Shown: positions 1 to 64,000 of the stretch, in pieces
How positions within the stretch are numbered: the stretch's first letter is position 1
Layout: every line of letters begins with the position of its first letter
DNA from: Bacteroidota bacterium
Lineage (GTDB): Bacteria > Bacteroidota > Ignavibacteria > SZUA-365
Assembly (NCBI GenBank): GCA_003246455.1
Contig: QKAF01000079.1
Coordinates: 1 to 64,000, forward strand
Reading direction: 5' to 3'
Length of the DNA stretch: 64,000 nt
Notes under the pieces: model-generated
Databases searched by the model: none
What the model was told of the DNA's origin: nothing
Seen by the model: the letters and a program-made list of their open reading frames with translations, nothing else
Translations under genes and position numbers: made by a program

Positions 1-20
1 TACTGCCTACGGCTTACTGC

Positions 21-49
21 GCGAAGATCCGCCGAAGACGGTTCTTCGC
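21..49 (-). terminator. weak hairpin just past the response regulator
   Basis: GCGAAGA (21-27) and TCTTCGC (43-49) form a 7-bp stem about 4 nt beyond the stop codon of the minus-strand response regulator. There is no T-run on the minus strand after it, so a rho-independent terminator is only possible. Bases 1-52 hold no other recognisable feature. Confidence 0.2.
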
Positions 50-52
50 ACC

Positions 53-685
53 TTAATCCAGCAGCTTGTGCTTGATCGCGTAGTGGGAGAGGTCGACGTT
101 GTTGCGCAGCTTCATCTTCTCGAGGATGCGCGCGCGGTAGGTGGTGATGGTTTTCTCGCTGAGGAAGAGGTCCTCGGCGATTTCCTTGAGCGTTTTTCCC
201 GACGCCAGCATGCGCATGACCTGGTATTCGCGGTTCGAAAGCGTCTGGTGCGGCGACTCCTGGTGATCGACGACGACTGCATCGGCGAGGCGCTCGGCGA
301 CGCTCGGACTGATGTACCGGCCGCCCGAGGCCACCTTGTGAATCGCAGTAATCAGTTCCGACGCAGCGCTTTCCTTCGTCAGGTACCCGGCGGCACCGGC
401 GCGCAGAACCCGCACGGCGTACTGGTCCTCGGGATGCATGCTCAGAATGAGCACCGGCAGGTCGGGCTGCTCCTTGCGGATTTCCCCGAGAATATCGAGG
501 CCGCCGCGGCCGGGCATGGAGATGTCGAGAATGACGACGTCGTAGCGTTTGCTGAAGATTTTTTCGAGCGCCTCCGTCCCGCTTCCGGCTTCGTCCATGA
601 CGCGCAGTTCTTTGTGCTTGCCCAGGATCTGCTTGAGTCCTTCGCGGAAGAGAACGTGGTCATCGGCGAGAAGAATGCGGATCAT
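53..685 (-). CDS. NarL/FixJ-family response regulator
   Basis: This is a 210-residue DNA-binding response regulator. An N-terminal receiver (about 1-120) carries the acidic pair in ADDH (D8/D9), the phospho-acceptor D54 in the context VILDISMP, and a conserved Lys in YLTKES. A LuxR-type helix-turn-helix follows (about 145-205; LSNREYQVMRMLASG, then LSEKTITTYRARILEKM). The reading frame stays open upstream to 1066, but that extension is antisense-like low-complexity sequence. The ATG at 685 is chosen because it starts the canonical MIRILLADDH receiver and overlaps the upstream kinase stop as ATGA. Translational coupling to the kinase makes this its cognate regulator. Family knowledge: such proteins dimerise after phosphorylation and bind promoters. 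The target genes are unknown. Confidence 0.93.
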   Translation of the reverse strand: MIRILLADDHVLFREGLKQILGKHKELRVMDEAGSGTEALEKIFSKRYDVVILDISMPGRGGLDILGEIRKEQPDLPVLILSMHPEDQYAVRVLRAGAAGYLTKESAASELITAIHKVASGGRYISPSVAERLADAVVVDHQESPHQTLSNREYQVMRMLASGKTLKEIAEDLFLSEKTITTYRARILEKMKLRNNVDLSHYAIKHKLLD

Positions 686-2691
686 GAGACTGCTCCTGTC
701 TGGTCGAGAGGGATGGTCACCGTCACGGTCGTACCGCGGCCGGGCTCCCCGTGAAACTCGGTCGCGCCGCCCCAGTAATGGGCGCGCTCGCGAATGCCCA
801 TCAGTCCGAACGAACGGGGATTGGAAATATTGTCGGAAGTGATGCCGCGGCCGTTGTCCCGCACCTGGAGCATGATCGCCGCTTCGTCGGTCATCAGCGC
901 GATCGTCACCTGGTCGGCCTGCGCGTGCCGCGCGATATTCGTGAGCGTTTCCTGAAAGATACGGAATACGGCGGTGGAACGATCGGCGTCGAGAGAAATG
1001 TCGGGCGGGTCGATGTGCAGGTCGCAGCGGATCCCGGTGCGGCGCTGGAATTCCTCCGCCTGCCATTCGATGGCGGCGACGAGACCGAGGTCGTCGAGCA
1101 GGCCCGGACGCAGATCCGAAATCAGACGCTTCACCGACTGTATGGTCACGTCGATGTCCTCGATGATCGCCTGGAACTTCGCTCGCGGCGCGGCGGTGTC
1201 CTCCGGCAGGTCTTCGATCAGCAGGCTCAGGTGCAGCTTCAGCGTCGTGAGGTTCTGTCCGAGTTCGTCGTGAATCTCCCGGGCGATGCCCTTGCGTTCC
1301 TCTTCGCGCACGGTCTGCAGGTGACGCGACAGGTTGCGGAACAGCTCCTGCGAATGCACCAGTTCCTCCTCCGTGCGGCGGCGCACCTGCACCTCCTCCT
1401 CGAGCTGCTGCGTATGCGACTTGATCTTGTCGGCCATGGTGTTGAAGGTCTGTGCGAGAAGGCCGATTTCGTCGCGCGCGCGCGGCGCCGCACGGTTGTC
1501 GAGATCGCCGCGGCCGAAACGTTCGGTGACTTTCGTGAGCGCCTGAATGGGACGCGAGATCGTCTGCGATATGCCGAAACCGAGGCCCACGGCGAAGAGC
1601 AGGATGATCAGACCGCTGAGGATCAGCTGCTCGCGCAGTGTGTACACGGAACGGAACGCCTCGATTTCATCGATTTCCGAGAGCATCACCCAGCGAAGGT
1701 CCGGGATATTCAGCGGCGCGAAGGAACTGAGCACGCGCACGCCGCGGTAATCGAGCACGTTGCGGGTGTCGGTCAGCCCGCTGAGCGCGGCTTCCGTCGC
1801 CTCGGTCCGCACCTCCTGCAGCAGCACGGACGTCCGGTGATTGCGGATGGCGCGAATGACGGAGGAGTCCGTCCCGACGCGCGAGAGCGTGCGGTAATAC
1901 GCCTGCGGCTGTTCGATGAAAAAGCGCGAGTCGTTGCGCATGCGGTGATCGGTGCCGACGATGTAGGTTTCGCCGCTCTGGCCGAATCCTTCGCTCTGCC
2001 AGTTGCTGTTTTCCGTCATCACGGTGTTGATGTCGTCGATGGAAATCTGGAAAATCAGCACCGCCAGCATGCGGTCGCCGTCGTACACCGGGGAGGCGAC
2101 GAATGCGGCGGGCGTGAAGCCGGAAGGACGGTACGGCTTGAAATCGACGAAACGGGCGAACTGCCGGTCGGTGGACGCCGCCGCCGCGCGGTAAACCGCC
2201 GCGATGTTGGACTCGCGATAGGGTCCGCTGCGCAGGTTGGTGCCGAAATCCGCCTCCTGTTTCACGGCATAGGCGACGTCGCCTTCGGGAGTGACCAGGA
2301 AAATGTCGTAATACCCCTGCTGTTCGAGATGCGCGCGGATGTCGCGGTCATACGAGGCCATGGCGCTGTCCCGCCCGGGGGACGAGGCTGCCAGGAGTCT
2401 CGCCGCGCGGATAATGAGCTGATCGTTGGAGTAGGCGATGACGTCGCTGCGAATCCGTTCGAAATAGAACTCGATCTGCCGCCGGCGGGACTCCCGGACC
2501 GCCGTCAGGCGCTGAAACGTCACTTCCTCGAGCGCGGTTCGTGCGTTTTCATAGGCCTGCCAGCCGGTGATGAAAATGGAAATGAACCCGATCGAAACGA
2601 AGGAGAGCTGGAGTTTGGTCTTGAGTTTGGTCGCGGGGAATTTCACTACGGAGCAGGGAGAGAGTGATCGCAGGTTGTGGCGTTGAGGCAA
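682..2691 (-). CDS. membrane sensor histidine kinase, NarX-like (HAMP-HisKA_3)
   Basis: A 669-residue sensor kinase. Transmembrane helix 1 (about 28-46) is followed by a large extracytoplasmic region of about 300 residues, likely a Cache-type ligand-binding fold. Transmembrane helix 2 (about 354-376), a HAMP domain (about 377-430) and a coiled coil follow. The HisKA_3 dimerisation helix has REIHDELGQ with phospho-acceptor H474. A C-terminal HATPase domain has DNGRGI and the GLMGIRERA box. It is first in an operon with the NarL-type regulator, whose start overlaps its stop by 4 nt. The ATG at 2691 gives a basic N-terminus; a GTG about 15 codons in is a possible alternative. The ligand cannot be told from sequence. 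Family knowledge assigns autophosphorylation and phosphotransfer to the adjacent regulator. Confidence 0.92.
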   Translation of the reverse strand: MPQRHNLRSLSPCSVVKFPATKLKTKLQLSFVSIGFISIFITGWQAYENARTALEEVTFQRLTAVRESRRRQIEFYFERIRSDVIAYSNDQLIIRAARLLAASSPGRDSAMASYDRDIRAHLEQQGYYDIFLVTPEGDVAYAVKQEADFGTNLRSGPYRESNIAAVYRAAAASTDRQFARFVDFKPYRPSGFTPAAFVASPVYDGDRMLAVLIFQISIDDINTVMTENSNWQSEGFGQSGETYIVGTDHRMRNDSRFFIEQPQAYYRTLSRVGTDSSVIRAIRNHRTSVLLQEVRTEATEAALSGLTDTRNVLDYRGVRVLSSFAPLNIPDLRWVMLSEIDEIEAFRSVYTLREQLILSGLIILLFAVGLGFGISQTISRPIQALTKVTERFGRGDLDNRAAPRARDEIGLLAQTFNTMADKIKSHTQQLEEEVQVRRRTEEELVHSQELFRNLSRHLQTVREEERKGIAREIHDELGQNLTTLKLHLSLLIEDLPEDTAAPRAKFQAIIEDIDVTIQSVKRLISDLRPGLLDDLGLVAAIEWQAEEFQRRTGIRCDLHIDPPDISLDADRSTAVFRIFQETLTNIARHAQADQVTIALMTDEAAIMLQVRDNGRGITSDNISNPRSFGLMGIRERAHYWGGATEFHGEPGRGTTVTVTIPLDQTGAVS

Positions 2692-2863
2692 ACATACGGC
2701 CTCCGGCCCTCAGAATCCACCGGCGGGAACCCGGTGTCCGGCGCGGGTTCCGAAACGGCTGCGAGCGCGCCGTGTCAGAAGGCCGCGGAATCCTTTTTTC
2801 CCCTTCAAACATCCCATGCATATTGATACTGAATTCGTCATTCAAGAAAGGATAATCGCAGTC

Positions 2864-3274
2864 ATGGAAATGAAAATCGTCTTCCCGGGAAACAAAAAAG
2901 TCGACGCCCTCTACAACGGATTCCGCATCAGCACCGATCAGCCCGCATTCGGCGGCGGCGACGGCACCGCCCCGGCGCCCTTCGACCTGTTTCTCGCCTC
3001 GCTCGGCACATGCGCGGGCATCTACGTCCTGGGCTTCTGCCAGCAGCGCGGCCTGCCCTCCGAGGGGATCGAACTGACACAGAAACTCGAATTCGACCCG
3101 GTACGGCGCATGGTCAGCAAGGTCAATCTCGAAATCAGCGTGCCCCCGACGTTCCCCGAAAAGTACCACGAAGCGCTGGTGAAGTCGGCTTCCCTCTGCG
3201 CGGTGAAAAAACACATGGAAACGCCGCCTGCCTTTGACATCTATACGACGGTGAAGGAAGACGCCACCGCCTGA
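2864..3274 (+). CDS. OsmC/Ohr family redox protein
   Basis: A 136-residue OsmC-like protein. The two conserved cysteines of the family are at C50 (SLGTC, start of the long central helix) and C112 (LCAVKKH), with the typical order of N-terminal beta strands, central helix and C-terminal half. Family members are cytosolic homodimers that reduce organic or fatty-acid hydroperoxides with a Cys pair. The sequence is closer to the YhfA-type OsmC subgroup than to Ohr, by the spacing and the PAPFDLFLASL context (inference). The frame is open from 2816, but ATG 2864 is preferred: it has AGAAAGGA about 11 nt upstream and gives the normal N-terminus. It is divergent from the kinase operon and has its own terminator. 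Confidence 0.9.
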   Translation: MEMKIVFPGNKKVDALYNGFRISTDQPAFGGGDGTAPAPFDLFLASLGTCAGIYVLGFCQQRGLPSEGIELTQKLEFDPVRRMVSKVNLEISVPPTFPEKYHEALVKSASLCAVKKHMETPPAFDIYTTVKEDATA

Positions 3275-3304
3275 CACACGCATCGGCATCGCGTGTTGAA
3301 AGCA

Positions 3305-3341
3305 GGGAAGCTGTCCGGTTTCAGGACAGCTTCCCCTTTTT
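3305..3341 (+). terminator. rho-independent terminator after osmC-like gene
   Basis: A 12-bp stem, GGGAAGCTGTCC (3305-3316) with its complement ending at 3335, has a 7-nt loop and is followed by a T-run (3337-3341). It lies 30 nt past the OsmC stop codon. Confidence 0.85.
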
Positions 3342-3365
3342 ATGGGTACGGGATGCCCTTCCACA

Positions 3366-3394
3366 TTGCATCGCCGCTCCCTTCCGCCTATATT
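3366..3394 (+). promoter_or_regulatory. sigma70-like promoter for YeaQ-type gene
   Basis: TTGCAT (3366-3371), a 17-bp spacer, then TATATT (3389-3394). The element sits between the OsmC terminator and the next start codon at 3432, giving a leader of about 30 nt. The -35 match is modest. Confidence 0.4.
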
Positions 3395-3431
3395 ATTTCC
3401 TGCACCATGCATTGTTATCACGGAGCAAACC

Positions 3432-3689
3432 ATGGGTCTTCTGGGCTGGATCATCCTCGGCGGGATTGCCGGCTGGATCGGGAAAACGGTCACCGGCATC
3501 GGCGCGGAGAAAGGCTGTCTCTTTTCCGTCGTCATCGGCGTCATCGGCAGTGTCGTGGGAGGACTGCTGTTCTCCTGGCTGGGCGAGGAATCGGTGACCG
3601 GATTCAATCCCTGGAGTCTTTTCGTCGCCACCGTGGGCGCAATCGCCTTTTTATGGGTCGCCAGTCTCCTCGGCGCCGGGAAGAAATGA
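3432..3689 (+). CDS. GlsB/YeaQ/YmgE family membrane protein
   Basis: An 85-residue integral membrane protein with three hydrophobic helices (about 2-24, 30-50, 60-80) and many glycines (LGGIAGWIGK, GVIGSVVGGLLFSWLG). This is the hallmark of the transglycosylase-associated / YeaQ stress family (Pfam PF04226). Members are inner-membrane proteins induced in general stress; the biochemical role is not established. ATG 3432 has CGGAG about 6 nt upstream and begins the standard MGLLGWIILGG N-terminus. An in-frame ATG at 3342 would add a non-homologous 30-residue tail and lies upstream of the likely promoter. The gene appears to be monocistronic. Confidence 0.88.
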   Translation: MGLLGWIILGGIAGWIGKTVTGIGAEKGCLFSVVIGVIGSVVGGLLFSWLGEESVTGFNPWSLFVATVGAIAFLWVASLLGAGKK

Positions 3690-3727
3690 CCTCTCCCGGC
3701 GGCAAGGATTCGTGATAAATTTCTCCG

Positions 3728-3743
3728 TATATTTCGAAGTATA
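3728..3743. promoter_or_regulatory. near-perfect 16-bp palindrome, possible operator
   Basis: TATATTTCGAAGTATA is an inverted repeat with one mismatched pair around TTCGAA. It is followed by two copies of GTATACC (3739-3745 and 3749-3755), 10 bp apart. It lies 56-72 bp ahead of the aminotransferase start and is AT-rich against a GC-rich background. A repressor or activator site for ilvE is plausible; no regulator can be named. Confidence 0.35.
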
Positions 3744-3799
3744 CCGGAGTATACCTGGGAGACTACAGTACCTGTTCTGCGCAAATTGAGGAGTTGTTT

Positions 3800-4891
3800 A
3801 TGAAGAATCTCAAGATCACAAAAGCCGAACAGTCCCGCATGAGCGGTATCGATTACAGCAATCTCGGCTTCGGAAAATTTTTCTCCGACCACATGTTCGT
3901 CGTCGATTATGCCGACGGCGCCTGGGGCGACCCGCGTATCGAGCCGTACGGCGCAATGGACATCGAACCCGCGAACTGCACCCTGCATTACGGACAGACG
4001 ATTTTCGAGGGCATGAAGGCATACCGTTCGGCAAAGGGCGGCGTGAACCTCTTCCGCCCCTATATGAATGCGAAACGCATGAATAATTCCGCGGTGGCCG
4101 TGTGTATTCCGACCATCGACGAAGAGATTTTTGTCGACGGCATCCGCGAACTGATCGCGATCGATCACGAGTTCATTCCGAAGGAACGCGGCCATTCCCT
4201 CTATCTCCGGCCGTTCGCGTTCGGGACGGGGAATTTCCTCGGCGTTCAGGCATCGTCGAAATACCGGTTCATGGTGATTACCTCCCCGGTCGCCTCGTAC
4301 TATGCCGAAGGACTCAACCCGGTGCGCATCAAGGTCGACGAGGAGCATATCCGCGCCGTGCGCGGCGGACTCGGCCAGGCGAAAACCGCGGCCAACTACG
4401 CCGCTAGCCTCTACGCCGGCATGCAGGCGAAGAAAGAGGGCTTCGCGCAGGTGCTCTTCCTCGAAGCGGTCACCCGCAACTTCGTCGATGAGATCGGCGC
4501 GATGAATATCATGTTCGTCATCAACAACGAACTGATCACGCCGCCGCTCACCCAGGGCTCGATCCTGCCGGGCATCACACGCGATTCGGTCCTCCAGCTC
4601 GGACGCGACTGGGGCATGAACGTTTCCGAGCGTTCCATCGGCGTCGACGAAATTCTGGAAGCCCATCGCGCGGGAACACTCACCGAGGCGTTCGGAACCG
4701 GTACCGCCGCCGTCATCTCCCCCGTGGGAGAATTCGTGTACCGTGGCGAATCCCTGGTCATCAACGACCGGAAGATCGGCCCCCTCGCTCAGAAATTCTA
4801 CGATACGCTCACCGGCATCCAGTACGGGGAACTCGACGATCCGAACGGCTGGATCGAGAACATCAAAATCGAAGAGGCAGTGAACGCCTGA
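3800..4891 (+). CDS. ilvE: branched-chain amino acid aminotransferase
   Basis: A 363-residue fold-type IV PLP aminotransferase, the length of the type II BCAT subgroup found in Bacteroidetes and eukaryotes. Visible motifs are YLRPFAFGTGNFLGV, the PLP lysine K195 in GLGQAKTAANY, the FVDEIGAMN segment, the GSILPGITRDSVLQL phosphate-binding region and GTGTAAVISPVG. It transfers the amino group between Leu/Ile/Val and 2-oxoglutarate in the cytosol, so it acts in the last step of synthesis or the first of degradation. ATG 3800 has a strong GAGGAG about 6 nt upstream; an upstream TTG at 3794 is less likely. A palindrome sits in its upstream region. No other ilv or leu gene is nearby. Confidence 0.95.
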   Translation: MKNLKITKAEQSRMSGIDYSNLGFGKFFSDHMFVVDYADGAWGDPRIEPYGAMDIEPANCTLHYGQTIFEGMKAYRSAKGGVNLFRPYMNAKRMNNSAVAVCIPTIDEEIFVDGIRELIAIDHEFIPKERGHSLYLRPFAFGTGNFLGVQASSKYRFMVITSPVASYYAEGLNPVRIKVDEEHIRAVRGGLGQAKTAANYAASLYAGMQAKKEGFAQVLFLEAVTRNFVDEIGAMNIMFVINNELITPPLTQGSILPGITRDSVLQLGRDWGMNVSERSIGVDEILEAHRAGTLTEAFGTGTAAVISPVGEFVYRGESLVINDRKIGPLAQKFYDTLTGIQYGELDDPNGWIENIKIEEAVNA

Positions 4892-4935
4892 CGAGATCCG
4901 ATTCGCGGCGTCTCCATACACCTTGCCTGTTTATT

Positions 4936-4965
4936 CGAAGGGCGGATTCATGAATCCGCCCTTCG
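4936..4965. repeat. perfect 30-bp palindrome at the ilvE 3' end
   Basis: The stretch from CGAAGGGCGG to CCGCCCTTCG, centred on TTCATGAA, is exactly self-complementary over 30 bp. It lies 44 nt past the ilvE stop codon. It can form a very stable hairpin but has no T-run on either strand, so it may be a processing, mRNA-stability or factor-assisted termination element. Confidence 0.7.
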
Positions 4966-4975
4966 TCGTACATGC

Positions 4976-5004
4976 TTGATACCGCGGTGGTGAATGGATA
5001 TATT
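4976..5004 (+). promoter_or_regulatory. sigma70-like promoter for small membrane protein gene
   Basis: TTGATA (4976-4981), exactly 17 bp, then TATATT (4999-5004). Both hexamers match the classical consensus at five of six positions. The start codon at 5046 lies about 41 nt downstream. Confidence 0.55.
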
Positions 5005-5045
5005 CCGCGCATCCCCACATCCGCTCCACAGTCCCGAGGTGTCCC

Positions 5046-5453
5046 ATGCTGCAACGCATACTGATCGCGACGCTGGCCGTGTTTGTCGCCTGGCAGATTC
5101 TCGATTTCGTGATCCACTCCATCATCCTGACGAAGATGTACGAAGAGACCGCGCATCTCTGGCGGCCGATGGAGGAGATGAAATGGACGGCGATGTATAT
5201 CCAGTCGCTCATTTCCGCGTTCTTCTTCACCGCGATTTACGGATGGCTCGTCAGGCCGAAGAATCTGAAGAACGGCCTGCTGTACGGCCTGCTGTTCGGT
5301 CTCGCCACCGGCGTGGCCATGGGGTACGGAACCTACTCCTTCATGCCGATCCCGTATTACATGGCATTCGGCTGGTTCCTCGGAAGCACGGTCGAAAGCA
5401 CGATCGCCGGACTGCTTCTCGGCGTCATTATCAAGGATGAGACGGCGGCCTGA
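5046..5453 (+). CDS. four-helix membrane protein of unknown function
   Basis: A 135-residue protein with four predicted transmembrane helices (about 4-26, 49-68, 77-95 and 104-127) and little soluble sequence. Helix 1 carries a D-x-x-x-H pattern (DFVIHS), and the last two helices are rich in Gly (GLLFGLATGVAMGYG). This resembles small DUF1761/DUF2177-type membrane families, but the match is by eye only and no function should be assigned. ATG 5046 has CGAGG upstream at a normal spacing and lies behind a good promoter. The 3' end overlaps the convergent sirtuin gene by 23 bp. Confidence 0.75.
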   Translation: MLQRILIATLAVFVAWQILDFVIHSIILTKMYEETAHLWRPMEEMKWTAMYIQSLISAFFFTAIYGWLVRPKNLKNGLLYGLLFGLATGVAMGYGTYSFMPIPYYMAFGWFLGSTVESTIAGLLLGVIIKDETAA

Positions 5454-6192
5454 GCCGTTCGCGCAATCCCATCTCCCCGATTATCGCCCGCATCAGTTCC
5501 GTCGCCCTGCCGCGGAGAAAGATATCCGACACGCGTCCCGTATAGTTGGAGGGCTCGGTATTGATTTCGATGACCGTGGCGCCGCGGCGCTTCGCCTCCT
5601 CGGGAATGAGGCAGGCGGGCATGACTTCGCCTGTGGTGCCGATCAGGAGAAACACGTCGGCCAGCTCCGCCTCCGCAAACGATCGCCGGTTGGCCGCCTC
5701 GGGGATCATTTCCCCGAAAAAGACGAAGTCCGGCTTGTACACTCCGCCACAGGGACAGTGCGGCGGGAGGACGGCGAGGTCCACGTCGCGCGCCGCCCGG
5801 CGCTCGCCGCAGGCGAGGCAGAGCAGCTGCCGGGAACTGCCGTGGAACTCGAACACCGTGCGGCTGCCCGCCTCCTGATGAAGGTTGTCGATGTTCTGTG
5901 TGATCAGCGCTTTTACGATTCCCTCCTCTTCCAGGATCGCCAGCGACCGGTGCGCGTCGTTCGGCCGCGCCGTACCGAAGAAATCATAGAAGATCTCCTT
6001 GATCACGCGCCATGCGGCCTCGGTGTTGCGATGGAAGTATCCGATATCCAGGCATTGCGGATCATACCGGCTCCAGAGTCCGTCCGCACCGCGGAACGGG
6101 GGAATGCCGCTCTCGACGGAAATTCCCGCACCGGTGAATGCGGTGACATGGCTGGCGCTGCGGAGGATTCGGGCTGCGGCGGTGATGGACAT
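5431..6192 (-). CDS. cobB: Sir2-family NAD-dependent protein deacylase
   Basis: A 253-residue sirtuin. The NAD-binding motif GAGISVESGIPPFRG (21-35), TQNIDNLHQEAG (98-109) and catalytic H117 in FHGS are present. A Zn site is formed by C125/C128 (CLAC) and C146/C148 (CPC), and the C-terminal Rossmann strand reads LLIGTTGEV. Sirtuins remove acetyl or longer acyl groups from lysines using NAD+, yielding O-acyl-ADP-ribose and nicotinamide. The Tyr-x-x-Arg signature expected of desuccinylase-type (SIRT5/CobB) enzymes is not obvious around FYDFFGTARP, so acyl preference is open. The start at 6192 gives a standard N-terminus. It is 10 bp downstream of the LytTR regulator gene and possibly co-transcribed from its start side. 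Confidence 0.93.
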   Translation of the reverse strand: MSITAAARILRSASHVTAFTGAGISVESGIPPFRGADGLWSRYDPQCLDIGYFHRNTEAAWRVIKEIFYDFFGTARPNDAHRSLAILEEEGIVKALITQNIDNLHQEAGSRTVFEFHGSSRQLLCLACGERRAARDVDLAVLPPHCPCGGVYKPDFVFFGEMIPEAANRRSFAEAELADVFLLIGTTGEVMPACLIPEEAKRRGATVIEINTEPSNYTGRVSDIFLRGRATELMRAIIGEMGLRERLRPPSHP

Positions 6193-6202
6193 GCGCTGTT
6201 CC

Positions 6203-6922
6203 TCAGTTCGTGCGTGGATCTGCGTTCAGCGCCTGAAGCACGGCATGGCGGTAGTTTCGACCGATCGTCAGCTCATGCCTGCCGATATCCACACTGGTGG
6301 CGGTGAACGCGTCGATGTGGTCGACGGAAACGATGATGGACCGGTGAATGCGAAGGAATCTCGGGGAGGGGAGCAGCGCCTCGAGCGACGCCATCGAAAC
6401 ACGCGCAGTGACGCTCCGATTCCCGGTATGGACGGTGACATAATCGCCGGCACTTTCGGCGTAGCGAATCTCCCTGAGGGGGAGCTTGTGCACCTTGCGA
6501 TCCGCCCGGAGTGTGATAAAGGCTTCCCCGGCGTCAGCGGCGGGCTCGCCTCCCGCGGCTCCGGCGGGACGCTGATCGTAGTATTTCTGTACGGCGCGGA
6601 GAAAGCGATCGAAGGGGATGGGCTTCAGGAGATAATCGATCACGTCGAGCTCGAAGCCGTCGACCGCATAGTCCCGATGCGCGGTGGTGATGATCGTCGC
6701 GGGCGGCCGCCGCAGCGACCGCAGCAGGCTGAGTCCGGTGAGTCCCGGCATTTCGATATCAAGGAATAACAGGTCTGTATCTCCTTTCTGGAGATGCGCG
6801 AACGCTTCCTCCGCCCGCGCGCATCGTCCGGCGAGCTGCAGTGTTTCGACGCGCGCGATATGCTGTTCGAGCACATCGAGCGCCAGGGGCTCGTCGTCGA
6901 CGATCAGGCAGCGTGTCATCAT
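6203..6922 (-). CDS. LytTR-family response regulator
   Basis: A 239-residue response regulator. The receiver (about 1-118) has D9/D10, phospho-acceptor D55 in FLDIEMPG and the conserved Lys in YLLKPIPF. A C-terminal LytTR DNA-binding domain (about 138-235) has the typical RYAESAGDYVTVHT and FLRIHRSIIVSVDHI. Two adjacent ATGs (6922 and 6919) can start it. GGGAGGACC lies immediately upstream, and the first ATG overlaps the kinase stop as ATGA, so 6922 is annotated. It is the second gene of a LytS/LytTR pair. Family knowledge: LytTR proteins bind imperfect direct repeats upstream of target genes, often for membrane or cell-wall functions. Confidence 0.93.
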   Translation of the reverse strand: MMTRCLIVDDEPLALDVLEQHIARVETLQLAGRCARAEEAFAHLQKGDTDLLFLDIEMPGLTGLSLLRSLRRPPATIITTAHRDYAVDGFELDVIDYLLKPIPFDRFLRAVQKYYDQRPAGAAGGEPAADAGEAFITLRADRKVHKLPLREIRYAESAGDYVTVHTGNRSVTARVSMASLEALLPSPRFLRIHRSIIVSVDHIDAFTATSVDIGRHELTIGRNYRHAVLQALNADPRTN

Positions 6923-8007
6923 CGGTCCTCCCGCGTCGGGATGGTGAGGGTTTTTATCGTCATCGTCACTTCGAAGGCCGCGCCCGCGCGGGCGGCGTGA
7001 AAGGACGCCGCACCGGGATACAGCATGGCGAGGCGCTCGCGCACGTTGTTCAGGCCCAGACCCTGCGGATCGTCGCCGTCCATGTCGGACGCACTGTCCC
7101 CGGGCAGGGAATTTCTCACGGAAAACGAAATTTCTCCCGTTCGGCAGATCAGGCTGATATCCACCCACGCCTCGCCGCTGCTGCGGCTCATGCCGTGTTT
7201 GAAGCTGTTCTCCACCAGCGGGAGGAAGAGCAGCGGTGCGATGTTCTGCGCGGCATGAATTTCACGCCGGAACGCAATGCGCGCATCGGCGCCAAAGCGC
7301 ATGCGTTCGAGGTCGAGATAACTGTCGATCAGTTCCGCTTCGCGTTCGACCGAAACTTCCTCCGCCCGGCTTTCATACAGCATGTAGTCGAGCAGGGCCG
7401 ACAGCTTCAGGACGACCTCGGAGGCCTGATCCGATTTTTTCAGCGTCAGGGCGTACAGGTTGTTGAGCGTATTGAAAAGAAAATGCGGATGGACCTGGGC
7501 GCGCAGGGCGGAGAGTTCTGCCTCGAGGCGCTGGCGCTGCAGCTGCTCGCCGCGGCGCTCGGCTTCGAACCAGTGCCGAAGCAGCGTCAGCACGACGGCG
7601 ATGAGCGTCACGCCGAACACGCCGGCGGAAAGAAGGATCAGGTCGACGGCGCTGCGAGGAGGGACGTATCCCTCGATGGGCGGCAGCGCTGCGGTGCCGG
7701 TCACCAGGGGAAGAAAGAACATCGTATGGAGAAAGATGACACCGAGCACCGTGTACAGGACGAGCTGCACGAGCTGCGCATAGCGCCGCGGATACAGCGC
7801 ACGGGGAAGGGTCACAAAGAGAGTGAAGTAGACGGAAGCGAGGTAGATCGGAAACGTCCAGGCGAGGATGAACGCCGCCGCGGTCGTGTTGCCGAACAGC
7901 CGTCGCCAGAGAAGCAGCATCAGCCCCATCGAAAAAACCCAGAACAGCAGGTGCTCCAGAATGCGCCTGGGCGAAGGGATGTGGGCGGTGTGTCTGTCGC
8001 CGGTCAT
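6919..8007 (-). CDS. LytS/YehU-type sensor histidine kinase
   Basis: A 362-residue membrane kinase. Four transmembrane helices (about 19-36, 42-66, 79-104 and 122-144) form the sensor, with almost no extracytoplasmic domain. A coiled coil (145-170) leads into the His_kinase domain (PF06580-type), where QVHPHFLFNTLNN holds phospho-acceptor H175. The HATPase motifs are LVENSFKHG and GLGLNNVRERL. It is translationally coupled to the LytTR regulator (4-nt overlap), so the two form a cognate pair. Membrane-embedded kinases of this group often sense membrane state or small ligands; the signal here is unknown. It is divergent from the ExbB-like gene across about 250 bp. Confidence 0.92.
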   Translation of the reverse strand: MTGDRHTAHIPSPRRILEHLLFWVFSMGLMLLLWRRLFGNTTAAAFILAWTFPIYLASVYFTLFVTLPRALYPRRYAQLVQLVLYTVLGVIFLHTMFFLPLVTGTAALPPIEGYVPPRSAVDLILLSAGVFGVTLIAVVLTLLRHWFEAERRGEQLQRQRLEAELSALRAQVHPHFLFNTLNNLYALTLKKSDQASEVVLKLSALLDYMLYESRAEEVSVEREAELIDSYLDLERMRFGADARIAFRREIHAAQNIAPLLFLPLVENSFKHGMSRSSGEAWVDISLICRTGEISFSVRNSLPGDSASDMDGDDPQGLGLNNVRERLAMLYPGAASFHAARAGAAFEVTMTIKTLTIPTREDR

Positions 8008-8259
8008 GCGTCAATGTATCGAAATGCCGCGAATGATGGAGACTTCTGCGATGAATGTCCGTTTTTTTGTGACGGATGTCGGCACGGCGTCGACGAACGC
8101 CGCCGATGCGCCGCACCCTGCGGCCCGGGGTCGCTTGCCATGCATCCGCCGCAATTTCCCCCATTCCCCTTCGCACGGTCCTAGCTTGTGTTCCGTGCGC
8201 CGCAGCGTGTTCCTCGCGACGGCGCGATCCGATCCATTTACAGGCAGACGGAGGTAGTC

Positions 8260-8634
8260 ATGGTACAGTTTCTTTTCACCGGGGGGCCGTTCATGTGGGC
8301 GATCCTCGCAATCGGCATCGTCATGCTGCTCTCGACCGCGCGCAGTCTTCTGCATCTGCTGCAGGGCGCGGGTGCATCCCGTTCGCGCGTCAATACCATC
8401 GTCTATCTCGGTATCACCGCGTTGGTGACCGGGGTATTCGCCCAGATGCTGGGACTCTACAGCGCCGCGGGAGAAATTCTGCGTGCGACGGATGTCTCTC
8501 CCCGCATCATGGCCGAGGGTTTATACGTCAGCTTCAACACGACGCTGTTCGGGCTCGCCGTGCTGTTTTTCTCCCTGCTGTTCTGGCTGATCCTGCGCGG
8601 GGTGCGGGAACGTGGAAACACGGCGGCGGGCTGA
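8260..8634 (+). CDS. short MotA/TolQ/ExbB-like membrane protein
   Basis: A 124-residue protein with three hydrophobic helices (about 6-28, 44-68 and 90-113). The last helix region, MAEGLYVSFNTTLFGLAVLFF, resembles the conserved Ala/Gly-Thr helix of ExbB/TolQ proton channels. It is much shorter than typical ExbB (about 200-240 residues), and no ExbD/TolR partner is adjacent, so this may be a minimal or divergent member. ATG 8260 is preceded by GGAGGT at 4 nt, which decides the start over an upstream in-frame ATG at 8188. It stands alone, divergent from the LytS-like kinase and convergent with the FG-GAP gene. Confidence 0.65.
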   Translation: MVQFLFTGGPFMWAILAIGIVMLLSTARSLLHLLQGAGASRSRVNTIVYLGITALVTGVFAQMLGLYSAAGEILRATDVSPRIMAEGLYVSFNTTLFGLAVLFFSLLFWLILRGVRERGNTAAG

Positions 8635-8678
8635 GATGCGCCCGCACGCCGTGCCACGGGGAAGGAATGGGATCCTCG

Positions 8679-10598
8679 TCAGCGGGTGACGATCACGAGC
8701 CGGCGGAGACGCTGCGCGCCCTGTTCCAGCTGCAGGATGTAACTTCCGGCCGGAAGCGTGCGCAGGGAAATCTGGCGAGTGGACGATGGTCCGTGGTAGA
8801 CTTCGCGGCCGAGGACGTTGAAGAGCCGGAGCGTTCCATCCGGCGCGTTGTGCGTGACATTGAGCTGCGCGCGCGCGGGGTTCGGCCAGGCCTCGAGCGA
8901 GAGGGTCGCGCTTTCCGGCAGCGTGCCTCCGGAGAGAAGCGTGCCGTCGATGTCGATGTACTGATTCGCGGGCACGTCGGTCAGGCTGGTATGCGCGAAC
9001 GGCTGACGCGGCCACAGTACGACGATGCTGTCCGCCTTGGTGTTGCCGCCGAGGCCGAAGAGCAGTTCGAGCGGCTGCTGACCCGAGAAATGCCCGCGGC
9101 CCGCATGGACTTCACGCATCTGGCGGACGCCGCCTGCGTACACGATGACCCTCGCGCCGACGGCCGTGCGGTTGACGCCTTCGGGACCGGTGAGCTGTAT
9201 GCCGATCCAGTTGTTCTTGTTGCCGATGGTGTTTTCGAGAAAGACGATATCGGCGCGATCGGCGTTGCCCGTCTGATCGAGATGATTCGAATTCATGACG
9301 AGATCGTAGTCGCCGTCACGGTCATAATCCAGCGCTTCGAGCGAATGCGGGCTGCGGATCTTCCCGATGAGATTCAGTTCCGGTGTGATGTCGTAGAACT
9401 GGTGGTCCGCACTCTGCAGGTAGAAATACGGACGGTCGGTGGCGTCGATGTATTCGCATTCGGTGATGACGATGTCGGCGAGCATGTCGTTGTTCATGTC
9501 GAGCCACTGGGCGTCCATGTTGCCGAGGTGCGTCGACTGCGGGTTGGCGCGATGCAGCAGCGAAAGGTCCTGCACGTAACGGTAATCGCCTGCCGGTCCC
9601 TGGTTGACTGCGATGACCGTACGGCCTTCGCCGGAGTCGAGACCGCCGTGGACGAGCACCTGGAGAACATCCATGTCGCCGTCGTTATCGTAATCGTACG
9701 GGTATGCACCCCACTGGCAGAGATTCTGCCCGTTGTCCCCCTGCAGGGTCCGCGCGTTGTATCCCATCATGGGAGCGATGTCGCGGAAGGTGCCGTTGCC
9801 CTCGTTCCGGAGGAGGCTTCCGTTGCTGCGGCAGTAGGGCGAGGTCATGACGTCGGTCCAGCGGTCGTTGTTCCAGTCGATGCAGGACGCGCCCTGCATG
9901 GGATACGAGGTGGTGACGCGCGCCTGCGATGAGACGTCCGTGAACGTTCCGTCGCCGTTCCCCTTCATCAGCCGGTCGGCGTGGTATGGCCCGTTCGGTG
10001 TCCGCCAGTATGCGGCCACATAGACGTCGAGCGTGCCGTCAAGATCGTAATCGAACCATGAGAAACCCGACGCGCTGATCGCCCACTGGGGATCGGAGGG
10101 ATCGGTGAGCGCTTCGAGCCCGTCGTTGGCGACATGGGAAAACACCCCGTGTCCGTCGTTGAGGAGGACCTCGCAGCGGTCTTCGCGAAACGGGATGTTG
10201 TCGTTGTACATCCATACGCCGTTGATCAGGTCGAGATCGCCGTCGTTATCGGCGTCGCCGAATGAAATGGACTCGACCTTCTTCGTCGTATCGAGGGAAG
10301 GATGCTTGTTGACGCCGCTCGCTTCCGTGACGTCGGTGAAAATCCGGGGCGGCACCGCAGGCACGGCGGGATTCGCAATGTTCATGTATACCCGCATGTC
10401 GCCACGCCGGTATGTTCCACGCACGACGGCGATGTCGGGAAAATGATCGCCGTTGAGGTCCATGGCGTTGAAACGGAGGGCCTTCGTGTCATTGCCGAAG
10501 CCGACGTCATGCGTGGTGATGCGAAACCATGTGCTGTCCTGGCTGTGGAGGTTCGCGGTGAAAAGAATGAGAAGCAGGGAGACGGTCGCAATACGCAT
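8679..10598 (-). CDS. secreted FG-GAP/ASPIC-UnbV repeat protein with T9SS sorting domain
   Basis: A 639-residue exported protein. A signal peptide (about 1-20, LLLILFTANLHSQ) precedes an integrin-like beta-propeller. Its repeated Asp-rich FG-GAP/VCBS calcium loops include DLNGDHFPDIAV, DNDGDLDLING, DYDLDGTLDVYVA, DYDNDGDMDVL and DYDRDGDYDLV. An ASPIC/UnbV domain (about 470-545; VGARVIVYAGG) follows. The last 80 residues are a Por-type sorting domain (WPNPARAQLNV, then LFNVLGREVY, LPAGSYILQL). It is likely exported by Sec, then by T9SS to the cell surface. A strong GGAGGAG lies 7 nt ahead of ATG 10598, and the gene begins 17 nt after the PAS kinase stop, suggesting co-transcription. The ligand or substrate is unknown. 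Confidence 0.88.
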   Translation of the reverse strand: MRIATVSLLLILFTANLHSQDSTWFRITTHDVGFGNDTKALRFNAMDLNGDHFPDIAVVRGTYRRGDMRVYMNIANPAVPAVPPRIFTDVTEASGVNKHPSLDTTKKVESISFGDADNDGDLDLINGVWMYNDNIPFREDRCEVLLNDGHGVFSHVANDGLEALTDPSDPQWAISASGFSWFDYDLDGTLDVYVAAYWRTPNGPYHADRLMKGNGDGTFTDVSSQARVTTSYPMQGASCIDWNNDRWTDVMTSPYCRSNGSLLRNEGNGTFRDIAPMMGYNARTLQGDNGQNLCQWGAYPYDYDNDGDMDVLQVLVHGGLDSGEGRTVIAVNQGPAGDYRYVQDLSLLHRANPQSTHLGNMDAQWLDMNNDMLADIVITECEYIDATDRPYFYLQSADHQFYDITPELNLIGKIRSPHSLEALDYDRDGDYDLVMNSNHLDQTGNADRADIVFLENTIGNKNNWIGIQLTGPEGVNRTAVGARVIVYAGGVRQMREVHAGRGHFSGQQPLELLFGLGGNTKADSIVVLWPRQPFAHTSLTDVPANQYIDIDGTLLSGGTLPESATLSLEAWPNPARAQLNVTHNAPDGTLRLFNVLGREVYHGPSSTRQISLRTLPAGSYILQLEQGAQRLRRLVIVTR

Positions 10599-10615
10599 GC
10601 GTGTTCTCCTCCAAG

Positions 10616-12442
10616 TTATGTGTGATGATCAGTTTTCGGACCCGGCAGGTGCAGCGTGAATCGCGAACCCCGACCGGGAGCGCTCTTCAGGGTGATGCGT
10701 CCGCCGAGGACGCGCGCAAATTTCTGGCTGACGCTCAGCCCCAGTCCCGATCCGTCGTACGCCCGGCTGTATCCTTCGCTGGCCTGGCGGAATTCGTCGA
10801 AGATCACTTCCTGGTCATGCGGGGAAATCCCGATACCGGTATCCTCTACGTGAATGATGATGCCGTCGTGATGCGGTGTGCCGGTACGATCCACCGAGAG
10901 TGCGATATGTCCCTCACGCGTGTATTTCACCGCGTTGTTGAGAAGATTACTGAGAATCTGCCGCAGCAGCCGCTCGTCCGTGTGAATCGTCAGCGGGCGC
11001 GCGGGAAGATCGCTGCGCAGTTCGAGTCCCTTCTTCTGCGCATTCGCCTTGTAGAGGCCTTCCACTTCGTGGATGACGCGCGAGAGCTCGATGTCTTCCC
11101 AGTTCACGTTGAGCTTGTCCGCCTCGATGATGGAAAGATCCAGGATGCTGTTGAGCGTTTCGAGCAGACGGTGTCCGCTGGAGTTGATGATCGCGGCCAT
11201 GTCACGCAGCTCGTCGTCTTCAAGCGCCTCTTCGAGCAGGCTGGCGAAGCCGAGGATGCCGTTGAGCGGGGTACGGAGTTCGTGACTCATGGTGGCGAGG
11301 AAATTCGATTTGATGCGGCTGACTTCCTCGGCTTTCTCCTTGGCGAGCCGCATGGTCTCCTGAATGCGCTTCCGTTCGGTGATGTCGCTGATAATGCCGT
11401 CCTGATGCCGCAGCGTTCCGTGTTCGTCAAACGCCGCCCGGACGTTCAGCGCGCAGTCGATGATGCTGCCGTCCCTCCGATACAGGGTGACTTCCCAATC
11501 CTTGACGAGCCCATGCTTTTCGAGGACGGAGAGCGTGCGCTCCCGCTGCGCCGGTTCCACGTAAAAATCCCCGGTCCTGATCTGGTACAGTTCGTCCACG
11601 GAATCGAATCCGAACATGCGGGCCATCGCACCGTTCGCATAGACAATGCGGCCGTCGGGGGTGCTGCGGTAAAGGGCGAGGGGCAGATTCTCCTGCAGCG
11701 AGTGCATGCGTACTTCGCTGTCGCGCAGCGCCTCCTGCGCGGCCTTGATATCGCTGATGTCACGGGTGATCGAGAGGATGTGCGGTGTTTCACCGATCTG
11801 GATCAGCTGCGCGGACATCCATGCCGTCGTGGTGCTGCCGTCTTTTCTGCGGAAACGTGCTTCGAGATTCCGCACCTGGCCGTTCTTTTTCAGTCCGGTC
11901 AGGAGCTTCATGCGGTCGTCGATGTCAGACCAGATGTCGATCTCGATCGATGTGCGTCCGATGACATCGTCCCTGGTATACCCCGTCAGCGCGGTGAACC
12001 CCTGGTTGATGTCGACGTACAGACCGTCGGCGAGCCGATTGATGTTGATCGCGTCGGGACTCGTATGGAACGCGCGACGGAACAGCTCCTCGCTTTCCTC
12101 GAGACGTTTCCGCGCAAGCGCCTTCTCCGTGTCGTCGAAGCCGTAGATGTGCACACAGTCGCATGAGGGAACGGGGACGACGGAAAGATACAGCAGCGTC
12201 TTTCCGGCGTTGACTTCGGTGTCGAATCGCTGCCCGCTTGCGAGCACCGTCGTGACGAGTTCGCGCCAGTCCACCGGAATCTGATCGCCGATGCCGCACT
12301 GCCAGAAATCGAGCAGCGGCTGACTGGCCGCGTTCGCATACGACAGCACCCCGCTCCGAAGGATGCGGATCACCGGAAAGGGATTACCGTTCGGGAAAAG
12401 ATCGGAATGGTCGACCGAAGCTGCGCCGGGGGCGTTTTCCAC
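10616..12442 (-). CDS. soluble multi-PAS histidine kinase
   Basis: A 608-residue cytoplasmic kinase without transmembrane helices. A degenerate PAS (about 20-130) is followed by two clear PAS domains: about 140-250, ending [12 protein letters not shown], and about 255-375, ending [13 protein letters not shown]. HisKA contains H387 in [15 protein letters not shown]. The HATPase domain (about 490-600) has [16 protein letters not shown] and [12 protein letters not shown]. There is no receiver domain and no adjacent regulator, so it is an orphan kinase. A T9SS client gene follows 17 nt downstream on the same strand. Its 5' leader contains a 9-bp-stem hairpin. PAS cofactor (haem, FAD or none) cannot be read from sequence. 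Confidence 0.9.
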
Positions 12443-12488
12443 AGCAGATTCCTTCTGTCGCGCGGGACATCACAGCGACGAACAGTCT

Positions 12489-12514
12489 CTTCCGTCGCGT
12501 CAGTTCGACGGAAG
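12489..12514 (-). other. hairpin in the leader of the PAS kinase gene
   Basis: CTTCCGTCG (12489-12497) and CGACGGAAG (12506-12514) are perfect inverted repeats around an 8-nt loop, 47 bp upstream of the kinase start. It may be a 5'-UTR stem or a regulator-binding dyad. Nothing else is evident in 12443-12642. Confidence 0.4.
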
Positions 12515-12642
12515 GGAAGGAGTTATCGAGACGAAATAGGACAAAAGGCTCGTATGGAGCGTCTTAATCGTAGCAATAATAGGGAAATCGTTCGGAAGTT
12601 CCAACGCGGGGGAGGCAGGATGCAGGCAGCAGGAGACGTCTG

Positions 12643-12668
12643 CAGGGGCGCAGCATGCTGCGCCCCTG
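12643..12668. repeat. perfect 26-bp palindrome at a gene 3' end
   Basis: CAGGGGCGCAGCA is directly followed by its reverse complement, giving a loop-free 26-bp palindrome with a GCATGC centre. It lies 15 nt past the stop codon of the minus-strand BNR protein. No T-run is present. It is comparable to the 30-bp palindrome at 4936-4965. Confidence 0.7.
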
Positions 12669-12683
12669 GACGTGCGTATCGGA

Positions 12684-14804
12684 TCAGGGATGCGAGGCCA
12701 GGACCGGCAGCAGCCGCTGCGCCGTGCCCCCCGGACCGTGGACGCGGAGCAGAAGCATCGACGCCGGCAGGGTCGTGAGCGGCAGGGTCAGATCGTGCCG
12801 CCCTGCATCGAAACCGCCCATATCCTTCCGGATGAGCACCCGTCCGAGCAGGTCGCAGATCTCAACGGTCGCAGTGCCGCTGCGCTGCATGTCCAGCCGG
12901 AGCCGCAGCGCCCCGTCATCCGACGAGAGCGGCAGCGGATACAGGGCCGTAATGGAAAAGCCGGCAGGTACCTCCGCTGTTACGGGCGTGGCGAGCAGTG
13001 ACTGCGTACTGCGGAAGAGCCCCTGCGTCGCCGTACCGGCGAGGAGACGTCCGGGAGCGATGCCCGTACTGGAACGTTCGAATGCAATCGCATTCAATCC
13101 CGTGAAGGGAAGAGGCGGGAGGACTTCCCAGTCGTTCGAAAGTCGCCCGGCAAAGAGTATCCTCTCCCTGTCGACGAAGGCGAAGTCATCGGGATTGTAG
13201 AAGGTCAATTGCCGCGGCGCGGATACCGTTACCTTCGGGACCTCTTCCCAGATGCGGCCATCATCCAACGCCACGTAAAGGGATGTCGGGGTTGCCGCGT
13301 ACATGGGACCCCACCAGGACACGGGATTGGCGGCGATTTCCGTAAGCCACTGCGGGAGTCCGTCGACGAGCACGAGCTCCCAGCTCTGACCGTTGTCGGT
13401 GCTGCGGAACAGTCCGCGGTCGGTGCCCGCGAGTACGATCGGACCATCCTGCTGTGCGGACAGCGCTGCGGCCGCGATACCGCCGGAGGGAACGATATCC
13501 CCAAGCTTGATCCAACTGCCCGTCGATTCGATATACGCCTGAAGGCTGCCATCCGGTATCGTCGAAAGCAGGGTGTCGTTATCCGCACAGATGGCCAGAG
13601 AAACATCGCTTGCGCCGGCGCGCGGAAGCTCGGTCCATGTCGCTCCATCATCGCTGCTGCGGAGGATGTCCCCATCGCAGAGCGCATAGATCGAACCGCT
13701 GGCGGTTTTAAGCATTTGCAGCACGGAAACGCCCCATCGTTCGATCGCGGCATACTCCCAACTCATGCCCGCGTCGGTGGAACGGTAGATTCCGCCGGCC
13801 TCGGTGCCGACCAGTATCAGGCCGTCATTTCCGGAAAGGATCCGGTTGATGTTCTGTACGAACAGGCCGGCATCGCCTACGGCAAAGGTATTCCCCTGGT
13901 CGGTGCTGCGGAGCAGGCGTCCTGCGGAGTTGAGCAGTACGGTGCCGTCGGCCATTGCGAAAATCCGGCTGGACATCGGATACGCGGCGAAGGGGCCTTT
14001 CTCCCAGCTCCCGCCGAAATCCGTCGAACGCATCATGCCGCCCGTGCTTTCGGCGACCATGATGTTTCCGCCCGCGTGTTGAATGGTGTAGGTGTTGAGC
14101 CCCGTCAGCCCGTCGACGAGCTCCCAGGTCACGCCGAAATCGGAGGATCGATACGTCGCATTGTTCAGTCCCACGTACAGTGCGTCGCCGGTGGGAACGC
14201 TGACCATGTACACGGCCTTGCTCGGGAGCGCGGCGTCGATCGCCGTCCAGTTCGCCCCCTGATCGGTGGAACGGAACACCCCGACCTCGTACGCTCCGGC
14301 ATACCAGTTCCCTGCCGGATCCGCGGCCACCTTGTAGTCGCGCGCCGCGCCGGGCAGAGGGACGCTCTGCGTCCAGTTCGCCCCCTGATCGGTCGAAACA
14401 GCGATAGACCCGCGCATGCCGAAGAGCACGGTGCCGTCGCTCGCGGAAGCGGCATACAGCGCCATATCGCCGGGACTGCATTTCGTCCAGCTTTGGCCGT
14501 TGTCGGCGCTTCGATAGGAGCCGCCATAACCGAGCGCGTAGAGCATGCCGTCGGCTGCGGCGTGAAGGGTTCTGGTACTCACCGTCCAGGCTGCCCCGTA
14601 GAGGAATTCCCAGCTGGCACCGCCGTCTGCTGACCGGTAGAAGGCTCCGCCATGCGCAGTGGCGATGATATCACCGTTTGTCGATGCGAAGGAATTGATT
14701 ATCCCGCCCGTCGGTCCCGGCAGCCGGTCCCAGTCCGCCCATTGGGAGTAAAGGGTCGATGAAACGAGAAGCAGCAGGGTGAGGATGGACGCGAGACGGA
14801 ACAT
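12684..14804 (-). CDS. secreted BNR/photosystem-like propeller protein with T9SS sorting domain
   Basis: A 706-residue exported protein. The signal peptide (about 1-20) is followed by many sialidase-like Asp-box/BNR repeats of the form S-x-D-x-G-x-x-W, for example SADGGASWEF, STDQGANWT (twice), SSDDGATWTEL and STDNGQSWELV. These build one or two seven-bladed propellers of the VPS10/sortilin or YCF48 type. The C-terminus (about 620-706) is a T9SS sorting domain (LYPLPLSSDDGALRLRL, then ICDLLGRVL). The Arg-rich catalytic set of true sialidases is not apparent, so this is probably a binding or scaffold protein rather than an enzyme. ATG 14804 is preceded by CCGGAGG at 5 nt. It is probably monocistronic. 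Confidence 0.87.
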   Translation of the reverse strand: MFRLASILTLLLLVSSTLYSQWADWDRLPGPTGGIINSFASTNGDIIATAHGGAFYRSADGGASWEFLYGAAWTVSTRTLHAAADGMLYALGYGGSYRSADNGQSWTKCSPGDMALYAASASDGTVLFGMRGSIAVSTDQGANWTQSVPLPGAARDYKVAADPAGNWYAGAYEVGVFRSTDQGANWTAIDAALPSKAVYMVSVPTGDALYVGLNNATYRSSDFGVTWELVDGLTGLNTYTIQHAGGNIMVAESTGGMMRSTDFGGSWEKGPFAAYPMSSRIFAMADGTVLLNSAGRLLRSTDQGNTFAVGDAGLFVQNINRILSGNDGLILVGTEAGGIYRSTDAGMSWEYAAIERWGVSVLQMLKTASGSIYALCDGDILRSSDDGATWTELPRAGASDVSLAICADNDTLLSTIPDGSLQAYIESTGSWIKLGDIVPSGGIAAAALSAQQDGPIVLAGTDRGLFRSTDNGQSWELVLVDGLPQWLTEIAANPVSWWGPMYAATPTSLYVALDDGRIWEEVPKVTVSAPRQLTFYNPDDFAFVDRERILFAGRLSNDWEVLPPLPFTGLNAIAFERSSTGIAPGRLLAGTATQGLFRSTQSLLATPVTAEVPAGFSITALYPLPLSSDDGALRLRLDMQRSGTATVEICDLLGRVLIRKDMGGFDAGRHDLTLPLTTLPASMLLLRVHGPGGTAQRLLPVLASHP

Positions 14805-14934
14805 GTTTCCTCCGGGAGATAGCTGATGGCGAATCGCTGATCTGAATATAACAGATGAAGCGCCCCGATGTTACAGAGAATCGTGACGCCATCCGCATCC
14901 ATGACACCGGAGACGGGGAGGAGTTCCCGAACCA

Positions 14935-14966
14935 TAAAAAACGGCGGGTCTGAAAAAGACCCGCCG
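14935..14966 (-). terminator. rho-independent terminator of pruA
   Basis: AGACCCGCCG (14957-14966) pairs with CGGCGGGTCT (14942-14951) around a 5-nt loop. Read on the minus strand the stem is followed by seven T residues (14941-14935). It lies about 93 nt beyond the pruA stop codon. Confidence 0.85.
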
Positions 14967-15059
14967 CAAAAAATCAATCCGTGAAATCCGCTCGCCGCGG
15001 CGCGGTGCCGTGAAACGGCACGAAACCGGGTGGTTACCCTTCCACAATGACCCCGCGGA

Positions 15060-16691
15060 TTATTCCTCGCCCATGAACGGGTATTCCCACGCTTTCGGCG
15101 GCGCGAAGGTTTCTTTCAGGGTACGGACGGACATCCACCGCAGCAGGTTCATCGCCGAACCGGCCTTGTCGTTGGTGCCGGAGGCGCGGCCGCCGCCGAA
15201 GGGCTGCTGACCGACCACGGCGCCCGTGGGTTTGTCGTTGAGGTAGAAATTGCCGGCGGCGTTGCGCAGGCGGTTCGACATCATCGTGAGTGCGTAGCGG
15301 TCCTGGCCGAAGATGGCGCCGGTGAGGGCGTACATCGACGTGGTGTCGCAGAGGTCCAGCGCTTCGTCGAGTTTGTCATCTTCGTAGACGAAAATCGTCA
15401 GTACCGGACCGAAGATCTCTTCTTCCATGCTCTTGAAGCGCGGGTTGGTCGTGACGATGGTCGTCGGTTCGACGAACCAGCCTTTCGACGCGTCGTAATT
15501 CCCGCCGGTGATGATTTCCGCGTCATCCGCGGCTTTCGCATGGTCGATGTAGGACGTGATGGAGGTGAACGCGCCCTTGTCGATGACTGCGCTCATGAAA
15601 TTCGTGAAGTCCGCGGGGTCGCCCATCTTGATCTTCGCGACCTCGGCGGTGTATTTCGCCTTGAACGCGGGCCAGATCGACTGCGGAATGTACATGCGCG
15701 AGGCGGCGGAACATTTCTGTCCCTGGTACTCGAAGGCGCCGCGCAAGGCCGCGACCACGAGCGCGTCGACATCCGAACTGCTGTGCGCGAAGATGAAATC
15801 CTTTCCGCCGGTTTCGCCCACGATGCGGGGATACGCACGGTATTTCGCGATGTTCTCTCCGACCGTTTTCCACATGTCCTGGAATACCGCGGTCGAACCG
15901 GTGAAGTGAATGCCCGCGAGGTGCTCGCTGGCCATCACGGGATTACCGACCTTGGCGCCGGAACCGGGAATGAAGTTGACCACGCCCTTCGGCAGTCCGG
16001 CCTCGATCAGCAGCTGCATCAGGAAATAGGCGGAGTAGACGGCGCTGGATGCCGGTTTCCACAGCGCAACGCCGCCAACCATGGCGGGGGCCGTCGGCAG
16101 ATTGCCGGCGATGGACGTGAAGTTGAACGGCGTGACGGCGAAGACAAAACCTTCGAGCGGACGATATTCCACGCGGTTCCACATTCCCGCGGGCGAATAC
16201 GGCTGATCCTTCATCAGTTCCGTCATGTAGTACACGTTGAAGCGCCAGAAATCGATCAGCTCGCAGGCCGAGTCGATTTCCGCCTGGAACGCGGTTTTCG
16301 ACTGCCCGAGCATGGTGGCGGCGTTGATCGTCGCGCGCCAGGGACCGGCCAGCAGATCGGCGGCCTTCAGGAAGATCGCCGCGCGCTGCTCCCACGGCAT
16401 CGCCGCCCATTCAGTCTGCGCTTCGATTGAGGCCGCGATGGCCATGTTCACTTCTTTTTCCGATGCGCGATGGTACACGCCCAGTTTGTGCCCGTGGTCG
16501 TGCGGAATCCGCATTTCCGCGGTGTCGCCGGTGCGGATTTCCTCGCCGCCGATAATGAGCGGCACATCGATTTCCATCGCCTTCAGTTCGGCGATTTTCG
16601 CTTTCAGTTCGGCCTTTTCCGGACTTCCCGGCGCATATGCTTTGATCGGCTCGTTGATCGGCGCCGGTACCTTGAAATATGCGTTGGACAT
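15060..16691 (-). CDS. pruA: L-glutamate gamma-semialdehyde dehydrogenase (P5C dehydrogenase)
   Basis: A 543-residue aldehyde dehydrogenase of the stand-alone PruA/ALDH4 type. The catalytic base is E293 in VGETGGKDF and the nucleophile is C327 in YQGQKCSAASR. The NAD site includes TPFNFTSIAGN and HFTGSTAVF. The C-terminal segment FGGGRASGTNDKAGS is typical of P5C dehydrogenases. It oxidises glutamate semialdehyde to glutamate with NAD+, the second step of proline degradation. No proline dehydrogenase (putA/prodh) is next to it, so the first step must be encoded elsewhere. ATG 16691 has CAGGAG about 8 nt upstream and is chosen over an open extension to 16811. It is divergent from yjbQ across 303 bp and carries its own terminator. 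Confidence 0.95.
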   Translation of the reverse strand: MSNAYFKVPAPINEPIKAYAPGSPEKAELKAKIAELKAMEIDVPLIIGGEEIRTGDTAEMRIPHDHGHKLGVYHRASEKEVNMAIAASIEAQTEWAAMPWEQRAAIFLKAADLLAGPWRATINAATMLGQSKTAFQAEIDSACELIDFWRFNVYYMTELMKDQPYSPAGMWNRVEYRPLEGFVFAVTPFNFTSIAGNLPTAPAMVGGVALWKPASSAVYSAYFLMQLLIEAGLPKGVVNFIPGSGAKVGNPVMASEHLAGIHFTGSTAVFQDMWKTVGENIAKYRAYPRIVGETGGKDFIFAHSSSDVDALVVAALRGAFEYQGQKCSAASRMYIPQSIWPAFKAKYTAEVAKIKMGDPADFTNFMSAVIDKGAFTSITSYIDHAKAADDAEIITGGNYDASKGWFVEPTTIVTTNPRFKSMEEEIFGPVLTIFVYEDDKLDEALDLCDTTSMYALTGAIFGQDRYALTMMSNRLRNAAGNFYLNDKPTGAVVGQQPFGGGRASGTNDKAGSAMNLLRWMSVRTLKETFAPPKAWEYPFMGEE

Positions 16692-16994
16692 GAAAATTCT
16701 CCTGCGATTCGTGTATCGGGATGTATGTTCTCTGACTGTTTCGAGCCCCTGCGATATGTCGATTCCCCGCGGCGGTGCGATCAGCGTACCGCCAACTCCA
16801 AAATTACGCATCCCGCGCCGAACATAAAAATGCGGGAACCCGGAAGATATTCCGCTTCCGTCCGCCTTCCATCTTGACGTTGTGCTGTCACGATGTTATT
16901 CTGCGCCAGGGCCGGTACCGCTTACTTTATGAGATCGTCAATGAACGGCTGCTCGTGACCGTGGTCCAAGCAGCACATCGCCGGGAGCCAATCG
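16692..16994. other. divergent intergenic region pruA/yjbQ
   Basis: This 303-bp stretch has no supportable gene. It must hold two back-to-back promoters. The plus-strand one is recognisable (16874-16902); none was clear for pruA. A GC-rich ACCGCCGCGGGGAATC-type block on the minus strand near 16760-16785 shows no dyad. Confidence 0.5.
16874..16902 (+). promoter_or_regulatory. sigma70-like promoter for yjbQ
   Basis: TTGACG (16874-16879), a 17-bp spacer and TATTCT (16897-16902). The -35 matches five of six consensus positions. The yjbQ start is 92 bp further downstream. Confidence 0.5.
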
Positions 16995-17429
16995 ATGAAC
17001 ATCATCCCGAAATCCATCACTCTGGGACCGTTCGCACGGGGATTTCATCTCGTGACCGACGAGATCGCCCGGCAATTGCCGGAGCTTCGGAATGTGCGCG
17101 CCGGACTGGCGCACATCCACATCCTCCACACCTCCGCCTCGCTGACGCTCAACGAAAACGCTGACCCCACGGTGCGCGGAGACTTCGAACGCTGGTTCAA
17201 CCGCGCCGTACCGGAAAACGCGCCGTATTACCGCCACACCAGCGAAGGGCCTGACGACATGCCCGCCCATCTGAAAGCTTCCCTGCTCGGCAGCGGTGTC
17301 CTTGTTCCCGTCCGTGACGGCCGCTTCCTCCTCGGAACATGGCAGGGGATATACCTTGGCGAACACCGGGAACATGGCGGGGCGCGGAGGATCGTCGTGA
17401 CGATTTTTGGGGAGAAGACTGATTGCTGA
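16995..17429 (+). CDS. yjbQ: YjbQ/UPF0047 family protein
   Basis: A 144-residue single-domain protein of the UPF0047 family, whose usual length is 130-140. Conserved segments are [19 protein letters not shown], the [19 protein letters not shown] block and the C-terminal [12 protein letters not shown]. The conserved histidines and acidic residues cluster in these blocks and form the presumed metal/phosphate pocket. The Escherichia coli homologue has weak thiamine-phosphate synthase activity and the family name records this, but its physiological role is unsettled. GGGAG lies about 9 nt upstream of ATG 16995. It is followed after 71 bp by the nitrilase-family gene, possibly in one operon, separated by an inverted repeat. 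Confidence 0.9.
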
Positions 17430-17490
17430 TGACTGATTTCTCCCCCATTCCCCGTAATATTGTCCTTTAACCATCATCCATCAGCAATCA
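17420..17490. repeat. 12-bp inverted repeat between yjbQ and the nitrilase gene
   Basis: TGATTGCTGATG (17420-17431, overlapping the yjbQ stop) is the exact complement of CATCAGCAATCA (17479-17490). The right arm is also embedded in short tandem ATCCATCAGC-like units that run up to the next start codon. A long-range hairpin with a 47-nt loop is possible. It may be a scar of simple-sequence expansion. Confidence 0.55.
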
Positions 17491-17500
17491 TCCATCAGCC

Positions 17501-18268
17501 ATGCGACTCATTCTCACCCAACCCCAGCTGAAAGCTTTCGACAATTCGCATTCACGCGAAACGATCGCACGGATTCTCGAAACGATACCGCAGGGATTCC
17601 GTCGCGACGATATCATCGTGCTTCCCGAACACGCGTTCTTCGTGCAGACGCAGGAAGAATACCTGTCCATCCTGCAGCCGATGGCCCGCGAGATGGGCTG
17701 CCACGTGGTGGGAGGGTCGTTTCATGAAATCGGGGAAGGAGTGAAGCGCAACACCGGGGCGGTGTTCACCCCCGAAGGAGAGGTGCTGGGATGGTACGAC
17801 AAGCTGCGCCCTTACTCCGACGAGCGCAGCCGGGTGGATCCAGGAACGCGCCTTGGGGAATTCCGCGTCGGGGAGGTGAACGTGATGGTGACGATCTGTG
17901 CCGATTTCTGGTTCAGTGATCTGTTCTTCCAGGCGAAGGCCCTGCCCGATCTCGTCCTGGTGCCGGCCCTGTCCGTGACCAGGAAATCGACACCCGACTA
18001 CTCGCGCGCTCTCTGGCGGCACCTGGCGATCAGCCGGGCCTATGAATTCGGCGTACTCGCCGGCATCAGCGACTGGGGATATCCGTCCGCGCTTCCGAAG
18101 CATATCACCAGCGGCGTCGGCGGCTTTGCCGACACCACGGGCGTGGATCCCGGCGCGTTCTACCGCGCCACCGGGGACGCCGAACTCCAGCTCATCGAAC
18201 CGGATTTCGCTGCCCTGGCGCACTTCCGCCACGACAGAAACGAACGCGGATTCTACTGGAAAAAGTGA
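17501..18268 (+). CDS. nitrilase-superfamily carbon-nitrogen hydrolase
   Basis: A 255-residue protein with the Glu-Lys-Cys triad of the nitrilase superfamily: E43 in VLPEHAFF, K101 in YDKLRPYSDE and C133 in TICADFWF. The fold covers the whole protein. Such enzymes cleave amide (less often nitrile) C-N bonds through a Cys thioester. The short, single-domain form suggests an omega-amidase or N-carbamoyl-type aliphatic amidase, but the substrate cannot be assigned. The ATG lies just after the repeated CATCAGC tract, with no clear Shine-Dalgarno sequence. It is convergent with the T9SS gene at 18309. Confidence 0.85.
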   Translation: MRLILTQPQLKAFDNSHSRETIARILETIPQGFRRDDIIVLPEHAFFVQTQEEYLSILQPMAREMGCHVVGGSFHEIGEGVKRNTGAVFTPEGEVLGWYDKLRPYSDERSRVDPGTRLGEFRVGEVNVMVTICADFWFSDLFFQAKALPDLVLVPALSVTRKSTPDYSRALWRHLAISRAYEFGVLAGISDWGYPSALPKHITSGVGGFADTTGVDPGAFYRATGDAELQLIEPDFAALAHFRHDRNERGFYWKK

Positions 18269-18308
18269 ATCATCCCCGGCGGCATCTTCTTCCGGGGACT
18301 TCCGGTGG

Positions 18309-20975
18309 TCATTGGGAGATCACAAACGGGCGCGTGACCTGCCGCGCGCCGCTTTCGGCACGCAGAAGATACAGGCCCGGAGCGAGACCGAGCGCCGCGG
18401 TGGGGAAACGCAGTGTGGAGAAAACGGAAGGCAGCCGGCCATCGAACAATTCGCCGCGCATTCTTCCCAGCAGATCATACACGCGGATCCGCACCGTCGA
18501 CGGCGGCGATGAGAGCCGCAGCTCCAGCGGTTGTCCGGTGGCCAGCGGCTGCGGATACAGCGCGTCGACGGAGAAATCCGCGGCGACCGCAGCAGCCCCG
18601 CCAATGCCCAGAAGGATCGCCGTACCGTCCACACGAATGGAATTCGGCGATGTCGGCGCATCGGAGGTGATGACAATGTCGGCGCGCTTGATACCCACCG
18701 AACTCGGGGTGAAACGGACCAGGAAGGGTTCGCTGCCGTCGCCGGGGATGCGCATGGGCAGGACCGCCTCGATCTCGAACTGGTCGGCATCCGCGCCGGC
18801 AAGCTGAATATCGGTCACGACGAGTTCGACACCCGAGGTGTTGCGGACACGGAGCTCCATTTCCTGTTTTCGCGTCGTCATGGTCGTGTCGAAATGCGCC
18901 GCCACGGGAATGGTGATCAGCGACGGCTCGGCGCCGATGCCCGAGAGCCGGCCTTCCTTCGGCAGATCCTCGGCATTGCTGAAAACGCGGATGGTCGCTT
19001 CCTTCGGCCCCGGCGCGAGAGGGGCAAACCGCAGCTTGAGCGCGGCAGACGTTCCTTCCGGCACCATCAGCGGCAGCGGCGGATTGTCTCCGAGAGAAAA
19101 GCGCTCGCGGTCGGTCCCGTCGATTTCTATGCTGGTCACGACCAGCATGCCGGTCCCGGTATTCTGAATCATCCCGTCGATGGCTTCCTCGTTCACCGCG
19201 CCCACTTTGGTGACGCGGAACTGATGGACGCTCTTGAGGCGCAGTCCGGGATTCGTGCCGAGACCGTGGAGGGGAATGATCACCGGGTCCTGCGGCGCAT
19301 CGCTGCTGATGCGCAGTTCCGATATTCGGTCGCCGGTGCCGGACGGGGTGAATGACAGCGCGATATCGATGCCTTCGCCCGGCTCAAGGATGGCAGGCAG
19401 CGCGAATGTCGGGGTGAAAATGAAATCTTGTGGATGGGTCGTGCCGGGATTGCTCGCGCGGCGCACGTTGGTGATCGTCAGCGGACGCGCCCCGTCATTG
19501 GAGACGTGAACGGTGTCGGACACGGTCTCGCCCACCTTGAGGATGCCGAAATCGACGGAGTCGGGGTAGACGAGACGGGGCATCCAGGCGACGCGCTGCG
19601 CGTAGATGTCGGCCTGCCCGTCGAGGGTGCGTCCATCATACCAGCAGATCAGCGCATGGCCGACACCGCTTTCGATGATCTGGGGTGCGAGCTGGTTGTT
19701 GTCATGCGAAACGAGCAGCACGCCGCTGTGTCCGTTCCATTCCGGGTAGTTCGTCTGCCCCTGAGAGGAGATACGATTCATGTACAGATCGTAGTCGAAG
19801 CTGTTGCGCTTGTCCTGCCAGACGGCGAAGCCGCCCCCGAAGCCGTCGGAGATCATCGCCGGACGTTCCTGGGTGTTCGCGTAGTCGCACAGCGCGTTTC
19901 CGAAGTCGCCGACGATGACGCCGTCGGCCCGGATGCGCCGCATGTACACATCGCCTTCGCCCGCGCCGCTGCGGTAGTCGGTCCACACCGCGAGCGCGCC
20001 CTGCTGTCCGTCGTCGGTCAGCGCCATGCCGCTCTGCGCGTTCTCGGACTGCGAAACCTGGTAATCCTCGCCGTAGAGCCGATCGCCGTTCTCATCGATG
20101 ACCTGCAGGTACAGCGCCGAGGTCGAGGGGCCGAGACGGTAATCCTGCCAGAAGAACGCGACGGATTTGTCGCCGTACGGGATTACTTTCGGTGCGACCT
20201 GCCGGTTGGCTTCCACGCAGACCGGAAGATCCTCGTTCCAGCCGGGCGTTCCGTCCGCAAGGATGTGCTGCGCGTAGATGTCGTCTTCGGTCCGCCGGTC
20301 CATCCACGCGATGTAGGCGCCGCCCGCCTGATCGGTCGCCAGCTGGGGGTAATTCTGGTCGCCCGTCGCAGTGGAAACCGCGACGCCGTCGGCGGACCAT
20401 AACGCCGTCCCCCCTGCAGTGATGCGCTGGGCGTAGATATCATTGTCGTTTCCCGACCGCTTGTCGTGCCAGGTCATGATCAGCCCGCCGTTTCCGTCGG
20501 CGATCATCTCGGCCCATTCCTGGCGTCCCGCTGCCCCGCAAACCGTCATCGGCACCGGGGACCAGACAGGAAGGCAGCTGCCGTCGATGCGCTGCAGGTA
20601 AAGATCGCCTCCGTTGCCCTCGCGATCCCACCATCCGACGAACGCACCGCCCGCACCGTCGCTGATAATGCCCGCGAGCCGCTGGCCGCTGCGCGCCGGA
20701 GCGATTTCTACGCCGTCATGCTGCAGCGGGACGCTTCCGTCAGGGAGAATGCGCGCGCCGTAAATCGCGGCGTCGGAACCGCCCCGCATGTCCTCCCAGA
20801 CGATGATCGCGCCTTCGGCACCATCGGTGACCATGCGGGGATTCCTCTGCCAGCCGTCCGCCGTGCAGACCGGGACCCCGGTACTGTCCCAGAGCAGCAC
20901 CTGCCCGTGCACGGGAACCAGGCCTGCGAACAGAATTCCGAGAGAAAACACGATATGACGAAGGGAGGAGCGCAT
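18309..20975 (-). CDS. secreted repeat protein with choice-of-anchor-D domains and T9SS sorting domain
   Basis: An 888-residue exported protein. The signal peptide is about 1-25 (FSLGILFAGLVPVHGQ). A propeller-like N-terminal half (30-480) contains about eight repeats of the type GGAFVGWWDREGNGGDLYLQ and WTDYRSGAGEGDVYMRRI. Two or more ASPM/SPD-2/Hydin-like Ig domains follow (about 490-800; VDFGILKVGETVSDTVHVSN). The Por-type C-terminal sorting domain is about 805-888 (LYPQPLATGQPLELRL, then VYDLLGRM). ATG 20975 is taken because it starts the signal peptide; the frame is open to 21089. A likely leader ORF and terminator lie upstream on the same strand. Function is probably surface or adhesive; no catalytic motif was seen. 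Confidence 0.85.
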   Translation of the reverse strand: MRSSLRHIVFSLGILFAGLVPVHGQVLLWDSTGVPVCTADGWQRNPRMVTDGAEGAIIVWEDMRGGSDAAIYGARILPDGSVPLQHDGVEIAPARSGQRLAGIISDGAGGAFVGWWDREGNGGDLYLQRIDGSCLPVWSPVPMTVCGAAGRQEWAEMIADGNGGLIMTWHDKRSGNDNDIYAQRITAGGTALWSADGVAVSTATGDQNYPQLATDQAGGAYIAWMDRRTEDDIYAQHILADGTPGWNEDLPVCVEANRQVAPKVIPYGDKSVAFFWQDYRLGPSTSALYLQVIDENGDRLYGEDYQVSQSENAQSGMALTDDGQQGALAVWTDYRSGAGEGDVYMRRIRADGVIVGDFGNALCDYANTQERPAMISDGFGGGFAVWQDKRNSFDYDLYMNRISSQGQTNYPEWNGHSGVLLVSHDNNQLAPQIIESGVGHALICWYDGRTLDGQADIYAQRVAWMPRLVYPDSVDFGILKVGETVSDTVHVSNDGARPLTITNVRRASNPGTTHPQDFIFTPTFALPAILEPGEGIDIALSFTPSGTGDRISELRISSDAPQDPVIIPLHGLGTNPGLRLKSVHQFRVTKVGAVNEEAIDGMIQNTGTGMLVVTSIEIDGTDRERFSLGDNPPLPLMVPEGTSAALKLRFAPLAPGPKEATIRVFSNAEDLPKEGRLSGIGAEPSLITIPVAAHFDTTMTTRKQEMELRVRNTSGVELVVTDIQLAGADADQFEIEAVLPMRIPGDGSEPFLVRFTPSSVGIKRADIVITSDAPTSPNSIRVDGTAILLGIGGAAAVAADFSVDALYPQPLATGQPLELRLSSPPSTVRIRVYDLLGRMRGELFDGRLPSVFSTLRFPTAALGLAPGLYLLRAESGARQVTRPFVISQ

Positions 20976-21116
20976 GACGATGCCCGTGAATTGCAATGGT
21001 TCAGATGCCGGAACAGGCTCCGGAGCGATGAGATGGAAAACGGTGATCGAAGATAGAAAGTATCTGATTTGCGCCGCTTTTTCAAGCACAGGAGGCGAAA
21101 ACGGTATGGAAAGGCC

Positions 21117-21156
21117 AAAAAAAGATCCCGGCCAGAGGAGGGGAACCGGGATCTTT
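21117..21156 (-). terminator. rho-independent terminator in a gene leader
   Basis: CCGGGATCTTT (21146-21156) and AAAGATCCCGG (21121-21131) form an 11-bp perfect stem with a 14-nt loop. On the minus strand it runs straight into a TTTTTTT tract (21123-21117). No annotated minus-strand gene lies just upstream; the T9SS gene starts about 140 nt downstream. This makes it either an attenuator or the end of a small transcript. Confidence 0.8.
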
Positions 21157-21241
21157 AAACAGGAAGGGAAACGAGGGACTTTTCGAGAGGTGCCGTTACT
21201 TGAGCCTTTTTCTCAGGAAGGGTATTGAGTCTATCCATCAT
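21155..21241 (-). CDS. candidate 28-residue leader peptide or small ORF
   Basis: On the minus strand, tandem ATGs at 21241/21238 open a 28-codon frame (beginning MMDRLNTLPEKK, ending LVSLPV). Its TAA stop overlaps the first base pair of the strong terminator at 21117-21156. There is no clear Shine-Dalgarno sequence, and the codons show no run of a single amino acid that would signal a classical biosynthetic attenuator. The tight ORF-terminator join ahead of the T9SS gene is the only support. It could equally be a small protein gene, a non-coding RNA, or chance. Confidence 0.3.
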   Translation of the reverse strand: MMDRLNTLPEKKAQVTAPLEKSLVSLPV

Positions 21242-21440
21242 TGTGAAGAAGGGGTCCGCTCGCTTCGCACTTCCTAGTTTCTTAACGCTTTATGTTACGA
21301 AATAGTTACCCGTCATGCAGGTATTTCAAGGTCAAAATTTCATGCATGCACGGCGATGAGGATGAATTGCGTATGTTAGGGAAAAGCGCCGTTCCCGACC
21401 AGAATCCGTCACGAACGCACGATTCCAGGAGAATATCACC

Positions 21441-22259
21441 ATGTCGGTTCTTATTACCCCCAACACGCTGTTACGGGAGCACGCGCAGGTGCTTCTGCTG
21501 GATTGCCGCTTCGACCTCGCGCAGCCGATGGACGGACGGCGGCGTTTCGCCGAAGGACACCTCCCCGGCGCGCAGTACGTGTCGCTGGACGATGATCTGA
21601 CGGCGGCGCTCGGGGAGCACGGCGGCAGACACCCGCTGCCCGCGGTGGAAGCAATGCAGGCGCTGTTCGGACGGCTCGGCATTGAAAGAGGATCTACCGC
21701 CGTGGTGGCGTACGACGACGAAGGCGGCTGCTACGCGGCACGCGTGTGGTGGATGCTCATGTACTGCGGTCACGAGAATGTGCGCGTGCTGGACGGCGGC
21801 TTCTCCGCATGGAAGGAAGCGGGCGGCGCTGTGACGACGGAAATATCGGTGGCGGATCCCACGGTTTTTCATGCGGAGCTTCAGCCGGGAATGCGGGCAT
21901 CGATGCAGGATGTGCGCGAACGCACGTCGTCCGAAATCCTTTTCGACTGCCGGGCGCCGGAGCGCTATTCCGGCAGCGAGGAAACCATCGACATCAAGGC
22001 CGGACACATCCCGGGAGCGATCAACGTGCCATGGCGTGACCTTGTCGCCGGGACAGGCCGTTTCGTGGATATGGGGCGCATGGCCGACGCGCTGGCCGTG
22101 GCGGACGGCCGAAGCATTTTCTACTGCGGTTCGGGCGTGACCGCCTGCGTCAACGTGCTTGCCGCGGTGCATGCGGGATTCGATCTTCCCCGGCTCTACG
22201 CCGGCAGCTGGAGCGACTGGATCAGCTACGAAGAAAATCCGATCGCCACGGGAAGCTGA
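21441..22259 (+). CDS. sseA: thiosulfate/3-mercaptopyruvate sulfurtransferase
   Basis: A 272-residue tandem-rhodanese protein. The inactive N-terminal rhodanese domain (about 1-130; LLDCRFDLAQP, EGHLPGAQYVSLD) is followed by a catalytic C-terminal domain (about 150-270; FDCRAPERYSG, KAGHIPGAINVPW). The active-site cysteine is C229 in FYCGSGVTAC. The six-residue loop CGSGVT is of the mercaptopyruvate type rather than the CRKGVT of classical rhodanese, so 3-mercaptopyruvate is the more likely donor (inference). CAGGAG stands about 11 nt upstream of ATG 21441. It is followed by a bidirectional terminator shared with the convergent UPF0182 gene. Confidence 0.92.
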   Translation: MSVLITPNTLLREHAQVLLLDCRFDLAQPMDGRRRFAEGHLPGAQYVSLDDDLTAALGEHGGRHPLPAVEAMQALFGRLGIERGSTAVVAYDDEGGCYAARVWWMLMYCGHENVRVLDGGFSAWKEAGGAVTTEISVADPTVFHAELQPGMRASMQDVRERTSSEILFDCRAPERYSGSEETIDIKAGHIPGAINVPWRDLVAGTGRFVDMGRMADALAVADGRSIFYCGSGVTACVNVLAAVHAGFDLPRLYAGSWSDWISYEENPIATGS

Positions 22260-22282
22260 TCCCCGGGCGCGCGCGAAACGAA

Positions 22283-22319
22283 AACCCCGTCCCGCGCGGT
22301 ATCCGCAGGGGACGGGGTT
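22283..22319. terminator. bidirectional terminator between sseA and UPF0182 gene
   Basis: AACCCCGTCCC (22283-22293) pairs with GGGACGGGGTT (22309-22319). It is flanked by short T-rich stretches on both strands, and two convergent genes end on either side of it. Confidence 0.8.
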
Positions 22320-22344
22320 CGTGTTTCCGTTCAGCCGCGCGTGC

Positions 22345-25062
22345 TTATTTCTCGGCGGCTTTCACGAGCGCTTCGAGTTCCTTCTTCAGCCGGTCGATCT
22401 CCTGCCCGTACCGGGCCCAGTCGCCGCCGCGCTGCGCGCTGATGGCATTGTTGAAGATCTTCATCGCGGAACGGGAGAGTTCGCGGATACCTTCCGCGGG
22501 CGGTTCGGGTGTCCCGAAGGCGGCACCCGCGGCGTCGGCGGTCTCCGCTTCCTCGCCGCTGCGCGCACGGAATACCTGACGCAGGCTTTCCTCGAGCGTC
22601 GTTTCCATGGCGAGGCGGTTGTGATACGCGACGATGACCCGCTTGAGTTCGGGCAGCTTGCCCGACGTCGCCTGCAGGTACACCGGCTGCACGTACATGA
22701 CTTCCTCCCGGATGGGGATGACCAGGAGGTTGCCGCGGTACACGCTTGATCCCTGCTGATTCCACAGCGTGAGCTGCTGGGAAATGACGGGGTCCTGGTC
22801 GATGCGCGCCGCGACCTGCATCGGACCGTACACCTGTTCCTTCTTCGGGAACTTGTACACCAGCATTTTCCCGTAGTTGTCTCCGTCGCTGCGCGCGCAG
22901 AGCCAGGCGATCATGTTGTCGCGCTTGTTCGGGGTATAGGGAATCATCTGGATGAATTCCTCGTGCGGCTCGCCCGGGAGACGCATGATGGCGTAATAGC
23001 TTTCCATCTGGACGACGTTGTCCTGGAGTTTCTCGTTCGCGATGTTCCACAGATCTTCCTTGTTATAGAAGACCTGCGGGTCCTCCATGTGGTAGGTCGA
23101 GTAGATCTCGGACTGCACGTCGAAGAGGTCCTGCGGATAGCGGATATGCGCGCGAAGATTTTCCGGCAGCTCGGACTGGTCGCGGAACAGGTCGGGGAAA
23201 ATACGCCGGTACACGCGCACCATGGGATCCTTGTCCGCATTGAACAGATAGAAATTGGTTTCGCCGTTGTAGGCGTCGATGACGATTTTGACGGAATTAC
23301 GGATATAGTTGAAATCCGCCGCCGGTTTGGAGTACGGGAAATTGCTGCTGGTGGTGTATGCATCGTAGATCCAGTAGAGCCGCCCGTCGGCCACGACGAG
23401 ATACGGATCCTGGTCGAAAGTCAGGAACGGCGCGATCTTCCGTACCCGTTCGTGAATATTGCGGTAATACAGCACCTTGCTTTCCGGAGCGATGTATCCG
23501 GAAATAAGCATGTTCATGTCGCTGAAATGCATCGCGAAGATGAGGCGGCGCAGAAACGAACCCACGCTGACCCCCGAATTCTCCTGGTATTTCGTCATCT
23601 GGTTGATGTCGCCGAGCGGGTAGTCGAACTCCTCGATGTTGCCGTTGACGATGACCCGGTTGTCGGTTTCTTCCCCGTAGTAGATTTCCGGACGCGTGAC
23701 GGTCATCCCGTGTTCGGAAACAGGCGGGATGTCCTTGATGAAGAATTCCGGGAGCCCTTCCTCGGTCACGACGTTCACCGGACTCATACCCAGGCCGTAG
23801 CCGTGCGTATAGACGAGGTTCGTATTGACCCAGGTCTGCGCGTTCGCCGGCAGTTTGTTTCGGTCGAGCTCGCGTGCGCTGAGCATCACCTGCCGGAAGC
23901 TGCCGTCAGGCAGACGATAGCGGTCGATGTCCACGTCCGGGAAGGTGTAATAGAGACGGATGACCTGCAGCTGATCGAGGGTGCTGGCCAGCGGACGGTA
24001 GTCCCAGAGCATGATGTTGCGAATCGTCGCGCTGTCGGCCACGATATGTTCGAAATCGAGCCCGTACTGCGGATCGATCGGTTTTTCCTCGATGCGGTTG
24101 AGGTCGTAGGCGTGCCGGGTGAACGTCACGTTGTTCTCGATAAAGGGAAGTTCCTTGCTCTGTTCGTTCGGATTGACCACGAATTTCTGGATCAGGGCCG
24201 GGTACACCGTGCCCGCCACGATGGCGATGACCACGAAACCGACGGCGACTTTTGCGAGCAGCTTGAAGCTGCGCGAGAAGAGCGCGTACACGACGGTGAT
24301 TCCCGTGAGCAGGGAGACGATCGTCATGATCCATGCGGCGGGGAGCTGCGCGTTGACGTCGGTGTACCCCGCGCCGAAGAAGCTGGCGGAACGCGCGGTG
24401 GACAGGATGTCGTAGCGTCCGAGCCAGTAGCTCGCGGCGATCAGCAGCATGAGGACCCCGAGGAGGATGGCGATGTGCTTGCGCGCTACCGCCGATATCG
24501 AGATGCGTCCGACCGCGAAGCTCACGCCCTGCCGCACCACGTACACGACGATCGTCGCGATGAGGATCAAAACGACGCAGCCGATGAGCCAGGCTTTTAT
24601 GGTGTTGATGAAGGGAAGCTCGAAGAGGTAGAATGAAACGTCGTTCCCGAAAATCGGGTCCGCGAGGCGGAACGCTTCGCTGTTTCTGAATTCGAGCATC
24701 TGCATCCAGTTGGCAGAGAGCATCCCCGCCATGATGAAGCCGAGAAAGATCGAACCGCCGTAGGCGAGCCAGCGGATGGCTTTCTGGAAACCCTCGACGA
24801 ATTTCTGCAGCCGCGGATCAACGGTCAGGTTGGATTCCGACCGAAGCGCGATACTCAGGTTGAGGTTCATGGCGATCAGGAAAAACACGAAGCCCACGAT
24901 CCAGAGCGTGTACTGCGCGCTGTAGCTTTTCCAGAATACCTCCGTGTAGCCGACGCTGTCGAACCACCACATGTCGGTGACGAAGGAGGAGATCAGGCCG
25001 AGCAGAATCATGAGGCCGATGAAGACGGCGACGACGATGCCGAGCGTACGTCTGATTTTCAT
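22345..25062 (-). CDS. UPF0182 family large membrane protein
   Basis: A 905-residue protein of the UPF0182/COG1615 family, at the family's normal length of 900-1000. The N-terminal 320 residues hold about seven transmembrane helices (near 8-30, 50-70, 95-117, 150-175, 195-215, 240-262 and 268-290). The rest is a large extracytoplasmic domain with the family blocks YTHGYGLGMSPVN, PEIYYGE and YMVVADGRLYWIYDAYTTS-like sequence. It ends in a charged region with a short coiled coil (KELEALVKAAEK). The family is widespread in actinobacteria and cyanobacteria and has no established function. It stands alone and is convergent with sseA. Confidence 0.88.
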   Translation of the reverse strand: MKIRRTLGIVVAVFIGLMILLGLISSFVTDMWWFDSVGYTEVFWKSYSAQYTLWIVGFVFFLIAMNLNLSIALRSESNLTVDPRLQKFVEGFQKAIRWLAYGGSIFLGFIMAGMLSANWMQMLEFRNSEAFRLADPIFGNDVSFYLFELPFINTIKAWLIGCVVLILIATIVVYVVRQGVSFAVGRISISAVARKHIAILLGVLMLLIAASYWLGRYDILSTARSASFFGAGYTDVNAQLPAAWIMTIVSLLTGITVVYALFSRSFKLLAKVAVGFVVIAIVAGTVYPALIQKFVVNPNEQSKELPFIENNVTFTRHAYDLNRIEEKPIDPQYGLDFEHIVADSATIRNIMLWDYRPLASTLDQLQVIRLYYTFPDVDIDRYRLPDGSFRQVMLSARELDRNKLPANAQTWVNTNLVYTHGYGLGMSPVNVVTEEGLPEFFIKDIPPVSEHGMTVTRPEIYYGEETDNRVIVNGNIEEFDYPLGDINQMTKYQENSGVSVGSFLRRLIFAMHFSDMNMLISGYIAPESKVLYYRNIHERVRKIAPFLTFDQDPYLVVADGRLYWIYDAYTTSSNFPYSKPAADFNYIRNSVKIVIDAYNGETNFYLFNADKDPMVRVYRRIFPDLFRDQSELPENLRAHIRYPQDLFDVQSEIYSTYHMEDPQVFYNKEDLWNIANEKLQDNVVQMESYYAIMRLPGEPHEEFIQMIPYTPNKRDNMIAWLCARSDGDNYGKMLVYKFPKKEQVYGPMQVAARIDQDPVISQQLTLWNQQGSSVYRGNLLVIPIREEVMYVQPVYLQATSGKLPELKRVIVAYHNRLAMETTLEESLRQVFRARSGEEAETADAAGAAFGTPEPPAEGIRELSRSAMKIFNNAISAQRGGDWARYGQEIDRLKKELEALVKAAEK

Positions 25063-25207
25063 AGCTGTTTCCGATGTTGGAGATACTTGTCCTGAAATCT
25101 AGCAGTTCGCGGACGCAAAGGCAAAGAAATCCGCCCGCGGCCGGCGAACAGGCCGATGCGGGCCGAAATCCATTGTTTCTCATCATCCCGGTGCATAGAA
25201 TGCGATA

Positions 25208-26833
25208 ATGATTCTGAATCGATTCGCATACGGGCTCGTTTTCGCTGCCGCGCTGCTTTGTTCCGCAATGGTACACGCACAGGGCTATCCAAATTCACCG
25301 GTGTTCCGCGGATACCGCTCCGAGGAAGGGGGATCGGGCAGCCGCAATGACGGTCTGCGCCGGCAGATCAACGTTTTTCTGCTCGAACGGGACGCGGCGA
25401 ACGGCGATCCCCTCGCGCAGCATGAGCTCGCCGTGCGTCTGCTCACCGGCAGGGGAATCGCCGCAGATACCCCGAAAAGCGCATACTGGATGCAGAAAGC
25501 GGCGGCACAGGAGCTGCCTCCGGCGATGTACAATTACGCACTGCTCCTCAACAACGGGAGAGGAGTCGAGTGGAACCCGTTCAAGGCCTATCGCCTCTTT
25601 CGCGCTGCGGCCGAAAAAGGCATGACCGAGGCGCGCCACGTCACGGGAATCTTCTTCACCGACGGCCTGGTCGTGCCGCAGAACTGGGACAGTGCATGGG
25701 TATGGATCTCGGGAGCCGCGAAAGCAGGATATGAACCGGCGATCCGGGCGAAAAAGGAAATCCTCGCGAGAGGACTGGTCCGCCTGCGGGCTGATTCGAC
25801 GCTCGACGATTCTGGGCACGCATCCGCGGTCAGCGGGGGGACGGATGCCGACGAATCGGCAGGGAGCGAAGCAGGCGAAGCCGCGGGAACCTCGAACGGC
25901 ACCCTCGGCAGCCGCGCCGGACACGTTCTGGGTGCATGGTCGCTGCTCTTTCTGGACTTCGACAGGGAGAAAACGCCGACGGCGGTGTCGACGGAAAACC
26001 TGTTCGAGGAATTCCTCGCTTCCTGCAGTTTCACGGCGGCGGACTCGACGCTGTTCGCCACTCTTCTCGAGGACGCTGCGGACACCGCCGCCTGGCACCG
26101 GCTGACAGAAATGGCTGCGTGGGGCAATCCCGAAGCGCTCGCGCTGCTCGGACGCTTCTATGACGAAGGACGGCATGTCGATCGCGATCGCATGACGGCG
26201 GCGGTGCTGTTTGTCAGCGGGATCTATCTCGAATCGCCGCGCGCGCCCGCACTGCTCATGCAGCTGCTGCGGGAATCCGATCTCCCGTCGCGTCTCCCGG
26301 ACCGCGCCTGGGGCGGCGACCCGCGCGCGCAGTACGTGTGGGCATCCCTGAAGGCGATGGACCTCGACACGCGGCTTTCCGATGCAGAGGCCTTCAATCT
26401 GCTCGGCCGCGCAGCCGCGAGCGGATTCCCGGCCGCCATCGTTCAGGCGGGGATATGCCACGCCACGGGACGCTGGGTCAAAGAGGACATGGGAAAGGCC
26501 GAAGCGCTCTGGGCGCGGGCCGCGGCGATGGGAATGGAAGAAGCGCGCCTTCGGCTCGCCGCCGCGTCGATCCTCGGCCAGGGGAAGGCGATGACACTGC
26601 CCGATGCGCTTCTGACGCTGGAAGACGGCGCACGGCAGGGATCGCTGATCGCGCAGGTTGCGCTCGCCTCCAGTTATGAGCGTGGGGTCGGCCGCTCCGT
26701 CGACACCGGCGAAGCCGCCCGCCGGTACCATGAGTGCGCGGTGCGCGGAAGCCGGACGGGATGGCGATCCCTCAAACGCATGTACGACGAGCGGCGGCCG
26801 TACGAAGCGATGTTTCGCGTGAACGGGGACTGA
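25208..26833 (+). CDS. exported Sel1-like repeat protein
   Basis: A 541-residue protein with a signal peptide (about 1-25, cleavage near VHAQ). Two groups of Sel1-like (SLR) alpha-alpha repeats follow. The first, about 55-190, includes LAVRLLTGRGIAADTPKSA and ALLLNNGRGVEWNPFKAYRL. The second, about 290-530, includes LLGRFYDEGRHVDRDRMTA and ASSYERGVGRSVDTGEAAR. A Ser/Gly/Ala-rich linker (about 195-240) separates them. SLR proteins usually act as adaptor scaffolds in the envelope. No enzyme motif or sorting domain is present. It is divergent from the UPF0182 gene across 145 bp, and no neighbour suggests a partner. Confidence 0.82.
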   Translation: MILNRFAYGLVFAAALLCSAMVHAQGYPNSPVFRGYRSEEGGSGSRNDGLRRQINVFLLERDAANGDPLAQHELAVRLLTGRGIAADTPKSAYWMQKAAAQELPPAMYNYALLLNNGRGVEWNPFKAYRLFRAAAEKGMTEARHVTGIFFTDGLVVPQNWDSAWVWISGAAKAGYEPAIRAKKEILARGLVRLRADSTLDDSGHASAVSGGTDADESAGSEAGEAAGTSNGTLGSRAGHVLGAWSLLFLDFDREKTPTAVSTENLFEEFLASCSFTAADSTLFATLLEDAADTAAWHRLTEMAAWGNPEALALLGRFYDEGRHVDRDRMTAAVLFVSGIYLESPRAPALLMQLLRESDLPSRLPDRAWGGDPRAQYVWASLKAMDLDTRLSDAEAFNLLGRAAASGFPAAIVQAGICHATGRWVKEDMGKAEALWARAAAMGMEEARLRLAAASILGQGKAMTLPDALLTLEDGARQGSLIAQVALASSYERGVGRSVDTGEAARRYHECAVRGSRTGWRSLKRMYDERRPYEAMFRVNGD

Positions 26834-26942
26834 TCCGCACCCAGCCGGAATTCACAGCGACCGCCCGGCGCCGGTGACGAGCATAGCGTCCGAACGTCTC
26901 GATATTCATGACAGCTTCGTTTTATTTATCATGGCTTTCCAG

Positions 26943-26948
26943 TATAAT
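26943..26948 (+). promoter_or_regulatory. TATAAT -10 element ahead of the multi-PAS kinase
   Basis: A perfect TATAAT lies 36 nt before the start codon at 26985. The -35 region (near 26920) is AT-rich but has no good TTGACA match, so an activator-assisted promoter is possible. Confidence 0.35.
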
Positions 26949-26984
26949 GCCTGCTGACGAAACCACCTCCCCCACCTGATTCAG

Positions 26985-29900
26985 ATGGATGGCATGTCGT
27001 ATCAGGTTCTTCTTGTCGAGGATCGCATCGCGGATGCGGAACTGATTCAGGAGGCGTTGCGGCAAAGTGCCGTTTCCTGTTCGGTTACCCATGTCAGGCG
27101 TCTCGCCGACGCGCTGGAGCGGACTCTTCATACCCGGTTCGATGCCGTTTTGCTCAATCTCGCCCTTTCCGACAGCAGGGGGCTCGATACGTATGTCGCG
27201 ATGCGGAGCCACGCGTCCGCCCTGCCCCTGATTCTGATCACGAATGCCGACAGCCACACGGTCACGCTCGAGGCGATGAAAAAAGGGGCGGAGGATTATC
27301 TCCGCATCGAGGAGATCAGCCCGTCGATGCTGGGAAAGGCCCTTCTGTACGCCATTGAGCGAAAAAGGCATGAGCACGACCTCCGTACGCAGAAGGAATT
27401 CTACGAGAACCTGCTTCGGGAGGCGAACGTGTGGGTGGAAGCCCTCGATCGTCAGGGGAATGTGATTCTCTGGAATAAAGGAGCGGAAAAAATATCCGGG
27501 TACGCCTCGGAGACGATGCTTTCCGGAGGTAGCCGATGGGAATTGCTGTATCCGGACGAGAACAGGCGCCGCGAGATGGTCGAAAAGTACGCAGCCCTAC
27601 TCGAGAACGAGCGCGGCGTTCGCGATGTGGAATCCGAAATCCGCACCGCCTCGGGCGAAACCCGGCTGATCTCCTGGAATTCCAATATCATCCGGGGGAA
27701 CGCCAGCGAGGTCATGGGCTGCATGCTCGTCGGAAGCGACATCACCGATCAGCGCAGCGCCAGCGAGGGCATTCTCAGGAGCGAACAGCGATTTCGCGTC
27801 CTTTCGGAACTGACGTCGGATTACGTGTATTCCGCCACAATCGACGAAAACGGGGGGTACGTCACCCAGTGGGTCGAAGGCGCGTTCGAACGTATCACCG
27901 GGGTGCATCCGGACGAAATCCTCGGGCGGGCGAATGCGTGGTTCGAGTATATCCATCCGGGGGATCTCCCGTCCGATGCGGAGTTCGCGGCAGCGCTGCA
28001 GCGGACACCCGCCGTTTTCGAATACCGGGTGCGGCGCAGAGACGGATCCTACTGCTGGCTGCGTGACAGCATTCATCCCACATTCGATGGGGAATCGGGG
28101 GGGCTCGTCGGAATTCTCGGTGCCGTGACAGACATTTCCGAGGAAAAGCAGGCGCGTGAGTCGGAACGGCTGGCGAAACGAACGCTGGATGCGCTGATCA
28201 ATTCCTCGCAGGACTACGCCTTCCTTCTTTCCTCTGACGGGACGCTGCTCTCGGTGGGATCGGCCATCGCGGAATTTTTCGGTATGCGATCGGAGGAGAT
28301 GACCGGAAAGAAGCTCTTCGACTTCATCCCGGACGACTATCCCGAAGAGCGGCGTCATCGGCTGCATCAGCTCTGCCAGGCCCGCGAAGTCTACGAGTAC
28401 ACGACTACGTTCCGTGATCACTACATACGGGTGCGCGGAACCCCGGTGTTCGATGAGCACGGCGGTCTGCTGATGGTCATCGTTTTCAGCCGCGACGTGA
28501 CGGATGAGGTCCGCGCCCAGGAAACCCTCCGCCGTGAGGAAGAAAAGCTCCGCGGAATCATCGAAAATTCCACGGACGGCATTCTGCTGATGGACGCCGC
28601 CGGCAGCATCATAGAATGGAATCCCTCGATGGAGCGCATTACGGGCATTCCGAAGGCCGAAGCGCTTCGTCTCGCCCGCTGGGAGGTCGACTCCCGCCTG
28701 CTGTCGAGCGATGAAGCAGGGTACGCGGCACTTGTCGCCCGCATGAAGGAAGAGACGCTCGCGTATCTCGCGTCGGGGAACACGGACTGGCTCGATAAAA
28801 TCGTGCATCGCTGGATTCAGCGACCGGACGCCGAACGGCGATTCATCGAAATGGTGAGCTTCCCGGTTCGCTCTTCTTTCGGCATGCTGACCGGTTCCAT
28901 CATGCGCGACATCACGGAAATCAAAATCGCCGAACAGGATGTCGAGGAGCAGAACCGTCGTCTGCACGCGCTCATCCATGCCATCCCGGACATGGTGTAT
29001 TTCAAGGACCTGGAACTCCGGAATATTCTCGCGAACCAGGCCTACGCCGATTTCGCAGGACGGTCCATCGACGAACTCGCCGGCCTGACGGAAGAGGAGT
29101 ACCTGCCCCCGGATCTGGCCCGGCAGAGCAGCGAAAGCGACCGCGAGGTCGTGACCCGCGGCGTGACCCTGCGGCGGGAGGAATTGATCAGCGATCCGGA
29201 CAGCGCCGGAGGGCGGTGGTACGAGACGGTGAAGACGCCCCTGCTCGGCGCCGAAGGGAAAATCATCGGGCTGATCGGCGTGAGCCGCGACATCACCGAG
29301 CGGAAGACGGCGGAACTCAAGCTTTCCGCACAGAACGCAGAATTACGGGAGCGCAATGAAGAACTCGACACCTTCACGCACAGCGTCGCGCATGATCTGA
29401 AAAATCCGCTGAGCCTCATTCTCGGGTACGCCGACATGGTGCAGTTCGAACGGGGCGCGTTTACCGCGAAGGAACTCCACGATTATATGGGCAGCATACT
29501 CTTCAACGGCCGGAAGATGATCGCCATCATCAATTCCCTGCTGCTTCTCGCCAGCGTTCGTGAAGAGGAAGTCGTATTCGAGCCGATCGAAATGCGCCAG
29601 ATCGTGGGCGACGCCCTGCGCCGGCTTCAGAAGCAGATCACGGACAATGACGTCGCGATTACGCTTCCGAACCGCTGGTTCGCCGCACTGGGATACGCGC
29701 CGTGGATCGAGGAAGTGTGGGTCAACTACATCGGCAATGCCATCAAGCACGGCGGAAAAGGCCGGAAGATCGCTATCGGCGCTGAGAGAATTCCTGGCGG
29801 GCTGCTGCGCTATTCGGTGACCGACGACGGACCGGGCATTCCGGCGAACAGGATGGACGAACTCTTTCTGCCGTTTACCCGGCTCGCACAGGCGAAGATC

Positions 29901-30035
29901 GAAGGGCATGGGCTCGGCCTGTCCATCGTCAAGCGCATCATCGAGAAAACCGGGGGAGAAGTGGATGTTATCTCGGAAGAAGGCAGGGGGAGCACCTTCC
30001 GCTTTACAATTCCCGAAGCTTCAGCAGGCAGGTGA
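26985..30035 (+). CDS. pseudo-receiver / five-PAS histidine kinase
   Basis: A 1016-residue soluble kinase. A receiver-like domain (about 5-122) is followed by five PAS domains (about 135-250, 265-390, 395-510, 520-645, 655-775). HisKA has H803 in VAHDLKNPLSLILGY. The HATPase domain has NAIKHG, DDGPGI and GHGLGLSIVK. The receiver keeps the acidic pair (VED, 11-13) and T87, but its phospho-acceptor position is Asn58 (LLNLALSDS, where the related kinase at 44051 has LLDLNLPDS). The conserved Lys is also lost (DYLRIE for DYLIKG). It is therefore probably a non-phosphorylatable protein-interaction module. Start 26985 or 26994 is uncertain, as neither has a clear ribosome site. The 3' end overlaps the convergent DUF309 gene by 32 bp. 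Confidence 0.9.
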   Translation: MDGMSYQVLLVEDRIADAELIQEALRQSAVSCSVTHVRRLADALERTLHTRFDAVLLNLALSDSRGLDTYVAMRSHASALPLILITNADSHTVTLEAMKKGAEDYLRIEEISPSMLGKALLYAIERKRHEHDLRTQKEFYENLLREANVWVEALDRQGNVILWNKGAEKISGYASETMLSGGSRWELLYPDENRRREMVEKYAALLENERGVRDVESEIRTASGETRLISWNSNIIRGNASEVMGCMLVGSDITDQRSASEGILRSEQRFRVLSELTSDYVYSATIDENGGYVTQWVEGAFERITGVHPDEILGRANAWFEYIHPGDLPSDAEFAAALQRTPAVFEYRVRRRDGSYCWLRDSIHPTFDGESGGLVGILGAVTDISEEKQARESERLAKRTLDALINSSQDYAFLLSSDGTLLSVGSAIAEFFGMRSEEMTGKKLFDFIPDDYPEERRHRLHQLCQAREVYEYTTTFRDHYIRVRGTPVFDEHGGLLMVIVFSRDVTDEVRAQETLRREEEKLRGIIENSTDGILLMDAAGSIIEWNPSMERITGIPKAEALRLARWEVDSRLLSSDEAGYAALVARMKEETLAYLASGNTDWLDKIVHRWIQRPDAERRFIEMVSFPVRSSFGMLTGSIMRDITEIKIAEQDVEEQNRRLHALIHAIPDMVYFKDLELRNILANQAYADFAGRSIDELAGLTEEEYLPPDLARQSSESDREVVTRGVTLRREELISDPDSAGGRWYETVKTPLLGAEGKIIGLIGVSRDITERKTAELKLSAQNAELRERNEELDTFTHSVAHDLKNPLSLILGYADMVQFERGAFTAKELHDYMGSILFNGRKMIAIINSLLLLASVREEEVVFEPIEMRQIVGDALRRLQKQITDNDVAITLPNRWFAALGYAPWIEEVWVNYIGNAIKHGGKGRKIAIGAERIPGGLLRYSVTDDGPGIPANRMDELFLPFTRLAQAKIEGHGLGLSIVKRIIEKTGGEVDVISEEGRGSTFRFTIPEASAGR

Positions 30036-30414
30036 AATTCTTGTCGAAGTGCGCGAGCTGATGCTCCGCGAATATGCGCAGTCCCACCGTATCCATCCCG
30101 AGAAACAGTCCCGGCATCACCGCGAATTTTCCGCTCGCCTTGGCGAACTGGCTTCGCGCGCCCTTGTACCTGCCGCTGCGTTTCAGGTGCAGGCCGGAGG
30201 CGAGCTGTATCAGCGCGCGGAAGAAGATTTCCGCATCGTCCGCCGGATCGTCTCCCATCGGAAGCCAGGCGGCCTCCCAGGCTTCATGCGCATGCCAGTA
30301 CTTTCCATGATTGAACAGCGCGACCCCCGTGAGGAAGTGATCGCGCTGTCCGGCATCCAGGGGAGGCTCCTGCAGCGAAGCGATTTCATCTATGGAGCGC
30401 TTGCGCGGAGGCAT
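30004..30414 (-). CDS. DUF309 domain protein
   Basis: A 136-residue protein of the DUF309 family. The defining motif is the helix pair with FNHGKYWHAHEAWEAAW (about 34-50), followed by FFRALIQLASGLHLKRSG. Family structures are helical bundles resembling a one-domain TPR; function is unknown. It is the last gene of a possible minus-strand group, 5 bp after the small membrane protein gene. Its end overlaps the multi-PAS kinase on the other strand. Confidence 0.85.
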   Translation of the reverse strand: MPPRKRSIDEIASLQEPPLDAGQRDHFLTGVALFNHGKYWHAHEAWEAAWLPMGDDPADDAEIFFRALIQLASGLHLKRSGRYKGARSQFAKASGKFAVMPGLFLGMDTVGLRIFAEHQLAHFDKNFTCLLKLREL

Positions 30415-30419
30415 GGCGC

Positions 30420-30809
30420 TTACCTGCCCGGTTCCGCGGGAATGCTGCGCTGACGTCGCGCGTCGATAAAGGACTTGACCGCGAGAATCACGAAGCCGAG
30501 TGTGAGAACGGCCATGATGCTCTGCATGACCGCGGCAAGCGGGCGGGTGACGTCGTGGCCTCCCAGCAGGTCGACAAGAGTGGAGAGGCCGCGAACCGAT
30601 CCGGCGAAGCCGATCAAAGCGAGGGCGGCGATGCCGTGCATCATGTGCTTGCGAAGTTTTTCCTTTCGAGCGAGAAAGCCGAGAATGAGGATCGGGATGC
30701 CGAAAAAGGTCGGGATCAGCGCGGTGATGCTTTCCCCGGCGGAGGCTGCATAGCCGAGCACGCCAAGGAGACTGAGGAGAACACCAAGACCGAGGGAAAG
30801 TGATACCAT
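30420..30809 (-). CDS. small four-helix membrane protein of unknown function
   Basis: A 129-residue hydrophobic protein with four helices (about 3-22, 26-44, 57-76 and 90-112) and a short basic tail (FIDARRQRS). I do not recognise a family. ATG 30809 has CGGAG about 7 nt upstream. It sits 5 bp ahead of the DUF309 gene, so the two are likely co-transcribed, separate from the beta-lactamase operon 126 bp upstream. The cytoplasmic positively charged loop (RKEKLRKHMMHG) orients it with both termini inside or outside ambiguously. Confidence 0.65.
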   Translation of the reverse strand: MVSLSLGLGVLLSLLGVLGYAASAGESITALIPTFFGIPILILGFLARKEKLRKHMMHGIAALALIGFAGSVRGLSTLVDLLGGHDVTRPLAAVMQSIMAVLTLGFVILAVKSFIDARRQRSIPAEPGR

Positions 30810-30935
30810 TCTATACTCCGGGAGAATGCGTTTGCAAAATGATCTGTCAGCAGAACAGGCAAAACGCCGTCAAGGGTTCCGCACGCATCCGGATGATGCC
30901 TTCGGCGGAGCCCGGAGTGACATGAATGGAGGGGG

Positions 30936-31718
30936 TTACATCAGGCCCTGGTCACGCAGAAGAACACGGAGAAGGGTATGCCGCTTTTTCACGAAACCGT
31001 ACAGATCGTCGGTTTCCGGCATCTGCACGTTCATGACGTATATGTACACATGCCCGCCGCGCTCGAGATATCCGACGAGCCATCCGATGATGTCGTCGCT
31101 GCGCAGCGCCGTTCCGGTTTTTCCCCGCAGCGTGTATTCATCGGTACGTTCGAGCACCATCAGCTCCTTCACCGTCCGCTGAGCCTCTCTCGGGAAGGGG
31201 AGTTCCTCCCTCCAGAGGCGCCGGAGGAAGGTCAATTGCTCTTCCGAAGAAATACGCAGCGCACCGTCGAGCCAGAAGCGGTCGATGCCGCCGTGGATAT
31301 CCATATTGCCGTAGCCCGCTGCCGCGACGGCCTCCTTCATGCGTGTTTCCCCGATACGCCGGGCGAGTTCCTGGTAAAACCACACGCAGGAGCGCTGGAA
31401 CGCGTCACGCATGCACTGATCCTGGTTCCATGATTCGATGGCGTGCTTCGTCCCGTCCCATTTCAAGGTGTCATCGAGTCCGCTGACCGCACCGGTTTCG
31501 AGCGCAATCATCGAATTGAGGATCTTGAAGGTGGAAGCGGGAATGTAGCGCTGGGCGCAGCGGTCGGGATTGATGCGATAGCAGCTGTCGCTTTCGAGTT
31601 CACACAGCAGAAACGACCCGGTAAGTCCGGCTTCCCGGAAGTGGCGTTCGGGATCGCCGCCTCCATGCAGGGGAAGGAGAAGTGCGGTGAGGAAGATGAC
31701 AGGAAGAGTGAAAAGCAT
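30936..31718 (-). CDS. class D beta-lactamase-like serine hydrolase
   Basis: A 260-residue exported protein with all class D signatures. The signal peptide is about 1-18. The serine nucleophile and carbamylated lysine are S62-x-x-K65 in PASTFKILNS. The S-x-V element is S110-C-V112 in RSCVWFY, a DRFWLDGAL loop carries a Trp near 149, and KTGT starts at K200. The length matches OXA enzymes. It may hydrolyse penicillins or carbapenems, or act on peptidoglycan-like substrates; sequence alone does not decide. It starts 6 bp after the dipeptidase stop and is the third gene of an operon with two D-residue enzymes, an unusual context. I see no mobile element, so it looks chromosomal and intrinsic. 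Confidence 0.9.
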   Translation of the reverse strand: MLFTLPVIFLTALLLPLHGGGDPERHFREAGLTGSFLLCELESDSCYRINPDRCAQRYIPASTFKILNSMIALETGAVSGLDDTLKWDGTKHAIESWNQDQCMRDAFQRSCVWFYQELARRIGETRMKEAVAAAGYGNMDIHGGIDRFWLDGALRISSEEQLTFLRRLWREELPFPREAQRTVKELMVLERTDEYTLRGKTGTALRSDDIIGWLVGYLERGGHVYIYVMNVQMPETDDLYGFVKKRHTLLRVLLRDQGLM

Positions 31719-31724
31719 GACGGC

Positions 31725-32771
31725 TCAGGCGCTGGTGGAGAGGACGGTGGAATAGAGGCGGAGGATATTCCCTCCGATGATGCCGATGAGTTCCTCGTCG
31801 GTAAAACCCCGGTCGGCAAGCGCCTGAATGAAAACCGGCAGCGTCCGCACGGTTTCGGCACCCGGGATGAAGGCCATCAGGTCCGCGGGAAGCCGGTCGC
31901 GCTCGAGCCACCGCTCCATGGCGTCCATGTAATAGTCGGCGTAGTCGGGTCCCAGCGCGAGCGCCTGCGGGCCTGCCAGCGAGGCGATGTGCACGGCGTG
32001 GTCGGCGAGGCGATCGGCCGTGGCTTTTCCCCGGTCGGCATCGATGAACATGGCGAGGAAATTCAGACCGATCACGCCATCGCGCCGGCCGACTTCACGA
32101 ATCTGCTCGTCGGTCAGGTTCCGCCTGTGGTCGCAGAGAGCGCGCGCATTACTGTGCGAGACGACCGGGGGGAGCGTGTAATGGTCCACCGCATCCCAGA
32201 ACGACGGATCCGAGAGATGGACGAGGTCGAGCACCATGTGAAGGGACTCCATTTCGCGAACCACGGCGCGGCCGAACTTGCTGAGTCCGCCCGGAAGCGG
32301 TTCGCCGCAGCCGTCCGCAGCCAGGTTGCGCTCGTTGTGCGTCAGTATCACGGATCGCACGTCCGCGGCATACAGCAGGCGCAGGGCCGCGAGATCCTCG
32401 ACACCGCGGATTCCCTCGAGCGCCAGCATGAAATGCGTACCGCTGCGCCGGGCAGCTTCCGCGATGTCCGCCGCGCTCCGCACGAGATGGAACTCTTCAT
32501 GCGCGTCGATCTGGCGTCGCGTCGCGTCGATGATGCCGCGCATGAGACGGTGGTCCCAGAGCTTGAGGGTGTCGATATCGAAATCGCCGGCGACGGTCAG
32601 CACTTCCATGCTCACCATGCCCTCGCGCAGCGCCGGGAGGTGCTCTCGCGCCAGCGCATCGGCGGCACCGTCCTGCTCGCGCCGGTACAGCTCGACGGCG
32701 TAGTCGGAATGCGCGTCGACGACCGGGTGTGCCGACATCAGGGTGCGGATGCGTTCGGAGACCGTATTCAT
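31725..32771 (-). CDS. membrane dipeptidase (peptidase M19 / renal dipeptidase family)
   Basis: A 348-residue zinc dipeptidase. Metal ligands are visible as H21-x-D23 (VDAHSDY), E119 (LALEGI), H184 (DLVHLSD) and H205 (VSHSNARAL). There is no signal peptide, so it is probably cytoplasmic. M19 enzymes cleave dipeptides and tolerate a C-terminal D-residue; the mammalian member also opens carbapenem beta-lactams (family knowledge). ATG 32771 has AGGAGGA about 10 nt upstream and overlaps the stop of the preceding gene as ATGA, which settles the start despite an open frame to 33053. It sits between a D-amino-acid enzyme and a class D beta-lactamase, pointing to D-amino-acid peptide or beta-lactam turnover. 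Confidence 0.93.
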   Translation of the reverse strand: MNTVSERIRTLMSAHPVVDAHSDYAVELYRREQDGAADALAREHLPALREGMVSMEVLTVAGDFDIDTLKLWDHRLMRGIIDATRRQIDAHEEFHLVRSAADIAEAARRSGTHFMLALEGIRGVEDLAALRLLYAADVRSVILTHNERNLAADGCGEPLPGGLSKFGRAVVREMESLHMVLDLVHLSDPSFWDAVDHYTLPPVVSHSNARALCDHRRNLTDEQIREVGRRDGVIGLNFLAMFIDADRGKATADRLADHAVHIASLAGPQALALGPDYADYYMDAMERWLERDRLPADLMAFIPGAETVRTLPVFIQALADRGFTDEELIGIIGGNILRLYSTVLSTSA

Positions 32772-33955
32772 GAAGGGGATTCCTCCTGCCTGGGTGTATG
32801 GTCCGCGGGTGCGGACGGAGTGGACCGGGATGGTGCCGGTGATGCCGCCGGCGCGCCTGCGTAATGATCGGCGACGGTTCCGTCGAGCAGACGGTATCCC
32901 TTCATGCATTCCGCCGTCAGGCAGGAATGCACGGGCAAAATGCCGAGAAGGTCGCCTTCGCTCAGGGCCGAGCGGTCTTCCGCCGCAAGCTGTACGATGC
33001 CGTGTTCCTGCGAAAGCCGGACGACGGATGCACCGGTGAGCGGCCGGGCCCATCCCCCGGCGCTGAGCGGGACGGGCAGCCCGAAGTTCTGCGCGCCGCG
33101 GGCATCGACGAGCTGCTCTCGCGAGAGGTGCACGGCGCCCCCGTACAGCACGAGTTCGCTGCGCTCATCGTGGAACGCGACGACCGGGCAGGCGAGCGCG
33201 ACGGCGATGTCTTCCACGCGGCAGACCCCGCGGCGCAGCTGCATGACATCGAAGAAAACAAAGTTTCCGGGGCGAATCTCATCGATCCCGGAGAAGTCGT
33301 CAGCCAGCGTACAGCCGGGTGTGTCGCCGACCGAAATCTGGATACGCGGGTGATCGTCACGGAGGGAGTCCGCGGCCGCGAGCATCCGTCTGCGCGTACG
33401 CGTGAAGCGCTGGACCACGTCCGCCGCATCCGCCGCCTGGTACGTGTCGCCGCCGTGCGTGAGCAAGCCGCGGAGGCGAAGCCCCGGCGCATCCGCGATC
33501 ACGCGCGCGAGCGCACCCAGCCGGTCTGCGTCGTCGAAAGAGATGCCGCTGCGTCCGTACCCGGTATCGATTTTTATCCACACATCGACCGGCGCGTGGA
33601 GCAGGACGCTGAGCCGTTCGGCTGCCGCCGCGGATTCCACGAGGACTCCGAGGCGTATGCGTGCCGCAAGCGCGTCGATCTCCTCCGCTTCGCGCAGGTT
33701 CACCGGGAAAGCCACGGTGATATCGTCCCAGCCGTCGTCGGCGAAGTACCGCGCCATGCCCACGGAGGAGACGGTGATCGCGGTGACGCCGGCGTCCCGG
33801 AACCACGATCCGATGCGCCGCGACTGATGCGTTTTGAAGTGCGGCCGGAATACGAGCCCGTGCGACGCGGCCTTTTCCTGCATGCGCGTGATATTTCTCC
33901 TGCAGATCGCAGCGTCGAGCAGAAGCGTCGGGGTGCGGACATCCGGCAGCAGCAT
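32768..33955 (-). CDS. PLP/metal D-amino acid lyase (D-serine dehydratase / D-threonine aldolase family)
   Basis: A 395-residue fold-type III PLP enzyme. The alanine-racemase-like N-terminal barrel has Schiff-base lysine K41 in RPHFKTHQS. The C-terminal domain carries the H-x-C metal-binding pair H343/C345 in PVHSCLTAE, diagnostic of the DSD1-type D-serine dehydratase and D-threonine aldolase group. Reaction options are D-serine to pyruvate plus ammonia, or D-threonine cleavage to glycine plus acetaldehyde. The tail (about 365-395) is Pro/Ser-rich and probably disordered. ATG 33955 has GGAG 8 nt upstream. A long upstream extension of the frame (to 35839) is antisense to MscS and Nudix and is ignored. 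It is first in a three-gene operon. Confidence 0.9.
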   Translation of the reverse strand: MLLPDVRTPTLLLDAAICRRNITRMQEKAASHGLVFRPHFKTHQSRRIGSWFRDAGVTAITVSSVGMARYFADDGWDDITVAFPVNLREAEEIDALAARIRLGVLVESAAAAERLSVLLHAPVDVWIKIDTGYGRSGISFDDADRLGALARVIADAPGLRLRGLLTHGGDTYQAADAADVVQRFTRTRRRMLAAADSLRDDHPRIQISVGDTPGCTLADDFSGIDEIRPGNFVFFDVMQLRRGVCRVEDIAVALACPVVAFHDERSELVLYGGAVHLSREQLVDARGAQNFGLPVPLSAGGWARPLTGASVVRLSQEHGIVQLAAEDRSALSEGDLLGILPVHSCLTAECMKGYRLLDGTVADHYAGAPAASPAPSRSTPSAPADHTPRQEESPS

Positions 33956-33982
33956 GTCAGGTGCTCCGTTTTTTTCTATATT
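33954..33982 (+). promoter_or_regulatory. possible promoter for mscS-like gene
   Basis: ATGTCA (33954-33959), a 17-bp spacer and TATATT (33977-33982), 31 nt before the start codon at 34013. It overlaps the start of the divergent lyase gene, so expression of the two could interfere. Confidence 0.3.
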
Positions 33983-34012
33983 GAGTGAAACGCAAACAGG
34001 CAGTGATCGCTC

Positions 34013-35140
34013 ATGAATATTCTCGAGTTCATCCTCGGTGAGACGCGGCTTTCGATACTCCTTTCCACGGTTCTGATCGTCGTGCTGGGATACGCGGGGG
34101 GACGTATTCTCAAACTGGTTCTGCGGCTGTTCAGCGACAAGATAACAAAAAAAACACGTTCGGCTCTCGACGACCTGATCGTGAGCACGCTCGCGCAGTA
34201 CGCCACCGCAATGGTCACGATATTCGTGGCCTACTGGTCTATGAAATGGTCCGCCGGAGCGCTCGACGATACCATTCCGCTTCTCACGAAAGGTCTTCAT
34301 ATCGTCACGGAAGCGCTGTACGTGGTCACGGTGCTCTACGCCAGCTACTTCGTCACCCGACTTATCGATGCCACGGTCCGCTGGTACCTGCACGAGGTCG
34401 CGACGCGAACGCAGACGCATCTCGACGACGAACTGGCGCCGCTGGCGAATCGCGTGCTCAAGATCCTGATCTACCTCGTGGGAGTGGTGATCATCCTTGA
34501 TCATTTTCACCAGAATATCAGCACGCTCGTCGTTTCCCTCGGTGTCGGCTCGCTCGCGATCGCGCTTGCGGCGCAGGAGACGCTGGCCAACATGATCGCG
34601 GGATTCGTGCTGATGATCGACAGGCCGTTTCGCATCGGCGATCGCATACGTCTGCCCGACGGCACCATCGGACTGGTGCGCGAAATCGGGATCCGGTCGA
34701 CGAAGGTCATCGACGACTACCAGGTCATGGTCATCACCCCCAATGCCGAGATCGTCAAAAGCCAGATCAAGAATTTCTCCTACCCGAACGACATCGTGCG
34801 CTTCGAGGTCGCGTTCGGGGTGGCATACGGGACGGATCTGAAGGCGATGCGGCGGATTGTGCTCGAACGCATCAACCGTGACGCGGATATCGTCGAGCCT
34901 GAGACCTCGGAGGTCCGTATCACGGAAATGGCGGATTCCTCCATGAACGCCGTCCTGCTCTGCAAAATCCGTAATCCGAACAACATTCCCCGGAGAAAGA
35001 GCGATCTTCTGCTGACCATATACGACACCCTCTACGAAAACAACATCGAAATCCCGTTTCCCCAGCGTGTCCTCCATCTCGCCCCGGAAACCCGGGAGGC
35101 GTTCGCGGCATCGTCCGACACGAAGGGGAGCGGAGACTAG
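34013..35140 (+). CDS. MscS-family mechanosensitive channel
   Basis: A 375-residue membrane protein. Helices at about 12-36, 58-78 and 98-120 are followed by a fourth near 145-165. The pore helix and beta domain form the MscS domain (about 170-340), with the characteristic GVGSLAIALAAQETLANMIAG and RPFRIGDRIRLPDGTIG. These channels open on membrane tension to release solutes during hypo-osmotic shock, or act as slow leak channels. The C-terminal 30 residues are polar. It is 6 bp ahead of the Nudix gene, so they are likely an operon with the following peroxidase and AbgT genes. Confidence 0.92.
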   Translation: MNILEFILGETRLSILLSTVLIVVLGYAGGRILKLVLRLFSDKITKKTRSALDDLIVSTLAQYATAMVTIFVAYWSMKWSAGALDDTIPLLTKGLHIVTEALYVVTVLYASYFVTRLIDATVRWYLHEVATRTQTHLDDELAPLANRVLKILIYLVGVVIILDHFHQNISTLVVSLGVGSLAIALAAQETLANMIAGFVLMIDRPFRIGDRIRLPDGTIGLVREIGIRSTKVIDDYQVMVITPNAEIVKSQIKNFSYPNDIVRFEVAFGVAYGTDLKAMRRIVLERINRDADIVEPETSEVRITEMADSSMNAVLLCKIRNPNNIPRRKSDLLLTIYDTLYENNIEIPFPQRVLHLAPETREAFAASSDTKGSGD

Positions 35141-35146
35141 CGCGGC

Positions 35147-35740
35147 ATGAAAAATCCCTACGAAATCACGCGGCATGAAATCATCTTCGAAGGACGTGTG
35201 TTTACCATTATTCGAGACGAGGTGCGGCACGAAAGCGGCTACGCCTCGGTGCGCGAAGTGGTCGAACATCACGGCGGCGCGGTCATCGCCGCACTGCACG
35301 ATAACGGCGACGTCCTGCTCATCCGCCAGTTCCGCTATCCCGTGGCGGATGCCATCCTCGAGCTGCCCGCCGGCAAGCTCGGTCCGGGCGAGGATCCCCT
35401 CGACTGCGCACGCCGCGAGCTGCGCGAGGAAACCGGCTGCAGCGCCGATCGCTGGGAAAAACTGACCGCGATGCTCACCACGCCGGGATTCTGCAGCGAG
35501 GTGCTGCACATCTACCTTGCCCGGGGACTGCACAACGGCGTGCAGGCGCTGGAAGAGGGCGAGGAAAGCATCGAGGTGCTTCGCGTGCCCCTGTCCGAAG
35601 CGCTCGCGATGTGCTCCGACGGACGCATTCGCGACGGCAAGACCATCACCGGTCTCGCGCTCACGGCCCTGCGTCTCGAGTCCCTCTCCGCCCGCGGCGG
35701 ACACGAATCCGGCGGCGGACACGAACAGAACGATCATTAA
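35147..35740 (+). CDS. Nudix hydrolase, ADP-ribose pyrophosphatase-like
   Basis: A 197-residue Nudix protein. The complete Nudix box G-x5-E-x7-R-E-L-x-E-E-x-G runs from G76 to G97 (GKLGPGEDPLDCARRELREETG). The upstream VLLIRQFRYPVADAILELPAG is the usual ADP-ribose pyrophosphatase sequence. Such enzymes split ADP-ribose to AMP and ribose-5-phosphate using Mg2+. The product of sirtuin and NAD turnover is a chemically related substrate, but no direct link is shown. The C-terminal 20 residues are Gly/His-rich (GGHESGGGHEQNDH). Its start is 6 bp beyond the channel gene stop. Confidence 0.9.
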   Translation: MKNPYEITRHEIIFEGRVFTIIRDEVRHESGYASVREVVEHHGGAVIAALHDNGDVLLIRQFRYPVADAILELPAGKLGPGEDPLDCARRELREETGCSADRWEKLTAMLTTPGFCSEVLHIYLARGLHNGVQALEEGEESIEVLRVPLSEALAMCSDGRIRDGKTITGLALTALRLESLSARGGHESGGGHEQNDH

Positions 35741-35757
35741 CAGAGGTATCGACATAC

Positions 35758-36321
35758 ATGCGTATCCAATCTGTCTTCCTGCTCCTTTTCCTGGTCGGCG
35801 CGTGCAGCGCAGTCGCGCAGCAGCAGCCCGACTCGCCACCCGCGGGCGTGTATTCCTTCACGCTCAACAGCATCGACGGGAAAGCAACGCCGCTGGCCGA
35901 CTATCGCGGCGACGTGCTCCTTATCGTGAACACCGCCTCCGAATGCGGGTACACGCCGCAATACGCACCGCTGGAGCAGCTGTATCAGCGTTTCCGGGAC
36001 CGCGGACTGCGGATTCTCGCCTTTCCCGCCAATAACTTCGGCGGGCAGGAGCCGGGCAGCAACGCCGAAATCAAGGAATTCTGCACGAGCCACTACGCCG
36101 TCACCTTCGATCTGTTTGAGAAAATCAGCGTCAAAGGGGAGGACATCCATCCTCTCTACCATTACCTGACGGCGGAAACCGATTTCCCGGGCGACATCCG
36201 GTGGAATTTCACGAAGTTCCTCGTCAGCCGCGACGGCACAGTCGTCGCCCGCTTTGACACAAAGGTCGATCCCCTCGATGGACACGTCGTTTCGCAGATC
36301 GAGGGGTTGCTCAATGAGTGA
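35758..36321 (+). CDS. exported glutathione peroxidase-family thiol peroxidase
   Basis: A 187-residue protein with an N-terminal signal (about 1-20). VGAC at 13-16 is a possible lipobox, which would make it a lipoprotein. The GPx fold has peroxidatic C63 in NTASECGYTPQY, Q97 in FPANNFGGQEPG and W149 in RWNFTKFLV, the usual catalytic tetrad positions. Bacterial members of this type generally use thioredoxin and a second Cys; C109 lies in the EFCTSHY helix in the position used by such enzymes. ATG 35758 has AGAGGT upstream. Its last 8 bp overlap the AbgT gene start, so they are translationally coupled. Confidence 0.92.
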   Translation: MRIQSVFLLLFLVGACSAVAQQQPDSPPAGVYSFTLNSIDGKATPLADYRGDVLLIVNTASECGYTPQYAPLEQLYQRFRDRGLRILAFPANNFGGQEPGSNAEIKEFCTSHYAVTFDLFEKISVKGEDIHPLYHYLTAETDFPGDIRWNFTKFLVSRDGTVVARFDTKVDPLDGHVVSQIEGLLNE

Positions 36322-37834
36322 GAAAAAATCCCTCTTCCGCCGGTCGCTCGATTCCGTCGAAGCGATCGGAAACGCGCTGCCCCATCCCGCCACCATTTTC
36401 GCTCTCCTCGCCGTCGTGGTCGTCATCGTTTCGGGCATCACCGCCACGATGGACCTCTCGGCCATTCATCCCGGGACAAAAGAACTCATCACCGTCCGCA
36501 GTCTCCTCTCCGCTGAAGGCATCCGCTGGATGTTCGAGAGCGTCGAGGAGAACTTCGTGGCCTTCCCGCCGCTCGGGCTCGTGCTGGTCGCGATGATCGG
36601 CATCGGCGTCGCCGAGGGTTCGGGACTGATCACCGTCGTCATCCGCGCGCTCGTGCTGAAAGCCCCGCCGCGGCTGATAACGATGGCGGTCGTGGCCGCG
36701 GGCGTGCTCAGCCACCTGGCTTCCGAGGCCGGCTACGTCGTGCTCATCCCGCTCGGCGCCGTGATGTTCTATGCGCTGGGCCGGCATCCGATTGCCGGAC
36801 TCGCGGCGGCGTTCGCGGGAGTCAGCGGCGGCTTCGGCGCGAATTTCCTGATCGGAAGCGTTGATCCGGTGCTCGCCGGACTGACCCAGAGCGCGGCGCA
36901 GATCATCGATCCGACGGTGATGATTTCCCCGGCCACCAACATCTATTTCATGTTCGTCTCCGCGATCATGATCGTGGTCGTCGGATCGCTCGTGACGGAA
37001 AAAATCGTCGAGCCGCGGCTCGGCAGATACGAGGGGACGGAAAAACCGATTGAGATGGAACGGCTCACGCAGATCGAACGCCGGGGCATATTCTGGTCCG
37101 GCATCAGCGTCGCCGTCGTTCTCGGGCTCTTCGCCCTGGCGGTGATCCCGGAAAACGGCCTCCTGCGCATTCCCGGCGAGACGGTGCTGCATTCCGCATT
37201 CTTCAACGGCATGATCACCGCCATCATGATATTCTTCCTGATTCCCGGCGTCGTCTACGGCCTGGTGACCGGATCGATTCGCTCGGACAAGGACGGCGTC
37301 AGGCAGATGATCTCTTCGATGAGCCACATGGCCACGTATATCGTCCTCGTGTTTTTCGCCGCGCAGTTCGTTTTCTATTTCAATTATTCCCGTCTCGGAC
37401 TGATACTCGCCATCGAGGGTGCGGACCTCCTCAGCCATATCGGCTTCACGGGCATACCGCTGATGATCGCTTTCATCCTCGTTTCGGCGTTCATCAACAT
37501 GTTCATGGGATCCGCATCCGCGAAGTGGGCGATCATGGCGCCGGTCTTCGTGCCCATGTTCATGCTCATCGGGTATCACCCGTCGCTGACCCAGATGGTG
37601 TTCCGCGTCGGCGATTCGCTGACGAACGTCATCACGCCGATGATGTCATATTTCGCGCTGATCGTCGCCTTCGCGGAGAAATACGACGAGGACTACGGCA
37701 TCGGGACCATCATCTCGACCATGCTTCCGTACAGTATCGTCTTCGGAATCGTATGGACCCTGCTGCTCGTCGCATGGATGCTGACCGGGCTGCCGGTCGG
37801 TCCGGACGGGCCGCTGCACTACCTGCCGGGCTGA
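36314..37834 (+). CDS. AbgT-family transporter
   Basis: A 506-residue inner-membrane protein with about nine to ten transmembrane helices and two re-entrant hairpins. Family motifs are the GNALPHPATIFALLA start, AGVSGGFGANFLIGSVDP and the second hairpin FMGSASAKWAIMAPVFVPMF, followed by GDSLTNVITPMMSYFALI. AbgT proteins import p-aminobenzoyl-glutamate or export sulfonamide antimetabolites by proton exchange (family knowledge); which applies here is not known. ATG 36314 overlaps the peroxidase stop by 8 bp and is chosen over 36254. It is the last gene of the mscS-nudix-gpx-abgT run, followed by a GC-rich hairpin. Confidence 0.9.
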   Translation: MSEKKSLFRRSLDSVEAIGNALPHPATIFALLAVVVVIVSGITATMDLSAIHPGTKELITVRSLLSAEGIRWMFESVEENFVAFPPLGLVLVAMIGIGVAEGSGLITVVIRALVLKAPPRLITMAVVAAGVLSHLASEAGYVVLIPLGAVMFYALGRHPIAGLAAAFAGVSGGFGANFLIGSVDPVLAGLTQSAAQIIDPTVMISPATNIYFMFVSAIMIVVVGSLVTEKIVEPRLGRYEGTEKPIEMERLTQIERRGIFWSGISVAVVLGLFALAVIPENGLLRIPGETVLHSAFFNGMITAIMIFFLIPGVVYGLVTGSIRSDKDGVRQMISSMSHMATYIVLVFFAAQFVFYFNYSRLGLILAIEGADLLSHIGFTGIPLMIAFILVSAFINMFMGSASAKWAIMAPVFVPMFMLIGYHPSLTQMVFRVGDSLTNVITPMMSYFALIVAFAEKYDEDYGIGTIISTMLPYSIVFGIVWTLLLVAWMLTGLPVGPDGPLHYLPG

Positions 37835-37859
37835 GCCGGCGGTTTTCCCGCGAAAACAC

Positions 37860-37881
37860 CCCGCCCGGACTCCCGGGCGGG
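37860..37881. terminator. GC hairpin after AbgT gene
   Basis: CCCGCCCGG (37860-37868) pairs with CCGGGCGGG (37873-37881) around a 4-nt loop, 25 nt past the stop codon. There is no T-run, so intrinsic termination is uncertain. Confidence 0.45.
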
Positions 37882-37983
37882 ACCGCCGCGCCCGCCTTTG
37901 ATCAGAGGGTCGATTTTCTTAGCTTTCGCAGTTGAGATCCATCTGCATCTCCTCTGTCGTTTAGAGCCACAACACCGGCCTGC

Positions 37984-38703
37984 ATGGAATATCTCGCTAC
38001 AGTACTTATCGGGACTCTCGTCGGAATCCTGATCACGGTTCCGCTTGGTCCCACATCCATCTACGTCGCGCAACGGACGCTGCGCGGCGATACACGGAAG
38101 GGACTGCTGGTAGCCGTCGGCGCTGTGATCGTGGATGTCTTCTACTGTCTTATCATCACGATGGGGCTGATCGCGCTGGTGCACCCCTACCTGCAGAATG
38201 CGGTGGTGCAGATCGTGTTCTCCGTGTTTCTCATCGGCTACGGCATGAAAATGCTGCTGTTCGAGAAGAAACACATCCGGGAAGAGGAGGAAAGCAGCGG
38301 TGATGCGAACAGCGTACCTGCAGGCGAGGAGGCGGAGGACGACAGCCTCCCCGAGCCGCGCACGCGCTTCTTCAAGAAATCCCATTATAGCGGGGTGCTG
38401 ATCGGCATCTCCATGACGCTTGCAAACCCGACGCTCTTTTTCTCATGGATCGCGGTGCTGAGCTTCGTCAGCGCGCACGGACTCCTGATCGACAGCACGG
38501 TGCACAAGCTCCTTTTCTCCCTGGCCGTCGGAGCGGGAAGCATGGGCTGGTTCCTTGCGCTCGCGCTGTTCGTGCGGAACCGCCGGCACATTATTTCCGA
38601 CGGTTTCGTGAAGATGGCATCATCCATTACTGCCCTTGTGATCATTGGATTTGGTGTGTATTTTACCATCACGATCTTTCAACATCTCAACGGGGCGACC
38701 TGA
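37984..38703 (+). CDS. LysE-family amino acid exporter
   Basis: A 239-residue membrane protein with six helices (about 5-28, 40-65, 68-90, 140-162, 170-192 and 205-230). The LysE/RhtB start motif GTLVGILITVPLGPTSIYVAQRTL is present with G and P residues in place. A charged cytoplasmic loop (about 92-130; EEEESSGDANS) is longer than usual. Family members export basic or other amino acids. No clear Shine-Dalgarno sequence precedes ATG 37984. It is isolated by about 150 bp on its 5' side, and the T9SS gene follows on the same strand 124 bp later. Confidence 0.88.
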   Translation: MEYLATVLIGTLVGILITVPLGPTSIYVAQRTLRGDTRKGLLVAVGAVIVDVFYCLIITMGLIALVHPYLQNAVVQIVFSVFLIGYGMKMLLFEKKHIREEEESSGDANSVPAGEEAEDDSLPEPRTRFFKKSHYSGVLIGISMTLANPTLFFSWIAVLSFVSAHGLLIDSTVHKLLFSLAVGAGSMGWFLALALFVRNRRHIISDGFVKMASSITALVIIGFGVYFTITIFQHLNGAT

Positions 38704-38827
38704 CAGGGCAGAAGCGTCCGTTTATTTCTCCGATCCGATCGCAGGCATACCGGCACTCGACTCACCGGCCGGGTTGTTACTAACATACATTTCGGACCAT
38801 CCACTCCGGAATACATCTCCTACATCG

Positions 38828-40438
38828 ATGAAAAAGCTGTACACCCATCTGCTGATGGCAATCCTGGCCGTTCTGGGGACGGAGGCTGCCGCACAACCGC
38901 AAAACGTGCGCATCGACCTGCCCGGCAGTTCCGCCGAGGAAGTCTCGATCGCAATCAACCCGCTCGATCCCGATAACATTGTTGCGGGTGCGAATCTCAA
39001 TTACCATTTCGCATCGTTCGATGGCGGGAAAACCTGGACGCAGGGGGAGCTCCCCGGCGGAACCTGGGGAGACCCGGCCGTCCTATTCGACAAGACCGGA
39101 CGCGCATATATCGCGAACCTGGTCTACGGCTGGGATGCGATTATCGTGCGGCGCAGCGATGACGGCGGACTCACCTGGTCGACCCCGGTGAAGCTTTTCG
39201 GACCGAGTTCCGACAGCGCCAAGGTGGGAAGCCTGTACCGGTCGAGTCTGCAGGACAAGGAATTCCTCGTTGCGGATCTGACCGACGGTCCGTTCGGCGG
39301 TTCCATTTACGCGGCGTGGACGGATTTCACGAAATACGGCAGCAGGAACGAGCAGGACAGCAGCGTGATCGTCTTCGCCCGCTCGACGGACCGCGGCGAA
39401 AGCTTCGAGCCCTTTGTCCGCGTCAGCGACAAGGCGGGCGACGCCGTCGACAGCGATGAAACCATGGAAGGCGCCGTGCCGGCGGTCGGTCCCGACGGGC
39501 AGGTCTACCTTGCCTGGGCGGGTCCGGACGGACTGTATTTCGACCGTTCGATGGACGGCGGGAAGACCTTCGGTACCGACAAAATCATTTCCGACATGCC
39601 CGGGGGATGGGATATCGACATTTCCGGCATATCCCGATCCAACGGGCTGCCGATCACCCTGGCCGACATTTCGAACTCTCCGTACCGCGGCAACATCTAC
39701 GTCAACTGGGTGGATCAGCGCAACGGGGATCCCGATGTGTTCATCGCCGTTTCGTCGGACGAGGGTGAAAGCTGGTCCGCACCGATCCGCGTCAATGACG
39801 ACGAGCTGGGGAACGGCCGCGATCAGTTTTTCACCTGGGCGACAGTGGATCCGGTCACCGGGGATCTCTGGGTGGTTTTCCACGACCGCCGCCGGTATGC
39901 GACCGATTCCACGGACGTCTATCTCGCGCGCTCGACGGACGGCGGTCAGACGTTCGTCAACGAACTGCTGAGCGACATGCCGTTTTTCCCGAGTCCGATG
40001 GTGTTTTTCGGCGATTACAACGGCATCAGCGCGTACAACGGACGCGTGCGGCCGATATGGGTTGAGCTCGATCAGGGCGAACTGGGCGTCTACACGGCAC
40101 TGATCGATGTTTCCGAACCCAACAGCATTTCCGCGCCGCCCGGCAGCACGCAGGGTTTCCGGATGGAGACGTATCCGAATCCCGTTCCGTTTACGTCGGG
40201 TACACAGCTGAAACTGCATCTTCATTCGCAGGCGGCAGGAGTCGCCGAGATCGCCTTTTTCGATATGATCGGCCGGCAGGTGGGGCCCATCACGGAGAAG
40301 CACGTGTACGAGGGAGAACAGGCCTTTTCCGTCGATGTCCGCGGCTGCAGGCCGGGACTGTATATCTGCCGCGCCGTGATGCAGGGTCCGGGCGCGGAGA
40401 CCGAATCTGTTTCCCGTATCGTGACCATACTGCCCTGA
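38828..40438 (+). CDS. secreted sialidase-like BNR propeller with T9SS sorting domain
   Basis: A 536-residue exported protein. A signal peptide (about 1-22, cleavage near TEAAAQ) precedes a propeller with Asp-box repeats: SFDGGKTWTQG, SDDGGLTWST, STDRGESFEPF, SMDGGKTFGT, SSDEGESWSAP and STDGGQTFVNE. The C-terminal Por sorting domain (about 450-536) has TYPNPVPFTSG and FFDMIGRQV. No full set of sialidase arginines was seen, so enzymatic activity is doubtful. It is likely exported to the surface by T9SS. ATG 38828 is the only one that gives a proper signal peptide; the frame is open from 38645. It is followed after 123 bp by the PAS/GAF gene. Confidence 0.87.
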   Translation: MKKLYTHLLMAILAVLGTEAAAQPQNVRIDLPGSSAEEVSIAINPLDPDNIVAGANLNYHFASFDGGKTWTQGELPGGTWGDPAVLFDKTGRAYIANLVYGWDAIIVRRSDDGGLTWSTPVKLFGPSSDSAKVGSLYRSSLQDKEFLVADLTDGPFGGSIYAAWTDFTKYGSRNEQDSSVIVFARSTDRGESFEPFVRVSDKAGDAVDSDETMEGAVPAVGPDGQVYLAWAGPDGLYFDRSMDGGKTFGTDKIISDMPGGWDIDISGISRSNGLPITLADISNSPYRGNIYVNWVDQRNGDPDVFIAVSSDEGESWSAPIRVNDDELGNGRDQFFTWATVDPVTGDLWVVFHDRRRYATDSTDVYLARSTDGGQTFVNELLSDMPFFPSPMVFFGDYNGISAYNGRVRPIWVELDQGELGVYTALIDVSEPNSISAPPGSTQGFRMETYPNPVPFTSGTQLKLHLHSQAAGVAEIAFFDMIGRQVGPITEKHVYEGEQAFSVDVRGCRPGLYICRAVMQGPGAETESVSRIVTILP

Positions 40439-40561
40439 TTTTTTTTCCGCAACCCGAACCGGCCGCCGCGAAAGCGTAGGTTTGCGCGGCTGCCGGGTTC
40501 CCGCGACGCGATACCGCGCGTCGCCCCACAAGTTTATCCGTTCCTGATACTCGAGGTTCTC

Positions 40562-42751
40562 ATGTCCGAACTCACCCGTATGACCAAAGCCGAGCTCATC
40601 GAAGAGATCACCCGACTCCGCTCGCAGAACGAGGGGAATGCCGATCAGCCCGATGCCAACGGGAAATTCGATGAGGATGCGCTTTTCGAGCTCGCCGGAG
40701 ACGCGGAGGGCGATGAGCTCTTTCTCGTCACCGATACCGGCCGATTTGTTTTCGTCAACGATACGGCGCTCCAGCGCCTCGGATACGAAGAGCAGGAAAT
40801 ACTCGGCATGTCGCTGCCGCGCATCGATCCCAACAACACCCGCGCCGCCTGGCTCGGGCGCGTGTCGCGGCTGAAGCAGTCGGATGAACCGGATGTATTC
40901 GAGACCGAGCATATCGCCAGCGACGGCGGGGTGCAGGCCAAGGAAATCACGGCATCCTACGTCACATACAAGTCGCGCACCTACGTTCTCTGCGTCGGCA
41001 AGGGCATTGACCGCGTCGAGGGGAAACGCAGCCCCGCCTCCACGGTCCGCACACGCGAACAGGTGCTGATGCAGTCGACGTCCGACGGCGTGCTCGTCGT
41101 CGATACGCGGGGCACCATCACCGAGAGCAACGCCGTCGCCGACCGCCTGCTCAGTGTCTCCAAGAACGAGGTGATCGGCCGGTCCTGCATCGATTCCCGC
41201 TGGCGCCTCGTCGACAGCGACGGCTCTCCCCTCAGCATCAGCAGCCACCCGATGATGATCGCCCTCGTCGAGGAACAGCCGATCGCCAACCGCCGCATCC
41301 ACATGCTGGCGCTGGACGGTTCGCGTCGGATGATGATGGTCAACGCAGCGCCGATCTACGACGAAGCGGGCGCGCTCGCGGGAGCCATCGGCTGCCTCCG
41401 TCCGTACGAAGACAGCACCGAGCGCAAGGAGCAGGTGCGGCGCGACACGAGCCTCAACGCGATGTACCGGGCCGTGGTCCAGGCGATGGTGACGGCAGGT
41501 TCGGAAGACGATCTCGAACGCAGCGTCTGTGAGGCGCTGGTGAAGCACGGCAATTATCACCTGGTGTGGCGCGGCATCACGAAGCCCAGTGACGAGCGCA
41601 TCCATCCGACCGTGAGCGCCGGAGAGGGTACCGACTACCTGATGAAAATCAAGATCCGCTACGACGAAAGCGAGTACGGAAACGGTCCCATCGGCCGGGC
41701 AATGAAGACGCAGCAGGTCGTCGTCGTCCCGGATCTTTCCGTCGATCCCACGTACGAGCCCTGGCGCCGCCAGGCGGAGCGCATGGGACTGCATTCCCTC
41801 GCGGCGTTTCCCATGCAGTTCACCGGCGAGAAAGTCGGCGTCCTCATCTGTTACTCGCAGGACAAGAATCATTTCGTCGGATCCGAGCTCGAGCGTCTCA
41901 AGGAGATCGCCCTGCTCTTCTCCTACGGGATCGGCGTGCGGAGGCGCGCGGATGCGGACCGCATCATGCGCAGCGAGTTCGCGACGCAGAAAATGATGCT
42001 CGACATCTACAACAGCACCCTTCCCGTGGCCGTGGCGCGGTTCGATGTCCGCGAACCGTTCCGCTGTGAATCCGCGAACCGGGAATTCCTCGCGCTGGTC
42101 GACGAACCGTACCGCAGCACCGGTGTCGAGGGCTGCTTCGTCACCGATATCATGTACGCGGTGTATCATCGCGATATCTATCAGCGCATGGCGGAGGCCG
42201 CCTCGGGCGGAGAGACGGTCGGCAGCGACGACGAGATATTCACCGACTGGCAGGGGCATGAGATGCACTGGAGCTGGCGCATCGTTCCGGTACCGGGCGA
42301 CGCCGGGCATCAGCAGCTGCTCTATATCGGTTACCGCCTCGACGCCGGGACCCTCGTCGCGGAAGACGAAGCGTCCGCCGCGACCGGAAACGCCGTACCG
42401 GCTTCCGGCGACGCCGCCGACACCCCGGCCGTCGTGCGGATGTCCGGGCCGCGCTTCGGCGCCCGCGCAAAAGCCGAGACACGCCTGGCGCGCTTCCTGG
42501 AAGAGGGAAGGATCCTCGACGCCAACCGCGCAGCGACCGCGCTCTTCGGCGCGGCGGAAGGCAGCACCGGCATTTCCGCTGACGCGTTTTTCGGCGAAGG
42601 GCGGACGGCTTTCCTCTCGGAAGTACTCATGGCGAAGGGCGTCGGGGAAACCGTGGAGACCGCCTCCGCGGCAGACGGAAAGGCAGTGTCGTGCCAGGTG
42701 TTTTCGATGCCGGAGGACGACGGACAGCAGCTGCTGCTGATCTGCGGGTGA
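40562..42751 (+). CDS. PAS/GAF sensor protein without an output domain
   Basis: A 729-residue soluble protein. A short coiled coil (about 5-25) is followed by PAS (about 45-150), PAS (about 165-290), GAF (about 310-475; GPIGRAMKTQQVVVVPDLS is typical), and PAS (about 480-600). A linker rich in Ala/Thr and a degenerate PAS-like end (about 630-729) follow. There is no HisKA, HATPase, GGDEF, EAL or helix-turn-helix, and the end is a normal stop, so this is not simply a truncated kinase in frame. It may act as a sensory partner for a kinase such as the one at 44051. GAGGT lies 5 nt before ATG 40562. It is 18 bp ahead of alr. Confidence 0.82.
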   Translation: MSELTRMTKAELIEEITRLRSQNEGNADQPDANGKFDEDALFELAGDAEGDELFLVTDTGRFVFVNDTALQRLGYEEQEILGMSLPRIDPNNTRAAWLGRVSRLKQSDEPDVFETEHIASDGGVQAKEITASYVTYKSRTYVLCVGKGIDRVEGKRSPASTVRTREQVLMQSTSDGVLVVDTRGTITESNAVADRLLSVSKNEVIGRSCIDSRWRLVDSDGSPLSISSHPMMIALVEEQPIANRRIHMLALDGSRRMMMVNAAPIYDEAGALAGAIGCLRPYEDSTERKEQVRRDTSLNAMYRAVVQAMVTAGSEDDLERSVCEALVKHGNYHLVWRGITKPSDERIHPTVSAGEGTDYLMKIKIRYDESEYGNGPIGRAMKTQQVVVVPDLSVDPTYEPWRRQAERMGLHSLAAFPMQFTGEKVGVLICYSQDKNHFVGSELERLKEIALLFSYGIGVRRRADADRIMRSEFATQKMMLDIYNSTLPVAVARFDVREPFRCESANREFLALVDEPYRSTGVEGCFVTDIMYAVYHRDIYQRMAEAASGGETVGSDDEIFTDWQGHEMHWSWRIVPVPGDAGHQQLLYIGYRLDAGTLVAEDEASAATGNAVPASGDAADTPAVVRMSGPRFGARAKAETRLARFLEEGRILDANRAATALFGAAEGSTGISADAFFGEGRTAFLSEVLMAKGVGETVETASAADGKAVSCQVFSMPEDDGQQLLLICG

Positions 42752-42769
42752 ATCAACAGGACACACGCA

Positions 42770-43921
42770 ATGTTTGAAAGCGTATTCGACGACGGATCCA
42801 TCGCCATGCGGCCGACGGTGATCGAGGTGGACCTCGACGCACTGCGTGACAATGTATCGCGCCTCCGCGACCACGTCGGGAACACGCGTATCATGGCAAC
42901 GGTCAAAGCCAACGCATACGGGCACGGACTGGTTCGCACGGCGAAGGAACTGCTGCGTTTCGGGGTCGACGAACTCGGTGTGGCCTTCCTCGAAGAGGGG
43001 ATCGCCCTCCGGCGCGCAGGCATCACCGCACCGATCCTCGTGCTCGGGGGAATCATCGGCAACCAGATCGCCCACTTCCTCGAATATGACCTTCAGATCA
43101 CCGCGTCGAGTGTTTTCAAACTCCGGCAGATCGACGAGACCGCCGCCGCGATGGGCAAACGCGCCCAGGTCCAGCTGAAAATCGATACCGGGATGGGGCG
43201 CATCGGCATTCGCCACGAAAACGCGGCCCAGCTCTTCGATGCCTTCCAGGATGCGCGACACTGCGACCTCCGGGGCGTCTTTTCGCATTTTGCGTCGTCA
43301 CACGATCCCGACAAACGTTTCACCCGGCTGCAGCTCGACCGCTTTCTCGCGGCACTCGAGTATTTTCCGCGGCACGGGCTCCCGACGCCGACGCGGCACA
43401 TCGCCAATTCCGCCGCGGTGCTGCAGCACCCTGACGCCATGCTCGATATGGTTCGTCCGGGCATCATGCTGTACGGAGTGTATCCCGGCCCCGAGGTCGA
43501 GCGCTCGATCCGCATCCGGCCGGTATTGAGCATGAAAACCCGGGTGGTCTATTTCAAAGTCGTGCTCGCCGGTGCCTCGATCGGGTACGATCACACGTGG
43601 ACCGCCGGGCACGATACGCGCGTGGTAACGCTGCCGGTCGGGTACGGGGACGGATACGCGCGCAGTCTCTCGAACCGCGGCGCGGTGCTGATCAACGGGC
43701 GGCGCTATCCGATCGTCGGACGGATTTCCATGGATCAGTGCATGGTCGACATCGGGCAGGATTCGGCCTACACCGGCGACGAAGCCGTCCTTATCGGCGG
43801 GCAGGGCGAGGAACGCATTTCCGTCGAAGAACTCGCCGAGCACTGCGACACCATCCCTTACGAAATTCTGACCATGCTGAATACGCGCGTCCCCCGCAAG
43901 TACGTCGGCGGAGCGCCGTGA
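42770..43921 (+). CDS. alr: alanine racemase
   Basis: A 383-residue fold-type III PLP enzyme, normal family length. The PLP lysine is K46 in ATVKANAYGHG. The second catalytic base is Y273 in ASIGYDHTW. The C-terminal domain holds LPVGYGDGYARSLSN and the GRISMDQCMVDIG block. It interconverts L- and D-alanine for peptidoglycan. Start ATG 42770 has AGGA upstream; an ATG at 42806 is also possible, since the core begins around RPTVIEVDLDAL. It is co-directional with the PAS/GAF gene 18 bp upstream. A strong promoter for the next kinase gene lies just after its stop. Confidence 0.95.
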   Translation: MFESVFDDGSIAMRPTVIEVDLDALRDNVSRLRDHVGNTRIMATVKANAYGHGLVRTAKELLRFGVDELGVAFLEEGIALRRAGITAPILVLGGIIGNQIAHFLEYDLQITASSVFKLRQIDETAAAMGKRAQVQLKIDTGMGRIGIRHENAAQLFDAFQDARHCDLRGVFSHFASSHDPDKRFTRLQLDRFLAALEYFPRHGLPTPTRHIANSAAVLQHPDAMLDMVRPGIMLYGVYPGPEVERSIRIRPVLSMKTRVVYFKVVLAGASIGYDHTWTAGHDTRVVTLPVGYGDGYARSLSNRGAVLINGRRYPIVGRISMDQCMVDIGQDSAYTGDEAVLIGGQGEERISVEELAEHCDTIPYEILTMLNTRVPRKYVGGAP

Positions 43922-43930
43922 CGGCGCATC

Positions 43931-43959
43931 TTGTGATCAGATGGGAATAGCCGTATAAT
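43931..43959 (+). promoter_or_regulatory. sigma70-like promoter for the receiver-kinase gene
   Basis: TTGTGA (43931-43936), exactly 17 bp, then a perfect TATAAT (43954-43959). It is 92 bp ahead of the start codon at 44051. Confidence 0.55.
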
Positions 43960-44050
43960 AGCCTTGTCATGCCGTCCGCGCATCTCGCCTCTGAACGCCT
44001 TTCGCCGGGCATGATCGCAGTATAAGAGATCCAGACATTCAGGAGTGTCA

Positions 44051-47000
44051 ATGGAAATCGTCCATGTGCTGCTGCTGGAAGACCATGAAGGGGAAGCCCG
44101 TCTCAACCAGCGGCTGCTCGAACGCTCGTACACCACGGAATTTCATTTCGAGAGTTTCCGGACACTGCAGGAAGCCCTTTCCGTTCTCGGATCGGGGAAC
44201 TACGACGTCGCCCTGCTGGATCTCAACCTGCCGGATTCCAAGGGCATCGATACCTTCCTCGCACTGCAGACCGCGGCACCCGGACTTCCGGTGGTCATCG
44301 TATCCGCCGTTGCCGACGACCGGCTCGCACAGGACGCCATCCGGCACGGAGCACAGGATTATCTCATCAAGGGGAACATCACCAGCGAGACGCTTACGCG
44401 CTGTGTCGGTTACGCGATCGCGCGGAAGCAGGCGCTCACGATGGGCGGGAGCATCTCCCACCAGATCGACAGCGCGGATCTTCCGCTCAGCGCATCCTTC
44501 GTTCTGGATGCCGGCGAGCGTATCGCGCGCGCACAGGCCCAGCTCGCGCAGCTTTTCGACGTTCCGGATTCAATGACGCTTCTGCGTCATCCGTTCTCCT
44601 CGTTCTTCGATGTGCAGGACAGAACCCGCCTGACCGAGGCGCTGCGGCGCGTGAAGCGGGGAACCGCCGAAACGCTCCTCCTCCATTCCGCCGCGGGGAA
44701 ATCCGGCAGCCGGCGGCTGCTGGTCGTCCTGTCGGGCGCGGATACCGCGGGCGACGCGCATGTGCAGGGGACGGTGGTCCTCGCACCGGCAGGCATCGAT
44801 GAAAACGGCGAAGGAAAGGACATCGAAGCGCGGTACCGGGCGCTGGTGGAGCGAAGCCAGGACGGCGTTTTCGTGCTCTTCGACGGGAAGATCAACTTCG
44901 CCAACAGCGCCTTCGCGGAGATGCTGGGATACGAAGTCAGGGACCTGGAGGAAAAGGAGATCGGGTACCTCGTCGCACCGGAGGATCGGGACCTGATCAT
45001 GAACAATTACCGCCGTCGTGTCGCGGGGGAAGACGTTCCCGATCGTTACGAATTCATGGCGCTGCACCGCAGCGGTTCGCGAATACGCGTCCAGCTCAGC
45101 GTCGGACGCATCCCGCTCAGGAACGGTATCGGGGTGATGGGGACGCTCAAGAACATCAACGAACAGTATCGCGTCTCGTACCTGATGCGGCTGCAGCACC
45201 GGCTGGCCATCGATCTCGCGCACAGTCAGAAGCGCGGAGAGATTTACGACCATCTGCTCCAGGGTGTGCTGCGCATCGAGAATATCGACCTCGCCGCGAT
45301 CTATGTCCATGATCCGGAGAAAGGCGGATTCCATCTCGCCGCATGGCGCGGCATCCGCGGTCCTTTCCCCAGCGCGGGCAGGACGGACGCGTTCAGCCAG
45401 GTCCACGACCGCGTCATTCGGGAGACCACACCGCTCTATCTCACCGCGCACGCGCTGCCGCAGGATCAGCTCGGAAGCATGCTCTCGCCGAGCGGCATCC
45501 GCGCGTTCGGTCTTGTGCCTGTCCTTCATGGCGGGCTGAGTATCGCCGCGCTGGACGTCGCGTCGCTGACGGCGGAACGCATCGACGAACCCGTGCAGAG
45601 CACGCTCGAATCCATCTCGTCCTTCCTCGGCGGGGTTCTCGCGCGCGTGCTTGCGGAAGAAGCGCGGCAGGAAAGCGAACTGCTGTATCGTGCGGTCGTG
45701 GAGAAAAGTCATGACGCCATTTTCATCTACCGCAACGAGCGCCTCGTGTTCGTGAACGAGAAAACGCTCGCGCTCACCGGGTATGCGAAAGACGAGCTGG
45801 CCGAAATGAATCCCTGGACGATCGTGCATCCCGATGACCGGAAACGCATTCAGTCCATCGCCACGCAGCGCATTTCGGGAAACAACGTTCCCATGGTGTA
45901 CGAAGGCAGAATCCTCACGCGGGACGGAACCATCCGGACGGGTGAATTCGCCGCCACGATGATACGCTACGAGGGCGAACTCGCCTCACTCGTGACCGTG
46001 CGTGACGTGACCTCGCGCAAATCGCAGGAAGACGAACTGCGCCGCAGCGACGCGCTGATTCGCGCGGCAGGATTCGCAGCGACACGTTTCCTTCGCGCGG
46101 CGAACTGGAGCGATTCCATCATGGAGGTGCTGGAGCGATTCGGAAACGCGGCGAATGTCTGCCGCGTGGTGATCTTCGAAAACGTTTCCGACGAACAGGG
46201 CGCCCGCATCATGAAGCAGCGGGCGGTCTGGGTACGCCCGGAAATGCGCGACAGCATGATCGACCGTGTGCCGGACGGGTATTCCTTCGACGATGAACCG
46301 TTCCGCCGCTGGGCGGCGGAACTGTCCGCCGGCCATCCGATATCGGGCATCATCGACAATCTGCCCAACGAAGAGCAGGTGTTTCTCGCCCGGCAAAACG
46401 TCCGTTCCCTCGCCGTGCTCCCCGTTTTCAGCGGCAATCACTGGTGGGGCATCATCCGTTTCGATGAGTGCCGCATTCGCCGCACCTGGCTGCGTTCGGA
46501 ACTCGAAGCCATGGGCGTGAGCGCGGAAACGCTGGGCGCGGCCATCCGGCGAAAGCAGGACGAGGAAGAACTGATCGCCTCACGGGAACATGCGGTGCAG
46601 GCGGAAGCCATCAAGAACGCATTCATCGCGAATATCTCCCACGAAGTCCGCACGCCCCTGAATATCATTCTCGGGTACCTGGCCCTGGTCGCCGAACTCT
46701 CGCATCAGTCGGAGGACGATGAGCTGCGCGAGTTCATCGAGGCGATCAACGAGGCCAGCATCCGGCTGATACGGACGGTCGATTCCATTCTCAATATCTC
46801 GCGCTTCCAGTCGAACGACATCGCGATCAACAATGTCCCGATCCGTCTCGACAAGCTGCTCGGAGAGTGTGGCGAACGCTTCCGCCGACCGGCCGAGACC
46901 AAGGGCCTCGCGATGTCCTTCGCGAACACGGCCGGTGCGATCGAGCTGCTCGGGGATCGTCATTTCCTGACCGAAGCCATCGAGCATCTGCTGGACAACG

Positions 47001-47329
47001 CGGTGAAGTTCACGACGAGCGGCAGCGTGACGATCCAGCTCGACAGGGGCGCGGACACGGAGCCGGTCTTGTCTATCGAGGATACAGGGATCGGAATATC
47101 CGAAGCCTTCCTCGAAAAGATCTTCGATCCCTACCTGCAGGAGGATATGGGATTCAATCGCATGTACGAGGGGATCGGCCTCGGCATGACGCTGGTCAAG
47201 CTCTATCTCGAGGCTCATGGCGCGCTCATCGGCATTCAGAGCACCAAGGGCGAGGGAACCCGCGTGGAAGTCCGCTTCTCCGCATGGGCGAACCGTGACG
47301 GACGTCCCGGGTCCGCTGTCGAATCTTAG
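44051..47329 (+). CDS. receiver-PAS-GAF hybrid histidine kinase
   Basis: A 1092-residue soluble kinase. The N-terminal receiver (1-122) has an intact phospho-acceptor D57 (LLDLNLPDS) and K107 (YLIKGN). A degenerate PAS is at about 135-255, PAS at 262-380, GAF at 385-540, PAS at 555-665 and GAF at 670-850. HisKA has H864 in ISHEVRTPLNIILGY. The HATPase domain has LLDNAVKFT, DTGIGI and GIGLGMTLVKLYLE. The receiver could be the input for phosphotransfer from another kinase. ATG 44051 with AGGAG at 5 nt is preferred to GTG 44045. A CheY-like gene follows 65 bp downstream. Its overall plan parallels the 26985 kinase, whose receiver is dead. Confidence 0.92.
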   Translation: MEIVHVLLLEDHEGEARLNQRLLERSYTTEFHFESFRTLQEALSVLGSGNYDVALLDLNLPDSKGIDTFLALQTAAPGLPVVIVSAVADDRLAQDAIRHGAQDYLIKGNITSETLTRCVGYAIARKQALTMGGSISHQIDSADLPLSASFVLDAGERIARAQAQLAQLFDVPDSMTLLRHPFSSFFDVQDRTRLTEALRRVKRGTAETLLLHSAAGKSGSRRLLVVLSGADTAGDAHVQGTVVLAPAGIDENGEGKDIEARYRALVERSQDGVFVLFDGKINFANSAFAEMLGYEVRDLEEKEIGYLVAPEDRDLIMNNYRRRVAGEDVPDRYEFMALHRSGSRIRVQLSVGRIPLRNGIGVMGTLKNINEQYRVSYLMRLQHRLAIDLAHSQKRGEIYDHLLQGVLRIENIDLAAIYVHDPEKGGFHLAAWRGIRGPFPSAGRTDAFSQVHDRVIRETTPLYLTAHALPQDQLGSMLSPSGIRAFGLVPVLHGGLSIAALDVASLTAERIDEPVQSTLESISSFLGGVLARVLAEEARQESELLYRAVVEKSHDAIFIYRNERLVFVNEKTLALTGYAKDELAEMNPWTIVHPDDRKRIQSIATQRISGNNVPMVYEGRILTRDGTIRTGEFAATMIRYEGELASLVTVRDVTSRKSQEDELRRSDALIRAAGFAATRFLRAANWSDSIMEVLERFGNAANVCRVVIFENVSDEQGARIMKQRAVWVRPEMRDSMIDRVPDGYSFDDEPFRRWAAELSAGHPISGIIDNLPNEEQVFLARQNVRSLAVLPVFSGNHWWGIIRFDECRIRRTWLRSELEAMGVSAETLGAAIRRKQDEEELIASREHAVQAEAIKNAFIANISHEVRTPLNIILGYLALVAELSHQSEDDELREFIEAINEASIRLIRTVDSILNISRFQSNDIAINNVPIRLDKLLGECGERFRRPAETKGLAMSFANTAGAIELLGDRHFLTEAIEHLLDNAVKFTTSGSVTIQLDRGADTEPVLSIEDTGIGISEAFLEKIFDPYLQEDMGFNRMYEGIGLGMTLVKLYLEAHGALIGIQSTKGEGTRVEVRFSAWANRDGRPGSAVES

Positions 47330-47394
47330 CATTCAAAATCGTATGTTGTCTTAATCCGGACTGCGCCGAAACAACCAGGTAATGGAGATCCGTA

Positions 47395-47766
47395 ATGTCT
47401 GACGTGAGGAAAAGCATTCTCGTAGTCGAGGACGACGAACAAAGTCAGAAGTATATGCGCATCCTGCTCTCGCGGGAGTTCGCAGTGTTCATCGCCGCAG
47501 GCAGCACGCAGGCCTGGGAAATCCTCGAGGCGGAAAATGTGGCGCTTATCCTCATGGATCTGTCCCTGCGCGACGGAGAGGATGGACTGAAGATCACCCG
47601 GAAGATCCGCGAGAACGGTCCGAATCCCGACGTTCCCATCATCGCCCTCACGGCGCACGCCTTCCCGGAAGACCGCAAGCGAAGCCTCGAAGCCGGATGC
47701 AACGACTATGTCTCGAAGCCGTTTCAGTGGGTACACCTCAAGAGTGTCATCGACAAGTACCTCTGA
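47395..47766 (+). CDS. stand-alone receiver (CheY-like response regulator)
   Basis: A 123-residue single receiver domain. It has acidic residues E12/D13/D14 (VEDDEQ), phospho-acceptor D55 in LILMDLSL, T86 in ALTAH and K108 in YVSKPF. There is no output domain. Such proteins relay phosphate to another partner or bind a target directly. It lies 65 bp after the receiver-PAS-GAF kinase and 24 bp before a PapD-like gene, so is likely in their operon and fed by that kinase. Similar free receivers occur downstream of hybrid kinases in many Bacteroidetes (family knowledge). Confidence 0.9.
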   Translation: MSDVRKSILVVEDDEQSQKYMRILLSREFAVFIAAGSTQAWEILEAENVALILMDLSLRDGEDGLKITRKIRENGPNPDVPIIALTAHAFPEDRKRSLEAGCNDYVSKPFQWVHLKSVIDKYL

Positions 47767-47790
47767 AATATCCCTCTCCATCACACCTCA

Positions 47791-48585
47791 ATGCGACGCG
47801 TGCACCCACTCACCCGATTCCTGCTTCTTCTTCTACTTCTCAGCGCGGGCACGGCAGCCAGCCTCCGTGCGGATGTGCTGATCGAACCGTCCGTGCTTTT
47901 CCTCAGCGACGGAACCAGAGCGCGAACGTTCTCCGTCGTTTCACGCGAGAAGGGGCCGGTGGTCGTGACGCTCCGTATCCGTACGGGATACGCCGGCACT
48001 TCGGCTGCGGCGGAAGTGAAGACGGAGCGCTCGGTCGTCGCGTACCTCTCGCTCAGCGACAGCAGCTTTGTGCTCGCGCCGGGAGAAAAACGGACGATCA
48101 CCTGCCAGGCCGCCGTTCCGGCCGCGCTGTCGCAGGGTGAATACTGGGCGCGTATCCTCGTGCACTGGGCACACGGGACTTCCGCCGCGGAAAGCGGGAC
48201 ACCCGCGGATGCACCGGCCGGCGTCGTCGGCGTGGTGTATCGGAAGGGTGAAGCGTTCGCCGACGTCAAACTCGTGAGCGCGGGGGGAACGCGGGACGCC
48301 GATGCCGTGCGTTTCTACGTTGATCTCGTACCGCTGGGCAATGCGGCATACCGGGGCAACATGATCGTCGATATCACGGGGAAGAAGAACAAGGTGGTGT
48401 ATTCGGCGCGGCAGACTGTCGATGTGTACGACCGTCAGCGGCAGGTATTTGAAATCGACGGCTCCGCCATGCCTCCCGGGATGTACCACGCCGTACTGCG
48501 TTTCAACACCGAGCGCGAGGATCTGGGCAAGGAAGCACTCCCCGTACTTCCGAAGGAGTATAAAATCGATTTCAACATGCCCTGA
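47791..48585 (+). CDS. exported PapD-like periplasmic chaperone
   Basis: A 264-residue protein with a signal peptide (about 1-27; FLLLLLLLSAGTAAS). An N-terminal Ig-like domain (about 28-125) has strands typical of pilus chaperones: IEPSVLFLSDGTRARTFSV, and VLAPGEKRTITCQAAVP, which resembles the PapD/DUF916 beta-strand. A second Ig-like domain (about 160-264) completes the two-domain plan. No subunit or usher gene is adjacent. It may fold or present a surface protein, or be a structural adaptor; the client is unknown. It is placed between two free receivers in an apparent signalling operon, which is odd for a chaperone. Confidence 0.65.
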   Translation: MRRVHPLTRFLLLLLLLSAGTAASLRADVLIEPSVLFLSDGTRARTFSVVSREKGPVVVTLRIRTGYAGTSAAAEVKTERSVVAYLSLSDSSFVLAPGEKRTITCQAAVPAALSQGEYWARILVHWAHGTSAAESGTPADAPAGVVGVVYRKGEAFADVKLVSAGGTRDADAVRFYVDLVPLGNAAYRGNMIVDITGKKNKVVYSARQTVDVYDRQRQVFEIDGSAMPPGMYHAVLRFNTEREDLGKEALPVLPKEYKIDFNMP

Positions 48586-48599
48586 GCGGGTGTTATATT
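48571..48599 (+). promoter_or_regulatory. possible promoter for the second CheY-like gene
   Basis: TTCAAC (48571-48576), a 17-bp spacer and TATATT (48594-48599), 35 nt before the start codon at 48635. It overlaps the end of the upstream gene. The -35 match is weak. Confidence 0.3.
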
Positions 48600-48634
48600 C
48601 CCAAGGCGCTATTTTTTTCAATCACGGACGCGAC

Positions 48635-49018
48635 ATGAGTGTGAACAAGCTTCCCAATACCATTGTGGTCATAGAAGATATCGGTTCCATCACCAAGCTG
48701 TTGACGATCATCCTGCGGAAAGCGGGATTCGAGGTGGCCACATTCGATACCGGCGAAGCAGCCTGCGAATGGATGCGGGAAAATGAACCCGCGCTCATTC
48801 TCTGCGACATCATGCTTCCGGGCATGCATGGGGAGGAAGTGCTTTCGTTCATCCGGACCCTCCCGCACGGAAAGGAACTGCACATCCTCGCGGTGACGGC
48901 GCTCGCGAATCCCGGCGACCGTGAACGTCTTCTCAAGCACGGTTTCACCGATCACATCGCCAAACCCATCAATCCGGGGACCTTCATCTCCCAGATTCAG
49001 GAACACCTCCAGGGCTGA
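48635..49018 (+). CDS. stand-alone receiver (CheY-like response regulator)
   Basis: A 127-residue receiver domain. E14/D15 (VIEDIG), phospho-acceptor D58 in LILCDIMLPG, T88 in AVTAL and K110 in HIAKPI are all present. There is no output domain. It is the second free receiver downstream of the 44051 kinase, 49 bp after the PapD-like gene, and may have its own promoter. It ends 23 bp before the convergent aldehyde dehydrogenase. Two free receivers beside one kinase could give a branched phosphorelay, but partner specificity is not known. Confidence 0.9.
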   Translation: MSVNKLPNTIVVIEDIGSITKLLTIILRKAGFEVATFDTGEAACEWMRENEPALILCDIMLPGMHGEEVLSFIRTLPHGKELHILAVTALANPGDRERLLKHGFTDHIAKPINPGTFISQIQEHLQG

Positions 49019-49041
49019 GTTTCGACTCCCTACCGCCCAGG

Positions 49042-50610
49042 TTATTGCGAAAACAGGTTTGTCCAAAGCACGGTATTCGCCGGATACTCCGGCGTCGCGA
49101 TGACCGTGCTGATGCAGAAACGGCGCAGCGCCTCTTCGATCGACACGGTGCCGAGCGCGGAATCGCGTTTCCCCGTGAAGGGAAAGTGATCGGGCCCGCG
49201 CTGACATTTCCCGTTGATGTTGACCCGTCCGACATAGCGTGATGCCGTCGTGACGACCCGGGTGAGCTGCTGCGCCGAACTGCCGAAGACGCTGCACTGC
49301 TGTCCGTAGCGCGAATACTTCAGGTACGACAGCGCTTCCGCTTCGTCGGCGAAAGTGAGCACGGGGATGATGGGACCGAACTGCTCTTCTTCGAAAATGC
49401 GCATGTCCCCGGTGACGCCGGTCAGCAGGGCGGGACGCATCAGCGTGTGCAGGCGCTCGCCGCCGCCGGGATTGCGGATCAGCGCCCCGGCTTCCACCGC
49501 GTTTTCCAGCAGCTCCGACAGCCACGCGGCGTGCTCGAGACTGCTGAGCGGGGTGCAGCGCACCTCCTGCCAGGGCATTCCGGGTTCCGCTCCTTCGAGC
49601 TCGGCAGCAATGCGACCGACCAGCGTTTCGGCGATGTCTTCGTGCGCGAGGATCATTTTGATCGCGGCGCAGCGCTGACCGTTGAATGCGAGCGCTCCCT
49701 TCACGCATTCCTCAACGGTGATGTCCATCGGGGCGTCAGGGAAAACGATCGCGGCGTTTTTTGCCTCGAGCCCGAGCAGCGCGTAGAGACGGTGCGGCTG
49801 CGGATGCAGTGCGATGAGGGAATCGGCGACCTCGCTGCTTCCGATGAAAGCGAAGATATCGATCTGCCCCGAGGCCATGAGCGGCGCAAGCAGCCGTTCC
49901 CCTTCGCCGAAGAGCAGACCGACGGTTCCCGCCGGGAAGTGCGCGGCGAAGAGCGGCAGCAGGTGTGCGTAGAGCAGACCGCCCCGCGGCGGTGCCTTGA
50001 TGATGACGCTGTTGCCCATCAGGAGGGCGGGAATGGCGTTCGTGAGCGTTTCGTAAAACGGATAATTGTACGGGCCGACGCAGAGCGCGACTCCGATCGG
50101 CAGCAGGTCCACGCGTCCGATGACCTGCTGCAGCGAGGTGTCGCGCCGTTCGCGCTTGTCGAGAGCGAGTGCGGCGTCCACGGTCTCCAGGGCGTACTCG
50201 AGCGTCCGATCGAACTCGTTGAGCGCTTCGGACCGCACTTTGCCGACTTCCCACATGATATGCAGGGCGATGGTGTCGCGGAGCGGCCGCAGGGCATCGA
50301 CGAAGCCGCGCACGCGTTCGGCGCGCTCCTCGAGTGCGAACGACGGCCACTCGCCGTCACCGGCATCGAAAGCCACGAGCGCTGCGTCAAGCGCCTCCAG
50401 CGCCTGCTCTTCGCCGAGGTCGGGCCAGGAACCGAGCTGCGGGAATCGTACGGCGTCGCCGTCGCGTACCGGTATCGGTGAAAAGACCGGCTGCAGCGCG
50501 CCGTCAGTCTCGGTCACGGCGGAACAGAGATACTGGCGGAGTTCGACGGATGGCGGCCTGCTGTCTGCGGGAATGTCGTCGATCGGTATGATATGGGCGT
50601 GAAGTTCCAT
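49042..50610 (-). CDS. aldehyde dehydrogenase, GapN-like (NADP-dependent glyceraldehyde-3-phosphate type)
   Basis: A 522-residue aldehyde dehydrogenase. Active-site residues are N182 (GPYNYPFYE), E282 (LGLEAKNAAIV) and C314 (FNGQRCAAIK). The C-terminal NINGKCQRGPDHFPFTGKRDS resembles the substrate-loop signature of non-phosphorylating glyceraldehyde-3-phosphate dehydrogenases. If so it bypasses phosphoglycerate kinase and makes NADPH. A generic aldehyde substrate cannot be excluded. ATG 50610 is preferred over the open frame to 50667. It is divergent from trmO across 146 bp and convergent with the second CheY-like gene. Confidence 0.88.
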   Translation of the reverse strand: MELHAHIIPIDDIPADSRPPSVELRQYLCSAVTETDGALQPVFSPIPVRDGDAVRFPQLGSWPDLGEEQALEALDAALVAFDAGDGEWPSFALEERAERVRGFVDALRPLRDTIALHIMWEVGKVRSEALNEFDRTLEYALETVDAALALDKRERRDTSLQQVIGRVDLLPIGVALCVGPYNYPFYETLTNAIPALLMGNSVIIKAPPRGGLLYAHLLPLFAAHFPAGTVGLLFGEGERLLAPLMASGQIDIFAFIGSSEVADSLIALHPQPHRLYALLGLEAKNAAIVFPDAPMDITVEECVKGALAFNGQRCAAIKMILAHEDIAETLVGRIAAELEGAEPGMPWQEVRCTPLSSLEHAAWLSELLENAVEAGALIRNPGGGERLHTLMRPALLTGVTGDMRIFEEEQFGPIIPVLTFADEAEALSYLKYSRYGQQCSVFGSSAQQLTRVVTTASRYVGRVNINGKCQRGPDHFPFTGKRDSALGTVSIEEALRRFCISTVIATPEYPANTVLWTNLFSQ

Positions 50611-50756
50611 GCGCGGTGCTCTCTGCTGCGGACGTGGATGTGCGGTGCAATTCACCACAACCCCCAAAATACGGATTTCATCGCAGATGCCCGTCTCCGG
50701 GATGGAGCTTCCGGCAATACCCTCGCGCCCGTCATTCCCCTTTCCTATATTACGGG

Positions 50757-51557
50757 ATGGACTCCTGGACCTTTACGCCCATCGGAACGGTCGCCTCGCC
50801 GCGTCTGCATCGCTACGACGTCCCTCGCCAGGGGACGCTTGACGACACGCCTTCGGTGCGCGTGGTGCTGGAACCCGGGCACAACTTCGAGCAGGCGCTG
50901 GACGATCTGGAAGGATTCGAGCGCATCTGGCTCGTGTATGTGTTCCACCTGAACGACGGGTGGAAACCGCGCGTGCACGTGCCGCGCCATCGCGACGACA
51001 AGGTCGGCGTCTTTGCGACCCGCGCGCCGTACCGGCCGAACCCGATCGGCATCAGCTGCGTGCGGCTGCTGGGAATCCATGGGCGAACGCTGCATGTCGC
51101 CGAGTGCGATCTGCTGGACGGAACGCCAATACTGGACATCAAACCGTACCTGCCGTATGCCGACAGCTTCCCCGACGCGGCAACGGGATGGGTCCCCTCC
51201 GGCGAAGCGCTTTTCGACGTGGGCTGTACGCCCTCGGCCGACGCGCAGCTGACGTGGCTGCGTGGGCATGGCGTCGACCTGTTTCCATTCGTGCGCACGC
51301 AGCTCGAAGCCGCGCCGCGCCAGGGGGATCGGAAGCGCATCCGCCCCGCGCACGATGCCGAGGGCGCGTACGTGCTCGCCTATCGTACCTGGCGTGTGCA
51401 GTACCGCATCGACGATGCGGCGGGAACCATTTCCATCGAGAAAATATTCAGCGGGTATACCGCCGACGATCTTGCCGCGGCGGAAGATCGCTACGAGGAC
51501 AAGGAATTACATCGCCAGTTCCATAACACGGAGAACTTCCCATGGCCAGAAAAATAA
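50757..51557 (+). CDS. trmO: tRNA (N6-threonylcarbamoyladenosine37-N6)-methyltransferase, TrmO family
   Basis: A 266-residue UPF0066/TrmO protein. The catalytic domain (about 1-150) has the SAM-binding FTPIGTV start, DGWKPRVHVPR, the RPNPIG motif and DIKPYLPYAD. A C-terminal domain (about 170-266) follows as in full-length TrmO. It methylates t6A37 in certain tRNAs using S-adenosylmethionine. A TATATT element sits at 50746-50751, only 5 bp before ATG 50757, so the mRNA could be nearly leaderless; no Shine-Dalgarno sequence is visible. Its last 16 bp overlap the DUF2461 gene, so these two are an operon. Confidence 0.92.
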   Translation: MDSWTFTPIGTVASPRLHRYDVPRQGTLDDTPSVRVVLEPGHNFEQALDDLEGFERIWLVYVFHLNDGWKPRVHVPRHRDDKVGVFATRAPYRPNPIGISCVRLLGIHGRTLHVAECDLLDGTPILDIKPYLPYADSFPDAATGWVPSGEALFDVGCTPSADAQLTWLRGHGVDLFPFVRTQLEAAPRQGDRKRIRPAHDAEGAYVLAYRTWRVQYRIDDAAGTISIEKIFSGYTADDLAAAEDRYEDKELHRQFHNTENFPWPEK

Positions 51558-52249
51558 ATCCGTTCAACGAAGATACCCTGCCGCCGTTCGCCGGTTTTCC
51601 GAAGGATACGCTGAAGTTTCTCCGGGAGCTGAAGCGCAACAACAATCGTGAATGGTTCGCGGAAAACAAGGCACGATACGAACAGAACGTGAAGGAGCCG
51701 ATGCAGATGCTTCTCGGAAGCCTTGCGGCCCGGCTGCAGGCCGTCGACCCCGAGATCGTGCTCGAACCGAAGAAGGCGATGTACCGGATCTACCGCGACG
51801 TGCGTTTCAGCGCGGATAAATCCCCGTACAAGGTGTGGATCGCCGCGGCGTTCACCTACCGCGGCTTCGACCGCAAAAACGACGCCGCGTTTTACTTCCA
51901 TATCACTCCCGAGGAACTCGGCATCGGCGGAGGATTGTACTCGCCGCAGGGAGATCAGCTGAAGAATCTGCGCAAGGCGATCGACGCGGACGCCGCTTCG
52001 CTGCGCGCCATTCTGAAGGAAAGGAAATTCAAAACCCATTTCGGCGAGCTGACCGGAGAAGAGCTGTCCCGCGTCCCCCAGGGCTACGACAGGGAGCACC
52101 CCGACGCCGACCTGATGAAGAAGAAGCAGTTCCTCTGCTGGCAGACGCAGCCGGCGACGGTGATCACCGATGCCGCACTTGTCGATCTGCTGGTGAAAAG
52201 CTTCACCGCCATGGCGCCGTTCGTGCGCTGGCTGGCCGATCACTCCTGA
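51542..52249 (+). CDS. DUF2461 domain protein
   Basis: A 235-residue protein of the DUF2461 (TIGR02453) family at full length. Typical features are the FPKDTLKFLRELKRNNNREWFAENKARY start, IYRDVRFSADKSPYK and the YFHITPEELGIGGGLY block. Function is unknown; the family is widespread and stand-alone. Its ATG lies inside the end of trmO (16-bp overlap), so it is probably translated by coupling. Its final 10 bp overlap the convergent metallophosphoesterase gene. Confidence 0.9.
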   Translation: MARKINPFNEDTLPPFAGFPKDTLKFLRELKRNNNREWFAENKARYEQNVKEPMQMLLGSLAARLQAVDPEIVLEPKKAMYRIYRDVRFSADKSPYKVWIAAAFTYRGFDRKNDAAFYFHITPEELGIGGGLYSPQGDQLKNLRKAIDADAASLRAILKERKFKTHFGELTGEELSRVPQGYDREHPDADLMKKKQFLCWQTQPATVITDAALVDLLVKSFTAMAPFVRWLADHS

Positions 52250-53460
52250 ACGGAGGGTGCGATCGAGGTGAGCACGTAGAGCGGGATTTCCGTCGGACAT
52301 CCCAGCCGGTAGGGGAACCAGTGTCCCGCGCCGGCGGATACGTAGAGTTTCGAACCGTTCTTCTCGTATTCTCCCCACATGTACCGCTCGGGGTTGGCGG
52401 CATACAGCAGGCTGCGTCCATTGAAGCCTATCTGCCCTCCGTGCGTGTGTCCCGACAGCGTGAGCGGAATGCCGGCCTCCGCCGCGGCGTCGAAGCCGTT
52501 GGGGCGGTGGCACATGAGTATGGAAAACGCATCCATCGGCGCATCCCGCATGGTGCGGTCGATGGCACGTTCGTAGAACCCCTCGGGCAGTCCGAAATTC
52601 GATCGCGGATCGTCGACGCCGCCGATGTACAGCGGCGTCCCGTCGATGTCGACGGTTTCCCCCCCGTTGATGAACAGGGGAATGGGACCCTTTTCGTATG
52701 CGCGGACGATCGCCTTGATGCCGCGGAAATACTCGTGATTGCCGATCGATGCGAAACTGCCGTAGCGGGCCGGGATATTTCCCGCGAGGCGCAGGGCGTC
52801 GAGATACGTGTCCGCGTCATCCGAGAAATCGCCGGTCAGGAGCACGATGTCGGGCCGCTGCGCCGCCGACAGTTCGACCATGCGCTCGACATCGTCGAAG
52901 CCGATGATGAGTCCGAGGTGCAGGTCGGTGATCTGGAGGATGCGCAGTCCTTCGAGCCCCGCGGGCAGATCGGGGAAATGCAGGGGGACGATCGGCATGC
53001 GGGGTTCGCTGTAGGCGGTGGCCAGTCCGGTGCCCCCGGCCGTTACCGCCAGCACGGGAAAGACCGCGGCGGATGTGGTCAGCAGCTTGCGGCGGCCGGG
53101 ATCGGGCAGCGCGTCCTCTCCCCGACGCGCATTGCGCCTGCGGAGCAGCAGTCCGATCAGACGGTCGACAATGTGGAACACCCCCGACAGCGGGAGGGAA
53201 ATCATCAGCGCCAGTCCCAGCACGAGTATGCCGGCCGTCAGCGACGCGCCGACCGTCACCAGGACATCGACTTCGAGCGCGATGCCGGAGGCCCAGAGCG
53301 TCAGTCCGGCGATGCCGGCCAGGGGTATGCCGTAGGACAGCTGCCGGACCCTCCGGTATTGCCACCAGTCGCGGTGGAGTTTTTTCAGCAGAAAGATCTC
53401 GAATCCGCTGAGAATGGCGATGGTCACCATGCTGAAAATGACAGGGAAATACACTCTCAT
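52240..53460 (-). CDS. membrane-anchored metallophosphoesterase
   Basis: A 406-residue protein. Four N-terminal helices (about 4-24, 44-62, 66-90 and 92-108) and a basic RRKLLTTSAA helix (123-150) anchor a calcineurin-like phosphoesterase domain (about 170-395). Its metal motifs are D179-L-H181, G210-D211, G240-NHE-E243 and GHTHGGQ. The order matches the YkuE/YaeI group, which act on phosphodiesters or lipid phosphates. The substrate is not known. The twin-Arg-like helix is internal, so it is a membrane anchor rather than a Tat signal. ATG 53460 is preferred over the frame open to 53544. Confidence 0.88.
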   Translation of the reverse strand: MRVYFPVIFSMVTIAILSGFEIFLLKKLHRDWWQYRRVRQLSYGIPLAGIAGLTLWASGIALEVDVLVTVGASLTAGILVLGLALMISLPLSGVFHIVDRLIGLLLRRRNARRGEDALPDPGRRKLLTTSAAVFPVLAVTAGGTGLATAYSEPRMPIVPLHFPDLPAGLEGLRILQITDLHLGLIIGFDDVERMVELSAAQRPDIVLLTGDFSDDADTYLDALRLAGNIPARYGSFASIGNHEYFRGIKAIVRAYEKGPIPLFINGGETVDIDGTPLYIGGVDDPRSNFGLPEGFYERAIDRTMRDAPMDAFSILMCHRPNGFDAAAEAGIPLTLSGHTHGGQIGFNGRSLLYAANPERYMWGEYEKNGSKLYVSAGAGHWFPYRLGCPTEIPLYVLTSIAPSVQE

Positions 53461-53588
53461 GGGAACAGCCCTTTCGTTGCCATGGTATATTCGGAATCTG
53501 CGGCCTGTGAAACAATGGAACAATGCATGCACCAGCCGCGGCAATGCGGCGCTGGATCACCGCAAAGAGGGTTTTTCGTCCTCTGTTC

Positions 53589-53617
53589 TTGATTGGGACA
53601 TCCCTGTTTGCTACCAT
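53589..53617 (+). promoter_or_regulatory. possible promoter for the YVTN propeller gene
   Basis: TTGATT (53589-53594), 17 bp, then TACCAT (53612-53617), 46 nt before the start codon at 53664. Confidence 0.35.
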
Positions 53618-53663
53618 TGTATTCAGCCGAGTAGTCCTTACCCATAGCCAAACGAGTTTACTT

Positions 53664-54680
53664 ATGAAACCATTCCTCACCGCTTTTGCCCTCTTTGTCC
53701 TGGCTGTGATTCTCTCCTCTGAAATCGCATCGGCACAGAAACCCTTCGTGTACGCCGCCCTGACGGACGAAGGAAATATCGCCGTGGTCGATCCCGGGAG
53801 CAGCCGCCTGGTGCAGCGCATCCAGGTCGGGCGTGATCCGATGGATGTCGTGCTGAATGCCGATCTGTCGAGGCTCTACGTCAGCAACACCGGCGACATC
53901 ACGGTTTCTATCGTCGATCTGGCGGAGGCGAAGGAAGTGCAGGTCCTGCGTCTGCCCGTCAATCGCCGCGGCATCAACGCCGGCGTCATGATCCGGAACT
54001 GGGAAGGGACGCGCATCTATGTCGCGGAACGCGCGGACGATCCTTCGCGTGAGCTTCGGGTTTACGTGATCGATACGCAGAAGGAGAATGTCGTTGCACA
54101 GTTCGATGCGGGAAAGAACATCAGCGCCATGGCGGTATCGAACGACGGCACAAAGCTCTTCGTCGTCAACAAGGGTGAGGGAATTCGTGTCTTCACGACC
54201 GAAGACAACAAGCAGGCGGGCAGCGTCAAGCTGATCCCGGGAAATGAAAACACGGTGTGGGGAATGGCGTGCAGCCCGACCGCGTCGGTCGCCTACATCA
54301 GCTACGGATCCGCCAACAAGATCCAGGTCATCAACACGGACAACAATCAGCAGACGGCGGTGATCGAAGTGCCGAAGTATCATACCGGCATCCAGAAGCG
54401 CATCGTCTTCAGTCCTGACGGAAAGTACGCCTTCGTGATCAACCACAAGGATACCTTCAAGGAGATCGACGGCATCAACGTGATCGACGCATCGAAGAAT
54501 GAAATCACGAAAATCTTCAACTCCGGTGTGGTGCTCAACGGGATCGCCGTCAACCACAACAACAAGGTCGTCTACATCGCTTCCAACGATCTGAAATGGT
54601 ACAACATGCTGACGCTCGAGCATATCCGTTCCATTTCTCTCCGTACCAAGATCGGCGGCATCGTCGTCGTCGAGCGCTGA
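53664..54680 (+). CDS. exported YVTN/cytochrome-cd1-like beta-propeller protein
   Basis: A 338-residue protein with a signal peptide (about 1-24, cleavage near IASAQ) and about seven YVTN-type blades. Examples are VYAALTDEGNIAVVDPGS, LYVSNTGDITVSIVDLAE, LFVVNKGEGIRVFTTED, and KYAFVINHKDTF. No heme ligand, nitrite-reductase His or sorting domain is apparent, so it is a periplasmic propeller of unknown ligand. Such proteins often scaffold interactions in the envelope. It is divergent from the phosphoesterase gene and ends with a strong terminator. Confidence 0.82.
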   Translation: MKPFLTAFALFVLAVILSSEIASAQKPFVYAALTDEGNIAVVDPGSSRLVQRIQVGRDPMDVVLNADLSRLYVSNTGDITVSIVDLAEAKEVQVLRLPVNRRGINAGVMIRNWEGTRIYVAERADDPSRELRVYVIDTQKENVVAQFDAGKNISAMAVSNDGTKLFVVNKGEGIRVFTTEDNKQAGSVKLIPGNENTVWGMACSPTASVAYISYGSANKIQVINTDNNQQTAVIEVPKYHTGIQKRIVFSPDGKYAFVINHKDTFKEIDGINVIDASKNEITKIFNSGVVLNGIAVNHNNKVVYIASNDLKWYNMLTLEHIRSISLRTKIGGIVVVER

Positions 54681-54752
54681 CGGCCGTTCCGGCCGCCCGT
54701 CCGTGAGATTCGGACGCGCCGCCGCTGCCTGTACGCTGCCCTGCGCGGCATC

Positions 54753-54788
54753 GAAAGCGTCCCCGGAAAGGGACGCTTTCTTTTTTTT
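54753..54788 (+). terminator. strong rho-independent terminator
   Basis: GAAAGCGTCCC (54753-54763) pairs with GGGACGCTTTC (54770-54780), followed by eight T residues (54781-54788). It ends the YVTN gene transcript. Confidence 0.92.
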
Positions 54789-54877
54789 GCGGAAACAGGG
54801 CGCAGGGGCAAATTATGGAACTGAAATCGGATGCGGCGCTGTTAGTGTATCATTCAACGATATCCGGGAGTGCAGTC

Positions 54878-55525
54878 ATGAAAATGTATGTTTCCAACAG
54901 GCGCGAAACGCCGCGCATGTTCGAGAACGGCTTCTTGGAATTTTTCTCGCGGGTGCACTGGAGCGTGCCGCTCCTGTTTTTCGTTCCCATCGTCACAGCG
55001 TTTCTCATTCTCGCGTTCCAGCGCTACGGCATGCAGGCGAGGACCGCGGTCGTACTGTACTTCAGCGGACTCGTGTTCTGGAGTCTCGCGGAGTACGTGC
55101 TGCATCGATTCGTGTTCCATTACCGTCCGAGGAGCGAATGGGGCCAGCGCTTCCACTGGATGTTTCACGGGGTGCATCACGACTATCCGAGCGATCCGCT
55201 GCGCCTGGTGATGGTGCCGTCCGTCAGCCTTCCGCTGGCCGGGCTGTTCTACCTGCTGTTCGCCGCCGTCATGGGCGTTGCCTATGCCGCGCCTTTCACC
55301 GCGGGCTTCCTGACGGGCTATCTCTTCTATGACATGACCCATTACGCGGTGCACCATTTCCCGATCAAGGGACGCGTCTTCGGGAGACTGCGTGAACTGC
55401 ACATGCGCCACCATTTCCAGGACCCCGAACACGGGTTCGGCGTCAGTTCCCCGTTCTGGGACGTGATTTTCCGAACGGAGCTGCAGCAGGCGAAATCGAA
55501 GGTCGCCGATACTTCCGAGCTGTGA
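54878..55525 (+). CDS. fatty acid hydroxylase / sterol desaturase superfamily protein
   Basis: A 215-residue membrane protein with four helices (about 29-50, 55-75, 113-135 and 137-155). The eight-histidine di-iron signature of the family is present as HRFVFH (76-81), HGVHH (97-101), HYAVHH and HMRHH. The compact form matches Scs7-like 2-hydroxylases of fatty acids or sphingolipids. In this phylum it could modify capnine/sphingolipid-like acyl chains (inference). ATG 54878 has CCGGGAG about 8 nt upstream; the upstream ATG at 54815 is less likely. It ends in a bidirectional terminator. Confidence 0.88.
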   Translation: MKMYVSNRRETPRMFENGFLEFFSRVHWSVPLLFFVPIVTAFLILAFQRYGMQARTAVVLYFSGLVFWSLAEYVLHRFVFHYRPRSEWGQRFHWMFHGVHHDYPSDPLRLVMVPSVSLPLAGLFYLLFAAVMGVAYAAPFTAGFLTGYLFYDMTHYAVHHFPIKGRVFGRLRELHMRHHFQDPEHGFGVSSPFWDVIFRTELQQAKSKVADTSEL

Positions 55526-55576
55526 TGACCGGCTGCAGCCGGGGTTCCCGTCTCTGCCGCCCGGCATATCGCTCAT

Positions 55577-55607
55577 AAAAAAGTCCGCGCGAGGCGGACT
55601 TTTTTTA
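55577..55607. terminator. bidirectional terminator
   Basis: AAAAAAGTCCGC (55577-55588) and GCGGACTTTTTT form a strong stem flanked by A- and T-runs. It serves both the fatty-acid hydroxylase and the convergent NlpC/P60 gene. Confidence 0.92.
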
Positions 55608-55627
55608 TCATCGATGTCAATGAGAAA

Positions 55628-56365
55628 TCAGGGATGGGCGTACACACCCGCGCGTTCGATATCGGAGGCGGGGCTGTTGGTGAAGCGTCCCCCGAAGCGG
55701 TAGCGCCGCGAATAGTACCCGTCGCTCAGGTGATTGATGGTCACGCCGCGTGAGGTGGAGGAATGGGCGAAGACGCCGCTTCCGAGATAGATGCCGACAT
55801 GGCCGATACGGTTCGAACGGCGGCTCGTCCCGGTAAAGAAAATGATATCGCCGAATTGAAGGCTGTCAACGCTGAGAATGGGGCTGAACTGTTCGGCCTG
55901 CGCACGGGAGGTGCCGACAAAGTCGCGCCCGAGTGCCTCGGTCATGACCCTGGAGGTGAACGCCGAGCAGTCGATACCGGATTTCGATCGACCCCCGAAG
56001 CGGTAGCGCGTCCCGAGCCAGTCGCTGATGATTTGCATCAGCTGCAGACGCATGAATGGATTGGTGAAGGGGGAGCGGGCGTCGTAGTTCGTCTTGATGG
56101 GGAGGAGAGAGCTTCCACCGTAAAATGCATCTTCAAAACGGACTGTCTCTGCTTCGAGAACATCGGCGTACCTTGGCAGGTATTCGCGAAGCACAGAAAG
56201 CGCATGTTCTTTTCTTGCAAGTTTCTTCTTCTCTGCCCTGGTCATCTTCGCTTCCTTGCTGCTCCCGGTCGAGAGCGTCGCTCCGGACATCATGGCGGGC
56301 ATGGAGGCGAGACCAACGGCGAGCGAAAGCAGGAGGAGTGCTTTCACAAGTTTCTTCTTACTCAT
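55628..56365 (-). CDS. exported NlpC/P60 (C40) peptidoglycan endopeptidase
   Basis: A 245-residue protein with a signal peptide (about 1-28) and a basic linker (about 40-55). A C-terminal NlpC/P60 domain (about 110-225) has the catalytic triad C133 (SGIDCSAFTS), H189 (IGHVGIYLG) and H201 (FAHSST). The PYDARSPF-like linker is specific to this lineage. Enzymes of this class cut between D-iGlu and meso-DAP in peptidoglycan stems. It is convergent with the hydroxylase gene and divergent from the permease, about 200 bp apart, with its own start at ATG 56365. Confidence 0.92.
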   Translation of the reverse strand: MSKKKLVKALLLLSLAVGLASMPAMMSGATLSTGSSKEAKMTRAEKKKLARKEHALSVLREYLPRYADVLEAETVRFEDAFYGGSSLLPIKTNYDARSPFTNPFMRLQLMQIISDWLGTRYRFGGRSKSGIDCSAFTSRVMTEALGRDFVGTSRAQAEQFSPILSVDSLQFGDIIFFTGTSRRSNRIGHVGIYLGSGVFAHSSTSRGVTINHLSDGYYSRRYRFGGRFTNSPASDIERAGVYAHP

Positions 56366-56561
56366 AGGTCTCCGTTATGGAAATATTCAGTGCGGTCCCG
56401 CCGAGACGAGACGAATAAAAATTTACCACCTTTTTACAATACCGGTCAAGGCCTCGTCGGGGCATGAATCATGGGATGTCTCTTCCGCCGGTCGGGATTC
56501 ACGGGGCTTTCGATTCACCCCGGATCGATGTACTTTGGATCATTCCACCAGAGGAGTGCCC

Positions 56562-57623
56562 ATGGAAAGCAAGGAATTGCGGCTGACGAACGTATTTCTC
56601 GGGATAATTGTCGTTTTTGCGGCGGGAATGCTGCTTTACGAACTTCAGGCAGTGATTCTGCCGTTCATCCTCGCGATTTTTCTCTCCTATATATTCAAGC
56701 CGTTCGTCCTGCTGCTCAAGCGAAAAAAAATTCCGTCCCCGCTGGCCCTGCTGCTCGTGTTCATCGTGATTTCCGGATTGTTTTTCGGACTTTCCTCGAT
56801 TATCTATTCCAGTTTCGAGGCGTTTGTACGCGAAGCACCGAAGTACCAGGACAAATTATCTCTGATTCTTCGGGAGTTCACGCTGCAGGTCGATCAGATC
56901 GCCGCGCGTTTCGACATCAAACCCGAAAGCGTCGGACTGACGGATCTGATCGATATTTCCGCGCTGACATCCGCCGTGACCTCCGGCGCCGGTTCGGTCT
57001 TTTCCGGCCTGGGCAACGTCTTCCTCATTCTCCTGCTGATGTTCTTCATCCTTGCAGGGAGCGGCGATCTGGTTGCGAAGGTCCGCGTCGCCATGGTGGA
57101 ACGCCATTCGCAGACGCTCTCGACCATGCTCGAAAGCATCGATCAGCGCGTGCGGCAGTACCTGATCGCAAAGACCCTGATCAGCCTTGCGACGGGAGCA
57201 CTGACAACGGTGATCCTGCTGATCTTCGGGGTGGACTTCGCCCTGCTCTGGGGCTTCCTGACTTTTCTGCTGAATTTCATTCCGAATATCGGCTCCATCG
57301 TCGCCATCGTCTTTCCGATCACGATTTCTTTCCTGCAGTTCGATTCCGTCACGACGCCCCTCGTCGTGCTCGCCCTGCTCATCGTGACGCAGATGCTGAT
57401 GGGCAACGTGATCGAACCGAAGATCATGGAATTCAGCCTCAATCTCAGTCCTCTCCTGGTCCTGGTCGCGTTGATATTCTGGGGGTGGCTCTGGGGTATC
57501 TGGGGAATGATTCTCGCGGTCCCGATGATGTCCATCCTGAAGATCGTTTTCGAGAACGTCGAAGCGCTGAAGCCCATCAGCGTGCTCATGAGTGGTACCG
57601 TTCCCGTTCGATCCGGGGAGTGA
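56562..57623 (+). CDS. AI-2E family permease (PerM/TqsA-like)
   Basis: A 353-residue membrane protein with seven to eight helices. A short N-terminal helix pair (about 10-30, 35-55) and helix 60-82 are followed by a cytoplasmic middle region (85-150). Helices cover about 155-180, 210-240, 240-270, 280-310 and 315-340. The family block LWGFLTFLLNFIPNIGSIVA is clear. PerM/AI-2E proteins export the quorum signal or act as Na+/H+ antiporters; the role here is open. ATG 56562 has GAGGAG at 5 nt and starts the homologous region, so the longer frame from 56256 is ignored. Confidence 0.9.
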   Translation: MESKELRLTNVFLGIIVVFAAGMLLYELQAVILPFILAIFLSYIFKPFVLLLKRKKIPSPLALLLVFIVISGLFFGLSSIIYSSFEAFVREAPKYQDKLSLILREFTLQVDQIAARFDIKPESVGLTDLIDISALTSAVTSGAGSVFSGLGNVFLILLLMFFILAGSGDLVAKVRVAMVERHSQTLSTMLESIDQRVRQYLIAKTLISLATGALTTVILLIFGVDFALLWGFLTFLLNFIPNIGSIVAIVFPITISFLQFDSVTTPLVVLALLIVTQMLMGNVIEPKIMEFSLNLSPLLVLVALIFWGWLWGIWGMILAVPMMSILKIVFENVEALKPISVLMSGTVPVRSGE

Positions 57624-57663
57624 TCCGTGGTTACTCTTCCCGGCGCTTCCCTGTAATGAATAA

Positions 57664-57692
57664 TCCCCCGACGGGGCAGGCCCGCCGGGGGA
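57664..57692. terminator. imperfect hairpin between permease and hsp20
   Basis: A 12-bp stem with one A-C mismatch (TCCCCCGACGGG against CCCGCCGGGGGA) and a 5-nt loop. It lies between two convergent genes. No T-run follows on either strand. Confidence 0.4.
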
Positions 57693-57725
57693 GGCTGTTC
57701 ACTCTTCCAGGGATGATTCAGGAGC

Positions 57726-58166
57726 TTAGTTGATGGAGATCTGACGCGGTTTGACTTCCTCGGATTTCGGAACGGTGACGACGAGCACGCCGTCTTTGTA
57801 TGACGCGGAGATCTTTTCCGCATCGACCTGCGTCGGGAAGGTGAAGCTGCGGTAGAACTTGCCGCTGACCCGTTCGACACGGTGGCAGGTCGCATCCTTC
57901 TTCTCTTCCATCGACTGGCGCTCGCCGCTGATCTTCAGCGTGTTGTCCGTGAAGTTCATTTTGATCTCTTCCCGCTTCATTCCCGGGATGTCGAAACTCA
58001 GTTCATACTTGTCCGTGTCCTCGGTGATGTCTGCCATCGGGCTCCAGACGGCGGATTCGTAATCCTCATCGCGCTCGCGGCGCGCCGGCATACCGTTGAA
58101 AAAACGGTTCATTTCGCGCTGCAGATTCATCATCTCGTTGACGGGGTTCCAGCGTACGACTGTCAT
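57726..58166 (-). CDS. Hsp20/alpha-crystallin small heat shock protein
   Basis: A 146-residue small heat shock protein. The alpha-crystallin domain (about 40-130) includes YELSFDIPGMKREEI, VSGKFYRSFTFP and the final strand GVLVVTVPKSE, followed by the C-terminal I-x-I anchor (ISI, 143-145). The N-terminal arm has MNRFFNG. It forms oligomers that hold unfolding proteins for DnaK/ClpB. Its ribosome site, GGAGG 9 nt before ATG 58166, is partly in a small hairpin. It is divergent from the DnaJ-ClpB operon, with which it works as a stress unit. Confidence 0.93.
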   Translation of the reverse strand: MTVVRWNPVNEMMNLQREMNRFFNGMPARRERDEDYESAVWSPMADITEDTDKYELSFDIPGMKREEIKMNFTDNTLKISGERQSMEEKKDATCHRVERVSGKFYRSFTFPTQVDAEKISASYKDGVLVVTVPKSEEVKPRQISIN

Positions 58167-58177
58167 GGTATCATACC
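58167..58177 (-). promoter_or_regulatory. short dyad over the hsp20 ribosome-binding site
   Basis: On the mRNA strand GGUAUGAUACC lies between the Shine-Dalgarno AGGAGG and the ATG, and it uses the last GGU of that ribosome site. A 4-bp stem with a 3-nt loop could mask ribosome binding at low temperature. The stem is short, so a thermometer role is speculative. Confidence 0.25.
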
Positions 58178-58230
58178 TCCTAAGTGGGTTGGATCGTTGA
58201 AACGTTTTTTTGCTCGTTCACCCGTTGTAT

Positions 58231-58248
58231 ATTCAACTGCTGTGCCAA
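58231..58248 (-). promoter_or_regulatory. sigma54-like element ahead of hsp20
   Basis: On the minus strand TTGGCAC-N5-TTGAA resembles the -24/-12 consensus (TGGCAC-N5-TTGCW) but lacks the invariant C at -12. It would give a leader of about 55 nt before the hsp20 start. Weak evidence. Confidence 0.25.
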
Positions 58249-58410
58249 ACGTGTAAACCGGCAGCATCGTCAGTAAAAGCCGCCAAAATGTCAGCATAAA
58301 TGTCGCATCATGCTGTAAAGGTGTCAGCGACCTGTCAAAACGGCACCTTGTGCGGACAATATGGCATCTACGTCTGTCACGTTGGCACATAATAACGTTC
58401 CAGAACGGTC

Positions 58411-58426
58411 TGGTACGATGATTGCA
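58411..58426 (+). promoter_or_regulatory. sigma54-like -24/-12 element ahead of the DnaJ-like gene
   Basis: TGGTACGATGATTGCA matches the sigma54 consensus TGGYAC-N5-TTGCW at every defined base. However, its predicted start site (about 58437) is only about 6 nt before ATG 58443 and inside the apparent ribosome site (AGGA, 58434-58437), which argues against use for this gene. A sigma70-like pair, CTGTCA-N17-GACAAT (58332-58360), is an alternative. Confidence 0.25.
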
Positions 58427-58442
58427 CTCATTCAGGATTATG

Positions 58443-59210
58443 ATGAACCAGAAGAACTACTACGAAATACTGCATGTCGCGGAAACCGCCAGCGAGGAGG
58501 AAATCAAAAAGGCGTATCGGAAGCTGGCGAAGGAGTCGCATCCTGATCGGCATCCCGACGATGCGGCAGCCGAAGAGAAATTCAAGGAAATCGGCGAAGC
58601 GTACGATGTGCTGAAGGATCCCGACAAGCGGCGAAAGTATGACGAGCTTCGCCGGTACGGCGCCGGACAGGCGCACGGCAATATGTCGTACGAGGATTTC
58701 ATCAATCGCTTCGGCGGGTATCAGGAGAGGGGCAGCGGCCAGGAAGAGTTCACCTGGGGCTTCGGCGGCGGTCTCGACGACATCTTTTCACAGCTGTTCG
58801 GCGGGTCGGGCAGCCGGTCGCGCGGCGGCTCGCAGCGTTCCCGGGGTTTTCATTTCGACTTCGGCGGCGGGGGATCACACTCCGAACCCCTCCGGCCTGA
58901 GACGACGCACGATCCGTTTTTCAAGCGCAAGGGCAGCGATGCCTATGTCGATATCCCCATCAACCTCGCGCAGGCGCTTCTCGGTTCGACGATACGCGTA
59001 CGCACGCCGCAGGGAAAGAAAGTCAATGTGAAAATCGCCGCGGGAACGCAGCCCGAGGCGGTTCTGCGCGTGCGCGGGATGGGATTCGTCCATCAGGGGC
59101 ATGCGGGCGATCTCTATATCCGCACGCACCTGACCATTCCCTCCGATCTGACGGAGGACCAGAAAAAGAAAGCCGCGGAACTGCTCGGGGAACTGGGCAT
59201 GCGGTACTAG
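58443..59210 (+). CDS. short CbpA/DnaJ-type co-chaperone
   Basis: A 255-residue J-domain protein. The J domain (about 4-70) has the HPD motif (SHPDRHPDD). A Gly/Phe/Arg-rich linker (about 75-150; [16 protein letters not shown]) follows. Then comes a single peptide-binding C-terminal domain (about 165-245; [22 protein letters not shown]). The zinc-finger domain of DnaJ is absent, and only one C-terminal domain is clear, so it is shorter than CbpA (about 300). It stimulates DnaK ATPase and supplies clients to ClpB. ATG 58443 has AGGA at 5 nt; ATG 58440 is adjacent. It is 13 bp ahead of clpB, so co-transcribed. Confidence 0.88.
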
Positions 59211-59223
59211 GAGAAAGAAAAAC

Positions 59224-61825
<2,602 letters not shown>

Positions 61826-61842
<17 letters not shown>

Positions 61843-62212
61843 CCCGGAAACCCTTCGCTTTGAAGTACTCGACCGCGGTTTTGCGGTGGTCGCCCTGGAT
61901 CTCGATGGTGTCGTCCTTGACCGTGCCGCCGGAACCGCAGCGCGTCTTCAGTTCACGGGCATAGTTCTCGAGATCCTGCTTCGTGTGAAAGAAGCCCTTG
62001 ATGACGGTGACGCCTTTTCCCTTGCGTCCCTTTTTCTCCAGCTGCACGTGCAGCTTGCTCAGCGCGATCGCCCTGTCGGTCGCGCTGCTTTTTTTCGTGC
62101 TGCCCGGGGCATCCGCATTCCCCGCGGCCTGTTCCGATTCCTCGGCCGCGCCGCCGCTTCCGGGAAAAAGCTTCCGCAGATCGGAGAGATCGTTGAGTGT
62201 CTGTTTGGCCAT
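61826..62212 (-). CDS. yciH: SUI1/eIF1-like translation factor (YciH family)
   Basis: A 128-residue protein. A variable N-terminal region (about 1-45, Ala/Ser-rich) is followed by the SUI1 domain (about 55-125) with GVTVIKGFF, the DLENYARELKTRCGSGGTV core and IEIQGDHRKTAVEYFKAKGF. Homologues of eIF1 in bacteria modulate initiation or ribosome state, but the role is less clear than in eukaryotes. The 3' end overlaps clpB by 17 bp on the other strand. The upstream region to 62504 is a divergent intergenic space. Confidence 0.93.
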
Positions 62213-62504
62213 GTGGTACCCTGCGTCGCCGGTGACGGAATCATTCGTTCATGTGCAAGGTAGCATCCGTGACGTCGTCTCTCAAATCCTCACACATTGG
62301 CAACACGAGTCCAACGGCCGCCTAACACGACGAAGCGATATTGGAACTCCCTCCGTATAAGAGCGAAAGGCGAGGGGCAGGTGTATCAGTCAGTATCCCA
62401 CCACCACGCGGAACCCACCGCACACCTCCCCTCACTTATTCGTTTCCATCGCCAGGTGCCGTTTTTCCATTTTCAAATCTGAACCGCACGTGTAGATTGC
62501 AGGT
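62213..62504. other. divergent intergenic region, no gene seen
   Basis: 292 bp between the SUI1 gene (minus) and the Reg_prop gene (plus). It is more AT-rich than the neighbours and has a polypyrimidine stretch (62445-62475). No ORF, hairpin or clear promoter pair stands out. Confidence 0.4.
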
Positions 62505-64000
62505 ATGTGCAAACGCATCCTGTACGTCCTGCTCGTTATCGCCGCAACGGCGGCGGAGGCGCAGCAGTACCCGTTCACCCGGTACGGCACGGAGGACGGC
62601 CTTCCGCAGAACCATGTCACGAGCGTGACCATGGACCATCGCGGCTTCCTCTGGGCGGCTACCGCCGACCGGGGCATCGTCCGATACGACGGGAAGGAGT
62701 TCGTGCATTTCGGAGGTCAGGATGCCTTTATCCATGGCGGGGTGTTCTCCCTCGCGACGGACGGGCATCGCTGGCTCTTCGCCGGATGCAATGACGGCGT
62801 GCGCGTGCTGGAACTGGGCCGCGACGGCACGGACCGTCCCGACACCGCGCTCAACCGGATACTGTCCCGTACAGGCGGTCCCGTACGCCATCTTTCCCGG
62901 CGCAGGGATCGGCGTCTGTACATCGAGACGCTCGAAGGAGCATGGCTGTATTCACCGACAGACAGCAGCCTCACGCGCTGTCCGGCGGAGACGCCGCCGT
63001 ATGCGTATCTTCAGCCGCGCGTGCCGGGCATGCAGATCCGGGAAATGGCGAAGGACTGCAGCGGTCGCGCGTGGATGGCGACCGACAGCGGTCTGGTCAT
63101 TCTCACCGACGCGTCGCGGCACGTGTTCGGTCCCGAAGACGGACTCCCCGAACGGAACGTCACCAGCGTCTGCATCGACCAGGAGTCGGGAATCTGGTGC
63201 GGGAGCAGCGAAGGGCTGTATCACCTCGTGCCGCAGCGACTGTTCACCTTCTCGTTCGGCGACAGCGGGGCGGTCTCGTGCATGATCGAGACCGAGGACC
63301 GCGGAATGTACTTCGGAACGCGCGGGAGCGGGGTGATTCGTGTTTTCGACGGCCCCCGGCGGCAGATCACGACGGACGACGGACTCCCGTCGAATGACAT
63401 CACGTCGCTGTACGAAATGCCGAACGGCGAGCTGCTCATCGCCACGACGAACGGTATCGTGCTATGGGGAGAAAACGGGGTGCAGCGAATGCCGGCAACG
63501 CTTCTGCTGCCCGATCCCCGCGTCAACCAGATCCATCTCGCGAACGACCGCAGCTTCTGGTTCGCGACGATGAACGGCCTGGTGCACTGGGACGGCGAGC
63601 GGAGCACGGTTTTTACCGTGCGTGACGGACTCCCCTCCAACCGCATATCCTGCATGACGGAAGACGCCTACGGATTCATCCTGGTGGGAACGCATGACGG
63701 ACTCGCGCGTGTGCGCGCCACCGGCGGAGGGAACGTGACCAGCGTGCATGAACTCGGAGGGCTTCACATCTCGTCGGTGTTCATCGACGCCAAGGAACGT
63801 CTCTGGGTGGGCACCGTCGGCTCCGGCGTGATCGTGAGCATCAAGGGGCGCCTCTTTCATCTCGGGAAGGCCCAGGGACTGGCCGGCGGAAATATCGCCT
63901 TCATCGGCCAGGACAACTTCGGCGCGCTGTATTTCGGCAGCAACCGCGGCGTCAGCGTGCTCCCGCAGGAGAACCTGCAGTATCTTCTCCCCGTCGATTC
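62505..64000 (+). CDS. Reg_prop sensor protein, 5' part only
   Basis: An open frame of at least 498 codons with no stop before the window end, so the C-terminus is missing. It starts MCKRILYVLLVIAAT, a signal or anchor helix. Two-component-regulator propeller repeats follow: TEDGLPQNHVTSV, PEDGLPERNVTSV, TDDGLPSNDITSL, VRDGLPSNRISCM, and later DNFGALYFGSNRGVSVL. These form the periplasmic sensor of hybrid kinases or of LytTR- or AraC-type sensors in Bacteroidetes; which output follows cannot be seen. ATG 62505 has a GCAGG-type upstream. The next coding region beyond 64000 should contain a Y_Y_Y domain, a transmembrane helix and the output domain. Confidence 0.88.
   Translation, partial: MCKRILYVLLVIAATAAEAQQYPFTRYGTEDGLPQNHVTSVTMDHRGFLWAATADRGIVRYDGKEFVHFGGQDAFIHGGVFSLATDGHRWLFAGCNDGVRVLELGRDGTDRPDTALNRILSRTGGPVRHLSRRRDRRLYIETLEGAWLYSPTDSSLTRCPAETPPYAYLQPRVPGMQIREMAKDCSGRAWMATDSGLVILTDASRHVFGPEDGLPERNVTSVCIDQESGIWCGSSEGLYHLVPQRLFTFSFGDSGAVSCMIETEDRGMYFGTRGSGVIRVFDGPRRQITTDDGLPSNDITSLYEMPNGELLIATTNGIVLWGENGVQRMPATLLLPDPRVNQIHLANDRSFWFATMNGLVHWDGERSTVFTVRDGLPSNRISCMTEDAYGFILVGTHDGLARVRATGGGNVTSVHELGGLHISSVFIDAKERLWVGTVGSGVIVSIKGRLFHLGKAQGLAGGNIAFIGQDNFGALYFGSNRGVSVLPQENLQYLLPVD

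Follow-up and report, generated by a model that had tools for sequence, protein, structure and literature searches.

On the minus strand of the window, a stretch of 64,000 nucleotides of contig QKAF01000079.1 from a Bacteroidota bacterium of the class Ignavibacteria, a reading frame of 28 codons runs into an intrinsic terminator ahead of a gene for a type IX secretion system (T9SS) cargo-like protein. This raises the question of whether the frame and terminator serve the T9SS gene, by transcription attenuation or a leader peptide, or form a gene of their own for a small RNA or a small protein. The original prediction named all of these. It is supported in part: our analysis points to a separate small RNA gene, speaks against a leader peptide and a small protein, and disfavours attenuation. 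We propose that the stretch 21274-21117 is probably a free-standing small RNA gene of a new family, ECF-type and acting in trans. Regulatory RNAs of this branch of the Bacteroidota have been little studied; a literature search found no paper on small RNAs of Kapabacteria, and among the matches listed for Ignavibacteria and RNA none names Ignavibacteria.

Table 1. Positions of the features of the locus in the window
Feature	Position	Strand	Remark
Putative small RNA gene (modelled length 158 nt)	21117..21274	minus	covariance model; 5′ end inferred
-35-like GTAAC	21305..21309	minus	invariant in 9 of 9 relatives
-10-like CGTT (yGTT in relatives)	21284..21287	minus	GTT invariant in 9 of 9; 9 nt before the P1 5′ arm
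Closing helix P1, 5′ arm	21254..21274	minus	pairs with 21179-21162
Closing helix P1, 3′ arm	21162..21179	minus	arm duplex and covariation
Loop block 1, AUGAUGGAUAGACUCAA	21225..21241	minus	nearly invariant in 9 of 9; holds the ORF start codons
Loop block 2, AGGCUCAAGUAACGGCACCUCUC	21185..21207	minus	nearly invariant in 9 of 9
ORF of 28 codons, MMDRLNTLPEKKAQVTAPLEKSLVSLPV	21155..21241	minus	first codon ATG 21241, stop TAA 21157-21155
Hairpin 2 and intrinsic terminator with T run	21117..21156	minus	loop CCCCUCCUC 21143-21135
Stem of 11 bp, AAAGATCCCGG with CCGGGATCTTT	21156-21146 with 21131-21121	minus	from sequence reading
Run of seven T	21123-21117	minus	first three T inside the stem
Promoter-like element of the T9SS gene, TTG-N20-TACTTTCT	21055..21085	minus	by eye, between terminator and gene
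Choice-of-anchor D gene, borderline T9SS type A sorting tail	18309..20975	minus	downstream; proposed separate unit
Rhodanese gene	21441-22259	plus	upstream neighbour, divergent
UPF0182 membrane protein gene	22345-25062	minus	beyond the rhodanese gene

The conserved stretch and its short reading frame

The layout that had been described is present (Table 1). The 28-codon frame meets the terminator stem, sharing the last two bases of its stop codon with the first two of the stem, and the 11-bp stem and its run of seven T are in place. The T run is followed after about 140 nt by the likely ATG of the T9SS gene, which was chosen by the signal peptide MRSSLRHIVFSLGILFAGLVPVHGQ. The terminator serves no upstream gene, as the rhodanese gene is oriented away. 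The hairpin has a strong predicted fold, and it was overlooked by a simple terminator scan because its loop is longer than the 8-base limit of that scan. A sigma-70 promoter scan found no match, and no tRNA or tmRNA was found. The downstream protein matched NF012200 with 119.1 bits and TIGR04183 with 22.9 bits, just under the curated cut-off of 23. What the original prediction overlooked is the 5′ part of the RNA, which begins near 21274, upstream of the ORF, and has its own promoter-like element.

A similarity search with 361 bases against the window's genome (G000) and 60 relatives matched the stretch in seven other genomes, with E values from 2e-113 to 1e-9, and weakly in an eighth, G004. 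This conservation is well beyond chance. A covariance model, R1, built from six of the matching genomes found the RNA in 9 of the family's 12 genomes and in none of four other genomes of the order. Among the three family genomes lacking a match, contig ends fall where the RNA would be expected in G009 and G011, and G001 is 88% complete. Searched across the class, the model matched 10 of 391 genomes. Nine are the carriers already known; the other, G265 (E 0.015), is without the core, and its match was set aside as a chance hit. The core pattern was found in five records among genomes of named species, all of uncultured Bacteroidota and one of Ignavibacteria. A mobile origin was rejected, as there was no plasmid or phage match and the core pattern occurred in no viral contig. 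Most family genomes have the UPF0182 and rhodanese genes beside the RNA. This differs in G007, whose UPF0182 gene is about 53 kb from the RNA, and in G002 and G006, whose 5-kb stretch gave no rhodanese match.

The alignment of these relatives bears directly on the reading of the locus as a gene for a short peptide, or for a leader peptide whose end coincides with the terminator. In most genomes the ATG codons and first codons of the frame are identical, which would suit such a gene. However, the frame ends after 10, 10, 9 and 9 codons in G005, G010, G007 and G004, and it has 40 codons in G006, 59 in G002 and 70 in G008; only G003 has the 28 codons of the window's genome. Third codon positions in the conserved block are also unchanged, and no Shine-Dalgarno sequence precedes the ATG of the ORF. 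Judged from these comparisons, the ORF is no better than chance and is not a conserved coding sequence. The leader-peptide switch and the small protein gene that had been suggested thus both lack support, the frame being broken in most relatives. We rejected a peptide gene of either kind, since the frame is lost among relatives, and regard it as highly improbable. The alignment shows conservation of structure, in the form of a covarying helix, and not of the reading frame.

Structure, promoter-like element and the gene downstream

The RNA is organised around a long closing helix, P1, that frames a nearly invariant loop of about 70 nt. The arms of P1 differ considerably among genomes, and the duplex is still predicted in all nine, where the helix was seen both by separate duplex predictions and by single-sequence folds. 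In the model-fitted alignment, which is biased toward the structure, 84.1% of P1 pairs were standard pairs compared with 73.1% in shuffles (0 of 500 as high), both sides had changed in 11 of 17 modelled pairs compared with 4.2 in shuffles, and the covariation score was 0.448 compared with 0.232 for shuffled alignments, none of 500 reaching 0.448. When the structures were slid by one to three columns the score was at most 0.162. No covarying helix was found between the two blocks of the loop.

Hairpin 2 had 87.9% of its cells paired, and both partners had changed in 4 of its 11 pairs, a value reached by 6 of 500 shuffles. Its C-rich loop holds CCCUCCU (CCCTCCT in DNA) in eight of the nine genomes. 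The T run behind it is lost in G004 and G006, where a new strong terminator lies at most about 60 nt further, and a second terminator is also seen in G002 (all by eye). Hairpin 2, usually the terminator as well, is therefore a part of the RNA and not a terminator alone. Transcription would end there or, failing that, at the second terminator close behind. The second terminators of G004 and G006 (L014 and L008) are near-identical, AGAACGA(G/A)GACGCCCGTC(C/T)TCGTTCT, and may be a repeated terminator element.

Upstream of the RNA, all nine genomes have GTAAC-N17-yGTT, which ends 7-9 nt before the closing helix; apart from GTAAC and GTT, no run of at least three bases is invariant there. We looked for this motif at 30 of 38 Sigma70_r2 matches in G000 and G007, covering 94 kb on both strands. 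The pattern GTAAC-N16/17-yGTy, tightened after a looser scan, was found five times at these 30 loci, always in the 300 nt preceding the sigma domain, and nowhere else in the 94 kb on either strand. Two control strings, reversed and swapped, were absent from those 300 nt. The five loci include apparent orthologous pairs between G000 and G007, L096/L103 (TGTT) and L104/L105. The strict form GTAAC-N17-yGTTTA was not enriched genome-wide, with 8 matches in the nine genomes, 4 of them the RNA, compared with 18 for the reversed control, and the spacing is 16 at ECF genes as against 17 at the RNA. It is plausible that an ECF sigma factor drives the RNA, which would be transcribed from GTAAC-N17-yGTT and would then probably be under stress control.

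At the sigma genes themselves, GTAAC-N16-TGTy lies just before several ECF genes (L096, L101, L103, L104 and L105), and GGAAC-N16-CGTC lies just before L094 and L098. These positions are as expected for self-regulated promoters and provide a ready motif set for the family. The promoter pattern also matched an unrelated repeat, two copies of GTAACGGCAGAGAGGCAACACG(T/C)GTTTA 137 bases apart at G004:C21:37484-37648 (L048 and L052).

A structured cis-regulatory leader, riboswitch-like or an attenuator, would explain the locus differently: P1 and its loop would sense something, and the hairpin would block transcription into the T9SS gene. The RNA adjoins this gene on the same strand in seven of nine genomes, a terminator precedes the gene, and a closing helix around a highly conserved loop has the look of an aptamer. 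On the other hand, G002 and G006 keep the RNA with no T9SS gene downstream, where other genes lie on the opposite strand, and G015, which belongs to a different family, carries a homologue of the gene (36% identity) but no RNA in the 1500 bases upstream of it. No upstream partner that could act as an antiterminator was found for the terminator arm: in each of the nine genomes 37-99% of 200 shuffles pair at least as strongly. A promoter-like element also sits between the terminator and the T9SS gene. This TTG-N20-TAnnTTT element has equal spacing in G000 and G005, and G003 and G010 have strings that look much like it (all by eye). It resembles TAnnTTTG, which PMC9723704 gives as the primary sigma factor's -7 box in a Flavobacterium. 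Since the RNA persists where the gene is absent and an antiterminator is missing, attenuation, the first of the suggested mechanisms, was rejected as our explanation, and we consider a cis-acting leader of any kind quite unlikely. The T9SS gene would instead be a separate unit.

Our data therefore favour a separate small RNA gene, one of the possibilities originally raised, with a covarying helix, a conserved loop, an RNA kept without the T9SS gene and a promoter-like element of its own. That this is a free-standing RNA under selection is well supported by these comparisons, and we hold it to be very probable.

A candidate target message

Block 2 contains 19 nt that are perfectly complementary, on the pairing strand, to the leader of an OmpA-family gene (G000:C120:8587-8605), 44-62 nt upstream of its start codon. 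The encoded protein has an OmpA domain (PF00691, 83.7 bits), TSP3 repeats and a weak beta-barrel match. Outside the RNA, GTTACTTGAGCC occurs only in this leader among the nine genomes. Further co-linear pairing is predicted between GAGUC...CCAUCA of the leader and UGAUGG...GACUC of block 1, up to the AAGGAG ribosome-binding site, and the whole predicted span runs from about -62 to -11. The duplex with the whole leader has -65.0 kcal/mol, compared with a minimum of -44.7 in shuffles (0 of 300 as low). Once the 19-mer is removed, the remaining leader still outperforms 976 of 1000 shuffles in pairing and is matched by 177 of 7358 genomic windows, about 2% either way. In a duplex scan that covered part of the loci, the OmpA-family leader ranks first of 15,831 windows (rows L057 and L060 of the scan come from the locus of the RNA itself). 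Folded alone, the RNA leaves most of block 2 open, with 6 of the 19 bases, and some of block 1, predicted to be paired.

The complement of block 2 has two places outside the RNA as a 17-mer with at most two mismatches and one as an exact 12-mer; that of block 1 has four places as a 17-mer within the same limit, each with two mismatches. Among these matches only the OmpA-family one was compared with genes, and some of the other loci fell within the duplex scan. The OmpA-family orthologues of G002 (76%) and G004 (50%) lack the complementary site, and G003, which has the same loop, has no close OmpA-family orthologue and no site. Against real windows, 14 of 150 were at least as good as the G002 leader and 13 of 150 as good as the G004 leader (about 9%); a control using shuffles alone gave 13 of 300 and 6 of 300, and the real-window control was trusted instead. 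In the leaders L116 and L117 (G000:C120 and G002:C302) a common block, CTTTTTTTGTATGTAC(T/A)CCA, lies about 160 nt upstream of the start; it may be a promoter, which would imply a long leader.

It is likely that the RNA pairs with messages in trans, through the loop that P1 would display. Whether the OmpA-family message is its target in the window's genome we judge to be about an even matter. Because the pairing would contact the ribosome-binding site, repression of translation is the expected outcome. The loop of hairpin 2, C-rich and resembling an anti-Shine-Dalgarno sequence, could add a contact.

Two other explanations keep the RNA free-standing. In one, messages would still be its partners, yet the OmpA-family match would have arisen by coincidence or by a local duplication and the real targets would lie elsewhere. 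The absence of the site from all eight other genomes argues for this, whereas the match is on the correct strand, in the correct place and in a loop block, and is extended by co-linear pairing to the ribosome-binding site; by our own estimate, the chance of an exact 19-mer of the loop anywhere in the genome would be about 0.002. We take this explanation seriously and give it somewhat less than even weight. In the other, the RNA would act through a bound protein or in housekeeping, as 6S RNA does, with no pairing to messages. The long closing helix and the large, conserved internal loop that it frames would fit, as would the invariance of the loop sequence although strong pairing appears in one genome only. 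Against it stand the perfect 19-nt antisense match in the OmpA-family leader, the C-rich loop, and the lack of an Rfam family, with none of the 6S types showing up even when E values as high as 10 were allowed. We consider it unlikely.

The message-pairing RNA that we prefer can be stated in a fuller form, which we offer tentatively and with considerable doubt. It would be a family of RNAs of uncultured Bacteroidota, driven by ECF sigma factors, in which a covarying helix presents the invariant loop of about 70 nt as an antisense platform. Whole-loop partners in the leaders of outer-membrane protein genes would be gained and lost in each lineage, with the anti-Shine-Dalgarno-like loop as a second contact. 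If our preferred reading of the RNA is confirmed, a circuit of sigma factor, small RNA and outer-membrane protein that is well known in enterobacteria would extend to a distant phylum, and a new RNA family would be gained together with a concrete, testable target.

Comparison with known small RNAs

No Rfam 15 family reached its gathering threshold in the window, the best sub-threshold score being 16.5 bits among matches that included ar14, LhrC, PyrR and NsiR1. Membership of a known Rfam family was thus rejected, and the RNA would form a new family, absent from Rfam 15. ar14 and LhrC act on Shine-Dalgarno sequences. Their likeness to our RNA is a terminator hairpin with a C-rich loop, and the resemblance is confined mainly to the terminator; the scores are far below gathering, 16.5 against 58.8 for ar14 (RF02344) and 16.4 against 110 for LhrC (RF00616).

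Closer parallels are found in wiring. RybB and MicA are Hfq-dependent RNAs. In Salmonella, as reported in PMC1804206, the membrane-stress sigma factor sigma-E drives RybB and MicA, which lower omp messages. Their sequences and structure differ from those of our RNA, and what is alike is the route from a membrane-stress sigma factor to omp repression, which is proposed here. VrrA of Vibrio cholerae, as described in PMC2628432, has the same wiring as we propose. It is gammaproteobacterial, and no sequence relation was found in the Rfam search; the pairing predicted for our RNA is far longer, and its link to a sigma factor is drawn from the motif. Within the same phylum, the CGT-box ECF-type promoter class SM6 of Flavobacterium includes the putative regulatory RNA Rfp11, an ECF sigma/anti-sigma pair and T9SS genes (PMC9723704). 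Rfp11 of Flavobacterium psychrophilum, a putative regulatory RNA behind an ECF-type promoter, is likened to our RNA by its description in that source. We propose that the RNA works like VrrA, MicA and RybB; membership in a shared family is not claimed, because no sequence relation was found.

Follow-up and report, generated by a model that had tools for sequence, protein, structure and literature searches.

Background

M19 dipeptidases act on D-containing dipeptides, and RidA proteins hydrolyse the enamine and imine products of PLP-dependent β-elimination. To our knowledge, few bacterial M19 dipeptidases and PF14031 lyases have a known physiological substrate. Lyases of the latter type differ in their metal ligands, which are His and Asp in D-threonine aldolase and His and Cys in the dehydratase; in the structure of D-threonine aldolase, the substrate hydroxyl is activated by the metal (PMC4401734). 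The locus described here encodes a member of each family side by side, followed by a class D (OXA-type) β-lactamase. The enzyme families themselves are ordinary, and the recurrent lyase–M19 pairing is apparently undescribed but sensible. No paper on a lyase–M19 or OXA–M19 cluster was found in a literature search of incomplete coverage, which is weak evidence.

Organization of the locus

The window, i.e., the whole 64,000-nucleotide stretch of DNA analyzed, contains the following features:

32768..33955, minus strand: PLP/metal-dependent D-amino-acid lyase (PF01168 + PF14031), 395 aa; assigned from family models, structure matches, and residues
31725..32771, minus strand: M19 dipeptidase, 348 aa; assigned from PF01244, structure matches, and residues
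30936..31718, minus strand: class D (OXA-type) β-lactamase, 260 aa; assigned from NF012161, a structure match, and motifs
33956..34012, no strand: divergent intergenic region between the lyase gene and an MscS-type gene, 57 bp

The lyase, M19, and β-lactamase genes follow one another in this order on the minus strand, from 33955 down to 30936. The original prediction described a tight trio with a 4-nt overlap and a 6-nt gap, and the coordinates agree: the lyase gene ends and the M19 gene begins in a common ATGA (4 nt), and 6 nt lie between the M19 stop and the β-lactamase start. The 57-bp divergent region is the likely site of the lyase operon start signals; a promoter scan found no sigma-70-like match on its minus strand. 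A promoter and terminator scan revealed no promoter-like sites on the minus strand inside the trio and one promoter-like match ahead of orf129 (30837–30808). This pattern is compatible, if weakly, with a three-gene unit, and the β-lactamase gene is probably co-transcribed with the lyase and M19 genes from one promoter. The pN/pS values of 0.16–0.46 point to purifying selection on each of the three genes.

Downstream of the β-lactamase gene, orf129, which belongs to no Pfam family, and the gene of a DUF309 protein form a tight pair (window 30004–30809) with its own promoter-like match. This pair is kept in genera g1 and g3; in the relative G007, it was not found at the site, although the trio is complete there. 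On the other side of the divergent region, an MscS-type channel and a Nudix hydrolase (window 34013–35740) form a divergent pair that is conserved at the order level.

Predicted activities of the encoded proteins

Both lyase domains score above their cut-offs (Ala_racemase_N, 75.3 vs. 24.1 bits; D-ser_dehydrat, 50.6 vs. 22 bits). The best PDB match is chicken D-serine dehydratase (3anu, E 6e-46), and a second solved relative is the Delftia D-threo-3-hydroxyaspartate dehydratase (3wqc, E 7e-44). The PLP lysine is K41 and the metal pair is H343-x-C345, as the original prediction had stated, with the refinement that the metal pair is of the dehydratase type. Because this pair is H-x-C, the lyase was assigned to the dehydratases, and D-threonine aldolase was ruled out as a candidate identity, the pair not being H-x-D. 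A dehydratase-type enzyme would require a β-hydroxyl or similar leaving group, making D-Ala an implausible substrate, and the predicted reaction is the β-elimination of a D-Ser or 3-hydroxyaspartate-type substrate. The last step of the pathway first proposed, acting on a muropeptide or D-Ala-D-Ala product, is thus chemically doubtful, as D-Ala has no β-hydroxyl to leave. The Pro/Ala-rich C-terminal tail of the lyase (window 32768–32860, minus strand) is unconserved and differs in length between relatives, so that the ATGA overlap is not kept throughout the relatives (e.g., a 10-nt gap is found in G007).

The M19 domain was detected with 247.8 bits against a cut-off of 26 (PF01244, E 1.9e-73); the best PDB match is Sco3058 (3id7, E 2e-33), and human DPEP1 (1itq) was also matched. 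The metal ligands H21, D23, E119, H185, and H206 are all present, together with H145, R216, and D276; in other words, the equivalents of DPEP1 H20, D22, E125, H152, H198, H219, R230, and D288 are all kept, which upholds the metal set noted earlier. In G007, the M19 protein has Ala at the R230 position. By inspection, no signal peptide or lipobox was seen at the M19 N-terminus, and no signal was seen at the N-terminus of the lyase. The protein is predicted, from its family and active-site residues, to be a dipeptidase accepting C-terminal D-residues. The M19 protein of the window is about 26–38% identical to M19 proteins outside its family, and as a query against plasmids it yielded remote matches only, with less than 37% identity among the matches listed. 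The genome from which the window comes also encodes a second M19 paralogue (G000:C128:150301-151392), about 30% identical to that of the window.

The third protein lies above the curated NF012161 cut-off (260.5 vs. 250 bits), and its best PDB match is 6nhs (E 2e-61). The STFK/SxV/KTG motifs named in the original prediction are intact at positions 62, 110 (as SCV), and 200, and YGN is present at 136. The N-terminus is hydrophobic and, by inspection, signal-like. This protein is predicted to be an ordinary chromosomal β-lactamase that is probably exported and acts separately from the lyase and M19.

Conservation within the family

In the window's family (f1), the lyase–M19–OXA order is kept in most genomes in which the site is assembled, and genes with clearly defined ends are separated by −4 to 48 nt. 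Gene order is collinear over about 34 kb (15060–49018) across the g1 and g3 genomes; adjacency within the family therefore says little and was dropped as evidence of function. The collinear block fits an explanation in which the three enzymes have no functional link and are kept together by the slow rearrangement of one family's conserved block, as does the fact that close lyase relatives stand alone. Gene content within the family argues against it. The lyase was found in 10 genomes of f1 and the orthologous M19 in nine of the 10, the tenth being represented by a lyase fragment alone, at the end of a contig; both genes are absent from G004 and G006, and G004 has the MscS–Nudix pair without the trio. 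Two further families of this order (G012 and G013) likewise have the MscS–Nudix pair with no lyase, M19, or OXA gene beside it.

The β-lactamase gene is set apart from the lyase–M19 pair by two losses. It is absent at the site in G001, where orf129 directly follows M19, and in G005 it is truncated (G005:C15:17011-17379, in L163): it has lost its N-terminal half up to approximately residue 139, with STFK and its catalytic serine, and the reading frame continues into unrelated sequence, while the lyase and M19 genes there are intact. The β-lactamase looks like a passenger rather than a third pathway step. No transporter or RidA gene is linked to the trio in the window's family; the window's genome has two RidA copies, both on other contigs.

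Lyase–M19 pairing in other genomes

The best 80 lyase relatives in named genomes were examined, including members of Bacteroidota, Chloroflexota, Cloacimonadota, Heimdallarchaeota, and other taxa; 78 of them come from outside the window's family. No M19 or class D gene was found near these 78 in the flanking DNA covered, at most 6 kb per side (less on short contigs), and neighbour clustering around stand-alone lyases gave no cluster above 9 of the 80 loci. Since most of its close subfamily relatives occur alone, without an M19 gene in the vicinity, the lyase can do without the dipeptidase.

A sample of 297 genomes of the phylum was then considered, with 117 PF14031 places. An M19 gene is adjacent to or one gene away from a PF14031 lyase gene, on the same strand, at no fewer than 24 places besides that of the window, in 24 other genomes belonging to five other families; these genomes are related and from one phylum, so the 24 are not independent events, and for some genomes the M19 count is that among the matches listed. 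By our estimate, about 0.4 such neighbours would be expected by chance, given 117 places, about 1.9 M19 genes per 4.2-Mb genome, and 3.5 kb on either side. The lyase precedes M19 in most pairs of families f39, f35, f30, and f27; M19 comes first in genus g105 of f37, and also in G086 and G205, where one gene lies between M19 and the lyase.

In the lyase tree, the pairs of the window's family and of g105 fall on different branches of one subfamily, and the other pairs belong to a second subfamily; in the M19 tree, the three paired groups occupy three different places. Two lyase subfamilies and three M19 clades indicate, at the level of these trees, that the pairing arose independently at least three times. 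In the g105 pairs, the M19 protein has a lipoprotein-like signal, and the dipeptidase would thus not reside in the same compartment in every pairing. Many operons of the second-subfamily pairs include RidA and a GntP permease, which would be expected for enamine products and small-acid uptake, respectively; RidA fits a dehydratase route because the enamine and imine products of PLP-dependent β-elimination are its substrates. At two loci (L187 and L188), genes for hydroxyacyl-CoA-dehydrogenase-like proteins, a class III aminotransferase, and a ceramidase-like protein lie between and beside M19 and the lyase, a context that is predicted from its genes to be a larger catabolic operon.

An OXA gene adjacent to a lyase or M19 gene was not found outside the family in the 297 phylum genomes, among the matches listed. 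The expectation of conserved adjacency is thus borne out in part: the three-gene linkage was not seen outside the family, whereas lyase–M19 adjacency is recurrent and appears to have arisen independently. Independent pairings elsewhere, with other M19 clades, run counter to mere retention in a slowly rearranging block, and we regard the absence of any functional link as unlikely, though still deserving some weight.

Proposed route and alternative explanations

From the observed gene layout, residues, recurrent lyase–M19 pairing, and dispensability of OXA, we infer with moderate confidence that the lyase and M19 form a cytosolic two-step pair for scavenging D-terminal dipeptides, with OXA co-transcribed but separate. 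A functional link between the two enzymes is supported by the recurrence of independent pairings in the phylum and by their joint presence and absence in f1. In the predicted order of reactions, the binuclear-metal M19 enzyme would first cleave the (L-Xaa-)D-Xaa peptide bond in the cytosol, as suggested by its homology to Sco3058 and DPEP1 and its intact active-site residues. The PLP/metal lyase would then strip the β-hydroxyl from the released D-Ser, D-Thr, or 3-hydroxyaspartate-type amino acid by β-elimination, yielding a 2-oxo acid and ammonia, as the H-x-C pair and the closest solved structures suggest. The β-lactamase, encoded on the same transcript, would be exported and have its own β-lactamase role. 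With this pair, the uncultivated bacterium can probably hydrolyse small peptides carrying a D-amino acid at their end and degrade the D-amino acid thus freed. A bolder version, in which a repeatedly evolved M19-feeds-D-lyase route serves for eating D-terminal dipeptides and OXA was recruited into the transcript in one Bacteroidota family, e.g., as a shared response to cell-wall or competitor signals, is speculative, and we consider it quite unlikely.

Peptidoglycan turnover would offer a different role for each protein: M19 would act on wall fragments with D-residues, the lyase would remove inhibitory D-amino acids, and OXA would be a penicillin-binding sensor or protectant. The established action of M19 enzymes on D-containing dipeptides agrees with this, as do the signal-like N-terminus of OXA and its membership of a serine-active, penicillin-reactive enzyme type. 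However, the annotated neighbours include no identified gene for peptidoglycan recycling, D-Ala and D-Glu, the common cell-wall D-residues, have no β-hydroxyl, and OXA was lost twice, all of which makes this role very doubtful. The single pathway of the original prediction, in which a β-lactam or muropeptide is opened or bound, the D-dipeptide is cleaved, and the D-amino acid is degraded by the three products in turn, keeps its lyase–M19 link and loses its OXA member: tight packing across most of the family, retention of the trio in G007, and purifying selection on OXA count in its favour, but the lack of OXA neighbours in the 297 phylum genomes (among the matches listed) and near the 78 lyase relatives, the loss and truncation of OXA beside an intact pair, the signal-like N-terminus found on OXA alone of the three, and a β-eliminating lyase not expected to use D-Ala render it highly improbable. 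Missing OXA linkage outside the family and the two losses ruled it out as the main reading.

For the preferred dipeptide-scavenging pair, the independently repeated pairing provides a substrate hypothesis for both enzyme families, with L-Xaa-D-Ser-like dipeptides going in and a 2-oxo acid and ammonia coming out. It also calls for caution: no β-lactam pathway should be read from an adjacent OXA gene when that gene is lost and the genes around it remain.

Comparison with known systems

The β-lactamase resembles class D (OXA) enzymes in its STFK, SxV, YGN, and KTG motifs, its signal-like N-terminus, and its score above the NF012161 cut-off, and differs from them only in its location behind the lyase–M19 pair. 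The lyase shares with chicken D-serine dehydratase (3anu) and the Delftia enzyme (3wqc) an alanine-racemase-type PLP domain combined with a PF14031 domain, the PLP lysine, the H-x-C pair, and the conserved positions Tyr172, Gln316, Glu317, and His318. It is remote from both in sequence, the two references lying on long unresolved branches of the lyase tree, and, unlike them, it is encoded beside an M19 dipeptidase. Compared with Sco3058 and human renal dipeptidase DPEP1, the M19 enzyme has every metal- and substrate-binding residue, whereas it belongs to its own well-supported clade of the M19 tree and has no visible signal peptide or lipobox.

Among the closest systems are also operons in other Bacteroidota that consist of GntP permease, RidA, PF14031 lyase, and M19 genes (e.g., L176, L178–L183, and L189). 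Both enzyme families are present in them, M19 directly follows the lyase, and M19 is apparently cytosolic, as in the window. In contrast to these operons, the window has no linked RidA and GntP genes, its M19 belongs to a different clade, and its lyase is of the SQEHG subfamily, whereas theirs are of the SEEH subfamily.
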